From Gongronella butleri (taxonomy: Eukaryota > Mucoromycota > Mucoromycetes > Mucorales > Cunninghamellaceae), in contig JAIWZP010000014.1 of NCBI GenBank assembly GCA_025201375.1, positions 186,001 to 250,000 on the forward strand: 64,000 nucleotides of DNA, given 5' to 3'. The notes below the pieces were generated by a model. The model ran no database searches. It saw only the letters and a program-made list of their open reading frames with translations, and was not told the origin of the DNA. Each line of letters opens with the position of its first letter. The stretch's first letter is position 1. Positions 1 through 64,000 of the stretch are shown here, piece by piece. The translations under genes and the position numbers were made by a program.

Positions 1-1905
1 GGTTTTTCAAGCCTTGTCTGGTACCAATGCCAGTTGAGCTGTAGAATATAAGCTTTTCTACTGCTGTTTTGGGCGTCTTTTCATCGTATGAGTCCAGCCA
101 AATAAAAACGACGACCGGGTGGCTGTCGAGAAATCACGATTGGTAAATATTTCATTATTTTTTTTTATTATTTTCCCATTGATTGACGATCCACTCGAAC
201 ATTTGCTCTTTTTATTGATGCTTCCATGTCTTCTCGTTCAAATGAGCCCACCCCGGGAGATCTGTGGCTGCTGGTTGATGCACAAGGACGATTTCGAAAT
301 TGACGAATTTTTCAAGGGGTCCAGTTGAGGATTTGAAAACGATGAAATTTATGTCTGCAGATCGCCACGCCATTCAACCATATGATGCAGTCACGCCAAT
401 AACCGATAAAAATAGCATAAAAACTTGAGGTCCATGGACTGGTTTCCGCGTGAAACGCGAAAAACAGCGATTTTTCACGTCAAGACAAAATCAGTGAGTA
501 TTGGCTGCAGCACTTTGAAAGTTATTTCATCAGAAAGAGCATTGCTCACTGCATACGTGGACGTGGGTAATCAATGAAAAAATGTTATTTTTGGCATTTT
601 TGACACAGTTTTAAAATCATATGTACTTTTTGACGCGTGAAAACCCGCATCGAGCGTCAAGTTCCACGCGCCTGTTCCTAATCAATCCATGCACCCTGGC
701 ATCACACTTGCTAATGGACGCGTCGGCACGGCTCTATGGGCGCGTTTTCCTTGTGCAATTCGCGGTTGAAATTAAATTGAAAATCGCTCATTACTCGCCA
801 ACGAGCAGATTAATCGCAATCTCTTTTGCCATTTTCCGTCGTTTTGCCATACGATGTATCTTGTGTGCAAGTTTAATGTCATTCTGCGGACTCACTTTTC
901 GCATTTCTTGTCGGGTGCTCAAACGGCTCATTTTTTTTTATTTGCGCGTTGTGTGCTTCCAATACCTCCAAACTTGGTCAAACACACAGCTTCGACTTGC
1001 AATTCAACTCTGTGGCTCCAAATGAGCCATTAATGCATTGTAAAGGACACACTAAAGACAGCGAGTTGTCATTTTATAGATTTTCTTGGATTAACATGTC
1101 TTTACTGCATTGGCATTTCTTGCCACCAGAGGCAAAAGTTGAATGCTTGTTTGGTGTCGTATGGTTGGCAAAGTAGCAAGCTGATAAAGGAGCGGAAATG
1201 TCAAGAACAAGCGATACATGGAACAAAATTCAGAATAAACAGCGACTGCTCGCCAATATGTGCTCGGACTCGAAACAAAACTGATTGAATCCAAACGCCA
1301 TGTTGCTGACACACACATGTCCTTCAAAATAGTTTCCCAAAAGTCTATGATAAAATGCCATATACGCTATTTTTTTCTACAACGCGTGATATGACCAGCA
1401 TTCATACAATACAACGTGCTTGAAATTCGCTCCACGATTGGACCCAAGCAGTGCGCACAATCACAGCCCTCGGGCATATCTGTACAACCCACAAACATGA
1501 AATTGTGTTTGGAAAAAGCCTCAATTGTCGCTTTTTTGGTCGTTTGTCAAGGACTACATTATTAAAAGCGAAGGCAATTCCTCGTTCATCAAGTAATTAC
1601 ATCGTGTCGCGTTCGAATGAGCGCAACTCCGCTGTGCTGCGGCTGCGAAGATGAGGTGCAATGACGTTGTTTTCGTGATTTTGGTTCGTATGATTGTCAT
1701 TGGTGGCGTCACTCCATTTGAGCAGGACCATTGCCAATCCTCTGGTGCAATGTTATCTTTGCGTGGAGGCCTACTGGCACAGAAATTGAACCAATTTTCA
1801 AAAAGCGAAACCAAGTAAAAAAAAAAAAGTGGAATTATGATGTGTCGTGCGACAATTTGTTTATTTCATATGATATCTTTAAGAACTTTGTTGGCTTTTT
1901 TTTTT
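1..1905. other. Repeat-bearing intergenic region
   Basis: No gene is supported here. Most of 240-1030 is a diverged copy of a dispersed repeat also found near 35.0, 48.8 and 63.0 kb. The open frames are short, differ between copies and have no recognisable domain. The part from about 1030 to 1900 is AT-rich with nothing I can identify. Confidence 0.6.
240..1030 (+). repeat. Dispersed repeat family A, copy 1
   Basis: This segment aligns by eye over about 700 bp with 35030-35720. Shared landmarks occur in the same order: GCACGCCATTCAACC-like, CAATAACCGATA, TTTTTCACGTCAAG, ACGCGCCTGTTCC and CGGTTGAAATTAAAT. A partial direct copy lies at 48820-49560 and inverted fragments at 14500-14600 and 62880-63190. 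Divergence is substantial, so these are old copies. No terminal repeats or intact gene were seen. Confidence 0.7.
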
Positions 1906-3565
1906 TTAGTTGTGGACAGGCTTGTCCAAGCCGACATTGAGAGGGAACACGGCCTTCTCGAGGGCGTGGCGCAAAGTGGCATTGGAGGCGACTTCATGGC
2001 GGGTAGGAGCAGTCCAGATGACTTGTTTGGCGGTGGCAGCCACGGCCAGCTTGACGTCAGAGACAACGGCGGAGTTATTCTGGGTCAAAGGCGAGTTGGT
2101 GCTAAGGACAATGGAGTAGTCGCCAGGAATGATGGACTGGCAACCAGCGGTGGAGCGGCCCGTGGGGCAATCTGCCGAGTTCATGCAGCAACGAATGCAG
2201 TAATCCTTCTCAGCAGGCTCGACCAGGTTGACATAATAAGGGTAGCCGCTGCAGATGCTGCCGGGAGGGCTGCCGGCGCCGTGATTGTCATATTGACCGC
2301 CTTCATCGGACGAGGAAAGGCCATATTTCGAGGGATTGATCAAACCAGTGTATTGCACATACTTGCCCGAGCCCGTGCCGCTGCGGTAGACGGACGTTTG
2401 GATGAAACCACTGGGGAAGGCCTTGGCACCAGGGGCATCCGAGGCAGAATTACAGAAAGCAATGGCATTCTTCTCCGAATCGGCAATGTCACCGCCTGGA
2501 GAGGGAGGCAAAAAGAAGCACAGAGTGTTGGCATTGACAATGACGGTCTTTCCGGCAGTCCCTGTAGGCGTCGACGTGGCGCTGCAATTCAAAAATTAAG
2601 TTAAAACCTAATAAAATATACGATTTTGCACGACGATCTTTGTGCAACCGGCCATTTACCTGGTGGACCTGTAAGACAAGAGTCGATTAAAAATCAAGAT
2701 TCATATACCATTTGGCTCATGGTATCTTACGTTTTGGTAGTAGAAGTGGGCGTGCCGGTCTTGCAAGTGGGCGTGGCACCGCTCACACCGCATTGGCCAC
2801 CAGGATTGCAAGTATCTTGGCAATCATCACTGCTGGTGCAGCAAGCACCCGTTGGGCCCCCACCATTCTTAAGGCCAGAGTAGCCAGGAGTGCAGGCACA
2901 AGAGGTAGGGGAGGCAGTGGTGGTGGTCTTTGTGGTCGTGGAGGTCTTGGTCGTTGTCGTGGTCTTGGTCGTCGAAGTGGTCTTGCAAGTGGGCGTGGCA
3001 CCGCTCACACCGCATTGGCCACCAGGATTGCAAGTGTCTTGACAATCATCACTGCTGGTGCAGCAAGCACCCGTTGGGCCGCCGCCATTCTTGAGGCCAG
3101 AGTAACCAGGTGTGCAGGCACACGAGGTGGGCGTGCCCGTGGGCGCGGTTCTAATCAATTCAAAAGTCAGCTATCATATCATTTTGGCCAAAATGGATAA
3201 CACTACGTTGTCGTGGATTTTGTCGTGGTGGTCGTCTGTTTGGACAATTTGATGCAAATAAATCGTTAAATCTCAGCAACTTTGTGCAAGTCAACATCCA
3301 TTCCACTTTTACCTTGGTCGGTGGGATATCACAAATAGTGTTGTTGGGGTCATCGACACAAGTCAGGGTGTTCAAATTGCAGCAAGTCGTGCCAGCGCAG
3401 TCTGTAACAAATGAATTGATGGGTTAAAGAGGCATTGGCTGCCATTGGCTCTTGTGCAACTTGCTTACCATCGTCTGTCTTGCAAGTGGCTCGCTTGGCA
3501 TGAGGAAGAGCATTGGCCGTGGCAGCCAAAATACAAGCAATCACAGCGAGACCTGTGAATTTCAT
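1906..3565 (-). CDS. Secreted cysteine-rich protein of unknown function
   Basis: Six exons: complement(join(1906..2581, 2660..2668, 2731..3150, 3207..3235, 3313..3401, 3469..3565)), 439 aa. The start gives a signal peptide (MKFTGLAVIACILAATANA) followed by a KR dibasic site. Order: a small CxxDDDC-type cysteine module, a Thr/Lys-rich linker, two almost identical cysteine modules of about 46 residues (each beginning CACTPGYSG) separated by a Thr/Lys linker, then a C-terminal domain of about 220 residues. That domain has the GGQYDNHGAG, YYVNLVEP and CIRCC...DCP...GC..IIPGDY pattern of an uncharacterised extracellular family found in Mucoromycota and Basidiomycota. Exons as short as 9 and 29 nt keep the frame. 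It is probably extracellular or wall-associated. The family match is from memory. Confidence 0.8.
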
Positions 3566-6308
3566 TGCTGAGAATGGTGAAAAAGGGCAATCGACGTTGG
3601 CCACCTTCCCGGTTTATATATCCTTTAACTCCACAAGAAAGTTTTGTGTAGCCAACCCACACGCGGATCAGAAATGAACTTTTTGGGCCAGACTCCCTAT
3701 TTTTAACAAAACGCAAAAGGTAAATAGACTGAGAAAACGTCCCTATTTTTTGCATTGTGGACAAACCGCGCACGAGTTCTATGGCAGATTAGGGAAGTCC
3801 CTATTTTTACATGTAAAAAAACCCTGAAATTTGCCTGAATTGTACTTTTTTTTTTTCAACGGACTCTTTTTACAATTCGCTCGCACAACTGTTAATTTAT
3901 TAACATGAGATCACCATTGCTGCAAACCGTGGTGGACCCTATGCTCAGCAACGATCATCCAGGTATGGCCTGTAATCCCCACCACACTACTATAAATATG
4001 TTCTTTTCGTTTTTTTTCGAGTTAAAACCGGCCTTTTCGGGCTAAAAGCGGGTATAGCCCTATCACAGGTGAGTCGGGAGCGGCTTTCCTTAATGTCGCG
4101 TCTTGTGGTCGCGTTTGGGCCCAGATCGACTTTGAAAAGCCTGGTCTTAGAGCAAAAACAAGGTTTGCCTCCCATTGCGTCCGCACATTTGATTTCTTTG
4201 CTGATTTTTTTTTTTTTTTTTTTTGGTCAGGCGATAGGTTAAGAAAGGGATTCGAGCATCTTTTGTCCACGGGACCGTCGTGGGTTGTCTTACAGTATGA
4301 ACATCTTGGGCAAAGGACGCGTTCGGGTTGGATCTATACTTCCTTTTGCATTTTACACGCCCAATCTTGATTTTTGTGTCCTGAGTAGCATACAGAATGA
4401 GTAGAAAAATAGACTTTGAATACCTTTGTCCGCAGTTGCATCGTCGCTTACCCTATAAAAACCGTGAGCGACAAGCTGTAGAAAAATCATTGAAATCGTG
4501 TGCTCCCATTGGTGCAAAGGAAAATCGCAACCTCATTGGCCGACACGCATACTGCAAGCGACGGCCGGACCCTGATTACCCGGGCGTTCGTGTCACCTTG
4601 CCTATTGTCACTAAAAAAAGGGACTCTGTGGCGCGACGCCGGTGATTTTCGTACTGTGTAAGGCCGAGAGCGTGAGTGCAGCTCCATCTTGCCGTCGGCC
4701 GCGTGTGAAAATGTGGCATTGCTGCAGACGCCCTGAACGAGCGTCCGAGGGTCTGTGTTGCCATGCCTAAAACAAAAAAAACCCCCTGCAACGCGCTATT
4801 TTCTCATTTTTTTTTTTTTTTTTCGCTGAGCATCATATACCAATGCACGTGCGACACTTTGCTTGCTTTTTTTTAAGACTACAACTTGAGACGCTTCGAA
4901 TAAGCCTAGATTCGCGGCTGTAACACCCGATTTGAACATTTTTTGGGGCGGTTTACAAAAAAAAAAAAGGGGGGGGAATGAGGCCGCGTCGAACTTCTTG
5001 AAACCAAGGTTCTCGGATTTCAGCAAAAATTTGCCGCAATGTGTGTTCCTTTGATTAAGTATCAAACGTGCAAAAAATTAAGAGGTCGACTTGCTCTATT
5101 CCGAGCAATGAGCAAAGACGTGATTTTCTTTGAGCGCGACGTGTCAGGCGAAGACGCGTTGATGGCGCCGATCCATCGCGTCCATCACGTAGTCGTATCC
5201 AACGGGCACAAAATTCATTTGGTTAGTAATTGCGTGACTTGCATGGAACGCGTGCCATCACGCGTCGAAAGTTACTAGTCGCGCAGTCCCGGTTTATTCT
5301 CGGTAGCCTGCATCTCAGCCCATTGGGGTCCGAGTGAACAAAATACGCGCCAGATCGCGCCCTCACTATGGGATTCACTTTGGGGACACTGCCGCGCATT
5401 TTCGCTGACTTGGCCATTGGCACCTTTTTTGTCAACTTTAGCCTTTTACGGTCCAATGGCCTTGCCGACCTCGGTCGCCAACGTCGTGTCTGATCGTCTT
5501 GCGCGGTGCCCTGTCACGGATCAAAGTAGGAAAGCGATTGGAGCACTTGGATCTTCCCATTTTCGCCTTCCTGGGTGCACCCCTGCCAAAAATCATAATT
5601 TTCGTAAACGATGATTTCTCGCGACTCTGGCGTCGCGGAGACCCAAGCAAGGGCATGAAAGAACTCTTTTTTTTTTTTTTGCATCAGATGATACAGGGTG
5701 TTCTCACAAAACTCTGCCCCGTTTTTGTTTGTTTTCGTGATTTGATGGCAAATCATCCTTGTTTTTTAAATATTTTACTGACCAATGTTCATTTTGCTTG
5801 ACAAGAATCGTCATGGTCCTCCGACACATAGGTCAAGTATATCCATTGAGATCTTGTTCTTTTGATTATACGCAAAACATCTGCAGTCTCAACTAAAAAC
5901 GCTATTGCATGCCTGACGCGACGCGCTAGGGACAAAGCGTGGGGCTTGCGCCGATCACCACGATAGCCACGCAAGCTTTCTAGCATTTCAAGCTGCCTGT
6001 AGTCGGTGAAAAAAGCAAAGTGAAAGATAAAATAGACCATTTTCCACCTAAAAGGGCCGCATCGCAACTCCAAACCTATGTTATGTGCGCCTTACCGACG
6101 TTGTTGCTTGCGAATACTGTATGGAGGCCCTCTAGTGGTGGTTTATTACTTTTTCATTTCATCTTGCCCTTTTTTTTTTTTTTTTTTTTTGTTATTTCGT
6201 AAAAAAAGTATTTCAGTTTATTTGTTTAATAACATAGTATATGGAATCATTTTAAAAATGTCAAAAAAAAGTATAAAGAATAATTCCGTGCGCAAGCGAC
6301 ATTGCTAA
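3566..6308. other. Intergenic region with no supported gene
   Basis: Apart from the TATA box near 3613 I see no gene. The ORFs present (up to about 100 codons) overlap on both strands, lack recognisable motifs and are broken by homopolymers such as those near 4204-4223 and 6172-6191. Several GACGCG-type words occur. Confidence 0.5.
3613..3620 (-). promoter_or_regulatory. TATA box of the secreted cysteine-rich gene
   Basis: The minus strand reads TATATAAA about 48 bp upstream of the ATG at 3565. Position and sequence fit a core TATA element and imply a short 5' leader. Confidence 0.5.
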
Positions 6309-6856
6309 TTACATTTTGCCCTTGGTCTGGCCCATATCTTGGGTTTGATCATGGCCTTGGGTCTTGTCCTTGTTGCCAGTGTCCTTGGCGTCTTGATTGG
6401 CTGACGCGTCATCGGTATTGTCAACATCGCCGTCCGCGGGGGCCATGCGGCGGAACTGGGCACGCTTGCGGTAGAAGCTGCGCTTGTTGGCAGGTGATGC
6501 GGGGACACCACCATCCTGTTGCGCCGGATCCTCGCCTTTGGTCTTGCCATTGCTCTTGACACTCTTGACGTCTTTATGCGCGGCGCGGCGAGTCAATTGG
6601 GTGTCAGCACCAGCGGCGGGGTCCTCTTGCTGGCCTTTTTGTTGATCTATTTGCTGATCTTCGTCGCCCTTGGCTCCAGTTTGGCCCTTGGTGCTGGCCT
6701 TGGACTTCGAGCGGCGCTGCATAGAATTGCCCTTTGACTTTTTGTCATCCTTCTTGTCCTTGGACGTGTCGTCTTGAGCATCTTTGGTCGGGTCTTGGGC
6801 TAAAATTAGAAAATTAGGGTCAAAACACGCACAAAAAAAAATTGATTCTCTCTTTT

Positions 6857-6893
<37 letters not shown>

Positions 6894-7532
6894 TGGCTCC
6901 TTCGGGTCGCGCTTGATGGCTTTGCGCGCCTTCAATTTTGCGGACTGGTCATCACCTTCGGAAGGGTCCTTTTTGGCTGCGCCGGCCGTTTGGTCATTGG
7001 CTGTCGTTTGGCTGCCTTCGTCCTTGTTGGTGTCCGTCAAGGTGGAAGCATTGGCATCGGTCTCGTCACCAGACTTGTCCGTGGAAGGCTCCTTGGCACT
7101 GCGCTTGGTGGGCGGCTTTTGCTGCACATTGGTGCCATCCTGCGCACCATCCGCGCCCTCAGACGGGTCCGTCTTGGACTTTTCGCCAGCCTTTGACTTG
7201 GTATCCTTCTGCGAGTACAAGACTGCGCGGCGGACCATGGCCATCAATTGATCTGTCTCCGTGGTGTCCTTTTGGTCGTCCTTTTGGTCGTCTGTTTTGC
7301 CGGCATTGGCGGCAGACTTGCCCGACTTGTCATCCTCGGTGCCCTTTGCCTTGGTATCCGGCTTGGAAAAGCGGGCGCCTGCCATGCCAGGAGCATATGG
7401 AACTGTGGGGCCTGGGGCTTGCGGGCCAGCCGGGGTAGGAGCCATGCCAGGCCTAAAGGTGGAATCTTCTTTGGCACTCACGGCCACCACGGCCAATGCC
7501 ACAAGCACAATAATCAACTTGGAAGGGTGCAT
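6309..7532 (-). CDS. Secreted Lys/Asp/Gln-rich protein with repeated dibasic sites
   Basis: Two exons: complement(join(6309..6799, 6893..7532)), 376 aa. The N-terminus (MHPSKLIIVLVALAVVAVSA) is a clear signal peptide. The mature chain is low-complexity, dominated by Lys, Asp, Gln, Thr, Ser and Ala, with no recognisable folded domain. At least seven RR or KR sites are spread along it (for example MVRR, TKRS, IKRD, QRRS, TRRA, NKRS, RKRA), as in kexin-processed fungal precursors. The 93-nt intron opens with GTA followed by an A run of 29 nt on the sense strand; read through, it would encode a false poly-lysine. Function unknown: it could be a processed peptide precursor or a disordered wall protein. 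Confidence 0.75.
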
Positions 7533-9261
7533 CTTGATTGTATAATAAAAAGAAAGTCTTGTAAAAAAAACAGAAAAAAAGGATGGACAAGCAGATGCTG
7601 ATTTCTGCTTTTTATATTTTTGGCAAGAAACGATCGACATGTCCTGATAGCGTCATATGCATTATCCTCAGAAAGCGAGAGAAAGTGGGCCCCCCTTTGC
7701 AAGGAGGCACGTAAAAATAAACATGATCCAATTTTGCACTAGTTTCATTGTCGACAAAGCAGAAAGAGCAAAAACGAATACCATTGCTGCCATGCAAAAC
7801 AAGGAAGAAAAAAAGGAGACGGCATCAACAAAGGCGCGTTCCATCAGTCAGAAATCATGCAAAGCGAATTTTCTACTTTTCTGCCATGTCCATGGGCGTA
7901 AAAAAGGAGCAACACTTGCGCTCAGGGGGCGGGTTGCGGCCTCCATAACGTCGATCTTTTTTTTTTTTTTTTCATTGTGCTAGCTCAAATGCATCCAGAC
8001 GCCAACAGGGCAGACAAAAAAAAGGGGGGAATATGGAAAGAGAGAGAAATTTGAGAGGGAGGGGATCAAGCATCCTTGCCATGTCCATGGAAACACTTGG
8101 ACTTGGTCCAGCGCCCTTGCCATCACTCATACACATCTCTCGTTGATTGGTTTTTTTTTTAGTGCAGTAAGGAGGCGCATAGAGCAAAGCAGCAGGAGAC
8201 GTCGCAATGGGATTAAAGGAGACACCAAGGCACCCCATGATTATATTTTTTTACCATTACGATGGAGAAAAAAAAAACAAGGATACAACTCGTGGACTTG
8301 TATCCTGAATGCTTGTGCACAGATGAACAGCGATGCATGCGCACGTCTTTTGATTGTGGAGGAAGATTAGCAGGCAAAATGGCTAGAAAGAAGCCAAGGG
8401 AATCGATGAACGTGATTTTTCCCAGTGCGACGGATGCAATGGCACGCCCCGCGCCGCGATTACTTCAAGGGGAATGCAAGACAAAAAAGACGTGCATTAC
8501 TCACTGTTGATTTTTCTTTATTTTAGCCGTTGATGACGAGAATTTACAAAAAAAAAGGAGACCCTGACACTGCTGTTTCTGGCGACTTTTTTTTTTTTTT
8601 ATCGTATTAGGAGACGTCAGCGTCGCCGGTAGTCAGATGAGATTCATATTGTCACGTTGTGAAATGAGTTCAATTGCTCCTTGCGCGACTATTTCAATGC
8701 TTGACGCGCCTTTTTTTTTTTTAGCACTTTTTTGTCTTTTGTTGGCTATTGGCACGCGTGAAGCGGATCACTGGAGGCAAACGACGCGTGTTTGTGCTTG
8801 TGATCAGCGTCGGCGGAATGCATAATAATGGCGCCTGTAGGGGGTGGCACAAAAAGCGTGCTTTTGATTTTTACAGATTGTTACAGAGGAAGGGATGGTT
8901 TTGGAGTAGCAAGCGCGCAATTGACGCGAAGAGTGAGATGCTGAGTGCTCTTCTTTTTTTTTTTGGAGTGGAGCGGGGCAAGCAAAATGTTGTCGACGTG
9001 GCCAAAAATGCAGGCAGGCCCCGCTTTCGGTTGGGTGATTGGGAAATGAGGATTGCCCTGGTGGAAGGCGATGATTGGTCCAAGCGGGGTGTCGGCTCGC
9101 ACTCTAATTGAATTGACGCGGCGCCCGAGCCTCTGAAAAAAAAAAAAAACACTCAAAGGGCCCTGCCGCGCTTTGTTCTCTTTTCTTCTTTCCCTTTTTC
9201 CCATACCAATTTTTTTTCTTTCCTTCCCTCCCCCCTTCATCTCGTCCTTTACACTAATATC
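7533..9261. other. Intergenic region between divergent genes
   Basis: This region lies between the secreted-protein gene (-) and sec61 alpha (+). It is rich in A/T runs and GACGCG words. The longest open frames, such as an 82-codon one at 8262-8510, have no recognisable motif. Both promoters should lie here. Confidence 0.5.
7608..7616 (-). promoter_or_regulatory. TATA box of the dibasic-site secreted gene
   Basis: The minus strand reads TATAAAAAG about 76 bp upstream of the ATG at 7532, in a typical core-promoter position. Confidence 0.5.
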
Positions 9262-11170
9262 ATGGGTTGTAAGTCTTTTGGAATGGCCACTAAAAAGAGA
9301 AATTGACGCGTGAAAAAAAGAGAGGTCGCGTGTCAAACGCGTGCAGATGACGATGGTGCGATGAAAAGGAGATGAGTTGCGCGCGCAAAGATGGAGAGAT
9401 GAACAAAAAGCGGCTTACACATCAATTGCTCTTTTTTTACCAGTCAGAGTGCTGCACTTGGTAAGGCCCTTTATGGCGGTTTTGCCTGAAATTGCCCAGC
9501 CCGATCGCAAGGTAAGTTGACATGGATACATGGATTGACATGGGAGTGCCCATTGGCCCATTGGTGTTGCCCCATTGGGGGGGGGCAAGAGCGTGGGGAA
9601 AAAACAGAGCGCGAAATGGGTGACAGATTGGCTCATTTTTGCTCTTTTTCTTTGTATGCCTGTGTGTTCAAATAGGTGCCTTTTAACCAAAAGGTGATGT
9701 GGACGGCGGTGACGTTGTTCATTTTCTTGGTCATGTCGCAAGTGCCTCTGTATGGCATCATGTCGTCTGATTCTTCGGATCCTTTGTTCTGGATGCGTGT
9801 CATTCTCGCCTCCAACCGTGGCACGCTGATGGAATTGGGTATCACGCCCATTGTCACCTCGGGCATGATCATGCAATTGCTCTCTGGCGCCAACATTATT
9901 GAAGTCGACTACAGCTTGAAGGAAGACCGTGCCTTGTTCAGCGGTGCCCAAAAGTGTAATGGCCAAAAAAAAAAAATCCCGCCCTATTTTTTTTTTTTGT
10001 GGGCGAGGCCAATTGAGCCATTGAGGGCGACATTGGAAGCTCTCTTATTTCTTTTTACTTATTTCTTGTTTTTTTTTCATTTTAACAGTGTTTGCTATGA
10101 TTATTGCCTTTGGTCACGCGACGGTGTCTGTGCTGACGGGTCTGTACGGCAGCCCTCGTGAGATTGGCGCTGGTGTGTGCTTGTTGTTGATTATCCAATT
10201 GGTTGTTGCGTCGCTGATTACGATGCTGTTGGACGAGCTTTTGCAAAAGGGCTATGGTCTCGGCTCGGGCATCAATTTGTTCATTGCCACCAACATTTGC
10301 GAGACGATCTTCTGGAAGGCGCTTTCGCCCACGACGGTGAACACTGGCCGTGGCGACGAGTTTGAGGGTGCTTTGATTGCTCTTGTGCACCTTGTTGCCA
10401 GCCGCAAGGACAAGACGCGTGCGCTCAAGGAGGCCTTTTATCGCAATAACCTGCCCAATGTCATGAGTCTTCTTTCCACGCTCGTTGTGTTCTTGGTCGT
10501 CATCTATTTGCAAGGTTTCCGTGTCGAATTGCCTGTCAAGTCTAACCGCCTCCGTGGCCAACGCGGCACTTACCCCATCAAGCTCTTTTACACGTCCAAC
10601 ATGCCCATCATGCTCCAATCCACCATGACGTCCAACATTTTCATGATCTCGCAAATGTTGTACAAGCGCTTCGACACCAACATTCTTGTGCGCATTCTCG
10701 GCGTCTGGGAGCCCATTGAGGGCTCGTCCCAGCTGTATGCCCGTGGCGGCATTGCTTACTATCTGTCGGCCCCCCATTCGCTCACCGATGCCCTCCTCGA
10801 CCCCATCCACACCGTCGTCTATGTCGCCATCATGCTCGCTGGCTGCGCCCTCTTGTCCAAGACTTGGATCGAGGTCTCTGGCTCCTCGCCCCGTGACGTG
10901 GCCCGCCAACTCAAGGACCAACAGCTCGTCATTGCCGGCTATCGCGACACCTCCATGTACAAGGAATTGAAGCGCGTCATCCCCGTCGCTGCCTCCTTTG
11001 GTGGTGCTACCCTTGGTGCCGTCTCGGTCTTTGCTGACATGATTGGCGCCATTGGCTCGGGCACCGGTATCCTCCTCTGCGTCACCATCATCTTCCAGTA
11101 CTTTGAAATGTTCGTCAAGGAACAGATGGAGAATGGCGGTGGCCTCGAAGGCATGATGATGGCTCAATAA
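9262..11170 (+). CDS. SEC61: Sec61 alpha, protein-conducting channel of the ER translocon
   Basis: Four exons: join(9262..9268, 9444..9511, 9676..9955, 10089..11170), 478 aa, close to yeast Sec61p (480) and human SEC61A1 (476). The first exon is only 7 nt (ATG GGT T); splicing gives [20 protein letters not shown], the conserved N-terminus of the family. The chain shows the ten-helix SecY/Sec61 pattern, the plug-region segment after [13 protein letters not shown], and the conserved [15 protein letters not shown] and [14 protein letters not shown] segments in the C-terminal half. It forms the ER membrane channel with the beta and gamma subunits for co- and post-translational import. Codon use is C-biased, as expected for a highly expressed gene. 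The 3' flank is strongly CT-rich. Confidence 0.97.
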
Positions 11171-11576
11171 GCACAGAGCCCTCTCTCTTTTCTCTCTCTC
11201 TTTTTTTTTTTTCTCTCTTTTCCTCTTTTTTTTTCTCTGTCTCTCTTCCTGTTTTCCCCTCGTCTCACCCCTCACCCCTGCCTCCTACGAGTCTAGGTCC
11301 CTACCCTTCTCCCCTTTGTCGCTTCTGTTTATAGCTCGTGCTGCTCTTCATACCTTGACTTTTTTTTTATTTTGCATGACTCCTCTCTCCCTTTCCGCTA
11401 CCCCCATCCACCCAATTCGATTCGTGTTTTAGGTTAGAAAAAAAAAATGAAAACGGGATCTGCTTTACATATCTTTTTTTAAGCTTCTTTTGTACATCAC
11501 AATAAAAAAACAACAAAAAAAAGTCGTGATTTTTTCTTTTTTCTTTTTTTTTTTTTTTTCCTTTTGATGAACTTGA
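11171..11576. other. CT-rich 3' region between convergent genes
   Basis: This lies between the stop codons of sec61 alpha (+) and the membrane-protein gene (-). A long pyrimidine tract covers about 11177-11400 and then turns AT-rich. It probably holds both 3' untranslated regions. No gene seen. Confidence 0.6.
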
Positions 11577-12577
11577 TCAGGAGGAATCCTTGTGAATGAG
11601 ATCAATCTTGATCTTGCAATCCATTGGTGGTGGACGGTCGTCGTGCTTGGTGGCCGGGATCGCGTCCGAATCGACGGTTTTGATATTTTCGCGCGTGTTT
11701 TTAAAAAGCTTCTCCATCGAGTAATTGAAATCGAGGCCATCGGGCCATGTCATGACCAGGTCATTGTCCGCTGTGCCCGGCGCGAGGTGCGGCAGATCCA
11801 TTGGGAACGGCATGCGCATGGATGATGGCTTGGATGGTGCACGAATTGAGCCTTGGTGCGATTGCGCTGGCGATGACAAGGGCGGCTCCCTTGTTTCATG
11901 CAATTCCATGGTGCCCTCGTTTGTCTGTTTCTGATGGTGCTGGTGTCGCCACACAAAGATGCCTGCCGTCACGCCTGCGGCCATGAGCACGCCACCGACG
12001 CTCAAAAGCGCCGCGCCAGTCTTGCCAAGGCCCTGAGCCGGCGGGGCCGCGTCTGGATCCGTGGGCAACGACGCGTCGGACCCACTCGAGCGCCGATGCG
12101 CAACCATGGCCTCGTGGAACTCCAAATCCGCATCGCCGCTGCCTTCAGGCACCGCCACTGGTAAGCTTTGCTCATACATCCACGGATCATGCTCCTCACT
12201 ATCCGCTTGATCTACACTCGCCGCTCCTATGCCACTATCACCACCATGGCCAGCTCCCTGCGCCGCCACAGCCTCCGCTTCATCCCCCATTGCAGGCGCA
12301 TGCCCAAATCCATCATTCGCTACAACAGACGCGTCCATCGCCGAGTCCACCGCATCACCAGCTGCATCAACTATGCAAAAAAAAAAAAAAAAAAAAGATA
12401 AAAAAAAAAGATAAAAAGAGTAAAAAATCAAGTGAATGCATCGAGCTATCACAATTGAGCATGATATTGTTTCCTACGCGTCGGGTCCATGGGATCACGG
12501 CCATTGTCGCGAATGGCCACGGCCACAGACATGCCACCGTAAAGTAGCACCAAAAAGACACCCTTGTTCCAGTGCAT
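11577..12577 (-). CDS. Predicted single-pass membrane protein, unknown function
   Basis: Two exons: complement(join(11577..12370, 12478..12577)), 297 aa. The start gives MHWNKGVFLVLLYGGMSVAVA, a signal peptide or anchor. An acidic, Ala/Asp-rich segment follows, then a transmembrane helix in the second half (TGAALLSVGGVLMAAGVTAG) ending at a His/Arg-rich stop-transfer sequence. The tail is about 110 residues with Pro/Ser-rich stretches and a conserved-looking DLVMTWPDGLDFNYSMEKLF. The intron carries poly-T and poly-A runs. The topology suggests a type I surface or endomembrane protein. I do not recognise the family. Confidence 0.7.
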
Positions 12578-12870
12578 CGAGTTGTAAATGTCAAGAAAAA
12601 GTTACTTTTTGTCACAAGATCAAGAAGAAAGCAGCAGGGAACATTGGCCACACGCGGATATTTTTTTTTGTTTTTTTCTTTTTTCTTTTTTTTTTTCGCG
12701 CTCTAGGGCAATCAATTGTGAATTACACTAGCGGCGCCCCGCGGCGCTTGTTTTATTTGCTGCATCCACCATTTTGGCTCGTCTCAGTGCATTTTCTTCT
12801 TTCCGTCGCCTTTTTTTTGTTTTTGCTTATTTTGTCTATTTTTCCTTTCCATGAATCCAAGATCGATAAC

Positions 12871-13278
12871 ATGACGCAAGATCAACAACTAAAGCGTATT
12901 CACAGCATGCAACAGCGACTCGTGGCCTACCGCGACCGTATGCACAACTTGGTATGGCCGACCTTTTCTCGATAATATCGTTCGCTTTTTGACTTTTTTT
13001 TTTTTTTTTTTTTTTTTTTTGTACAGGACGAACACGAACGCCTGCGGTTAGAAGAGGAGCAGCGCGCGGTTCAGGCACGACAAGAGCATGCAGCACGCCT
13101 AAAACGTGAAGAGGAGGCATTGTACCAAGAATTGCAGCGCAGCAAGCACGTTTCGCCCGCGCCATCGTCGTCATCGACGCCCGCCGCCGCAGCACGCGGC
13201 CCTGGCAGCGCGGCTACCCCAGCGCAGCCGACCTACAGCGAAAAAGATGCCATTGCTTGGCTCATGGGCGCAATGTGA
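12871..13278 (+). CDS. Small coiled-coil protein, unknown function
   Basis: Two exons: join(12871..12951, 13027..13278), 110 aa. The first 75 residues are a charged helix rich in Glu, Arg and Gln (MTQDQQLKRIHSMQQRL, then LRLEEEQRAVQ), typical of a short coiled coil. A Ser/Pro/Ala linker follows, then a short C-terminal motif AIAWLMGAM. The intron has a 27-nt T run just before its acceptor. The frame stays open upstream of this ATG, so an earlier start is possible but less likely because that sequence is phenylalanine-rich pyrimidine tract. No family recognised. Confidence 0.6.
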
Positions 13279-13327
13279 AGACGACAAGCAGAAAAAATGA
13301 TACCCCCCAAAGGGCTAAATGCCTATT

Positions 13328-13786
13328 TTATTTCTTATTTTTATCATCCAGTTTCTTGCCACACATGGCACAGATCCCCTTTTGATGGCTACAGTCTACA
13401 AAAATATAGTTTGTCAATGGGGCAATGCTCGATAAAATAGCGCGGCGGCCTTACTTTGGCAATAATGCGCCTTTTGTTGAATAACCTTGCTCTTGCATAT
13501 CCTGCAATTGGAGTCGTAGGGTTTGAGTCTATGCAAAAAAAAGGTACACTACGTGATGAGACGGCGAACAGGTGCGTGGGAAGCGCAGTTTACCTTTGCT
13601 TGCTCTTTGAAACAAGCTTGTTTTGGTTGATCTTGCGTCCAGCCTCACCAGCTAAAAGAAAACAATAAGCAAAAGAAGCTACATTCGCTTCACAGGACAC
13701 TTACCTTTCACATTGTTCGCGCCATCCTTCCACTTGTCAGGCACAGCAAGGCTCGTCAGCTTTTTTTCGCACTTTTTGCACACCAT
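13328..13786 (-). CDS. CRIPT: CRIPT homologue (cysteine-rich PDZ-binding-type protein)
   Basis: Four exons: complement(join(13328..13395, 13455..13528, 13594..13651, 13705..13786)), 93 aa against 101 in human. It begins MVCKKCEKKL, contains PDKWKDGA and GRKINQNKLVSK, and ends with CRICKSKVIQQKAHYC and KGICAMCGKK, so the family's CxxC pairs are present in order. CRIPT binds PDZ domains in animals; in fungi and plants it is a small conserved zinc-binding protein linked to the minor spliceosome. It is convergent with the small coiled-coil gene, whose stop is 49 bp away. Confidence 0.93.
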
Positions 13787-14091
13787 GTTGTGAACGACAA
13801 AAGGTCAAAAGGAGGGGAGAGGAGGAAAATGCGAGCGGGACGTCAAATTATTGACTCCTGCGGCAAGCCCGGATTCGTCGGAATTTTCAAACGGGCAGCA
13901 CAAATCTTGCAAAACGCGCGTGTCAAATTTCAAAAAAAAAAAAAAAGCGTGATCCATGGCAAGAACAGCACAGCATCACACGCGCATGGACTTCAAATGA
14001 TGATCTGCAACTTACTGTAGATGATAGAGAAAAGAGACACATTTATTATCGAGGCGTTGTTGGCCCTCCTTTTTATTTTTTAACTTTTTAC

Positions 14092-14093
<2 letters not shown>

Positions 14094-14147
<54 letters not shown>
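14094..14147. repeat. T54 homopolymer
   Basis: This is an uninterrupted run of 54 T residues, the longest of many A/T homopolymers in the window. Its length makes it prone to replication slippage and sequencing error. Confidence 0.9.
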
Positions 14148-14149
<2 letters not shown>

Positions 14150-15538
14150 ATAAAGCAGCAGAAAATCGGTCAGGCACAACCACTAAAAATGGCGCCAAAC
14201 TCACCCTCAAGAGACACTGCATGAAAACATCAAGAAACATGCTTGAACGAGCACGGTCAATTTGGTCATTTACCAACAATGGTCAATTTTGGTTTTTGGA
14301 TTTTACAGTTGGTACTTTCCTGGCAGATACGAAGGGGAACTCGTGCCACTGTGCCCAATTGACCGTTCCACTTGTTTGAAGTGAATCAGAGATTCAGCAG
14401 CATATCATACATTTGATGCGGGCCGCGAGCGGGCTTCACGGCCGCAGCGGAAGAAGCGTAGCGCTCGTGCAAAGTGACAATCACATTTTGTCAAAACCGG
14501 ATGACTAGCCCTTGGTTTTTATGTCATTTCGTAGATTACACAGGGCATGTTTACCCGTGGTGTGAGTGGCGTGGCGATCTGAGTACCTAAATGTTACTGC
14601 CCTGAAATGCTGACTGACTGACTGACTCCCTTCTCCCTTGCAAAATCGCTCGAATATCCCAATTTATAACATTCAACAATGCTCGCTACCAAGTGTCCGC
14701 CCGGCCTTGAAACTTATTGCCCTTTATGCATTTTGGCTACTTTCTACTTGAAAACAAAATAGCAACTAGGGGTAAATCTGGCCGTTGGCGAGAAAATCAA
14801 AATTTCTCCAAAAATAATTCATACGTAATTTGATCCTGGCGCGCTAAAATCTTCTTTGATCATTTTGAAAACTTACCGGCGGTACAAGCGGAATAAAACG
14901 CGCACGGCAAACATTTTGTTCCGGCCAGGCAAAGTCGATGCGCAACATTTGTACACCTGCGACGCCAGATTTAAACTTTCAACTCTAATTTACTCGAGAA
15001 AGAACAATGTAATCCACGGCAAGCTTGCAGTTACAAAAAATGCAGAATTTGATTCTCTGTTGAATGAGATCAATTCCAATGGTGTGTGACCAAAACTGGT
15101 CGAGAAATTCAAATTTCTAAGATTTGAGATAAATCGCCAATTCCTCGCGATCCATCAAGTCAACCCCCGATTTTTATTGCAGATTTGCTTACGAAGAGGA
15201 GGTCATCGCTGTCATGATCCCATCTGGACAAATTCTTTTTTTCTTCTCACTTTTCTTCTCGCCCGATCACCAAACCACCTCCATCACACGCCCAAGGTCG
15301 GCAGCTTCTCAACGCTCTTTTCCCCATCTCGCTGGCACCTCTGGATCGTGCGCAATCGCTGTTTTCTTTTTTCCTTTTTCCTTTCTTTTACGCGTCTGGG
15401 CGCGACGCGAGGCGCCCAATCCCGCCTAATTCCGCTCGGCATTGTTGTGCGACCTCGGTGGCAGACCCCCGTCCGTTGGTCGCCAACGCCGTGGCTCTTC
15501 CCCTCTGTTTCCCCCTTTTTTTCCTTCCTTTTTTTCCC

Positions 15539-15826
15539 CTTACCTTTCCTGCCTGTTTCCTTTTTTTCTTCTTTTTCTTCACCGTTCTCAACACAAGTAT
15601 CGCTCGTCCCTTCTCTCTCTCTTCGTGTTGAAATAAAAGAGGCTTCCACCCTCTATACATGACTGACCCGTCCTCTACGCCCACAAGCTCGCTGCCACCC
15701 GCACCACGCCGCATACGTGGCTATGCGGCTCGACAAGAGCGTCGTGCGGCTCGCCACGCCGAGCCCATGCCAAGCGCCGCCGCCCAGCAAGGCCGTACGC
15801 GTCGACGCCGACGACAGTACAGTATC
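15539..15826 (+). pseudogene. Duplicated 5' gene fragment (copy 1)
   Basis: A CT-rich leader is followed by an ATG at 15659 encoding MTDPSSTPTSSLPPAPRRIR and a Ser/Pro/Arg-rich continuation. A second copy lies at 22847-23160 and encodes MTDPSSAPSSSLLPPAPRRI before breaking. The similarity includes the leader (CTTACCTTTCCTGCC) and stops within about 60 codons of the ATG in both. The frame here runs to a stop at 15946 with no domain. I interpret this as a copied promoter and first exon, possibly from a transposon gene. Confidence 0.5.
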
Positions 15827-15869
15827 ATCATGGGCCGAGGAGTGAGAGTGATGGGTCGGACCGTGACAA

Positions 15870-16110
15870 TCGCATCTAATGACATGACTCTCAAAGCCCT
15901 GGTGTGTAGGTTGTCAAACGGATTTAGATTTTCAGTTTGGACTTGAACCTCCAAAGTGGGGGACCCTCCAGATACAGTAGATGCATTTTGACCTGACCAA
16001 CTTTTTTTTCCAAAATTCGAAAAAAAATCATTTCACCACCAAGAACTCAACGCAGCACCGCGAAACTTCCCCACCTATAGGATTTAAATCCTCTCTTCTC
16101 AGAAAAAATT
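15870..16110 (+). repeat. Repeat family C, copy 1
   Basis: This matches the reverse complement of about 48055-48300 at landmarks such as GACATGACTCTCAAAG, AGATGCATTTTGACC and CACCACCAAGAACT. In the 48 kb copy family B follows C directly; here about 670 bp containing the duplicated gene fragment separates them, so that segment was inserted into an existing repeat. Confidence 0.6.
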
Positions 16111-16204
16111 AAAACCTTGATATCGTATTGATCAACTGGTTCGGCGACAAAGTTGACATTGCTGAAACTAATTTGACTGTTGTAGCCTGGAGCGCATTTT
16201 ATAA

Positions 16205-16715
16205 AAATTATGGTGCATCTCAGCTAGAACCGTCACAGGGGGACCAATTTGAAAATTGACGAATTCTAACGCAAATACCAAAAAAGGAATGACCAATTCT
16301 AAAAATGCAAAAAAAAATAAAAATTCAAGAGAGATTCGAACTCTTGACTTTGCGGCGGCATCCCTGTTTCTTGCCACTGCACTACAAATTCATTTCTGGA
16401 CGCAAAAAAATAAGATGACTGATCAATCATATCGGAAAAACATTTTTCCGGTGCCGAAAAGATTAGCCGGTCACCACATGGGGTCCAATTTGCTGAGGCT
16501 CCCCGCTTAAAGGTCCCCGACCCCCTGAACTTTGATCGCTTATGGCGTTCAATTTAATGGTCGTAGAGACAATCTGATCAGTAATAAATGTTCCTCACGA
16601 CCCACTCTTTTATATTTGCGGCTTCGATTTTTTAAAAAAAGGAGAAAATTTTGAGCCATTAGCTCCCAAAAATGGGCAAAAATGGTGGCGGTTATAGTTG
16701 AGATGCACCATATTT
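16205..16715. repeat. Inverted-repeat-bounded segment with tRNA-like sequence
   Basis: ATGGTGCATCTCAGCTA near 16210 and its inverted counterpart TAGTTGAGATGCACCAT near 16696 bound about 500 bp. Inside, on the minus strand at about 16330-16390, are an A-box-like TAGTGCAGTGG and a B-box-like GTTCGAATC about 32 nt apart, the spacing seen in tRNA genes. I cannot fold a good acceptor or anticodon stem, so this is at best a tRNA relic or SINE-like promoter. Confidence 0.35.
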
Positions 16716-17252
16716 CGCGGTAAAATCAGCGTACGTTGAATTTTCCGGGATCAAATACCCCCGACCCCAGCTACACCCAGGTTTTGGCCAATCACGATGA
16801 AGCTGCAAATGGCGTTTTGCCGTTTTATATGTTTTCAAGGTCGTAGAAACTCATGGCGGTGTTTAAATTACATGTCTATTTGCTGGGTTTTGAGTACTTA
16901 GAGATTTGGCTCAAATGCTGCGGTTTGCTCTAATGGAAGTACCTCAAAACCTGCTTAAATCGCCATTTTGTCTCACGAGTTCGATGAAAATTTAATTTAG
17001 AATCGAATAAAGTTCTCACACGGTGTCCGTTAACTTAGTAAAATTTCGAGATAATTGCAATTTACGACATTTTGGCCGATTTTGATTTTTGGCGGTAAAT
17101 GTGCGATTTTTTTCACGTTTTTACTAAGAGAGCATGGCTCGAAAGTAACACCATTCGATTCCAAATCAAATTTTACATCCAGGGGCATTGCGTTGTAGCC
17201 TCTAAGTGCACTTCCTAGGCGTCTAGCAAGAGATTAAAACGTCTTTACCAGC

Positions 17253-17476
17253 CAAGGAGGTCGATTATTACCAGATATACATGGCAATTATAATAAAACT
17301 GATGTAATTTAATTACCCATTTTTGTATTATAATATACTTTGCCCAGGGTGTACGCTAAGGATAGACCCGTGTCTTTGCTTCGATGCACCACCGGGAATG
17401 TCTAATTTTTGATATTTTCTTGGTCATCATTTGGACATTTAATCAAAAGATGAACTAAAAGACTTGACCCACCACC
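17253..17476 (+). repeat. Left 224-bp direct terminal repeat
   Basis: By eye this is identical base for base to 20744-20967. It begins CAAGGAGGTCGATTATTACC and ends GACTTGACCCACCACC. The interior has AT-rich near-palindromes such as GTAATTTAATTAC and GTATTATAATATAC. Confidence 0.95.
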
Positions 17477-17530
17477 TACAGTAAATAAATTTTAAAAACA
17501 GTACGATATGACGCCGATATAATATATTGT

Positions 17531-19198
17531 TTAGATGACAATCCTGCATGTGACGTCTCTGTAAGTGACGTTATCGACAAAGAAACTAAACACCACACCT
17601 TCCCCAATTGTTGGTTCAATAACGTCTTGCATTTTATTCCCGCAGCGCACCATCAAACCATCCGCTAGCACCAAATGAAGGCACATTTTGCCCCTGAAAC
17701 TGGCATATCCATACTTTATTACGTTGTATGAGACATTGGCTAGAAGGCACTTGCGGTCAGATGTATATTGAGATACTTGAGGACTGTTAATCACCTGCAA
17801 AGCAGATGGCATGGCTTCTCGGATTGACGACAAGTTGAATGCGTCGTCGTCTAATCTTTGCACAAGACTGGTCACAGTTCGATCGACCGTATTTTCTAAG
17901 CGATTGAGAGGCCATTCGATATGTATGTTCTTATAGATATCAAGTCCAACATCTGCAAACATGATATCTTTTATTTGAAGCCGACCACGAGAAGGAAAGA
18001 GTGAATTTGACAAACCTGGTGTCAACGTCATGGCTGTGCAACCATCAGCTCTCATATAACGCTTATGATTAATAATTTCATATGCTGAGCTGTTTTCAAT
18101 CTGCTTGATAAAAAAACAGTGAATCACTCTATCATTAAAGCTAAAGTTAGTTAAGAAGCACTTAAGATCGTCTCTCTTGATTTTATCTTTACAAATGCCT
18201 TGCTTTTTCTTTGTAAGAGAGTTCCACCAATGACAGTATGCAAACGTATTTGTGTTTTCCACATACACTGCAGCAACCTGTGTTAGTTTATCTACAATCA
18301 TATGCCATTGCTCCCGCAAAGGCACATTAAATGTTGGGCAGCCGGCTAGCTTGTCAAGTAGGTCATCCATTGCGCGCTCATATGACGTAGGACTAAAGAG
18401 CGTACTACCATAAATAGATAACTCAATACGAGTATAACCAGTGTTTAGAAAGCGTTTCAATTTTTCCATATACAACGAGTCACGATCTGCGACCAGGTGA
18501 CTGAGGCGTGATCCAAGCGGGACAAGTACTTGCGAGCTTTCCAAAGCCTGGATAAACTTATTGTAAATTTTAGTGCGTGTATTTGCGTTATTTAAAAGGG
18601 CTGATTTTCCAAGAAACGAAATGCAATTGTCACCTACGCGCCCATGATCATTTACAATATCGCCTTTGGTTGCAATTTTGTGACTCAGGACGTATTTCTC
18701 AATGATCATGCGAGTTGAAATATAGCCGCAGTCAACAGTCACATCAATGCTTCGAAGTATAATATTGTTTTTGCGCAATTCAGCAAGTACACGTCTCAAA
18801 GAATGGAAAACGCCTGAAACGCCAATGTCATGAAAAGTCGCGTTGATCCCAATATAACCCATTTTGCTAAATGTCTCCTGGATCTCCATTTCCTCCGACT
18901 CTTTGTCAAAACTATTCCAGACACCCTTTCTTATATATTTTATGTAAAATTGGTGCTTTTCATAATGACGGACAAACATGGAGCTGATGATACCCAGAAA
19001 AGATTTGATCATTTTTGAAGCATCATCTTGTTCCATATCGAATGCACACCAGAGCATGATGCTATCGACAAACATGCTAGTATGGTCCGTCCAGCCATAA
19101 AGTTGATCATAATTTTTAACATAATTTATTCCATAAACATCATTGATGTATTGAGCATGTTCGTTGAAAAAAGTGTTAACGAGAAGGGTTGAGGTCAT
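17531..19198 (-). CDS. Element protein, possibly Rep_trans-like replication initiator
   Basis: Single-exon ORF of 555 aa, intact, AT-rich codon use. I do not recognise it with certainty. In the central part, three short motifs occur in the order seen in Rep_trans-type rolling-circle initiators: RSIDVTVDCG (about residues 149-158), TRTKIYNKFIQ (about 207-217) and TRIELSIYG (about 256-264). These recall the R.DxxxD, R(I/L)Y(D/E/N)K and TRIEL signatures of that family. No HUH motif is visible. The C-terminal 290 residues match nothing I know. It is divergent from the DDE gene and confined by the terminal repeats, so it probably acts in the element's own replication or mobility. The similarity is inference from short motifs and may be coincidence. 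Confidence 0.65.
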   Translation of the reverse strand: MTSTLLVNTFFNEHAQYINDVYGINYVKNYDQLYGWTDHTSMFVDSIMLWCAFDMEQDDASKMIKSFLGIISSMFVRHYEKHQFYIKYIRKGVWNSFDKESEEMEIQETFSKMGYIGINATFHDIGVSGVFHSLRRVLAELRKNNIILRSIDVTVDCGYISTRMIIEKYVLSHKIATKGDIVNDHGRVGDNCISFLGKSALLNNANTRTKIYNKFIQALESSQVLVPLGSRLSHLVADRDSLYMEKLKRFLNTGYTRIELSIYGSTLFSPTSYERAMDDLLDKLAGCPTFNVPLREQWHMIVDKLTQVAAVYVENTNTFAYCHWWNSLTKKKQGICKDKIKRDDLKCFLTNFSFNDRVIHCFFIKQIENSSAYEIINHKRYMRADGCTAMTLTPGLSNSLFPSRGRLQIKDIMFADVGLDIYKNIHIEWPLNRLENTVDRTVTSLVQRLDDDAFNLSSIREAMPSALQVINSPQVSQYTSDRKCLLANVSYNVIKYGYASFRGKMCLHLVLADGLMVRCGNKMQDVIEPTIGEGVVFSFFVDNVTYRDVTCRIVI

Positions 19199-19310
19199 TA
19201 TGGGCTTTCTGCCGGAGTGCGGAGTTTCATAATAAATAGCTCTTCACATAGTGACGTGTGTCACATGACCTTTTTTATTTGAATACATACTTATAGGAGC
19301 AAAGGCAAAA
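19199..19310. promoter_or_regulatory. 112-bp bidirectional promoter region of the element
   Basis: This is the only non-coding sequence between the two divergent starts, so it must hold both promoters. It contains a palindromic segment GTGACGTGTGTCAC near 19252 and TA-rich stretches on both sides. Confidence 0.5.
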
Positions 19311-20735
19311 ATGAACGAAGATCTAAGACAATTATTTCAGTATTTAGTTAGAAATTATTGGACATTTTTTCATGATGACTGGCCTGTTGTTGAAAGAGAG
19401 AAGCATCATCGATCAGAAATTAAGAGCATCGTTGGTATAGAGATTGTAAAAAACTATGTGTTTGAGCACTTAGGTTATATACCCGTATTTTTCTTTTTGT
19501 CTGTTTTATTTAGCAATAAAGACTATCCTGGACCATATCGTGGAGTGGAGAAAGGCCTGTTGATTTTGTATCATCTATTGACCGGTGCATCCATGAGTCA
19601 AATGGGGCAATTCATCCCAAAAAGCAGCTTCAACGCCATTTACCGGGTGTTTTATGCAAAGCAATTAGACTTTTTAGATAAGAAATTAGATGAATGCCTA
19701 GCTAAGATGTTTTCAAATGTAAAAATAAGGGTGATGTGTGCAAGAGAGATGAATCCTAACGAGTTTAGGCACGTTACCATGATGATTGATGGTCATGACT
19801 CACGAGCAACATACATAAATGCAACGTCAAGAGCTGATTATTATTCATACAAATTGAAAAAGTCTGGCTTTCGCACCCAGGTAGGCATGGATACCAATAG
19901 CATGATCTTGTTTGTTTCAAAAGCAGCACCATGTGGTACAAATAACGATGGATCGATGCTGGTGTCAATGGATTTATCTGATAAAATAAGTCGATTTGAT
20001 GCTGTTTGCGTGGATGGAGGCTATACTCTATTTATTGATCGTATATTATGTATGAACTCCCATCTTCAGCTTGAGAGTTTTGTGACTCCTGTTAGGAGAT
20101 CAAGAGGCGTAAATCTTAGTGCAGAAGAGACAGCATATAACCAGCTGCTTGGTGGGTTTAGATCGTCTATAGAATCTCGTTTTGGAGAGCTTGGCCATCT
20201 TTTTCATCGATTTAACGGTAAATCTGTGATCCGCGTGTCTGAAGATGCTGTATTTACGGTACAATTCAAGTTGGCATGTGTTTTAAGCAACATGAAAAAG
20301 TTTGTAGCCATGGGACCGCTTCAACATACAGATCATCATACATTTTGGATGCATAAAGACTTTGATTATTATGGTGGTACTGCTTCTACTAGTTCTGTTT
20401 ATGATGTCGTCGATATTTTGAGTATTTCCGATAGGCGTGCACATAAAGAGAAAATAGAGATGATACAACAACAGCTTTTTAATCTTACTATTGAAGAGGT
20501 TTTTGCCCAAGAGAGTGGTGTTGTTAACACTACCGAAGAGATAATGCAAGATCCAGATCATAATAGTTACGAAGTCGAGAGGATTATTGAGCATCGTCAT
20601 ACCCCAAATGGAATTCAATATAGAGTAAAATGGATTGGATATGACAACAGACATAACAAGTGGCTATCAATGGATGAATTTAATGATGATGGGAATATGG
20701 TACAAGAATATATGCTTACCATAAGCGAGGGTTAA
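19311..20735 (+). CDS. DDE transposase (PIF/Harbinger/IS5-like) with C-terminal chromodomain
   Basis: Single-exon ORF of 474 aa. Residues about 78-115 form a helix-turn-helix-like region (GVEKGLLILYHLLTG). The DDE_Tnp_4-type core follows: first Asp in MMIDGHD (D160), then SYKLKKSGFRTQVGMD, second Asp in VCVDGGY (D235) and the Glu in SIESRFG (E288). Residues about 419-468 are a chromodomain (YEVERIIEHRH, then YRVKWIGYD and NKWLSMDEF) with aromatic-cage positions Y420, W441 and Y444 kept, as in domains that bind methylated histone H3. Chromodomains on integrases are known in Ty3-type chromoviruses and direct insertion to heterochromatin; on a Harbinger-like nuclease this is unusual. All catalytic residues are present, so it is probably active. 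Confidence 0.85.
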   Translation: MNEDLRQLFQYLVRNYWTFFHDDWPVVEREKHHRSEIKSIVGIEIVKNYVFEHLGYIPVFFFLSVLFSNKDYPGPYRGVEKGLLILYHLLTGASMSQMGQFIPKSSFNAIYRVFYAKQLDFLDKKLDECLAKMFSNVKIRVMCAREMNPNEFRHVTMMIDGHDSRATYINATSRADYYSYKLKKSGFRTQVGMDTNSMILFVSKAAPCGTNNDGSMLVSMDLSDKISRFDAVCVDGGYTLFIDRILCMNSHLQLESFVTPVRRSRGVNLSAEETAYNQLLGGFRSSIESRFGELGHLFHRFNGKSVIRVSEDAVFTVQFKLACVLSNMKKFVAMGPLQHTDHHTFWMHKDFDYYGGTASTSSVYDVVDILSISDRRAHKEKIEMIQQQLFNLTIEEVFAQESGVVNTTEEIMQDPDHNSYEVERIIEHRHTPNGIQYRVKWIGYDNRHNKWLSMDEFNDDGNMVQEYMLTISEG

Positions 20736-20743
20736 TTTTAAAA

Positions 20744-20967
20744 CAAGGAGGTCGATTATTACCAGATATACATGGCAATTATAATAAAACTGATGTAATT
20801 TAATTACCCATTTTTGTATTATAATATACTTTGCCCAGGGTGTACGCTAAGGATAGACCCGTGTCTTTGCTTCGATGCACCACCGGGAATGTCTAATTTT
20901 TGATATTTTCTTGGTCATCATTTGGACATTTAATCAAAAGATGAACTAAAAGACTTGACCCACCACC
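20744..20967 (+). repeat. Right 224-bp direct terminal repeat
   Basis: Identical by eye to 17253-17476, starting 8 bp after the DDE gene's stop codon. Immediately outside lies CAAGTATTTGATCCC, whose reverse complement recurs left of the element at 16736-16758. Confidence 0.95.
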
Positions 20968-21614
20968 CAAGTATTTGATCCCGGAAAATTCAACATAGGC
21001 GTAAAATCATGCTACGATCAACGCGAAATTTTCACACATGGTAGGTTCGCGCTCTTTTTTCAGATAAACACTGAAAACCGGAGATCAATCAGGCAAGACA
21101 ATGTCGATTTCATTAAATTCAGCATTTTCATCAATCTGAACGCCAAAAGCAAGCGTTGGATCATTCATGTCCAACTAATGCCGTTTGATCATTCTCGCGT
21201 GTTTGTGTTTAAAAATCATTAAAAACCTTAAGCTATCCAGCTGAATTGTCGAAAATTTTGAAAATGTAAGCAATTTTTCAGCGATTTTCACAAATTCAAT
21301 ATTAAAGACCACAAATCGCGTTTGAATCACGTCTTCAAACCTTTGCAGTAGACTGTTTTGGGGCGCCTTTATTAATAAGATGTTCAAAACCTGAGGTCGA
21401 CTGGGCCGTTGTGCGGATAAACCCAAAATATCAAAACTTTCACAGTTTGGTACTGTCTTGGTCAAATTTTTCTTCGATCGCATTAAAACTTGCATTGTTC
21501 GAATCAGACAGGCTCGGACGCCTTTCCAGAAAATGCTTGTTTGCCCGATGCGCGACGTTTGTACGCTTGTGAAAGTCGTTCAAACAATGCAAATTTTTTA
21601 ACCTTGCTGTTCTC

Positions 21615-22620
21615 GAAAACGAAGAGCAAAACTCATCATGGCGCTTTTAACGCGTCGTGAGCACTTGTTGCGTCTCTATTGAGTAAAATTAGTTTCATCA
21701 ATGGATGTCGAAAACTCGCAGGGAAAATTCACTTTTTCATCAAAATCTTTGATCGCAACTTTCTCGACAACGGTCTAGTCAATTTTCGATTTTTATTGAA
21801 GATTTAATAACGAACAAGGATGCAAAGCATCTAATGAGATGACTTGCGACGCGCTACCGGTAGCTTGGGTTTTGACTTTCCGCATCGGTCATTTCGCAAG
21901 CCTGCAGTCCACTCAGCGCATAAATAAAAATGTGAAAAATAAAAAAGTAAAAAAAATTAATAAATATAAAAATTCCATGCAATCCAAGATTGCAAATTTG
22001 GAAGGTGTCAAACATGAATTGCGAAAAAATGATTCGCACCAGAGTAAGTAATTTTTTCAGTCGATCGGCGTTCATGCGTCACTCTTCGGTTAATTTTCTT
22101 AATTTAGGGAGTCCTACATTTTTGTGTACTAATTACGACTTCGTTGGAATTACCTGTTTAGGGCGCTTTGAGCACGCGGAGATTAAAAATTACCTACTTT
22201 GGTGCAAATCATTTTTTCGCCAATTCATGTTTGACACCTTGCAAATTTGCAATCTTGGATTGCATGGAATTTTTATATTTATTAATTTTTTTTACTTTTT
22301 TATTTTTCACATTTTTATGCGCTGAGTGGACTGCAGGCTTGCGAAATGACCGATGCGGAAAGTCAAAACTCAAGCTAGCGCGCCGCAAGTCATCCCATTA
22401 GATGCTTTGCACCCCTGTTTGTTAGTAAAACTGCACTAAAAATTGGGGGTCAAGTAGACCGTTGTCGAGCAAATTGCGATCAAAGATTTTGATGGAAAAA
22501 TGAATTTTCTCTGCGAGTTTTGGCCATTCATCTGTGAAACTGGTCTTATTTGATAAAGACATAACATGTGCTTTCGACACGTTAAAAGCACCGTGGGTTG
22601 TTGTTCCAGTCGTAGAGAAA
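21615..22620. repeat. Large inverted duplication
   Basis: Arms at about 21615-22045 and 22190-22620 are reverse complements with moderate divergence, separated by about 145 bp. Landmarks include CCATGCAATCCAAGATTG against CAATCTTGGATTGCATGG and CTGCAGTCCACTCAGCGC against GCGCTGAGTGGACTGCAG. A single related arm occurs at about 47225-47780. No ORF with a recognisable domain lies inside. Confidence 0.8.
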
Positions 22621-22846
22621 AGTGATGTTGAAAATTATAAATCCAAAGTTTGATCGACTTTTGCAAGGGGGAAAGTTCTTCGCCCTGGGGCGTACAAAGT
22701 TACAAACAAATATTATATACTGTAGAAATGACACCCGCCGGGTGGTGTTTCTCTTTCAATCAATGCTAATGTATTTTCACCGCGACGCGATCCACAGGAT
22801 ACAGTACAGTACAGTATTTCGAGATACTGTACCCTTTTTTCTTATT

Positions 22847-23160
22847 CTTACCTTTCCTGCCTCGCCTGTTTCCTTTTTTCTATTCTTCTTCACCGTTCTC
22901 AACACCAGCAAGCATCGCTCGCGCGCTTTTCTCTCTCTCTGTGTTGTTGTGATGAACCAATACTCTAAAAGAGGCCTCTTCCCCTCATTGCCATGACCGA
23001 CCCGTCTTCAGCGCCTTCAAGCTCACTGCTGCCGCCCGCGCCCCGCCGCATACGAGGCTATGCAGCCCTCAAGAGCGCCGTGCAGCCCGCCACGCACGCC
23101 GAGCCTCCTAACCCTGTTGACGTGCCTCGACCGGGCCGAACGCGTCGATGACGACGACGC
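22847..23160 (+). pseudogene. Duplicated 5' gene fragment (copy 2)
   Basis: This copy of the CT-rich leader and first codons seen at 15539-15826 starts at ATG 22994 (MTDPSSAPSSSLLPPAPRRI). It diverges after about 50 codons and reaches a stop near 23150, so it is a broken gene start. It points towards the hAT relic on the other strand. Confidence 0.5.
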
Positions 23161-23296
23161 CCAGGCCCACGTCATGACCAGCATACTGTAGTGACGAGAA
23201 GAGGGAGCTAGGTCATCATAACAAAAATTACCTGTTGTGGGCCAATTTTGGAGCCGATCCAATTACAGTTTTTTGTGGCGATTATTTACAGTAGCA

Positions 23297-23870
23297 TTAT
23301 TGCATGTACTGTATGAAAATTCGTGGAATCAGCCCAGTGCATGTTTCGAGCACGACATTCAACAGATGTTGGAGCGCAGGAGAAGAAACGACTGAAAAGG
23401 GCAATCGCAGCTGGACAATAATAACGTCGTCGTCAACGAGTGCGGCGTTGAATTGGCCGCCCATCGTAAATTCAGGCGACGCCTCTGCATTGCTTGGCTA
23501 TTTGTCGCGCCCATGCAGCTTGTTGAATGGAGCCATTTGCTTGGCGGCGGGCGGCGGGAGAGGTTCTCCATTGTTGACGTTGTTGGAGCTTGCTTGCTTG
23601 TCAGCTTACTGTATTTATGGAAACCTTTTATATGCGACATGAAGGCGCTTGTGCTCGTACCCGTCGATGCAAAGGGTTCGTTGCATTCGGGGACCTGGCA
23701 AACGATTCGCTCAGGACTATCTGGCCCATTGAGGCGAACACGCTTGCCCCATCCATTGACAATGCCCCAACTACAGTATGGGGTCGACGGCGCGGGCGCA
23801 CCGTGGTCGAACTGGCCATTGTCACAAAAACTTACGATGTCGTCGATGCGGACACCACGAAAAAATAGAA
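23297..23870 (-). pseudogene. hAT-family transposase relic with BED-type zinc finger
   Basis: Translating the minus strand in two successive frames gives pieces of a hAT transposase. The first has a BED-like finger: CQVPEC, a TSTSAF stretch, then SHIKGFHKY. After a frame change near 23.57 kb come APFNKLHGRDK, an in-frame stop, then FNAALVDDDVIIVQLRLPFS and VVSSPALQHLLN, matching the conserved hAT segment just after the BED finger. The frame ends at a TAA at 23297-23299. At least one frameshift and one stop make it non-functional, and the catalytic and dimerisation regions are missing. TACTGTA words interrupt it. Confidence 0.6.
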
Positions 23871-23994
23871 TTTACCGTATCATACAACATCTACTTTCAT
23901 CTACTGTATGTACTGTATTATTCTGATAGATGAAAGTTGATGATGTACAGTAGGTACTGTACAGTACGGTAAATTCTACAGTATTTCTCCAACG

Positions 23995-24325
23995 TTCCTA
24001 GTAAAAATCGAACGAACATTTTTGAAGAATTCGCGAACACCGTTCGTAAAAAATTGATTGAACATTGCTTGTAATAAACAGCTGAAGACTTCGCGAGCAG
24101 CAACGTTACAGTAGTACCGGTAGTTCGTAAAAAATTGAACGAACATTATTGTGAAGACTTACTGTATTAGCGAAGAACTTTATTCGTAAAAATCGAACAA
24201 ACGAACGCTGCTGCTGTGAAGAATTTGCGAAGAAGAAAGTTCTTGAAAAAAACGAACAAACAACGTTGTGAAGAACTCATTCGCGAACGTTCGCAAACGT
24301 GCGTTCGAGCCGAATTTCTAGTTCC
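23995..24325. repeat. Minisatellite-like array of about 50-80 bp units
   Basis: About five degenerate units, each starting near TTCGTAAAAAATTGAACGAA and ending near GAAGANTTCGCGAA, with starts at about 23998, 24045, 24124, 24183 and 24239. Unit length and sequence vary, so the array is old. Confidence 0.6.
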
Positions 24326-24429
24326 AAAAAGATGACCAATTTCTATAAAAAAAGTCTTACTGTATACTGTACAGTACCTACTGTACCGTACTGTATGATA
24401 CAGTAAATGATGGTTTTTTGGAGACATTA

Positions 24430-25700
24430 TACGTAATTATTGCGTCGAGTTTTCGACGAGTTTGCCCTCAGGGGTCGTTTTACAGTATGATGTCCTGATT
24501 TTTTGGGCCTACGGTACGTACTGTAAATTTGTGAAATATGTATTTTCTCAATCAGGAATGAAGGATCCGATTTCTAAAAACTTGTAGTCATTGATGAAGG
24601 TTTGATGAGTTCAGTATCCAGTGGTCTAAATTTGCTTGGCGCCATACCAGTATCATATCATACGGTCAGGCTTACAGTATCGGGAGAAACGCGTAAAATA
24701 CTGTATTGTTGGACACTGCTGGGTTTTCATCATCACCACCAGCAAACACGAATCTCGAGATTTCTCGGGACTGCGTTATCCGATTCGCGAACAAAATTAA
24801 CACAGCTGGAGAAATGGACCTACTCTCAACTGGTCCAAATTTGGGATCAGATGAGCAGGTTTTTGATGAAGCGCCAGACATAGGCGTAAAGGGGGTACAG
24901 TAAGATCAGCAGCATTTGGTCTCGTACAGCGGCAACGGCTGAGCGCCCCGACACGTGAGTCGCCTCAAATGAATCAGCGGACAAACGCGGTAAAAGCGCT
25001 TGTGATTTGGGGACCTCGCGTCGAGTTCTCGGGGAGTTAGCCTTTGGGGATCGTATTGACCCTGAATTGGCCCTGAATTTATGCAAAATGCATTTTCTCA
25101 GGACTGACGACTGAGTGATCTGATTTGCGCAAAAGCTTGGAATCATGGAAGCTTTGGGTCGAGTATCTATTGGTCTAAATTTGGAGCCAGATGGTCAGGC
25201 TCATCGGGAGAAACGCGTAAAATATTGTTTGGCGCTGTGTTTTCACCAGCAAACACGAATCTCGAGATTTCTCGGGACTGAGTAATCCGATTCGCGAGAA
25301 AAATTAACAAAACTGAAGAGTTGGGACTACCATCAACTGGGGCCAAATGAGCAAGTTTCTGATGAAACACCAGTTTCATAGGCGTAATGGTGGTAAAATC
25401 ATCACCATTTGGTCTCGTACCGCGGCGACGGCTAAGCGCCCCGACACGTGAGTCACCTCAAATTAATCAGTAAACAAACGCGGTAAAAGCGCTTGCGGTT
25501 TTGGGACATCGTCGCATCGAGCTCTCGGGGTGTTAGCCATCACAGAGTTGATTTGACCCTAATTCATGCAAGATGCGTTTTCTCAGGACTGAGTGATCCG
25601 ATTTCTAAAAAAAATTGACAGCATTGGAGTTTTGCGTTCAGCATTCTCTAGCTTAAATTAGGACTCGATGAACAAGATCTAGAGGACGTGCCCAGCCAAA
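24430..25700. repeat. Degenerate higher-order tandem repeat, about 500-580 bp period
   Basis: Landmarks recur in order: TCGGGAGAAACGCGTAAAAT at about 24680 and 25205, GCGCCCCGACACGTGAGTC at about 24943 and 25438, and the CGTCGAGTT.TCG type at about 24440, 25020 and 25510. Each unit contains two related half-units marked by TCTCGGGACTG or TCTCAGGACTG followed by a GATCCGATT-like word, so it is a dimeric higher-order repeat with about 2.3 copies. It does not look coding. Confidence 0.65.
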
Positions 25701-26132
25701 GGGGGCATCATACAATATGGCATATTACAGTAGCATTATAGTATTCGCTTTCGTTGCAACTTTTCTTGGATATTGCCTGATCATGACCCACTGGCCACAA
25801 TTTGTTTATGGTCTCTGAAATGGCCAAACCTCAATTACTGTAATTCAAGCTCTTTTTTTTTTTGCGCCACGGATGATATATGTACTGTAAAATGCGACCC
25901 AAAGGTGCTGCCTGGAGTAACAAGTGGGTGTAAAAGAGCGATCACTCACATGTGCACCCGGGAAAAGACTGTAAAGATGTTGAGGAACACGTTTTATTGC
26001 GCGATATGCTGAAATCAAGAAGAAAATGAAAAAAAAAGATTCAAAGAGATAAAAACAAAAAAAAGGTCAAGATGGGTGATGGCCGACGTGACATGCCCAG
26101 AGGCAAGACACGTTGTCATCAACGTAGGGGGA

Positions 26133-27821
<1,689 letters not shown>

Positions 27822-28469
27822 GGAAACCAAGATAGATAGGAAAGGGAAGCCTTGCACAAGAAAAACAAAAGAAAGAAAACAAAAGTGACGAGAACAAAGA
27901 GAAATAGAGCGAGAACCAGAAAAAAGGGACAAGGCAATCCGTTTTTTCTCGTTCAATTGAATCCATTTGACCCACCGCTCGCAATGTATTTTCCCACTCG
28001 ACAATTGGCCAATGGGCACCCCCTGTTTTTGTCGCCATGACCTGCACACTAATGACTTTTTGCCTAGCCATCCTCCCTTTTTTATTTGCCTCGCTCAAGC
28101 CGTGCGCGGTCAGCCTCCTATTATTATTATTTTTTTTGCCATTGCTTCTCCTGTCCAATGGCCATCCACAGATCGCCGTGCATTGCTGACCATCTGACGT
28201 TCGTTCTCCCCCAACACGCGCAGCCAAAAAAAAAAAAAAAGGGCAGGTACAGCTTGACCATTGCCTCGTCAAATTCAGGTCCAGCGGGCCGCCAGGCGAC
28301 TCTGCCTGTTGCCAAAAGTGAAGTTTTGCAGCAGGTGCCTAAAATTATCCTCAATTTGATGGAAAAAAAAAAGTCGCTTTTCATGTTGTGGCACCAAGCT
28401 TTATTTTGGTAGCACGGTGGATTGTCTGTCCCCAAAACACGTCATCCAGAATCCGTTCGACTCTCCTTT
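27822..28469. other. Intergenic region upstream of the MAPK gene
   Basis: This lies between the MAPK start and the zinc-ribbon gene's stop, both minus strand. It has purine/pyrimidine tracts and homopolymers but no supported gene. It should contain the MAPK promoter and the zinc-ribbon 3' end. Confidence 0.5.
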
Positions 28470-28937
28470 TCATCGCTTGGGAGGGGGTGCGTGATTTGCG
28501 GGGGCGTAGGGCATGGGCGCGTACACGTTGACGCGGCCGCAGGTAAAACATTCGTAATATTCCTTGGTGCCGCCGCAAGGGATCAGTGGAATGAAGCAAA
28601 AAGTGAAGCAATCGTTTGTCTTGACATGGTACACGTCCGCCGCGGAGCAATTGGGGCACACGTAGACTTGTTTGCCCGATTTTCGTCGTAGCTTATCGAA
28701 TCCGACTAGAAATGCATGATGAGATATGAGTAAAAATTGGAGTATGTGGGTGGAGAGGGGACAGTGTGAGCAAGTGCGGGCGCACCAAAGGGGAGGATGG
28801 AAGGTCTGTCAAGGCCTGGCCACGGCCCCCAGCGTCACTACTCCTTCATTTTTGGTCCTCCGTTCATCCGCGCGGCAAACGTTGATTGTCTGCGGCTCTT
28901 CTTCTTTATTCAACTTACATATTAAGCAGAAAAACAT
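28470..28937 (-). CDS. Small zinc-ribbon protein
   Basis: Two exons: complement(join(28470..28705, 28919..28937)), 84 aa. The first exon is 19 nt, encoding MFFCLI and one base; splicing gives MFFCLIFGFDKLRRKSGKQV, the hydrophobic start typical of the small fungal zinc_ribbon_15 proteins. A CPNC pair follows, then the hydrophobic stretch FTFCFIPLIPCG, then CFTCG, and a Pro/Ala/Tyr-rich tail. The paired CxxC motifs with an aromatic insert suggest a zinc-binding, membrane-associated protein. Function is not known. Confidence 0.8.
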
Positions 28938-29593
28938 GATTAAAGCGTCAAAGGCTCAAAAAAAAAAAAAAAAAAAGTCAGGAAAGAAAAGCGCATCAAA
29001 AAAAGAATCGAAGGAAAGCAAAGAAATAAAGACGCACGAGACCAGCAGGTGCGGGCCGAAAAAGCAAACTAGTTTCTTGTGCGCCAAGAACGTCACGTGC
29101 ACTATCTGAGAAACACAGCAGGCATGAAATTGCGCAGGCCGCAGCATCGCACGTCTCCTTTTTCCATCGTTTCCTGCATGAGCATCCTTTTCATCACTCC
29201 CTCAAGACTGCATAAGACCCTGAGTGCTTCTATGGCCTCTCTTCTTTCTTTGTCTCTATTCCGTTTTCATCTTTTATTATTTGGATACACTTGGCAATCG
29301 TGCATTTGCTTCATTTTTCTCGCATTTTGCCTGGCAGAATTGCCGCACTGGTCCTGATTCAAGACAAGTTGCCTTATTTGAGATACCGGTATTGTTTATG
29401 TTTTCATGTGCCAAGATGAAAGTGCGCGTGTGTCGCGCTACAAGGCAAAAGTGGCAAAAAGCTGGATTTATTGCTTTTTATTTTCATCTATGGCGATCTA
29501 TCGGTATTTACATGCAACAAAAAGGTAAAAGAGGCGGTGTGAGAGAGAAGGGTGGTAATTGAGGGGGATGTACGTGATGGATGTGGGCAATTT
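28938..29593. other. Intergenic region between zinc-ribbon gene and ATP10
   Basis: AT-rich, with an A run near 28960. No gene with recognisable motifs. It should hold the zinc-ribbon promoter and the ATP10 3' end. Confidence 0.5.
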
Positions 29594-30686
29594 TTAGGAC
29601 CGTTTGTCGCTCAGGTACTTTGTCATTGCCAACATGTTGGCAATCTCCTCGGGGGTGGCATCACCGTGTGCCATCCATCGAATCTTGCAGTCCTGGTCGA
29701 TCAGGAACACGTATCCAATATACTCGTTGGTCATGTCCAGCATCTTTCGCGTCTTTTTGATATCCTTGTACAGCAAAACGTAATTGTCCTATGCATGATG
29801 AAATAAAAAAAAAGCGTCAGTCGTCGTAAAACTAAGAAAAAAATTGACATACGGCGCGCTCGGCAGGTAAACTTTTGCGAATACTGGGGACAAAAGCCTT
29901 TAGAATGTATTGCTTGAGGTAATTTTCTTGCACATTGACCTGTAAAATGAACAAAAATAATCGTTGAGATGAATGTTTGTTGCGATTTCGCGTTTTTTTT
30001 TTAGCGCTTGCCTCCAATGTCTGCACGCCAGGAACGTCCTTGAATTTTGCCAAAAAGGGATTGATGAAGGAATTGACATGGTCCTCACCGAATTTGGCGT
30101 AAACAAAGGACATGAGGGTGATGTTGCCGAGCAGCTTGTCGGTGGTGTGTGTGGTTTGGCGCTGGAGATCCGAGCCTTCGAAATCAGGCATGTAGCCAGA
30201 CTTTTCAGGCTTTGTCAACTGTGTCGGTGCAAAATACATCTTGCCGCCGTGTTTGCGCATTTCTAAAACGGCGCATGAGCCCAGTTGATGCCTCTTTGAT
30301 GCGTGCTTTTTTTTTTTTTTTTCCTTGCTTACCATGTGCGTCTGCGAAGTACGACTTTGTCGCTTCTTCCACCCTAAAAAAAAAAAAAGTGAGCAGCGTA
30401 AAATGGACGCGATATTAGCTTACAAATGGCGTCTTTCAGCGGCGTGAGCGGCAAAAGCCTTTTCATAGTCGGTAAAGTCCTTGATCTTCTGCTTTTTGCG
30501 CTGCAGCCACGATTGTTTGTCGACGACGGGCGGCTCTCGTAGACCGAGGATGCTTGGTGTGGGACGGAAAGTACCGCGTTGAGGCGCCTGAGGTGCTACA
30601 GGCGCTTCGGGCTTGGTGGAAAATGGACGCACGAGAATGGGCCTCGTTGGACGCGCACGGGCAGCAAGACGGGCAGCAGGCAGCAT
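29594..30686 (-). CDS. ATP10: Atp10, mitochondrial F1Fo ATP synthase assembly factor
   Basis: Five exons: complement(join(29594..29788, 29853..29939, 30012..30262, 30333..30373, 30424..30686)), 278 aa, against 279 in yeast. The N-terminus is Arg/Ala-rich (MLPAARLAARARPTRP) with the character of a mitochondrial presequence. The core includes GSDLQRQTTHTTDKLLGNIT and VNVQENYLKQYIL, and the C-terminus GYVFLIDQDCKIRWMAHGDA is a thioredoxin-like segment seen across Atp10 proteins. The factor helps subunit 6 join the Atp9 ring in the inner membrane. The intron after LQTLE-type sequence (VQTLE) uses a GC donor (GAG|GCAAGC); all others are GT-AG. Confidence 0.95.
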
Positions 30687-31007
30687 AGAGAGAGAGCAAA
30701 AGGCAACAAAAGAAAAAAAAACGACAAATGGGCCAGCCCCAAGGTTGCCATGGTCTGAGAAGTCAAACCCCGACTCCGGCGCGCCCTGGCTTCAAAATGG
30801 GCCTGAGCCCTACTGCGTTCCTTTTTTTTTTTTTTTTTTTTTTTTCCCTTCTTTCTTCTTTCTTCTTTCTTTTGCCCCCTGAGACCCCCCTTTTTTCACT
30901 TGTTCAATATCTAGTCGACTGGTCGCCTTCCCTTCTTTTCTTTCTTAATCTCTTACCGGCACGCTCGCTTGTCTTTTTTTTCTTTTTTTTCCTTTCGTTT
31001 CCTCAAG
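30687..31007. other. Intergenic region between divergent ATP10 and the AGC kinase
   Basis: Pyrimidine-rich, with a T run near 30823-30845 and TTCTTTC repeats. No gene seen, though an unresolved first exon of the kinase could lie here. Confidence 0.4.
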
Positions 31008-33259
31008 ATTCGGTTTCTTTCTGGTCTGTTCTCTTCGGCGTTTGCCAACCCAAAGGCAGATGACAGCGAAGGTAGTGCACCTCTTGTTTTCTCGGTTTCT
31101 CTTGCTCAATTACTTTTATTTTTTATAGTGTCCGTTCGTCTTGCGCAATTCAAGCTGCTACGCGTCATTGGACGCGGCGCGTTTGGCAAGGTAAATGATA
31201 GAAATTTGCAAAAAAATCTCAAAAAAAAGGGGCAAGGCAAACTCACACTTTTTTGATCTGATGATGGTTCTGTAGGTGCGCATGGTGGAGCATCGTGAAT
31301 CACGCCAATTGTACGCGATGAAATATATTGACAAGGACGAGTGCATCAAAATGGACGCTGTGCGCAACGTGATTCGCGAACGCAATATTCTTGAGCAGCT
31401 GGACCATCCATTTTTGTGTCGCTTGCGCTTTGCTTTCCAGGACGACAAGTCCATGTACATGATTTCGGATCTGATGTAATTTTTTTAAAAAAAAATGCAA
31501 TGGCACGCGTTTTTTTTTTAACCTCGCGCTTATCCTCGATTTTTTATTTTTATCACTGCTCACAGGCTCGGTGGTGATCTATTTTATCATCTTAATCCCA
31601 AGCACTCTTTCTCAGAGGATGTGCTGCGCTTCTGGTTTGCGGAATTGTCGTCTGCAGTCAAGTATTTGCACGCAAAACACGTTGTTCATCGGTAAACACT
31701 GGAACACGGGGTGTAATGCCGCTTACTCAAGCATCAATACCTTCTTTGTAGTGATATCAAGCCGCCCAATATTTTACTTGACGAGCGCGGCCACGTGCAT
31801 CTCACGGATTTCAATGTAGCCACCATTTTGCATCGAAATCGCCCATTGACCTCCAGCTCAGGCACCAGCTTTTACATGGGTAAGAGCGACAAGGAAAAAA
31901 CGACGAAAGACAAGCGAATCGGAGCGAGAAACATTGCGAAAAAAAAAAGATGCAAGATTGCTTTTTCTCATTTTTTTTTTGTTTTCTCGCGCAGCTCCCG
32001 AGGTGTTTCGCGGCGGCGGCTACAATGAAGCGGTCGATTGGTGGGGTCTTGGTGTAACGCTCTACGAATGTGTTTACAACAAGGTATTTTGTATAAAAAC
32101 GACAAGTGAAAAAAGACGACGCGTCTGACACGACGCGTTTTTTTCTTTTTTTGATAGAAACCGTTCGCCCAAGACTCTTATGACGAGCTTTCCGCCGCGG
32201 TGCGGCGTGGCCATGTGCCATACTCCAATAGCAAGCGTTCAGTGTCAGGTGAATTATTGTCGGTCATGCAAGGGGTAAGCAAAAACCTATTTTTTTTTAA
32301 AAAAAAAATATGTCAAGCGTGTCGCGCCTCACGCGACTGACGCGACATTTTTTTTCTTTTTCTAGTTCCTTGAGCTGTCGCCGTCCAAACGGCTCGGTCA
32401 GGGTGAGCAGGGCTGGCTCCAATTGCTGCAACACCCATTTTTCCGGTCGATTGACTGGTACCAGCTGGAATGCAAGCAGCTGCCGCCACCATTCACGCCA
32501 CCGGCGGATCAAAACAATTTTGATCCGACGTTTGATCTGGAGCAGATGGTCCTGGACGACTTTTCTGTGCCGCGACGGGGACATCAGCATCATCAGCAGC
32601 ATAAAAATAGCAAATCAGGTGCGGCATCGTCGTCTTCAGCGCCCGTGTCGAAATTTGACCGCGACATGCAATTAATTGCGACGAAATTCAAGCCATTTGA
32701 TTTTACGATTTTTGAAAAGTACGAAGGGTTCAAGGATCCTGTGAAAATGACGGTGGGCGACCCACCCGACTGGGTCAAGCCAGCGTTTGACGGCGCCGAT
32801 CGTGATCATCTGCCCATCAAGCGTATCAGCACCGGCCATCCGGACCCGACCGGCTCTGGCGCCAATGCCGCCATTCCTCCGCCACCGGCGGTGCCATCCT
32901 CCTCCTCATTTGCATCTTCTTCTTCACCTGCAGCTTCCATGTCCACAGCCGCTATGGCCGCCGCCACAAGGCATCCTGCGCTCTGGCGGTCGTCGTCTGT
33001 CCAGAATATAGCCGCCGCCGCACGTGCAGGCGCGTCGCCGTCACCGTCGCCCATGCCCGTCCAGGACCAAATGCGCAAAAGACGCAGTCTCGGCTACCAC
33101 CAAGAAGCTGCGTCGCATTCGGCATCCAGCGTGTCCTCGGCCGTCGCCATCTCCCTGAGCGAGGAATACGCACTGTCATTGCAAGGTCTGCGCAAAAAAC
33201 AGAGCACTCGTAGCTTCCGTGAACGCCGCGAGCGCGACCGAAAGACACTCGCTTCCTAA
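31008..33259 (+). CDS. YANK/STK32-like AGC protein kinase (5' end unresolved)
   Basis: Exons: join(<31008..31071, 31129..31190, 31276..31475, 31566..31691, 31752..31879, 31995..32083, 32158..32274, 32366..33259), at least 559 aa. The kinase domain is complete: GRGAFGKV, AMKYIDK, the catalytic loop HRDIKPPN, DFNVAT in place of DFG, then SGTSFYMAPEVF. The DFN motif and GTSFYMAPE fit the YANK (STK32) branch, as does LFYHLNPKHSF. A 200-residue C-terminal extension is rich in Ser, Ala and Pro and ends in a basic segment. No in-frame ATG is visible in exon 1, which follows a CAAG acceptor, so a short upstream exon probably exists. Introns 6 and 7 hold GACGCG inverted words. Confidence 0.85.
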
Positions 33260-33935
33260 CAACATCTCAAATTTGTAACAATAGAATCCCCCCTTTTTTT
33301 CTCACTTTTGCCATCTAATTGCCATGAAATTTGCCATTACTGTATACCACGTAAAAATAAAAAGTCTTTCATCTTTGCTCGCATCCTCTTTTTTTTTATA
33401 TGTGTGTGCGTGCGTGCCTTTTTGTGTGACGCTCTGTTCCGATCAGGGCTTCCCAAAAGATGGTCAACCTTGTTCAATTGACGGCTTTGTTGTCACACGT
33501 TTTGTTCGTTTTTTTTTTTTTTCTTATTTGACATTTTAGGTTGTGTCTCTATTTGTGTTTTCGCGTGTGCGCATTGCCGATGTCTAAAAGCGCCATTGTT
33601 ATGAAAAGTCATCTGAAACAGCAGGGTGGGCTGGAAAAGGGGAAAACAGTAAAGAGATGATCTCATGCACGACGCGGGTCACACAAAGGCCGCCCCTCAA
33701 AAATTTCTTTTATTTATTTTGGTCGCGACCAAAACGTGATGGACCAAGAAATCAGGAACACCAATGCCTTGCCCCTTTATATAATTCGCGTCTGAATCGC
33801 CATGACACACACTTTTTTTTTCTTTCTTTGCTTTTACATTTCTTTCATTCCATTTACACGTCGCTTTTGACGTGTCTGTCCTCTCTCCTCTCTCTCCCCT
33901 CCTCTTTTTATATTTTTTTTTATCTGATTTTGGCC
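33260..33935. other. Intergenic region upstream of the nicotianamine synthase gene
   Basis: AT-rich, then CT-rich from about 33805, with a TATA box at 33778. No gene seen. Confidence 0.5.
33778..33784 (+). promoter_or_regulatory. TATA box of the nicotianamine synthase gene
   Basis: TATATAA about 150 bp upstream of the ATG at 33936, followed by a pyrimidine-rich stretch that probably contains the transcription start. Confidence 0.45.
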
Positions 33936-34931
33936 ATGGTGCATCATTTGACAAGCGTTTCTCCGCCATTGTCGCCTCCTCAGCCCGAGAAACACGCGGT
34001 GGCGGCGTCGGCAGGCATGATCAAGGAAATTGTGCACATTCACCGGCAGCTGAGCCTTGCAGCACCGGCCCTGGGCCCTTCCGAGCACATCAATGCGCTT
34101 TTTACAAAGTTGGTCCAGATTTGTATTCTGCCTGTCGATGATGACACTCTATGCCATGTGATGCAAGATGCTCAGATACGCCCATTGCAGCCGCATTTGC
34201 GTGCGCTCTGTAGCTGCGGCGAGGCCATGCTCGAGTCGACATGGGCAAAGCGTCTCTTGGTCCCGCACAATGTCATTTGCAGGACACTCCATGCGAATGA
34301 AGCACTTTGGCAGGCAAAAGTTCGGTGTCATTGTTCAAAGTTCCCATACCTGCAGAATTACGTGGATCTGGCGCGTTTAGAGGCCCACGCGCTGCTTGCT
34401 GTTGGTGCGTCGCTTGCGCGGATCGCGTTTATCGGCAGCGGTCCTCTGCCATTGTCATCCATTGAGCTGTTGTGCCAATTTCCGGACAAGATTGAACGCA
34501 TTGACAATGTGGACATGGATAGAGACGCGATCCATGCAGCCGAAGGACTCGTAAGAAACTCGCTGCCCTGGCCACAAGAAATTGGCAACCGCGTTTTCAA
34601 TCTCAACTTCAGCGCGCGTCAGTTTTTTGCTTATTCTCAAGCAGACGTTGTGTTTCTCGGCGCACTCGTTGTTGATGACGACAATGACAGCAATAATGGT
34701 GATGGTGCGGCCTCCAAGCTGTCAATTATTGAGCACATTGCGCGTCAAATGAAACCAAATGCGCATCTGCTGATCCGCAGCGCGCACGGTCTGCGCCAGC
34801 TTCTGTACCCAGCCATCCGCCCGGCGCATTTGCACGCTAGCACTGAGCTCCATTCCATTCTCGAGGTCGTGATCGAGCTGCATCCGCACAATGACGTTGT
34901 GAATTCCATCATCATCGCAAAAAGAATCTAA
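33936..34931 (+). CDS. Nicotianamine synthase family protein
   Basis: Single exon, 331 aa, starting at ATG 33936 in good context (GGCCATGG). The upstream open frame is pyrimidine-tract readthrough. Family marks: an N-terminal helical domain (EIVHIHRQLSLAAPALGPSE), the Rossmann nucleotide-binding segment RIAFIGSGPLPLSSI (about residues 162-176), DNVDMDRDAIHAAEGLV, and near the C-terminus LLIRSAHGLRQLLYP. These enzymes condense three S-adenosylmethionine molecules (fewer in microbial relatives) into metal-chelating nicotianamine-type products. A cytosolic metal-homeostasis role is likely. Fungal members are known but sparse. It has no introns, unlike most neighbours. Confidence 0.92.
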   Translation: MVHHLTSVSPPLSPPQPEKHAVAASAGMIKEIVHIHRQLSLAAPALGPSEHINALFTKLVQICILPVDDDTLCHVMQDAQIRPLQPHLRALCSCGEAMLESTWAKRLLVPHNVICRTLHANEALWQAKVRCHCSKFPYLQNYVDLARLEAHALLAVGASLARIAFIGSGPLPLSSIELLCQFPDKIERIDNVDMDRDAIHAAEGLVRNSLPWPQEIGNRVFNLNFSARQFFAYSQADVVFLGALVVDDDNDSNNGDGAASKLSIIEHIARQMKPNAHLLIRSAHGLRQLLYPAIRPAHLHASTELHSILEVVIELHPHNDVVNSIIIAKRI

Positions 34932-36573
34932 AAAAAGAATAAATAAAAAAACGCATGAAATGACACGCCTCCCTTTTTCTTTGTGCAGCTCGCACTTGAA
35001 ACCGATGATTGTGTGTCTTCTCTTTCTAATGAGCTTGTCCCCAGAGATTTGTAGCCGCTAGATGACGCCCAACGACCATTTGCAAAAATGACGAATTTTC
35101 CAAGGGGCACAGTCGACCCTAGGAAAATCGAGAAATTCAGGTCCTCAGATCGCACGCCATTCAACCCTGTGGTAAAGGCACTCCAATAACCGATAGAAAA
35201 TGCTTAAAAACCTGGAGTCCATTGGCTGGTCTCCGCGTAAACCGCGAAAAACGAAAGTTTTTCACGTCAAGGCAAAGTTAACGAGTACTGGCCGCTGCGT
35301 CTTGAAAATTGTTTCATCAAAAAAGCATGGCTCTCTGTATACGTGGACATGGGTGATCATTAAAAAAGGTGATTTTTGGCTTTTTTGACATGGTTTCAAA
35401 ATCATTGATGCTTTTCGACGCGTGAAAAAGCGCGTCTAGCGTCAAGTTACACGCGCCTGTTCCAATCAAATTCACGCACCGGGCGCATCACTTGCTTGTG
35501 GACGTGTCAGCGCGGCTCTATGAGCGCATTTTTCCGATGCAATGCGCGGTTGAAATTAAATCCAAATCGCCCATTGCTCGTCACACGACAGATGGATTGA
35601 CCTCATTTTTGGCATTTTTGTTACTCTTCACGTGCGGCTTCTCTGGTGTGCAAGTTTGGTACAATTCTGGAGACCTGATTTTTCGATTTTGGGGTGGAGG
35701 CCATGCCAACGCTAAATCTTGATTTGCGTGAGGTGCGTGTTTTATTCTTTCGTTGTAGTTGCGCGTCGCATCTCACTAGGTTTTACGGCTCGTCGTTTCA
35801 TTCTGCGACGTGTTTTGAGGCTCCACGACGCGACGTTCGCAAGTAACATCATTTTTTATCACCCAAAAATGACCATCCTTAATGCTCCTTACAAAAAAAA
35901 CAGGCTCAAATAGTCGCAAATTCGAACCAGGTGATGGTGGACACAGAACTCGAACAGTTTCAGGGAAACATTGTATTGGTGAAAGACCAGATCTCAATAA
36001 CGTCAAGTTATCTTGGCCGTAAAAATTAACTTTTGGGATATATTTTCTTGTAAGGCAAAGGTTTAGCTCAAACTTGGCACTATGGTTTCAATGCCTATAA
36101 TGAACATCTGGTCCAAGTTTGAAAGAGATCGAATCACAGAACCGCCAAGAAACACGAAATTGGTCATTTTGACTCATTTTTGCTTTCTGGCTCATGATGG
36201 CTGGAGCTGCTGCGCATCAGACTCTCACAAATGTACGGCCTTGGACCCTTTCTTAGTCGCATGCTGGGCAATAGAAGCGGATAAGCATCGCGTTATTCAA
36301 AACGTTTTTTTCGTCGCCTGTCGATGACTTTATCATCTGCAACAATAAAACTCGAATTTGTTGCTGCAAAGGTAAATGATTCTCCCATGCGTGCCCAGAC
36401 AAAAAAAAAAAAAAAAATCAAAAAGTTGTGGACAAAGGTAAAATCAGAGAAAAAATAACTATGCGATGCGACACGTCTCTACGTACGTCAAGCTGCTTGA
36501 CTTGTTTTTAATAATTTATTAAATTCAATGGTATCTACAAAAAAAAAAAAGGACGAGAGCGATTCTAGCAAGA
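34932..36573. other. Intergenic region with repeat family A
   Basis: Family A occupies about 35030-35720. The rest is AT-rich with homopolymers near 36403-36417 and 36539-36551. No gene seen. Confidence 0.6.
35030..35720 (+). repeat. Dispersed repeat family A, copy 2
   Basis: Same orientation as 240-1030 and alignable throughout. Both copies read ACGCGCCTGTTCC then CGGCTCTATG then CGGTTGAAATTAAAT, with comparable spacing. Confidence 0.7.
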
Positions 36574-37781
36574 TCAAGAGGTGGCATTGGCGGCGGCATT
36601 GGCTTTGGTGAGCTGGTCAATCTTTTGCACGAGTTCGACGACCTGTGTGCGATAGAGGTCCTTGACGTCTGCAATGTCTGCCTTTAGTTCCTCGACTTGC
36701 TCGGTGCGCTCGCCGAGGAGCTCGAGGGCGGCCTGGTGTCTGTGTTCCAGGTCTGCTGTGTCCTTGAGGGTCGCCTTTAGCTGTTTGTACTCGTTGCGCA
36801 GCTTGTCCATATCGATGGTCATCTTTGTCACCTCGTCGGCAAGCTCGTCGCGAGATTGCGTTGTGCTCTGCAGCTGTGTCTGGTAGAAATTGAGCTGGTT
36901 CTCCATTTGACGCAGCGATGCCTGCAAACGCTCAATCATGACGCGGCTCGAACCCGTTGCATGAATGCCTGCGGGCCCAGGACTGACCGACGATCCATTA
37001 TACGGCATGGCAGTGGTGGAGTGTGTCGTTGGGGAGCTGTTGGTGCTTGAATGTTGGCCATTGGTGCCTCCGATGGGGTGTTGCTGCGGCAAATTATCAG
37101 CTGGCATGATCAATGGCGAGATGTGTGCGTTTTTATCGATTGTGTTCGTGCCCAGGAGTGCGGTATCGGCAATGGAAAGTGGCGTCGGAGCAACAATCGC
37201 TTGGTGTTCATCCAAGAGCTTTTTCTTTTCCTCTTGCAGACGCTCGCGCATCAATTTCTGGTATTGTTTCTTGATTGCCTCGGTCGCCTGGCCTTCGTTG
37301 GCCTGCCACTCGTCAAGACGCGCCTGAAGCACCTTGGTTGCTTCTTGTTGTTGCATCAATTCGTGTTGTAAAGATGCGATCTCTGTCGTCAGCTTTGCTT
37401 TGACTGCAGCCGCTTCTTCCGCTTCCGACTCCAACTGCCGCACGCGATTCTTGTGCTGCGTAGCCTCTTTGTCGCTATGCGTCGCTTTTTCACGCAGCGT
37501 AGATGCCGTCTTTTCCAGCTCTTGCAACCGTGTCAGCATTCTAAAAAAAAAAGATAAAAAACGATGTAAATCAACTGAATTGTCCCCTTTATTCAATTTT
37601 TTTTTTTTTTGCTCTCACCTTTGCTCGGACAAGTCGCGTTCCTTAGTGACCATCGAATGCTGTGTCTGCAATTCCTCCAACTGGCGCAAAAGGGGTGCGG
37701 CCGCCGAATCCGAATTGGTCGTCAACTCGTCAATCTGCGCGTCGCGGTCTTGCAGCTGAGTTTGCAATTGCTACCCGTAAT

Positions 37782-37814
<33 letters not shown>

Positions 37815-40431
37815 GATGAGGTGAGCAACGCAATTGATCGCTCCAAATTGTACATCATTTTGTCATTTTACCGAGACTTCTTGCTGCAAGTGGTCTTCGC
37901 GTTGGGCGGCCTGGATTTCCAATGTCTGCAGAGCAACGTGCAAATCGCGCACCTTGTTGCGCAGCTTGGCCTCGGTGGCTTCCGCCTGTTTCTTGGCTTG
38001 CGTCAGCTCATTGTGCAACCGGTTGTTGGCAGCCACCTATGCAAGAAAAATCAAGCAAATGAGCCCCACGCCCCGAAAAAAACATGTTTTGCACCATGTG
38101 CGTACATACCTCCTTTTCCAAAGCGGCAGCATGTACTTCCTCGGATTCGGCCTTGGCCTTTAGACGCTCCTTGTCGAGATTATCGCGCGTCGCCGTAAGC
38201 GTTGCCTTTAAAATAAAATAAAAAAAAGAGTGAGCACACGTCTCAATTGCTGATTGCTGTATGATATGATACCTGGATCTCTTGGTATTGTGCCTTGAGC
38301 TGCGCATTCTCAGTCTCAAGCTTGCTGATGTGCTTGGTCTGGCGCTCGGTCATTTCTTGCAACATTTTGATCGAATCTAAAAAATAAGAATAAAAAATAT
38401 TCAATCAACACGCGTCGCGACGCCATTGTCGGTGATTCAAAAGAAAGGGTTTTACCTTGAGCGCGTCTCTCGCTCTCCGTCAGCTGCTTGGTTTTGCTCT
38501 TGGCTTCATTCAGGCTGCCTGTTGCCTTGTCCAGGCGTGCCTGAACGTCAGCAAGCGCCTTGTCGTGCTCTTGCTTTTCGGCACGCAGCTTTTTGATCAC
38601 TGTGGTTTGTTTCAATTCATTCTTGGAGAGCTTCTCGCCTGCGTAAAACAAAAAAACGAGGGGAAGGTCGGTGAATTGCGCGCACAAAAAAAAAAAGAAC
38701 ATACCTTCTTCCATAAGGCCCTGGATTTGCTCATCCTTTGTTGCGATTTGGCGCGTGAGGTCGTTGATTGTCTGCTCATTTTTGCGGACTTGCCAAGACG
38801 AGGCCTGGCTGCTCTGTTGCTCTTCAAGCTGCTTTTTGAGCGTTTCGACCTCGACCGCGTATTGCTCCTCGTCTTGCTGCAATGTGTGGATCTGATCGTG
38901 CAGTTTTGCAATTGTCTCCATGGCCTGGAGCAGCTGCTGCTCGCGCTGCGCCAGCACGCGCTCATGATCGTCGGTTGACACGCGTCGAACCGCCGTCGCG
39001 GCTGTTTTGGCATCCGCTGGTGTCGCTTCTTGCTGGTTCTTTGGCTGTGGTGGCATTTCAGGTGTAGGCGAAGCAGCCTCTTCGCTTTGTGCGGTCGTCT
39101 CATGGTCATCGGTTTTCCGTGACACGTCCAATGGCTCTGAATGGTTGTCGAGAGGTGTGTTTGTCGTCTTTTCGCTCTCGTTGTCCTGCTGTGGTGTCGC
39201 TGGGGGCGTGTCGGGTTCCTTTTCGGACGTTTCCTCGTTTTTAGCATCCATTGTTGGCTCACTGGGCGTTGGTGGCATGTCGTCGTCGACATCGATTAAA
39301 GGTGCATCGATGATTTCCGTGACAATTTTGCTGTTTTCTTGCGACATTTCATCCGCCTTGTCCTGTGCATCTTCCTCGGTGGTCGAGTCAAATGCAAGGG
39401 CGAGGCTCGCATCCTGCTCAACGTCGGCTTGCGTGTCTTGCAAAGCGGTTTGAGTGACTGTCGCGCACATTTTTTCATCGTCCGGACTATCCTGCGACTT
39501 TTCATCCTTGACATCCTTTTCATCCTTGATGTCCTTGACATCCTTGATTTCCGCGTATGCTTCTTGCTGATCTGCCTCGGGATTGCCAGTTTTGTCAATT
39601 TTGTCAGTTTCGTCGCCATTGTCGCTTATGTCGCTTTTGTCGATTTCGTCGCCTTTATCGATTTTGTCGGTCTTGTCGCCTTTGTCGCTCTTGTCGATTT
39701 TGTCAGTTTCATCGTTTTTGTCGCTTTCCTGCGTTTCCACGGCTGCCATCGGCTGCTCCAATGACTTTTTATCGTCTTTTGAAGGCGACAGGTCGGTGGG
39801 AACCAAGGTCTGGTCGCCGAGATCGTCGGATGGCTGTTGCTGCTGCGATGCATCTTGCGTCTTCTCTGGCTCATCGGCGGCATCAGGCGTGGTGTCGACT
39901 TTTGGTTTTAAATCGGTCAAATCGGTGGATGTTCTTGGTGGTTCTTTCTCCTTTGCCGTGGTGGGCGAAGCTGGCATGTCATTGGTATGATCGGACATGG
40001 CGGAATGCAGCGAAGACGTCGATGATCGTGCGGCTCGGTCAGCCATGACCGCTGCGAGACGTGCATTGAGGTCCGTCTGTGAGCGCCTTGTCGTCGACGT
40101 TGACGTTGCTGGTGCTGGCGACCCGCCCGCACGCTGCGACGGCTTCTTCTTGGGGATCGTCGTCACCATGCCGCTGATGGGATCGAGATACGTCTCTGTG
40201 TCCGTGTCATCTAAAGCAGAAAGAAGAAAAAAAAGAATAAAGTCGTGAGTGGATGGACCCTTTTGGTGCCTGGAAACGCTAAAACGTACTCTGGGATGAC
40301 TGGCCCTGCGCTGACGTTGGCGTGCCAGGTGTTTCCGCCTGCTCTAGCAGCGTATCAAACGTCGTCTCCACATTGGAAATGGCCTGCTTGAGAAACCCGC
40401 TCCACTGGTTGCTATTGCCAAAGAAGCTCAT
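36574..40431 (-). CDS. TMF1/Sgm1-type golgin
   Basis: Eight exons: complement(join(36574..37540, 37619..37770, 37872..38036, 38110..38205, 38273..38376, 38456..38638, 38705..40210, 40290..40431)), 1,104 aa. The N-terminus MSFFGNSNQWSGFLKQAISN is the Golgi-golgin start of TMF1/Sgm1. Residues about 50-400 are acidic, Ser/Thr/Asp-rich and disordered, with a run of DK.DK.D-type repeats. From about 420 on the protein is coiled coil. The last 115 residues (RLQASLRQMENQLNFYQTQL, ALELLGERTEQVEELKADIA, DVKDLYRTQVVEL) are the conserved TMF C-terminal domain that binds Rab6/Ypt6 at the Golgi. Its role is vesicle tethering in retrograde transport. All joins keep frame. Confidence 0.93.
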
Positions 40432-40800
40432 CGCCTTCAAGAGCAGAAATAAAGAAAAAAAGAAAGAAAAAAGACTTACAAAAATGGACCCCACCCTTTT
40501 TGGATTTTACTCCCGCCTTTTCTTTTTTTTTTCATTTCGCAGGATTGTTGCCGTGAAAACTCCTGTTTCAATGGCGTTCTAGCTGTCTTGGTGCGCGTCC
40601 ATTGCCATGGCAAGTGTCACATCGAGAGCGCGTTGATCGCTAAAATGTAAAAACAGGGATAAATCGCGGCAGAGACGCGCAAAAGATCAAATCAAGTGCA
40701 ATTGGTATCCATTCAAGTGGTTTGCACTTTGATGAAACTTTATGTGGCAAGTTCAATGCCTTGCGAGATGATGAGGGGACACCAATGTTCAATGAAACGC

Positions 40801-40837
<37 letters not shown>

Positions 40838-41208
40838 GAAAAAATATGCACAAAAAAATAAACGATTGTTCAAGGTTCTCCATGGCGTCCATTGCCCATA
40901 TCCATGACTAGACTAGTCTTGGCCGTTTGGGAGCAGGTCATTGCAATCCGGGGATACATATTTATGAGTTGAATTGCTTTCCAAGGACAAGGATTGAGAA
41001 AAATCAATAAGATCGCGTGATCAAGCTCATTGATCGCGTTGCACACAACAGTTTGTCGCCCCACACAGGCGATTTAGCAACCCCTCGTGAGGCCATCCTG
41101 GCGCACTTAATGGCTGGGAAAAAAAGTAAACAGAAGAGCCCAAGTAGGCAAGATCCTTGATCTTTTTTTTATTATTATTTACACGAAGCTTTTGGGGGAA
41201 GGTTTGTT
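40432..41208. other. Intergenic region upstream of the golgin gene
   Basis: Contains an A run of 32 at 40803-40834 and AT-rich sequence. No gene seen. Confidence 0.5.
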
Positions 41209-41718
41209 TTAAATGACGGCGTTACGGACGACAAGGACTGGACACGGGCATTCATGGACGCATTTGTCGGAGACTGAGCCGACAAGGACGGATTTAATGG
41301 AGCCAAGGCCACGGGAGCCAACAATGAGCAGATCCACTGCATTTTTCTGTGTGTACTTTGGCAGTGTGTCTTTTGGGTCGCCCCACAAGATGTGCTGCTC
41401 GCTGGAGATGCGTGCCGTGCGCAATTGCTCGGCCATGGACGACAGCACGGCGCGGATCGTATCACCACACGGCTCCTTGTTCACTTGCTCAATGGCCTCA
41501 TTGACGCGCGTCGGCGTCGTCGACAACATGTGCAAGCTGCTTCGGCGCTCGCCACCACCCGTCTTGCCAGTGCGGGGCTGTGCAGACACTAAAACCACAT
41601 GGTCCGTCGCGGGATTCACAATGTTCTTGATCGACCAGTCAAACAACTTGCGCGCGTCATCCGTGCCATCATACGCAATCACAATTCGGCGCTTGTCACT
41701 AATTGATCTTTCAGCCAT
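41209..41718 (-). CDS. Universal stress protein (UspA family), nucleotide-binding type
   Basis: Single exon, 169 aa. It begins MAERSISDKRRIVIAYDGTD; the IVIAYDGTDDARKLFDWSI start is the first beta strand and helix of the USP fold. The ATP-binding signature G-2x-G-9x-GS is present near the C-terminus as GSRGLGSIKSVLVGSVS, followed by CPCPVLVVRNAV. A WGDPKDTL segment precedes DLLIVGSRG. The protein is probably a cytosolic dimer that binds ATP and acts in stress responses. The length is normal for a single-domain USP. Alternative upstream starts pass through low-complexity sequence. Confidence 0.95.
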   Translation of the reverse strand: MAERSISDKRRIVIAYDGTDDARKLFDWSIKNIVNPATDHVVLVSAQPRTGKTGGGERRSSLHMLSTTPTRVNEAIEQVNKEPCGDTIRAVLSSMAEQLRTARISSEQHILWGDPKDTLPKYTQKNAVDLLIVGSRGLGSIKSVLVGSVSDKCVHECPCPVLVVRNAVI

Positions 41719-42235
41719 ATTCGAATAATCGAGAGAAGATAGAGGGGGGGGGATATAATGTTTTGTTTTGAAAAAAAGTAAAGAAAAAAAAACAAGAAAA
41801 GAACGCGGATTGTCTTGCTTTTTTATGGGTCTGGAGGTCCCATGTTTCACATTGGTCAATGCAAAAAAAAAGTCGCACTGTCCGCCCCCAAACCCCGATC
41901 CCTGCATGATTGACAAAAAAGTGAGGTGATCTCACTGTTCAGAAACTCACCCACACTCAATTGGCTGAAAAAAGTACAAAGGGCGCGCGCTCCAATGAAG
42001 TAACCATGTCGCCATTATTCCCTCTTGTTTTTCTTTTTGCCTCACGCTCACTCTTTTGAGATGGTTCGGTTTGAAACGGGGCCTTTTTTTTCTCGTTTTT
42101 CTTTTTTCTTTGCTGTGCGGGGCGCCAGCGCCTTGGACAAGCGCGTGCGGGTATGTTGGTGATGATCTTTCTTTGTTTTTCGTTCTTTATTCGCTTCTTT
42201 CCCTTTTGCTTTCTTTTTGCGTGAATTTGAAGCCC
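41719..42235. other. Intergenic region between divergent USP and CHS7 genes
   Basis: Purine-rich near 41750-41800 and CT/T-rich towards 42200. Probably two promoters. No gene seen. Confidence 0.5.
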
Positions 42236-43098
42236 ATGGTCGATCTGCCCTTTCGCTTCCAAGCCTTCAAATTTGATGGCATCTGTCAGACCGTGGCTCT
42301 GACACTGTGCCCTCTGATCGGCAAATATGATGGCATCGAGCCATTGTGCTACTCTCGGAATGTTGAGTGTGCAGGGATTCTCATTTTCCAGCCTTGTAAG
42401 TGCAAATTCGCGTTTTTTTTTTTTTTTTCCATCACGCCACCTATTTTTTGATGTTGGACGCGCCGCCCGTGCTGGGCGTGACACCTTGAGCCCCAAACAG
42501 AGCTTTTTGCATGAATTCACGGACAAGATGCCTAAAAAGGGATGGTGTGACTCACTGATCCTTGCCTGCTTTTTTTTTTTTTTTTTGTAAAGCCACGCTG
42601 ATAATAGACATCATCGCCATTTGCATGGCCGGCATCATGATCTACCACGTCAAAACAAAATACACGGCCGTTGGTACGACCCTCAATGAAAAAAAAAGGT
42701 GGCGCAATGCGCTGAGAAAGGTCTGACGATGCTTTTTTTTCGTTTTTTTTTTTGGGCGCAGGCCGCAAAGAAATCACGATGTTCTTCCAGCTGTACCTTG
42801 CGACCATGCTGCTCGAGACCCTTCTTGTCACCAGCATCATCCCCACGGCGTCGATTTTATACCCAGTACGGAAGCCAGGGAAAAAAATAACAGGGAAAAA
42901 CAGTGACGGAGTGACGGACAGTGAGGGGCGTGACACGGTCCACCTTTTTATGTCGCTTTTTTTCTCATGCGCTTTTTCCAAGTTCTTCACATCCGCGCAT
43001 TTAGGTTTAGGGAGTGCAACTTGTTGGTGTTTGCTGCTCAATGGCTTTGTTGGCTTTCAATTTGCAGAAGATGGCACGCCCATCAGTCTGTGGGTGCG

Positions 43099-43129
<31 letters not shown>

Positions 43130-43646
43130 AGCAACAACAGACATCGTCTCAATGGACACACCTTTTTTTTCCTAGTCCATTCGGATCAGCACATTCATTG
43201 TGTTCACCATTGTGGTATTTGTTGGGATGGCGACATTCAACAATGTGGGCCCTTTCAATTATACAACCCCAATTGGGCTGTGGATCATTTATTTCATTTT
43301 CAATGGCGCTGCTTTCCTGATCTACGTGCTGTCGCAGATTTTCCTCGTCGTGTACACGCTGCAGGACCGGTGGCCGCTCGGCGACATCTTTTTTGGCGTG
43401 CTGTTCTTTTTGACGGGTCAGGTCGTCATGTTTATCTTTTCCGTGCCATTGTGTGAGCAAATGAAACACTATTTGGACGGCCTCTTTTTCGGTACGACAT
43501 GCAACCTGCTGGCCGTGATGATGGTGTACAAGTATTGGGACTCAATCACCAAGGAAGACCTCGAGTTCTCCATCGACTCAAAGTATCAGGAGTGGTACTC
43601 GCTCGTCGTTCACGACGACGACAGTCAAACAAAGATGCCACGCTAA
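42236..43646 (+). CDS. CHS7: Chs7-type chitin synthase III export chaperone
   Basis: Five exons: join(42236..42395, 42593..42673, 42762..42865, 42983..43093, 43176..43646), 308 aa. The N-terminus includes ICQTVALTLCPLIG and a CYSRN motif; the core has KYTAVGRKEITMFF, SATCWCLLLNGFVGFQFAED and TLQDRWPLGDIFFGVLFF; the C-terminus is HYLDGLFFGTTCNLLAVMMV then YKYWDSITKEDLEFS. These are diagnostic for Chs7. Seven hydrophobic spans are visible. In yeast Chs7 is an ER membrane chaperone needed for export of chitin synthase Chs3. The fourth intron begins GTGCGTA followed by a 28-nt A run. Confidence 0.96.
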
Positions 43647-43952
43647 TTTAAAAACAAAAAGCGGGGGGAGCCTAGCATGAACCAATAAACTTTTGCCTGT
43701 TTCTCGATCATTGAGTTGGAACCAACCAGCTGCCACCTGTTAAAGTTTTATGCCTGAGTTTGAATGCCCTTTTCGCTGTGTGTGTGGGTGTGTGTGTTAT
43801 GTGGAGAGGTGGTGTGATCACCCATGCAAGATCAAAAAAAAAAAAAAGAGCGCACTATAAAAGTGCACCCGCTCCCTTTTGATTTATTTGTTCTTTTTCT
43901 CATCCGTCTCAGATCACGTTTCTCGTTTTTTTTTTTTTTAATCCTTTTCATC
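43647..43952. other. Short intergenic region
   Basis: Contains a TG microsatellite near 43779-43796 and the TATA box at 43856. No other feature seen. Confidence 0.5.
43856..43863 (+). promoter_or_regulatory. TATA box of the 99-aa hypothetical gene
   Basis: TATAAAAG about 90 bp upstream of the ATG at 43953, in the expected core-promoter position. Confidence 0.55.
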
Positions 43953-44252
43953 ATGGCCATTCTCTTTCGTCAATTCCGCCCGCTTGTATCAGACGCATCA
44001 AGGAAATCGCGTAACAAAAAGCAGCATTTGCAAGTAACGATCAGCAAGGAGCCACCCACCATCAATTATTTTGAGCGCTCGCAGTGCGAGTCGCTGGACT
44101 GGATCATCTTTGATCCCATGGTGTGCCATGACGAGGAAAAGGACCATCCTGATCTGTTCCCAAAGCCATGGCAGCAGCCCCCCTATTGCGACTTGCCTTC
44201 TGAGAACTCGCTCGTCAAACGATTCACCTCGTTTATGCGCATCAAGGCCTAG
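43953..44252 (+). CDS. Hypothetical protein of 99 aa
   Basis: Single exon starting MAILFRQFRPLVSDASRKSR. A basic N-terminal third is followed by an acidic, aromatic-rich middle (SLDWIIFDPMVCHDEEKDHP), a Trp/Pro patch (FPKPWQQPPYCDLP) and a short basic end. No signal peptide or membrane span. A TATA box upstream and codon use like neighbouring genes support it being real. I do not recognise the family. Confidence 0.65.
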   Translation: MAILFRQFRPLVSDASRKSRNKKQHLQVTISKEPPTINYFERSQCESLDWIIFDPMVCHDEEKDHPDLFPKPWQQPPYCDLPSENSLVKRFTSFMRIKA

Positions 44253-45683
44253 AAAGCCCGTTTGGCTGCCTCCTTTTTTTTCCTGTTCATACCCAATTCC
44301 TGCATACCCAACGCCCAATTGTCAATAAAAACAAAAAAATCTCTCGTTTTTTTTCCCATCCACTGTGCAACAGCAGACCTTTTTCGATTTAGACTCTTGT
44401 GAGTGCGACCTGCCGCTTTTGGCTGAGGCCAGTGATCATCCACAATTGTCCTGCTTGGTCTGTTTTTTTTTTTTTTTGTTGGAAAAGTACACTCCAATTT
44501 TTCATCAAACCGAGTACGGTGTTGGGTGGTTTTGTTGCGTGCATCTCGCATGAGATGTCACTGATGCATGAGAGACAGGCTCATGCACGTGCACGCCCGG
44601 CGTTGCACGCACCCTTAATTTTTTTTGGTGGCATTCCCGCCGCATCGGGGTGAGAGGGGGACAGGGGGCGTGCCATTGGCATAGTGTGTGATGGTGACAC
44701 CTTGCCATGGTGGAACCAAGTGGTCGCCAAATCTGCTAATGTCACATTTCTTTTAAAAAAAAACTTTTGAAAGAGCCATAGTCGCCCCTTTGCTTGCAAA
44801 CGCACACGCCGTGAGTATGGGCGTGGTGCACGGCGCGCTTTCTCCGAAGCGTAGCGTGACCCGCGGAGCGACCGGGCAAAGGGCAGATCGATTTACCATG
44901 GACGCATTGGAGGCGTGTCATCGTCGTGGCGTTGGTGATGCCGCCATAATGATGTCATCTGATTCAAACCGCGATAAATGTTTAACCTAAGCTTACCTCG
45001 CGCTTGTTGGCCAATGCAGCTGCACGTGACCGATGCCCCTGGCTGGACAAGTGCTTGCTTTTTTTTTTTGAAGTCAATGACCAGCTCCTCGGACAAAGGC
45101 CCAAACGTGAGTCGTTTCATGGACCTTGCGGTTGCCATTTGCAACACTTGGGACCTGGCTACTGCGATATCGAAAGAGGCTTGTGCGCTTGTCTGATGCA
45201 AAAAAAAAAAAAAAAAAAAATTTTTTGTCTGGGCGCTTTCATGTCAGTTTAGCCCTCAAGACGCGCCCATGGTCCATGGCGGTATGATAAATTGAGCTGC
45301 CTGGGCCGTGACAATCTTGCTTAACCGCATCAACAGGTGGGATCCTGTAACCTGTATACCCTGGTTTTTTAAAATTACTTGCACGGCGCGACGCGTCGTC
45401 GGAAACCAATCAAAAAAACAAGTATGATAAATAACCCAGAAGCCCTCATTCTTCTAATCGACTACTGTATCATAATCCTCTAATCCAGACGCCAAATCCA
45501 CTACTGTAATCCTATGATATAATACCGTACACCTTTCAAATTTGGAGAGGCCGTTGCTGCAAGCGTCAAGCTTGTCCTGCACCCATTTGAAAAAATCAGA
45601 CAGTGATCTCCCGAGAAAATGCACAAATAAGCATGATTTGTATTCGTTTTGATCGGATTTTAGCATTTTACCCGCATACAGTA

Positions 45684-46687
45684 CAGTGCCCGGACAAAAA
45701 AAAGTTTCGCTGTGCATAATTCTCTGCAGTGCAAGGTATCAATTAATCGCGTTAATCTCTGCTGTATTGATCAATAATGGCTCCGGTGATATGAAATTTT
45801 GCAGGAACAATGATTTAAAAGTAAAAAAACAATTCTAAAATTATGAAATGGCTATGCCAAGCCGGTATTGAAATAGATCAAAAAAGGGATACCTGACGCG
45901 TCACGCGACGCGACGCGTGCCTACGCGTATACAATGGCCTGTGGAGATGAATTGACGTTATGAACACCATCTCCAATTTTTTTTGCAACGAGTGCAATGG
46001 TGCCTGATTGTATTTTAAGAATCAATTCCATGTTACTTGCATTGCATCGGTGCTGTGATCGAATAATGTAAAATCATCATGTGACACGCGTCACGCGTCA
46101 GTTGCATCTGGAATAACAATTGCCATCTCTGTTATCTAATTTTAATCCTTAGTTGGCTTAAAGCCATTGTACTTATTTAATTTAAAGAACTAGAATAGAC
46201 TGTTATCGATTGGTTGACCAGTAGGAGCACTACGACCATGTTACGAAGGAAATCGCGACTTTTGGCGCGTCTGACGCGTGACGCGTGTCACATGATGATT
46301 TTACATTATTCGATCACAGCACCGATGCAATGCATGTAACATGGAATTGATTCTTAAAATACAATTAGGCATCATTGCACTCGTTGCAAAAAAATTGGAG
46401 ATGGTGTTCATAACGTCAATTCATCTCCACAGGCCATTGTATACGCGTAGGTACGCGTCGCGTCGCGTGACGCGTCAGGTATCCCTTTTTTGATCTATTT
46501 CAATACCCGCTTGGCATAGCCATTTCATAATTTTAGAATTGCTTTTTTACTTTTAAATCATTGTTCCTGCAAAATTTCATATCACTGGAGCCATTATTGA
46601 TCAATACAGCAGAGATTAACGCGATTAATTGATACCTTGCACTGCAGAGAATTATGCACAGCGAAACTTTTTTTTGTCCGGGCACTG
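45684..46687. mobile_element. Foldback non-autonomous Tc1/mariner-type element
   Basis: Near-perfect inverted arms of about 420 bp (about 45684-46101 and 46271-46687) enclose a 169-bp unique spacer. The outer ends are CAGTGCCCGGACAAAAAAA and its complement, resembling Tc1/pogo-type termini, and both are flanked by TA (45682-45683 and 46688-46689), the target duplication of that superfamily. There is no transposase ORF. The arms carry the MCB-like run CCTGACGCGTCACGCGACGC. The arms differ at only a few positions, so the element is fairly young or maintained by conversion. Confidence 0.8.
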
Positions 46688-47224
46688 TACAGTATTTGGT
46701 GTTTGGTCGGTCCGGTTTGAAGGTCAGTGAGCAGAATCTGACGATTACTTTTAGTTCTTTTACTCTAAAGCCTACAGCAACGCATTACACTGAACAAAAG
46801 GAAACACGTTTGCCTTTGGGAAACGAGAACACGCGTCTTTTAGAGTTTGCGGGCGTGTTGTACCTCCAGAATTTTTTTACAGCCTACGTAGCTGCCCGCC
46901 GATGAAAGATGCGCCAAGAGATGAACTACAGCTTGGTGCTGCGGATGGATCCGTCCGATTTTTTTGACCCGGAAATTCCAAAATAAAGCTCAATTTGGTC
47001 TATTTTGCATTCATCTCGCCATCCACTTGATCGATCTCGTTCAAAAACGTCTGCATCGAGTTCAACGCAAAAATTGCAACAAAAAAGTTTAAAACACCAA
47101 AGCGCTACGACCACTTTTGAAAAATTCAGGGGTCACACATTTAAATCCCAAAAACGGGCAATTTCGAACTCCGAGTGATCAATGCATCCCAAACAGGCAA
47201 CTCCGATAATTTGCTATACGCAGA

Positions 47225-47780
47225 CAAAATGACAGGTCGCCCCGACTTTAGAAAAATAAGCAAAGTGTGACGCATGAACGGCGATCGACTGAGAAAATTG
47301 CTAACTTCGGTGAGAATTTTTTTGCAAAAATTTAAGGTTTGTCATTTCCAGCTTAAGGTGCGTGGATTGCATAGGTTTTTTTATTTTTTTTATTTTTTTA
47401 TTTTTTTAGTTTGCACATTTTTGTGCGCTGTGTGGGCTGCTGCTGCCTGCAGTAATGACTGTATGATAGATGCAAAATTTTCAAACTCAAGCTGGAGGCT
47501 CGTCGCGAGTAATTCCAAAAGATGCGCAGATCCCTTTTGCAAACAAATCTGCAATAAAAATCGGGGGTCGATTAGGCCGTTGTCGAACAAATTGCCATTA
47601 AAGAAATCGATGGAAAAGTGGATTTTCTCCATCAGTTTTGGTTTAGCACAGATGAAACTGGGCTCATCCGAAAGAGCTTCAACAGCTTCTTTCGACATGT
47701 TAAAACAACATTGGGTCATTATTTTCGTTGTCAAGAAAATCGCGCTTGAAAATTAATCAAAAGTTTGGTCGACTTTTGCG
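47225..47780 (+). repeat. Solo arm related to the 21.6-22.6 kb inverted duplication
   Basis: Shares CGCATGAACG...CGATCGACTGA near 47272 with the other copy's complement, plus a long T-rich stretch, GCGCTGTGTGGGCTGC and CCGTTGTCGAACAAATTGCC. It is in the orientation of the right arm of that duplication. Confidence 0.55.
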
Positions 47781-48054
47781 AGCATGAAAGGTTCGTCCAT
47801 CCGGCGAGCAAACAATCAGGAAACGACCATCAGGTGTGTCTCTTTCAAATAACACCAGTTTCACCACGATGCACGATCCACAACGGCCCGATCAACACCA
47901 GGGTTTTATTTATTTTTTTTCTGGAAAGTGACGCGTTGAAATTTCCAACTGGTGGCAGAGTTTGGCGGTAAACGACGTACAATTTTATCGCGAAATGATT
48001 CTTCGCAAAACCAAAACAGCAATGCCAAGTTGCTCGTCAAACTTGTGAATCGAA

Positions 48055-48420
48055 CTCGGGTTTTAATTTTTTTTCTGAGAAGAGAGGAGCCAAATCCTAC
48101 ATGTGTCAAAGTTTCACGGTGCTGCGTCAAGTTCTTGGTGGTGAAATACGTATTTTTTTAACATTTTGGAAAAAAAAAGTTGGTCATGTCAAAATGCATC
48201 TGGAGGGTTCCCCGCTTTGAGAGGTTCAATCCCAGACAGAAATCCAAAACCGTTTGGCGACCTACATACCTGCGCTTTGAGAGTCATGCCATTCGGTGCA
48301 TTGATCCCCTCATTGTAAGCAAATCTGCTATAAAAATCGGGCGTCGAATTGACGCGTCGCGAGAAAATCGCGATTAAGGACAAATCTTAGAAACTTGAAT
48401 TTCTTCATCAGTTTTGGTTG
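48055..48420 (-). repeat. Repeat families C and B, contiguous copy
   Basis: The reverse complement matches 15110-15190 followed directly by 15870-16110. This is the version without the inserted gene fragment, and so serves as the empty-site reference for it. Confidence 0.55.
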
Positions 48421-48819
48421 TACGCTGGGGAAACTGGTTTCATCCGACAGAATAGCGAATTGTGTATCTTTTGTAATAGCTACGTATCGTGGATCAAATT
48501 GTTGCTTGCCGAGAAAATTGAGATTGAAAATTTTGATCGCGCGTTGTCAGTGTACAAACTCCTCGCGTCGGCCTCACCGGGCTGGGACAAAGTGACGTCC
48601 AAACGCGTGTCTTTCTGCTCATGCAAGTTTCAGCATGATAGAATAACAATTGGGCACGCCAGAGCCGAAATTGTGCATTTATTGGAAAATGTTGATGTTC
48701 TCGACAACGGCCTGACTGACGCTCGGTTTTCAAGTCGTGTCCGATAAACAGGACGCCAAAATACCTAAATGAAAAAGTTGCATGGCATCGCGTTCACGCA
48801 ATGACATGCCATGTCGATT

Positions 48820-49560
48820 TTGCAAAATGGCGATTTTTCAACGATTTTCAAAGGGGTTCAGTCGATGATTTTTAAGCCATGGATTTCAAGTTTTCGGATC
48901 ACCACGCCATTTACACCCCGGGTAAACACGTCTTGTTTTGCAACGAACATGGCATAAAATCGGGGGGCCCATCGCCTGGTTCTGGCGGAAAATACGATTT
49001 GCTGCGTTTTCGACCTCATTTATGCCCCAAGGCTACGTAACTCGACGAGTATTTGCCACAGCGCTCCAAAACAGGGTTCATAAGAAAGAGGCCGATGTGT
49101 TACATCTTTGGATGACAATGATCTGTAAACAATGATGCGATTCGGCAGAGTGCTCACGCGGCAAAAAAAGATCTTTGTTTGTCGTCACTTTGCACACGCA
49201 CTGGCTTGTATTGCAGCTGTGGAATCCTTCTGTTGCCCGCATCAAACTAATGCCCCAGATGCATTTCAAGCGAGTGGACGCGTCAGCACTGCTCTGTGAC
49301 GCGTGCTTCCGCCGCCATTCGCCTGCAAAGTAAAATCTAAAATTGCTCACTGCTCATCATAGAACAGATGAATCACGCTCATTTTTAGTATCTTTCGTTG
49401 TTTTGCCATGCTGATTATCATATCGCATGCGCAAGTTTTGATGGAAATCTGCGAATCCATTTTTCGATTTTTGATTTTGGCCTCTGACATGGCTTATTTT
49501 TCGGATGAGATTTTTCAAACGTAAAAGCGCGTCCAGCGGGTTACAGTAACATAGCCAAGC
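48820..49560 (+). repeat. Dispersed repeat family A, copy 3 (diverged)
   Basis: Alignable in blocks with copies 1 and 2 (CAAAGGGGTTCAGTCGA, CACCACGCCATTTACACC, GTGGACGCGTCAGCACTGCT). More diverged and rearranged than those copies. Confidence 0.5.
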
Positions 49561-49791
49561 GGACACGAAATAATGTTCGAGCGTGTCACTTTACAGCCGT
49601 GCAAGTTTTATCCCAAGCAATGTACAATTTAGCACGCCGGGAGCCAAAGTCATCAAAATTGTCATAACTCTTTTTTTTTTTTTTTTTTTTTTTTTATTGG
49701 AGAAAATCATCCGCTTCCCCCAGAATTTCAATTGTCCCTCAGAAAAAGAGCGACACATTGACCACATACTGTAGCACCGCCAAATCACAAT

Positions 49792-51690
49792 TTATTCGTT
49801 CACATCCAAATCGTTCGTAACCTGGCATTCCTTAATGGATAGGCAAGTGAGCACTTGGAACGTGCCGGAAATAAGGCAACTCCACGCTTCAATACAGCAA
49901 TATGAAACTTCATCATGTTCATCTTGCGCATCCCACGGAAAACTCATGAACTCACCAAATTCGCGCGGACGAAAAGCATGCATTTGATCAATTTGCTTCA
50001 ACAACCAATTGATCTCGCTACGCGAAAATGTATAAATTTCGCTATCTTTTCCAACGGTTTCTAACCATTCGTAGTAGTCGGGATCGTCGGAATCATGCGG
50101 ATAAGCAAAACGGTAGTATATCAATGGCGTCGCGGAATTGGCGTGGTTCTGATCTTGCAAAATAATGTAGAGCATGCCATCAAGTGGTTTTGTTATAGAG
50201 AGCGAGAGGTTGGCCACCGACAAGAACACCCACTGTGGCGACTCGCGCGTAAAAAAGTGATTTTTCGAGATGTCGTGTAGCTTGGAAGCCCACGGATTGT
50301 CAATTGGAGGAGATGAGTACGCGGAAACATCGTCAAAGCGGTTGCGAATGCGGTTTAGGTGCAGGTGCGTCAGGTTGGGACATGCGGCAACGAAGGAGTC
50401 AATGGACGAGACAGAGCACTTGTAGAGTTCCAGCGATTGGACGGACAAACGATGTCGAAATTCCTTGCTTTTGGAACCAGGAGTCAAGATCATCCTCGTT
50501 AAGGTAAGCAATGCCAAGCGTGGCATTCCCAGCACCAAATTGGCCAATTTCTCCCAAGTAAAATGGCAATTTTCGCGGTACGAACCGTCTAGAGCCAAAG
50601 TTTCGATGCCAACGTGTGGGAAACATCGTATCCATGGATACATAGAGCTGGGCCTGCCAAAGTATAGCGACAAAGACTTAATGTGCGACTGGGGTTGCTT
50701 GTTGTGCAGATAACTATAAGGCTCCACGTCGTCCTGCATGGTGGCATCGTTCTTGACGGTGATGCTTAGATAACTGGGATAATTCGAGCGCTCCAGGATG
50801 CTTTGAGTGAGCTTTAGAGGCGGCGCAGCAGGATGTTTTGCACGATCGACATCAAGGAACGCTACGTTTACGATCAAGGAATCAAGGTGAGGGAGCGTAA
50901 AAAACAAGAAAGCAAGCAATGCCACACGATTTTTAGGAAGCAGCCCGTGTTGATTGTCTTGAAAATAAAGGCCAAGGCACAATTTCTTCAAATTGGGATG
51001 TTGCTTGTTTTTTCGCTCCATGGCGTTCTGCACCCAGTCGACGAGTGGTTGCCCGTCAATGCCACCAATGTCGTTGAAGGCATTGCTGTCCTGGTTGGAA
51101 ACATCCAAAGAGACAAGTTGTGGCAGATGATCCAGCAGCACGACAAGGAAATTCATGAGACTGTCTTGCTTGATGTCATTGAGGTCCAAATGAGTCAATT
51201 GGGGAGGAAGCACGGTAGGTGATTGCGTAAAAGGAAGGTATGTGAGCTCTAAACCTTGCAAGGGCGGCAGTAAGGTCAAATGTTCAGATAAAAGCTTGTG
51301 CATTCGCAGGCATCGATCGCCACCATATGTACAGCCCTTCACTTCTAGGTGCTTTGTGTTGGGAATCAGGCGAGGCAGTGCGGTGACGAATTTTTTGGCC
51401 AACTCATAGTCATTGTCATCGAATTTGTATGCGAACGCGAGGTCGATACGAAGCGTTGAGACGTTAGAAAGCACCGCTGACGCGAGTGCAATGTCGCCAA
51501 ACTTGTCATCAAATGTTCTGCGCGAGCAGTTGAAAAAGGTGATGCGGCGATATTTGAAGATAATTGACGTGATGAGGCGTCGAAACACCGAATGGACACT
51601 TCGCAATCCCAGCATGGAATTGGATTTGGCCACCTCATTAAAGATTTTAAAGAACACCTCGTCGGGTAGGTCTAAAAGCGTGGTGGGCAT
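49792..51690 (-). CDS. F-box protein with leucine-rich repeats
   Basis: Single exon, 632 aa from the ATG at 51690. Residues 1-40 (MPTTLLDLPDEVFFKIFNEV) are an F-box that would dock on Skp1 in an SCF ubiquitin ligase. The rest carries irregular leucine-rich repeats (TLRIDLAF, HLEVKGC, QGLELTYLPF, LTHLDLNDI, LVSLDVSN, LTHLHLNRI) forming a substrate-binding solenoid, with an acidic tail. The open frame extends upstream to 51957 but runs through polyphenylalanine, so the internal ATG before the F-box is preferred. It sits directly beside repeat island 2, a common place for the expanded F-box/LRR families of early-diverging fungi. The substrate is unknown. Confidence 0.85.
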   Translation of the reverse strand: MPTTLLDLPDEVFFKIFNEVAKSNSMLGLRSVHSVFRRLITSIIFKYRRITFFNCSRRTFDDKFGDIALASAVLSNVSTLRIDLAFAYKFDDNDYELAKKFVTALPRLIPNTKHLEVKGCTYGGDRCLRMHKLLSEHLTLLPPLQGLELTYLPFTQSPTVLPPQLTHLDLNDIKQDSLMNFLVVLLDHLPQLVSLDVSNQDSNAFNDIGGIDGQPLVDWVQNAMERKNKQHPNLKKLCLGLYFQDNQHGLLPKNRVALLAFLFFTLPHLDSLIVNVAFLDVDRAKHPAAPPLKLTQSILERSNYPSYLSITVKNDATMQDDVEPYSYLHNKQPQSHIKSLSLYFGRPSSMYPWIRCFPHVGIETLALDGSYRENCHFTWEKLANLVLGMPRLALLTLTRMILTPGSKSKEFRHRLSVQSLELYKCSVSSIDSFVAACPNLTHLHLNRIRNRFDDVSAYSSPPIDNPWASKLHDISKNHFFTRESPQWVFLSVANLSLSITKPLDGMLYIILQDQNHANSATPLIYYRFAYPHDSDDPDYYEWLETVGKDSEIYTFSRSEINWLLKQIDQMHAFRPREFGEFMSFPWDAQDEHDEVSYCCIEAWSCLISGTFQVLTCLSIKECQVTNDLDVNE

Positions 51691-53006
51691 GATTGATGCG
51701 ACAGAAATCAAACAGCAAGAAAAAAACAAAAAAAAAAAAAAACAAAGAGCACGACCATTTTGAGACGTGGAAAGCCCATTTGTCTGATTGCTCGTGTAAC
51801 AGGAAGCTAGCCTTGAGCGCAATGTGAACTTTATTTCAGTCCTTTCGTTTGTGTGAAAGTGCCTTCGCGTGCCTGTTCGCGTTGGCTCGCTGCTTGCATG
51901 AATCCAGTGTAAAATCAAGAATTGGCGCTTTTGGCGCGTATACTTTATGAAAAACATGTTGTGTGCAGCACTTTATACCCGTGGAGGACTGCATTCGTCT
52001 TTGTGGGAACCTCGCTGAATTCGAAGGCAGTCATCTCCGTCAAAACGACAAAATGAGACCAAAAAATACAGCAAATGTCCATTTGGTGCGAAGCAATTCC
52101 TACCATGAAGTATCGCAAGTCCTGCGAAAGATTCGCGAGGAGCTCTGTTTGTTGGGATGTGCCGTCAACTGCTCAAATCATTATCATTGATGTAAGGAAA
52201 CGAAAATAAAAAAACGACAGAAAAAGAGCAACGGCAGCCGAGACGCATGCTTTTAGCCCTCAGAGCCTATCAGTTGTGATTGGACGAGGCACATGCAGCG
52301 CATGATCAATGCAGCCCAAGAGAAAAAAGGATTATGAACCGCTTTTTGATCACTTTTGATCACTTTTGATCACTTTTGACAATTTTTGAGCAAGATGGCG
52401 TCACACTGTATCTTTAATTCACGCAAAGCGCTCCATACGTCTTTTCTGTCGCTTCAATTGACGCGCGTCACGAGATTGTGAAGCGGATGTTGGAGCGCAT
52501 TCGCGTCGTGCTCGCAGACCACACCACTTTTGACTTCAAAGCGGGCAAAGGACCGCCATGTAAAGCAGCCTTTCTCTTTTGTTTTGCTTCACCAATCGCT
52601 TTCCCAAAATAAAAATGTAATCTGCTCTCGGCCAGTGCCAATCTCTTTGCATTTGTATGGCAATTGACTTGCGGTCACATCTAAAACGCGCCGTCACCAT
52701 CAAATCCAACTAGAATTGGGCATCAAAATCAGGGCGAAAATTTTTTACGGTGCGTCGGGCATGCAAATGAAAAAAAATATGGACGCGTCCGTCTTGTCCC
52801 GCCTTGCTTTTTGCCCTTTTTCTTTTCTCTTTTGTGTCTTTTTCCATCTTTTGTGCGTGCCCGCCCTTTTGTTTTTGCACTTATCGGGATAAAAAAAGAA
52901 GGGTAAGCAAAGCATGTATGAACGTGATAAAAAGGGGGCGCTTGTCGCGTATATGCTGACCCGTGTTTTAGACCGACGATTCACCACGCCACGCCAACAC
53001 CACGCC
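51691..53006. other. Intergenic region upstream of F-box and SET genes
   Basis: Contains a 10-bp tandem repeat (TTGATCACTT, about 3.5 units) at about 52346-52380 and an open stretch at 52430-52610 that looks like a gene fragment (reading SVASIDARHEIVKRMLERIR) but lacks a supported start. Otherwise nothing recognised. Confidence 0.5.
52346..52380. repeat. Short tandem repeat, 10-bp unit
   Basis: The unit TTGATCACTT is repeated about 3.5 times without interruption. Confidence 0.8.
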
Positions 53007-54909
53007 ATGCCAGATACCCTTTCCTTGTTTATTGATGTGACCAACAACAGCACCGACGCTCTGGAGGTGTCTGCCAAGGACGTTGCGCGTTCAATGGCTT
53101 CGTGCCGCGATCCTGCATTAGTTGTCGCCGAAAACGACGAAAAAATGACGCCTGTGCTAACGTCCGAGTCCAGCAGCCTTGCGTCCGCGTCCACGACCTC
53201 CTCGACGCCTCAATTATCAATGGAGCCTGACGATGATCGGCCAGCCACCAAGCGCGCGCGCTTTGAGTCGCCCACTCCGGAGCAAAAGGAGGACGCGTCG
53301 GAAAAAACGCCAAAAAGTGACATTGCACTAGTAACCTCGTCAGACGCAGCCTCCAGCGTGCGACGTTGCCTGCAATGCAACGCCACCAAGACATCATACT
53401 GGCGTACTGGTCCCAAAGGCAGCAAAACGTAAGAAAGAAAACCTAAAAATGCAAAAAAAGGAATTGACGTTAATTTTTTTTTTTTTGCGTGATTAGGCTG
53501 TGCAATGCGTGTGGCATCAAGTACGGCAAGAGCCTTGCCGGTGGCGTGTCTGGCCGGCGCCGCGAGGGTGCTCGAAAAGTCTCATCCAGCCCATCGTCTC
53601 TACCAAAGGACAGCAAGACCAACAAGAGCAAGAACAATATCAGCCGCGCGTCATCGTCACCCGATTCGGCGTCGCCGGCGCCCGTGGCCGCAAAGGCGAC
53701 GTCGTCAATGGTGTGGAAAAAGGCGTCTTTGCGAGATCGCAAGGTTTTCCTGACGGCTGGCCTCTATTCCGGCTCCACAGAGCGTCACGGTGCTCCCTTT
53801 CGCGTTCCACCGCCACTTTACTTTGGTGAGCTGCTCATCGACACGGAACAGGAGTTCGAATTGCCCATCGACATTGTTGAAGACTATCTCAATGGCCGCC
53901 TCTTTGATTTTGGCGAACAGCGCACAAACAAGCCCAATAGGTACATCCGCCTTCTAAACAGTAAGTCCAGAGAGCTCAGAGTGACGAGGAAAAAAGAAAA
54001 AAAAGAAAGGACGCAAACCTTGCGAGAAAAAATGACGCGTTCGCTGACATTTTATGCTTCTTACTCATTTTTAACCTATATTTTAGACGCATTCACGGAA
54101 CGCAAGGCTCGCCGAGAGGACCATGGTGGTGTCTGCCAGTGCACGCCACCATCGGACCGCAGCAAGTTTGGATGCGGTGAGAATTGCCTGAATCGCATGA
54201 TGTTTTATGAGTGCAACCCAAATACATGCCCGTGCGGCGACCAATGCTCGAACCAGCGATTCCGCAAGCGCGAGTTTGTCAAGGGGCTCAAAGTGGTCAA
54301 GGTAAAAAAAAAAAAAAAAAAAGCGACACATCTTGGCAAAAGACGCGACGCGCTCATTTTTTCTTGTCTTCTTCGTCTTTTCTCCTAGACGGACGGCCGT
54401 GGCTGGGGTCTTTGCACACCGCATGCGATCAAGCAGGGGACGCTGATCACTGAATACCGCGGCGAGGTCGTGTCAGTCAAGACGTACGAGGAGCGCATGC
54501 GCACGGTCTACAAATACCAGCACAATTTCTACTTTCTCGATTACCACAAGGGTGAAGTTCTGGACGCGTTTTACAAGGGATCCGAGGCGCGCTTCATCAA
54601 CCACGGCTGCGACCCAAATTGCCAGATCGAAAAATGGTAAGTGGAAAAACAAGGACGCGACGCGGTTTTTTTTTTTTTTTTTTTGGTCACTTTTGGCAAA
54701 ATCATCTTCTCACACTTTTCTTTTTTAGGAGCCGCAATGGCGAATTCCACATGGGCGTGTTTGCAATCAAGGACATTGAGGCGAATAGCGAGCTGTTTTA
54801 CGATTACAACTTTGATTTGTATGATACCAAGGCCATGGGCCAAAAATGCCAATGTGGTGGCGCCAATTGCCGCGGTTATGTCGGCAAACGCCCACCTAGC
54901 AAAAAGTAG
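53007..54909 (+). CDS. SET-domain histone methyltransferase with N-terminal GATA zinc finger
   Basis: Five exons: join(53007..53428, 53497..53960, 54087..54301, 54389..54636, 54729..54909), 509 aa. An in-frame ATG at 52914 would add 31 residues; 53007 has the better context. Residues 1-115 are Ser/Thr-rich and disordered. A GATA-type finger spans C121-C146 (CLQCNATKTSYW, LCNACGIKYGKS), split by intron 1. An AWS region (CQCTPPSD, GCGENCLNRMM, CPCGDQCSNQRF) starts near residue 312, followed by SET (RGWGLCTP, NHGCDPNC, SELFYDYNF) and post-SET (KCQCGGANCRGYVG). The AWS-SET-postSET layout fits the ASH1/SET2/NSD branch of H3K36 methylases. The finger could target it to DNA. Confidence 0.92.
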
Positions 54910-55058
54910 CCTCGTCCTCGACTCTTCCGCCCACCCCTCGTTGTCGAAATAAAAAAGAAAAATGGCCTGTTTATGCAAATTGGGAATGAATATCAATGTC
55001 TAGATGAAAGGATGGAGCGACGTTGATCTTGGATGGATGGAATGAAGTGAAAAGATGC

Positions 55059-56851
55059 TTAGTGAGATGCTTGGTTCTTCAGCAAATATGGCGTTGCTAT
55101 GTATTTATGCCAAACGTTGGATTTGAGTGGTCTTTTTGGCCTTTGCAGTGCTCTTGGCTTTGCGCGTTTGGGCTGGCCACTGCTGTCGTCAAGTGTGTCT
55201 GCCATGGCGGTTTTGCGCTTGCGCGGCTGGCTCTTTGGCGTGTTTGCGTCGCGTTTGGGCCCCTTGGTGGGCCTGTCCGAAGAAGGTTTGTCGGCCGCGT
55301 GCTTTTCCACGGCTTTGATCAGGCGTTTGAGCGTGCGCGATTGGTCGTTCGTGAGCTGTGGGGTCAATGTGAGCGGCAAGTCGCCCTGTTGCATGAATTG
55401 GGCGATCTTGTATTGCAGTTCGGCCGGGAACGTGCTAAAAAAAAGGGGGGAATGAGATTTCATGCGATTGGACGTGATTTCACGCGACGCGTCTTTTGCA
55501 GGCTCCTTACTCCAAGTCGTCGATCAACTTTTGGGCCTCGGTCATGGTGGTCTCGTCGTACACGCCGTGTTCCAGCCTCAGACTAATCAAGCGTGCGCGC
55601 TCAAACATCATTTCTTGGTATTTGTCGTCGTCGACTACCAAACACAGTGTCCGTCAGCTTCTGCGCGTGTTTTCTTTTGATTTTTTTTCTTTCGTAGCAA
55701 TCTTACATGGAATGGCATGAATCACGCTCATGGTCTTGTCAAAAATGACGGATGGATCAGCGACGGGATCGGCATGGCAGAGTTGGATGGCTTGCGCGAG
55801 CCATTGGGTGCCGACAAAGTTCTCGTGGATCAAAAAGCTAAGCAACGAAGGGATTGAGCAAATGGTGGGACTTTTTGGGGGACCCTGTCGTTACCTTAAA
55901 AGCTCCGGATCATGCTTGGCTTGGCTGGCAAGGCATTTATCCGTGATTTGATGTATGGTATTGAGGTCGTTCTCATGGCGCAGCACCTAAAAATACAAAA
56001 CAAAAGAACAAGCATGAGCCACGAAATCCGGACACTTGCCGCAGCGCGTGAAGTTACCTTGAGATAGGCCATGATGATGAGCCTGTGCTTGCAATTGCCT
56101 TTGTATGCCTTGATGAGCCATTGGAGCAGCGCGGCCGGTGGTGGTTCGTCCGGATGCCGCTGCCACTGGTCGTAAAGGTGTAGTGCATACAATTGGCAGA
56201 ATTCAGGGTATTGTTCATGCGACATTTCAAAGCTGAAATCAAAAAAAAAAAAAGAACGAGCTCAATTTTTTTGCCTTTTCTCCCCCCAATTCCGTGTTTT
56301 GGGAATTTACTCGCGCAGCAGGTCGTCCATCTCGCTGTGTAAATCATGGTCGGCTTGGTAGACGAGGAGCGCTCGGATGTTTTCAATGTTCTACGCGAAA
56401 ATTTGATGAATAAATCATGCCAATTGGGCCTCTTTTTGTTGTTTTTTGCTTACCCGTGGTTGGGTGATGCCTGAAATAGTGCTGCGCAAATAGGTAGGCA
56501 GTTCGCTGGGCAGGATATGCTTGTAGATCTCCTGGCCGATCTACCAAAGAACGTTTGAGTGTAGCTCAAAGAGTGTAAAACGACGAAAAAAACGTTTACC
56601 TGCCAATAAGAGTCTGGTATATACTTGCTTGTGGCGATCAGGGCAAGGACGAGAGCAAGGGCGTCCTTGTAGCGTCGCTGTTTGAGGCAAGAGGCGACCA
56701 AGAACCGCGCAAAGCTGATCACGAAGCGTTTTGGGTCATAAACGTACGTTGGCCGTGCGTCTGGCAGGAATTTTGCCAAATGTAGCACGTTTTTCGCCTG
56801 ATAATTGCCAATGAGAGCTTCCGTGGTACGCACCCGGCTGCCTCCTTTCAT
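55059..56851 (-). CDS. Helical protein of unknown function
   Basis: Eight exons: complement(join(55059..55434, 55511..55634, 55707..55837, 55895..55986, 56058..56232, 56311..56390, 56454..56540, 56600..56851)), 438 aa, starting MKGGSRVRTTEALIGNYQAK. The first 330 residues are predicted all-helical with repeated leucine-rich helices (VISFARFLVASCLKQRRYKD, ALLVYQADHDLHSEMDDLL, IHQITDKCLASQAKHD), resembling a HEAT- or TPR-like scaffold. The tail is Lys/Arg/Pro-rich with likely nuclear localisation signals (PRKRKTA, QPKRAKPR). This suggests a nuclear scaffold protein. I do not recognise the family. Every exon join keeps frame, which supports the model. Confidence 0.8.
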
Positions 56852-57463
56852 AGCAAAAGCAACAGGGCAAGCGGAATCGACAAAAGAAAGAAAAAAAAAA
56901 AAAAGGGACAGAAAGAAAAAAAAAAAAAAAAAAAGACGAACCGCCGAACAAGCCATGGCAAAAAAAAAGGGGGGTGCCCTAGGCCAACTTAAAAAGGCAA
57001 TTGGACGTCCCCCCACCCAAAGATTCAGGTCCGCTCGATGCGAGGCCTGATGGCCCTGTTCGTTGCTTGCACTTTTTGCCCAGATTCCAGAACGCTGGGG
57101 TTTCGCTGCTGTTGGTACAGTATGCACGCATCTAGCAAGTGAACTATTCATGAATTGACCATCAAATCGACACAATAAACCATAAAAGGGATAGATTGCG
57201 AGCCGTTGACGCGTCAAAACGACAAAAAAAACCCATTTTCTCCTTGTTGGCGGCGAACCAAGAAGGCTTGTTGACAAGCCTGTTTGTCCAATGACAAATT
57301 AGAAGGGCGCTGGCTCGGCCAGCCCATCAATTTTTTTTTTTTTGTTTGCCCAAAAACTCAAATTCTTGCACTAAAAAGAACAAAAAGAGGGGTGCTTTCC
57401 CACCGGATCATCCTTCTTCTCTTTCCGCTCTTCTTTTTTATTCTTTTGCTTGCTTTGCTCATC
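56852..57463. other. Intergenic region between divergent genes
   Basis: Contains poly-A runs at about 56889-56904 and 56917-56934. No gene seen. Likely promoters of the helical-protein gene (-) and the RRM gene (+). Confidence 0.5.
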
Positions 57464-58780
57464 ATGCGGAAGACGCTATTTATCGTCGGTTTTGACGCCG
57501 GGACACGAGCTGCCGAATTGGCTTCCGAATTCGAAAGGTACGAAGAGTTCAGCTAAAAAGGGCCCCCCACACACAACCATACGAAGGACACGAACGACGA
57601 GACGAGCCCTATTTTTTTTATTTTTACTTTCGCTTGCGAGCGAAGCGACGTTGCGAGCCCCACGTTACGAAAAACAGCCTCAGTTTGGCCTCACCTTCTC
57701 CACCTCCCCCTCTCTCTCGCTCCAATTAGATATGGGCCTCTTATTCGCTGCGATATCCCTGCTCCCAAACACAATTCCAAGCCGTAAAGATCAAGATGAT
57801 GCGCTGTCATTATGCCCATTTACTAGCTGCATGTGGCTGACCTCCCCTTTTTTTTCTCGCTTTTTTATTTTTTTTCTCTTTTTTCTCTTTTTCGCTCTCT
57901 CTTTTAGCTATGCTTTTGTTGAATTTGAATACCCAGAGGATGCCGATGCCGCATTCAAGGAGATGCATGGCAAGCGCTATGACGGCCACACGCTGAGCGT
58001 CCAAGTAAGGCACCAAAAACTGCAAAATAGGGGAATCCCAATCTCATTCTTGTTTTTCTCTCGATTTTTTTTTTATTTTTTTCTTGCTTTTTTCTCTCTC
58101 TCTCTCTCTCTCTTTGTCTTTCATCATAGTGGGCGCGACAGCCACCAAGCTCATTATGGCGGCTGGATGGACCGCCTCCTCCTCCACGGTACGCGCCGCC
58201 CCCGCCACCTCCATCGCGTCATCCTTATGAACGCCGGTCGTACTATCGCAGTCGCAGCCCGTCGCCCCCGCCGGGCTATCGCCGACGACGTTCCATGTCG
58301 CCTCGGCCGTATCCGCCTCCCCCGCACCACCATCATCACCATCATCACGCGCCTGCTCCTCCTCCACCCCCCGGCCCGCCCGGCGGCCATTACGCGTCGT
58401 ACAGGCGCTCGCCGTCGCCATACTATCGCCGCTACTCGCACCACGAGCGTGAGCGCGAACGCGACCGTGACCGCTATTATGACGACTATTCGCCTGTCCC
58501 CGGTGGCCGCTACGACCGCTCGCCGCCCCCTCCTGGCCCTCGCGGCTCTGGCGACGCGCCTCCTCCTGCCTCTTCTGGGCAGCAGCATTACCCGCCCGCG
58601 TCCCCGCCCCAGCCCGGATCGCCGGCCCCTATGGAACATTCTGTCAAACAGCCGTACTCGCGTTCCCCAACGCCCACCGCTCACTATGACCGTCCGCCGT
58701 CCATGTCCCCGCCTCCCTCACACCAGCATCCCTCTCATTATGACCGGTCTGCCAACAATTCGCCTCCCTTAGATTATTAG
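57464..58780 (+). CDS. SR-type RNA-binding protein (RRM plus Arg/Ser/Pro-rich tail)
   Basis: Four exons: join(57464..57537, 57730..57783, 57908..58004, 58130..58780), 291 aa. Residues 3-77 form one RRM: RNP2-like TLFIVGF, then YGPLIRCDIP and the RNP1-like YAFVEF, ending GHTLSVQWAR. The tail of about 210 residues is rich in Pro, Arg, Ser and Tyr with SRSPS, RRSPSPYY, an eight-His run and RERERERDRDR, typical of SR splicing factors. It probably acts in the nucleus in pre-mRNA splicing or mRNA handling. Intron 3 has a CT dinucleotide run ahead of its acceptor. Confidence 0.9.
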
Positions 58781-59445
58781 AAAGCTTTTTTTTTTATTTA
58801 AAAAAAGGGCCATGCGCCATTTTTTTCCGTTTTTCCTCTACAAATCTGCCTTGATGGCTGTCCTCGTCGTTGAGAGACGATGATTAACGCGTCCAGAAAA
58901 GTCCATCTAGGCGAAATAAGACGTCAGTTCACTGGTTTCGCTTAATTTTTTATTTTTTTTTATTTTTTTGCTTGTATTCTGATTTTTACCTGTGGTGTGC
59001 CAAGGAATGAAAGGCCAGGAACAAAAGTTCAACGTTGAGGTGTCGATAGCCAATGCATGACGCGTCGGTAAGCCGCCTCTTTGGCAGCGTGACGCGCCAT
59101 TTATTTTGCAGGCTTGGTTTCGCGCATATTTCTATTTTCATTTTTTTGCCCATTGCGCACAGCGCAAAAGCCGAGACATCGTGTTCAATGGCAAGCTAAG
59201 CGATACTTGTAGAAGTAATTAAATTGTGAAATGATGTATGGTTTTTTTTTACTGAAAAAAGAGAAAAAAGAAAAAGAAAAGAGAAAAAGGCTACAATGGG
59301 AAGAAGGGGTGAATGAATGACACGTACAAAAAAAAAAGTGATAGATTATAACATGAGACGGGTAAAAACAAAAGAAAAAAAAGAGGGATGCAGCATGACA
59401 ATTGAGGTGTGGGGGATGGAGGGGCAAGAGAAAAAAAGGGAGGAT
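58781..59445. other. Intergenic region between convergent genes
   Basis: AT-rich with A/T runs. Should hold the 3' ends of the RRM gene (+) and NOG1 (-). No gene seen. Confidence 0.5.
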
Positions 59446-61524
59446 TTATCGGTAATCGCGTGTGCCCATGGAGGATTTGCCGGCGAACAAATGCTTTGGC
59501 ATCTTTGTCTGGATTTGACGATCGGCTTCGCCACGCTTGCCGAACTTGTTGGACTGCTTTTGGACAATCTTCTTTTGCTTGTCGGCCTCCATCTTTTGCT
59601 TGACGTTGCGGAAGCCATGGCCGGCCATCTCTGCATCGAGGACCTCGCCACGAACGGAGGCATTGGCATCGCGGATGGCGTCGTCGGCCTCGGATTCGCG
59701 CTGGCGCTTGGAGCCTGCGGCGGCCTTTGTGCGGTTCATGGCGGCTTCGGGGTCGAGACCAATCTTGCTGAGGTGATGGCCCATGTCGTCGACCGACACG
59801 AGCTTGTTCTTCATGTCCACCTTCTTGGGTATCGTGGGATAGTTGCGGGCAATCTTGTTGCGGCGGAGCTGCATGTTGATCTTCTTTTGGTCGCGAATGG
59901 CATCGGCGGTGGATTTGATAAAGGATTCTTCGTCGTCCATCATGGGCTCGGCTTCGTCGTAGAAGCCTTCTTGCTCCAGACGTTCCTCCTCGCGCTCGAG
60001 CGCCTCGAGCTTCTCCTCGATTTCGGGGTCGATGAAATCGGCGACGTTGCGGCCGTCCAAGAATTCGGGGATGACGTCGTATTTCCAGTCGTCGTCGGCC
60101 AACAAGTACTTCTTTTGCACGTCGACGCTGTAGACGCCAGCGCCACCGTGTTCGGCTTCGATGTCTCTTTCGAGCTTGCGGCGATTGGGATCGTTGGGGT
60201 CGTATTTGACACGGTCCTTGGCCTCTTCGGGGATGTTTGGCATGCGAATCACATTGTCGCGCGCAACGGGCTGCGCCAAGTGGATCTTGTTGATGATGTC
60301 GTTCATCTTGGCGCTCTTCATCTTCATTTCGACGCGCGCTTGCAACAGGCGGTCGCACGCGTGGTTGCGCACATCCATGACACCCGTGTCATTGTAGCAC
60401 GACATGGTCAACACCGTCGCATTGTCGGCATTGGCAATCTCCTCGATCCACGCACGCTGCTCGGCAGGCAAGTCCTCGGGCTTGGCCTGGTCAATCTTGT
60501 TGATCACGAGCACAATGGGCTTGTTAGCGAAAAGCGGCTTGATGCTGTGGAACAATTGGATCTGATCCGCGACACTGTAGCCGCACTGCTCCGACAAATC
60601 CATAAAGTACATGATGCACGAACGCAGATGCGCCATGGCCGTGATCGACTGCATTTCAATGGTGTTGCGCTCCTCAAGCGGGTGGTCCAGAATACCCGGC
60701 GTGTCAATCACCTGCCATCGCATGTACTTGTAGTCCATGTGGCCCACAAACAGCGACTTGGTCGTGAACGCATAAGGCTGCACATCCACATCCGCACGAG
60801 TGATCTTGTTGATGAAGCTCGACTTGCCAACATTGGGGTAACCACAGATCAACAGCGTGCGCGTGTTGGGATCAATCGACGGCAAACGAGACAAATGCTG
60901 ACGCACCTGCTCCAAGTAAGCAAGACTGTCCTTTTGGCGCTTCATCACCGTGGCCATTCTAATTTTTTTTAAGAAAAAAGGAAAAAAGGGAACGTCAACT
61001 CCCGCCTGTTTTTTTTTTCTGTGTTGTTCAGCTTTACCTGCCGAGGGCGGCACGCTTCAATTGCTTGCAGCGGTACAGCGAGTCACCAAACTTGAGAAGA
61101 CGAACGTAATCCTTGGCAACCTGATCGATGAGATGGCGGGCAGTGTTGATTTGGCCCAGGGCAAGCTTGTAATGGTCACGATCATACAAGACGTTCATCA
61201 GGTCAGCATAAAAGGGATGGATGTCCTAGAGTTTAAAAGAGAAAAACAGCGACGTTAAGCAACAATGGCCAAATGCAATAGACAAAAACTTTCTAAAAGG
61301 CTTACTTCGAGCTTGGGGAATTCTTCCAGGATATGCTTGAACTTCTCTTCAAAGGACTCTTGGGTGAACTTGACCTTGCGCATGTAGAATTGACGAATAC
61401 GGCCAATGTTGTAGTTCTTGTGGATCTCCGTGGGCGTCTTGCGCTGCGTCTTGGACAGCACAATGTCGACAAAGTCCGTCGACGTGGGCACGGGCTCGAT
61501 CTTCTTAAAGTTGTACAGCGACAT
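59446..61524 (-). CDS. NOG1: Nog1, nucleolar GTPase for 60S ribosome biogenesis
   Basis: Three exons: complement(join(59446..60958, 61038..61225, 61306..61524)), 639 aa against 647 in yeast. The N-terminus [20 protein letters not shown] and the helical region up to [20 protein letters not shown] are family-specific. The G domain has GYPNVGKS (residues 175-182), [14 protein letters not shown] and NKID. The C-terminal region includes [20 protein letters not shown] and a lysine-rich, nucleolar-type tail. Nog1 associates with pre-60S particles and places its tail in the exit tunnel during maturation. Two introns interrupt the N-terminal part and the GTPase lies in one large exon. Confidence 0.97.
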
Positions 61525-62587
61525 TTAAAAGAGGGAAGCAGACAAAGGGAAAAGAGAAAGAAAAAAAAAAAAGGAAAACTTTTTGTTCGCCCTCTCATTA
61601 TGGGGCCTGGCCAAGCCACTTGCTCGTTTCATCCTCGACCAATGCTGCGCCGGGCATTAACACACTTTCAGATTCTTCATTGAATTCGTCATTGCCATAA
61701 TCAGGCCACTGCGGCATTAAATTGACTCTGGCCTTTTTTTTTTTTTTTTTTTTGCCCTTGGCCACGTTCGTTTGAGCAAATAGCGATATAACAGCAGATC
61801 GTGGACGTCAATGGATGATACATGCGCACATCGCGCATCATCTTTAGCTCGGAGGCTGCAAAATCACGTCAATAATCGTCATTTACCTGGTTTTTTTCTA
61901 TTTTTTTTTTTTGCCTACAGCATGCAAATAGACCTGGAACCACTGCACTTGCGCACTATTTCTTGCTCTGCTTTGCCAAATGGTATAATAAAACAATACA
62001 CAGAGCCTGCCTGAAGTTGACATACAAGCAATTTTAAGCTTGAAAACACTAATTTCGACCATTTGGCTTTCTGCCGCTCCATTTCCAGCCAGGCAAAGCT
62101 CAAATTTAGTGGAAATGGAGCGCGGCAGGCACATACAGTAATATCATGTGCGTACAGTAATCAATTCGAAGATGAATGGGAAATGGTCAGACAAGCATTA
62201 AAAATATTGCTTTAAACGCAAATTGTATCATTCGAGCCTTGGTCATTGTCCATTTCTTTCCCATCAAGGCTCAAATTTGGCATCATCATAGGATACGTAG
62301 TAGTATCATAGATGCAGCACAAGGTGCGCATTAAACCGGTGCTGAACAATGTCATATCATACAGTACAAAAAAAACTTGCACAATCATGACTGATCCGAA
62401 ATCTAAAGTGCAGTACTATCATACACAGGCGACAGGCCTACGTATCATACTGTATACTGTAACGGTATCTTTTAAAGCACAAGCCCAGTCGGACTGGGAT
62501 CCGATCTCAATTTGGCAGGCAATCGGACTGAGCCTAAAATACTCTCTTTTTTTTTTATGCGGGCCCGCAGGGCCCGCAAGCCCAGCA

Positions 62588-62629
<42 letters not shown>

Positions 62630-63375
62630 GCGCTTAAAATGAACGAACATCGTGATTGTGCGTCATTTGGTGGTTGCCGGGCAATCAACCACAGGTGCCT
62701 ATTGTGCTGTGTGCAATAATGGATGTCTTGAAAGAATAGATGGCTGGTGCTTACCCGCGATTATGCCTTTAATTTCAAAAATCGCCTCAAAGGCGACCAA
62801 TTCATCACTGCATTGCTCTGGAATGCGTCGAAACGTGAAAATTCCAGCAAGAAACCATAGTAGAACTCAACTTGCAAAACTCAACTTGTGGCTGTTACAA
62901 GCCATTGGGGGGATGGTACACGCAAAACAAAAATATGCCGTTTCGAGCGCCCGAGAACAAATCGAAAATCAGGTCTGTAGATTTCTGCCAAACTTGCACA
63001 CAAGATGAAGCGCATGTAGAAACCTCTGAAAACAACCAAAAGGGGCGGGATCTGTCTGTTCAATGACGAGCAATTGAAGATTTTGCATTTTATTTCAACC
63101 GCGAATTGCACGGGAAAAACGCGTTCATAGAGTCGCGCCGACGCGTCCATAGCAAAAGGTAACCCAGGTGCATGGATTTGACAAGGAACAGTCGCGTGTC
63201 ACTCGACGTCTGACGCGGTTTTTATTGTGAAACTGAAAAACAATCTAAAAGAGAACAAAAATAATCAAGAAATCAAAGAAAAAAATGATGCGCAATACAT
63301 AGAGCGTAAAAAAAAAAAAAAAAAAAAACTGGTGCTGCGATGCGGCGAAGGTAATGAAATCGGAAGGCTAGAAAG
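61525..63375. other. Intergenic region with repeats
   Basis: No gene supported. Holds a T run at 61734-61753, TACTGTA/TACAGTA words at 62130-62460, a short hairpin around 62080-62128, a GC palindrome (GCGGGCCCGC then GGGCCCGC) near 62560, a T run ending at 62629, and an inverted family A copy at 62880-63190. Confidence 0.55.
62880..63190 (-). repeat. Dispersed repeat family A, copy 4 (inverted)
   Basis: The reverse complement reads ATGGACGCGTCGGCGCGACT then GTGCAATTCGCGGTTGAAAT, close to the copy at 710-790. Landmarks downstream (CTTGTGTGCAAGTTTGG) also match. Confidence 0.65.
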
Positions 63376-63999
63376 CTATTTTTCGCAATTTTGGCGCTTT
63401 TCACGGTTGAGGTACTCTCGATACTTGGGCAGGCTGAAGCCGAGTACATTGCGCTGCTTGTCGTGGTTTTTGGCGGCTTCAAGGCACGCAATTCCTTCGT
63501 CGTCGGCTGTTTTTTCAATGGCGTCGTACAGCTCTTTTCGGCGCAAGAAAAAGCGCGACTCCGAGCTTGATTTGCGCCAAGTTGTCCCGTAGGATTTCTC
63601 CAACATGCGCACGGACGTCATGTGGGGCGGCTGAGGCTCGACATACTCTCGCCACACACCTTCCATGGACTGCAAGTGTCGATTCATCGTGAAATCTGGG
63701 ATCTTGGTCGTGGATGACGGTGGTTCAGCGGGGGACAATGCCGCGGGCGAATAAGATGCCTCAGCTGATGCAATTGGTGCAGAGGTGGACGCGGTGGCAG
63801 GGGGCATTGGGACGGAAGAGGGTGGATGAGTGGCACCGGACGAAAAATACGCGTGGCCTCGGGCAAAGATGTCTTGCCAAAGCTGACGCGTCTGGATCCC
63901 ATCGTTTTTCATGCCCTGAAACTTCCCGTCAAGAGCATCAAAGCCCGCGTCGGTGGATTCCTTGATGGAATTCAGCAGGCCAAGCATCAAAGACGTGCG
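63376..63999 (-). CDS. GCR1_C-domain protein (5' partial)
   Basis: The frame is open through the right edge of the window, so the start is missing; 207 residues are visible up to the stop at 63376. The C-terminal half fits the transcription activator GCR1-like domain: FTMNRHLQSMEGVWREYVEP, VRMLEKSYGTTWRKS and RFFLRRKELYDAIEKTADDE. The part before it is Pro/Ser/Ala-rich and disordered. Such domains bind DNA in Gcr1-type activators and have spread widely in Mucoromycota, sometimes in mobile-element proteins. Whether this is a host factor or element-derived cannot be judged from the fragment. Confidence 0.75.
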   Translation of the reverse strand, partial: RTSLMLGLLNSIKESTDAGFDALDGKFQGMKNDGIQTRQLWQDIFARGHAYFSSGATHPPSSVPMPPATASTSAPIASAEASYSPAALSPAEPPSSTTKIPDFTMNRHLQSMEGVWREYVEPQPPHMTSVRMLEKSYGTTWRKSSSESRFFLRRKELYDAIEKTADDEGIACLEAAKNHDKQRNVLGFSLPKYREYLNREKRQNCEK

Positions 64000-64000
64000 G

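Follow-up and report, generated by a model that had tools for sequence, protein, structure and literature searches.

Structure of the element

The window, a 64,000-nt stretch of the Gongronella butleri genome (C17:186001–250000 of the 33.0-Mb, 110-contig assembly that was searched), contains two identical 224-nt direct repeats at 17253–17476 and 20744–20967 with a start-to-start spacing of 3,491 nt. Flank comparison across genomic copies identified the first three bases, CAA, as duplicated target sequence, and the repeat proper is therefore 221 nt long rather than 224. We thus assigned the left target site duplication (CAA) to 17253–17255, in line with a single CAA at four empty sites, and the left long terminal direct repeat (LTDR; GGAGGTCG...CCACC) to 17256–17476. 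The right LTDR (20747–20967) has the same sequence, also on the plus strand, and is followed by the right target site duplication CAA at 20968–20970, as flank comparison and empty sites indicate. The interior likewise ends in CAA.

Only two long ORFs occupy the interior, both of them open. The minus-strand frame at 17531–19198 encodes a 555-aa protein, putatively Rep_trans-like by predicted fold and residues, and the plus-strand frame at 19311–20735 encodes a 474-aa DDE transposase with a C-terminal chromodomain recognised by Pfam. Their divergent starts are separated by a 112-nt stretch (19199–19310) that presumably contains the promoters, and the frames lie 54 nt (555-aa ORF) and 8 nt (474-aa ORF) from the 224-nt repeats. 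An earlier note on this DNA had described two perfect repeats around two intact divergent genes; the identity, the spacing and the open frames were borne out, as were the distances of 8, 54 and 112 bp that it gave.

The outermost ends of the repeats read GGAGG.../...CC. Inverted ends, which the earlier note had believed to be missing, sit inside each repeat; they are short and imperfect and are accompanied by a target duplication, as should be the case for a DDE transposon. In a rule-based comparison, the outer ends matched at 8–12 of 15 nt in 11 of the 13 elements described below, the low score of the window's element (5) being due solely to a one-base shift that the rule introduced at its end, and C105 scoring 3. 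A candidate hairpin origin in the repeats was weak and was dismissed. An Rfam scan of the window gave no match.

The encoded proteins

The 474-aa protein matched the Pfam families DDE_Tnp_4 (E = 1e-9, 38.6 bits against a cut-off of 24.8) and Chromo (E = 1.2e-9). Its catalytic triad comprises D160, D235 and E288; among 26 aligned sequences both aspartates were invariant and E288 was kept in at least 90%. This agrees with the Harbinger-like DDE nuclease with a chromodomain that had been proposed from the sequence, and a provisional assignment as a PHIS-type transposase seems fair.

Sequence profiles gave no family for the 555-aa protein. Pfam returned none, a Pfam scan of 35 family sequences found no family in more than two members (best E = 0.011), a profile search of PDB sequences with the family yielded 0 matches, and neither PF02486 nor hhalign produced a Rep_trans match. 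The predicted model, for which TBP-like folds were the top Foldseek match, points to a TBP/Rep_trans-like catalytic fold with the candidate catalytic residues D45, D152/D156, K210-Y212-K214-Q217 and R257-E259. Of 35 family sequences, 34 preserved the order of Rep_trans-type Tyr, Lys and acids, as counted with a motif pattern whose gap was loosened after a stricter form had proved too long for bacterial Rep_trans. The 12 bacterial yardsticks all came from one inovirus query, itself the sole one checked against PF02486, and none was of the pT181 type.

Using motif definitions from the portions available of PMC4797284 and PMC5714925, we found candidate counterparts of the Asp of motif N' (D45), of motif III, YxKxxE with Q in RepSTK1 (Y212-K214-Q217), and of motif IV, RxE (R257-E259), matched at the level of sequence motifs. 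For motif I (RxD), D152 and D156 are invariant and the Arg two residues before the Asp is absent; motif II (T/SxY/ExG) is partially matched around C192-I-S194. Outside the Rep_trans-like domain, roughly 250 additional C-terminal residues include a near-invariant FAYCHWWNS motif (residues 319–327). From predicted fold and catalytic residues we infer a Rep_trans-like Tyr nuclease. In our reading the protein works like Rep_trans and is probably a distant relative; we claim no membership for it. The Rep_trans likeness put forward by the earlier note thus stands at the level of predicted fold and catalytic residues and not at that of sequence profiles.

Named relatives of the 555-aa protein occur in Rhizomucor pusillus (Mucoromycota), Linnemannia elongata, Rhizopus microsporus and Linderina pennispora (Kickxellomycota); those of the transposase, among the 120 of 166 matches listed, also include Cunninghamella, Lichtheimia, Apophysomyces, Dissophora and others. 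The longest contig is 54,482 nt for each of P0036 and P0040, diverged relatives of the 555-aa protein, and may be one and the same. Pattern scans of viral_contigs with both proteins (128 and 174 stretches) and of the prokaryotic genome_contigs with the 555-aa family (66 stretches) revealed no relative, and tblastn of the 555-aa protein against plasmids and phages found none. The layout had also been likened to an ssDNA virus; neither the viral_contigs scan nor the phage search lent this any support.

Genomic copies and target duplication

The window's repeat occupies 17 genomic places; 7 are singles and the others form 5 pairs with a spacing of about 3.5 kb, which shows that the pairing is not due to chance. 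The paired copies of this subfamily lie in C17, C50, C61, C25 and C100 (354–358 kb; C100a). Other genomic copies of both proteins led to 8 further elements with direct-repeat pairs of their own, in C100 (413–420 kb; C100b), C45, C59, C29, C52, C2, C105 and C34, bringing the total to 13 elements in six subfamilies. Repeat-to-repeat spacing was 3,491–3,678, except in C2 (4,754) and C34 (1,176). Copies in C20, C78 (two), C69, C47, C18 and C54 showed no such repeat pair within the flanks examined; these are partial or interrupted, and their repeats may lie further out. At C18:525714–527054 (L052) the transposase frame is whole and the locus contains no Rep-like partner; this copy may belong to a related type of element that lacks the Rep gene. 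The genes are divergent in the window's subfamily, C100b, C45 and C59 and head-to-tail in C29, C52, C105 and C2, indicating that one gene was inverted while the repeat frame stayed the same. The window's subfamily, with its 17 repeat places, contained no tandem multimers, (LTDR-INT)n-LTDR. The C29 element, a member of a different subfamily, is followed 30 nt past its right repeat by a solo repeat of the window's subfamily (L069:5323–5549, AAA/AAA flanks).

Exact 3-bp duplications flanked 17 of 20 insertions (11 of 13 elements, 6 of 7 solo repeats). The element count reflects a reading of the junctions by eye, a rigid rule giving 10 of 13. The duplications were CAA, TTA, AAA, AAA, ATA, TAT, TAG, TGT, AAA, TCT and TTA for the elements, the exceptions being C50 (ATT/AAT) and C105, which is without a clear right end, and CTG, ATA, ATA, CAG, AAA and AAA for the single repeats. 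The flanks of the seventh single (C100:27 kb) are mismatched as they stand, with seemingly three extra bases at its left end. As a background control, 3-mers away from the junctions agreed in 16 of 728 trials. The middle base was A or T in 15 of the 17 duplications.

The window's element inserted into an older inverted-repeat (MITE-like) element, whose main part lies at 16728–17255 on the plus strand (inverted repeat I5, with genomic copies) and whose right end continues from 20971 to about 21000. This host is about 550 bp long, dispersed and abundant, with many genomic copies (best 98–99%; matches of at least 100 nt span 76–99% among the matches listed). All four of its copies that were examined consist of the window's left flank, one CAA and the window's right flank, the right-flank match extending to the end of the host. 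Together, empty sites and duplications show directly that the whole unit, exactly repeat-interior-repeat, inserts with a 3-bp target duplication. The search for further copies suggested earlier hence brought to light full copies, solo repeats and empty sites and defined the target duplication, and the view of a mobile element bounded by direct repeats is confirmed. Elsewhere in the window, 21637–22595 forms a large imperfect palindrome (arms of 237 nt at 78%, 106 nt at 96% and 67 nt at 97%), apparently another repeat family.

Paired renewal of the repeats

Within each of the 13 elements the paired repeats are 94–100% identical, and 12 of the 13 pairs differ by 0–1 substitutions. The element family is young. 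Between the six subfamilies, repeat identity was 35.9–57.9%, close to shuffled controls (38.9–49.5%); the interiors of C17 and C100b, the one interior pair compared, are 75.5% identical, and the proteins of the other subfamilies still align with those of the window. The repeats thus turn over faster than the interior, yet do so as a pair: they undergo paired renewal. Copies within the window's subfamily are too young for a strong test of renewal. Here, C100a and C25 share a common variant in both repeats. The C50 element (C50:233632–237346; L013, L001) carries one repeat of each variant between its mismatched flanks, and is probably an ectopic recombinant of two insertions. Direct repeats about 6.5 kb apart, each 174 nt or longer, also flank it.

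Proposed cycle and alternative explanations

The joint explanation that we favour, and consider reasonably probable, is a composite-like DNA transposon of the form LTDR-INT-LTDR that is inserted by its DDE enzyme, encodes a Rep_trans-like nuclease and passes through a circle with rolling-circle copying. The transposase, presumed from its domain to be the inserting agent, would act at the extreme termini, GGAGG.../...CC. A 3,491-bp circle of one repeat plus interior would arise when the repeats recombine or when Rep acts between them; Rep would nick within the repeat of this circle and drive rolling-circle copying into multimers, from which the transposase could cut at the outer ends of the repeats in two consecutive units and so regenerate LTDR-INT-LTDR. 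Both repeats of the new unit would then come from one template. Such a cycle would give both genes a task and account for the repeats being direct, carrying both ends and being alike. Solo repeats may stem from recombination after insertion or from transposition of a lone repeat, which could itself be a non-autonomous transposon since each terminal repeat carries both ends. Among relatives of the 555-aa protein, 8 of 18 contigs of 3.0–10 kb measure 3,571–3,700 nt (counting the longest contig of each of 41 rows, one of which gave no length), and five of these eight lengths appear for relatives of both proteins. Their nearness to the repeat-to-repeat spacings is circumstantial evidence in favour of a circle, though assembly collapse of repeats would give the same. 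More tentatively, this could be a eukaryotic two-gene element that exists in turn as an integrated transposon and as a replicating circle like a plasmid, with multimers made by a Rep_trans-class enzyme and LTDR-INT-LTDR units cut out by the DDE enzyme; we regard this further reading as possible.

A simpler scheme, which we think unlikely, would be a plain KolobokP-like composite: cut-and-paste by the DDE transposase suffices to move the element, the likeness of the repeats is maintained through gene conversion or unequal crossover, and the 555-aa protein, rather than initiating replication, serves as a DNA-binding cofactor or as a nuclease that provokes such recombination. It has a precedent in KolobokP, where the same layout comes with a homing endonuclease and induced unequal crossover is proposed in the available part of PMC9587614. 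The top Foldseek match to TBP-like folds speaks for it as well. TBP binds DNA without nicking. However, 34 of the 35 family members retain the Rep_trans-type Tyr, Lys and acids in sequence, and TBP is not known to have these residues. Furthermore, the pairs stay alike even though the repeats of different subfamilies no longer align above background.

The remaining alternatives fare worse. Solo repeats with inverted ends and 3-bp duplications do resemble MITEs, and an ordinary PIF/Harbinger element could have received a 221-nt MITE at both ends by chance. This is very improbable, as six subfamilies each have a repeat pair unlike those of the others, and the outer duplication is absent from the inner junctions. 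To a true LTR retroelement or virus remnant, for which terminal direct repeats and solo repeats might be adduced, we assign next to no chance: two long ORFs fill the interior, Pfam detects just DDE_Tnp_4 and Chromo and no RT, gag or retroviral integrase (as the earlier note anticipated in seeing no gag-pol), the ends are GG..CC and not TG..CA, and the pattern scan of viral_contigs contained no relatives.

Significance and comparison with known systems

Rep_trans enzymes had appeared restricted to bacteria until the fold was extended to archaea (PMC13107129, April 2026, as far as the accessible text goes). A fungal member inside a DDE transposon, if true, would carry the class into eukaryotes. 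Literature searches, whose scope left out most subscription papers, preprints and Repbase Reports, found no eukaryotic Rep_trans and no PHIS element with terminal direct repeats. If the alternating reading is true, the element's cycle would parallel that of retroviruses at the level of DNA alone, with terminal direct repeats made anew in every round but no reverse transcription. The Rep-like partner suggests replication of a circle as the mechanism and, in a family as young as this one, makes it a testable question how DNA transposons keep paired direct repeats.

The available text of PMC9587614 describes KolobokP as unlike any other DNA transposon on account of its long terminal direct repeats. 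The layout seen here, which the earlier note held to be unlike both DNA transposons and LTR elements, is thus already known; no reverse transcriptase was found. According to the same text, the interior of KolobokP also lies between long terminal direct repeats, each with short inverted ends of its own; solo repeats flanked by short target duplications occur there too, and a DDE transposase is accompanied by a second protein. It differs in belonging to the Kolobok superfamily of animal hosts (here a fungus, with DDE_Tnp_4 and Chromo), in its His-Me homing endonuclease (here the Rep_trans-like protein), in repeats of about 450 or 660 nt (here 221 nt) and in its common multimers (here none seen in the window's subfamily). 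Transposase and second protein place our element outside KolobokP, and the same layout with another transposase type in another kingdom may have arisen independently.

With the PHIS group (PIF/Harbinger, Pangu, Nuwa), in so far as the sections available of PMC4482050 describe it, the element shares a DDE_Tnp_4-type transposase, 3-bp duplications, a length of about 3.7 kb with two ORFs and ends starting with G. Terminal inverted repeats, which are expected of PIF/Harbinger members, are likewise present here. Most autonomous PHIS members have a Myb/SANT second ORF, whereas Pfam found none here; their duplication is TWA, whereas just 2 of 17 were TWA here; and long direct terminal repeats and a chromodomain on the transposase set our element apart. 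It therefore does not fit PIF/Harbinger in the narrow sense, with no Myb/SANT partner found and mostly non-TWA duplications.

Helitrons and IS91 are likewise transposons that use a rolling-circle nuclease (general knowledge and the portion available of PMC5714925), but theirs are HUH enzymes, with no DDE enzyme and no target duplication. As the consulted parts of PMC4797284, PMC5714925 and PMC13107129 present them, RepSTK1, RepDE and the archaeal Rep-Arvir share with the 555-aa protein a TBP-like catalytic fold (here predicted), a Tyr on a beta strand with a Lys two residues on, and acidic metal ligands in the same order. The fungal protein differs in its host, its setting inside a DDE transposon, its lack of detectable profile similarity, the missing Arg of motif I and its extra C-terminal region.
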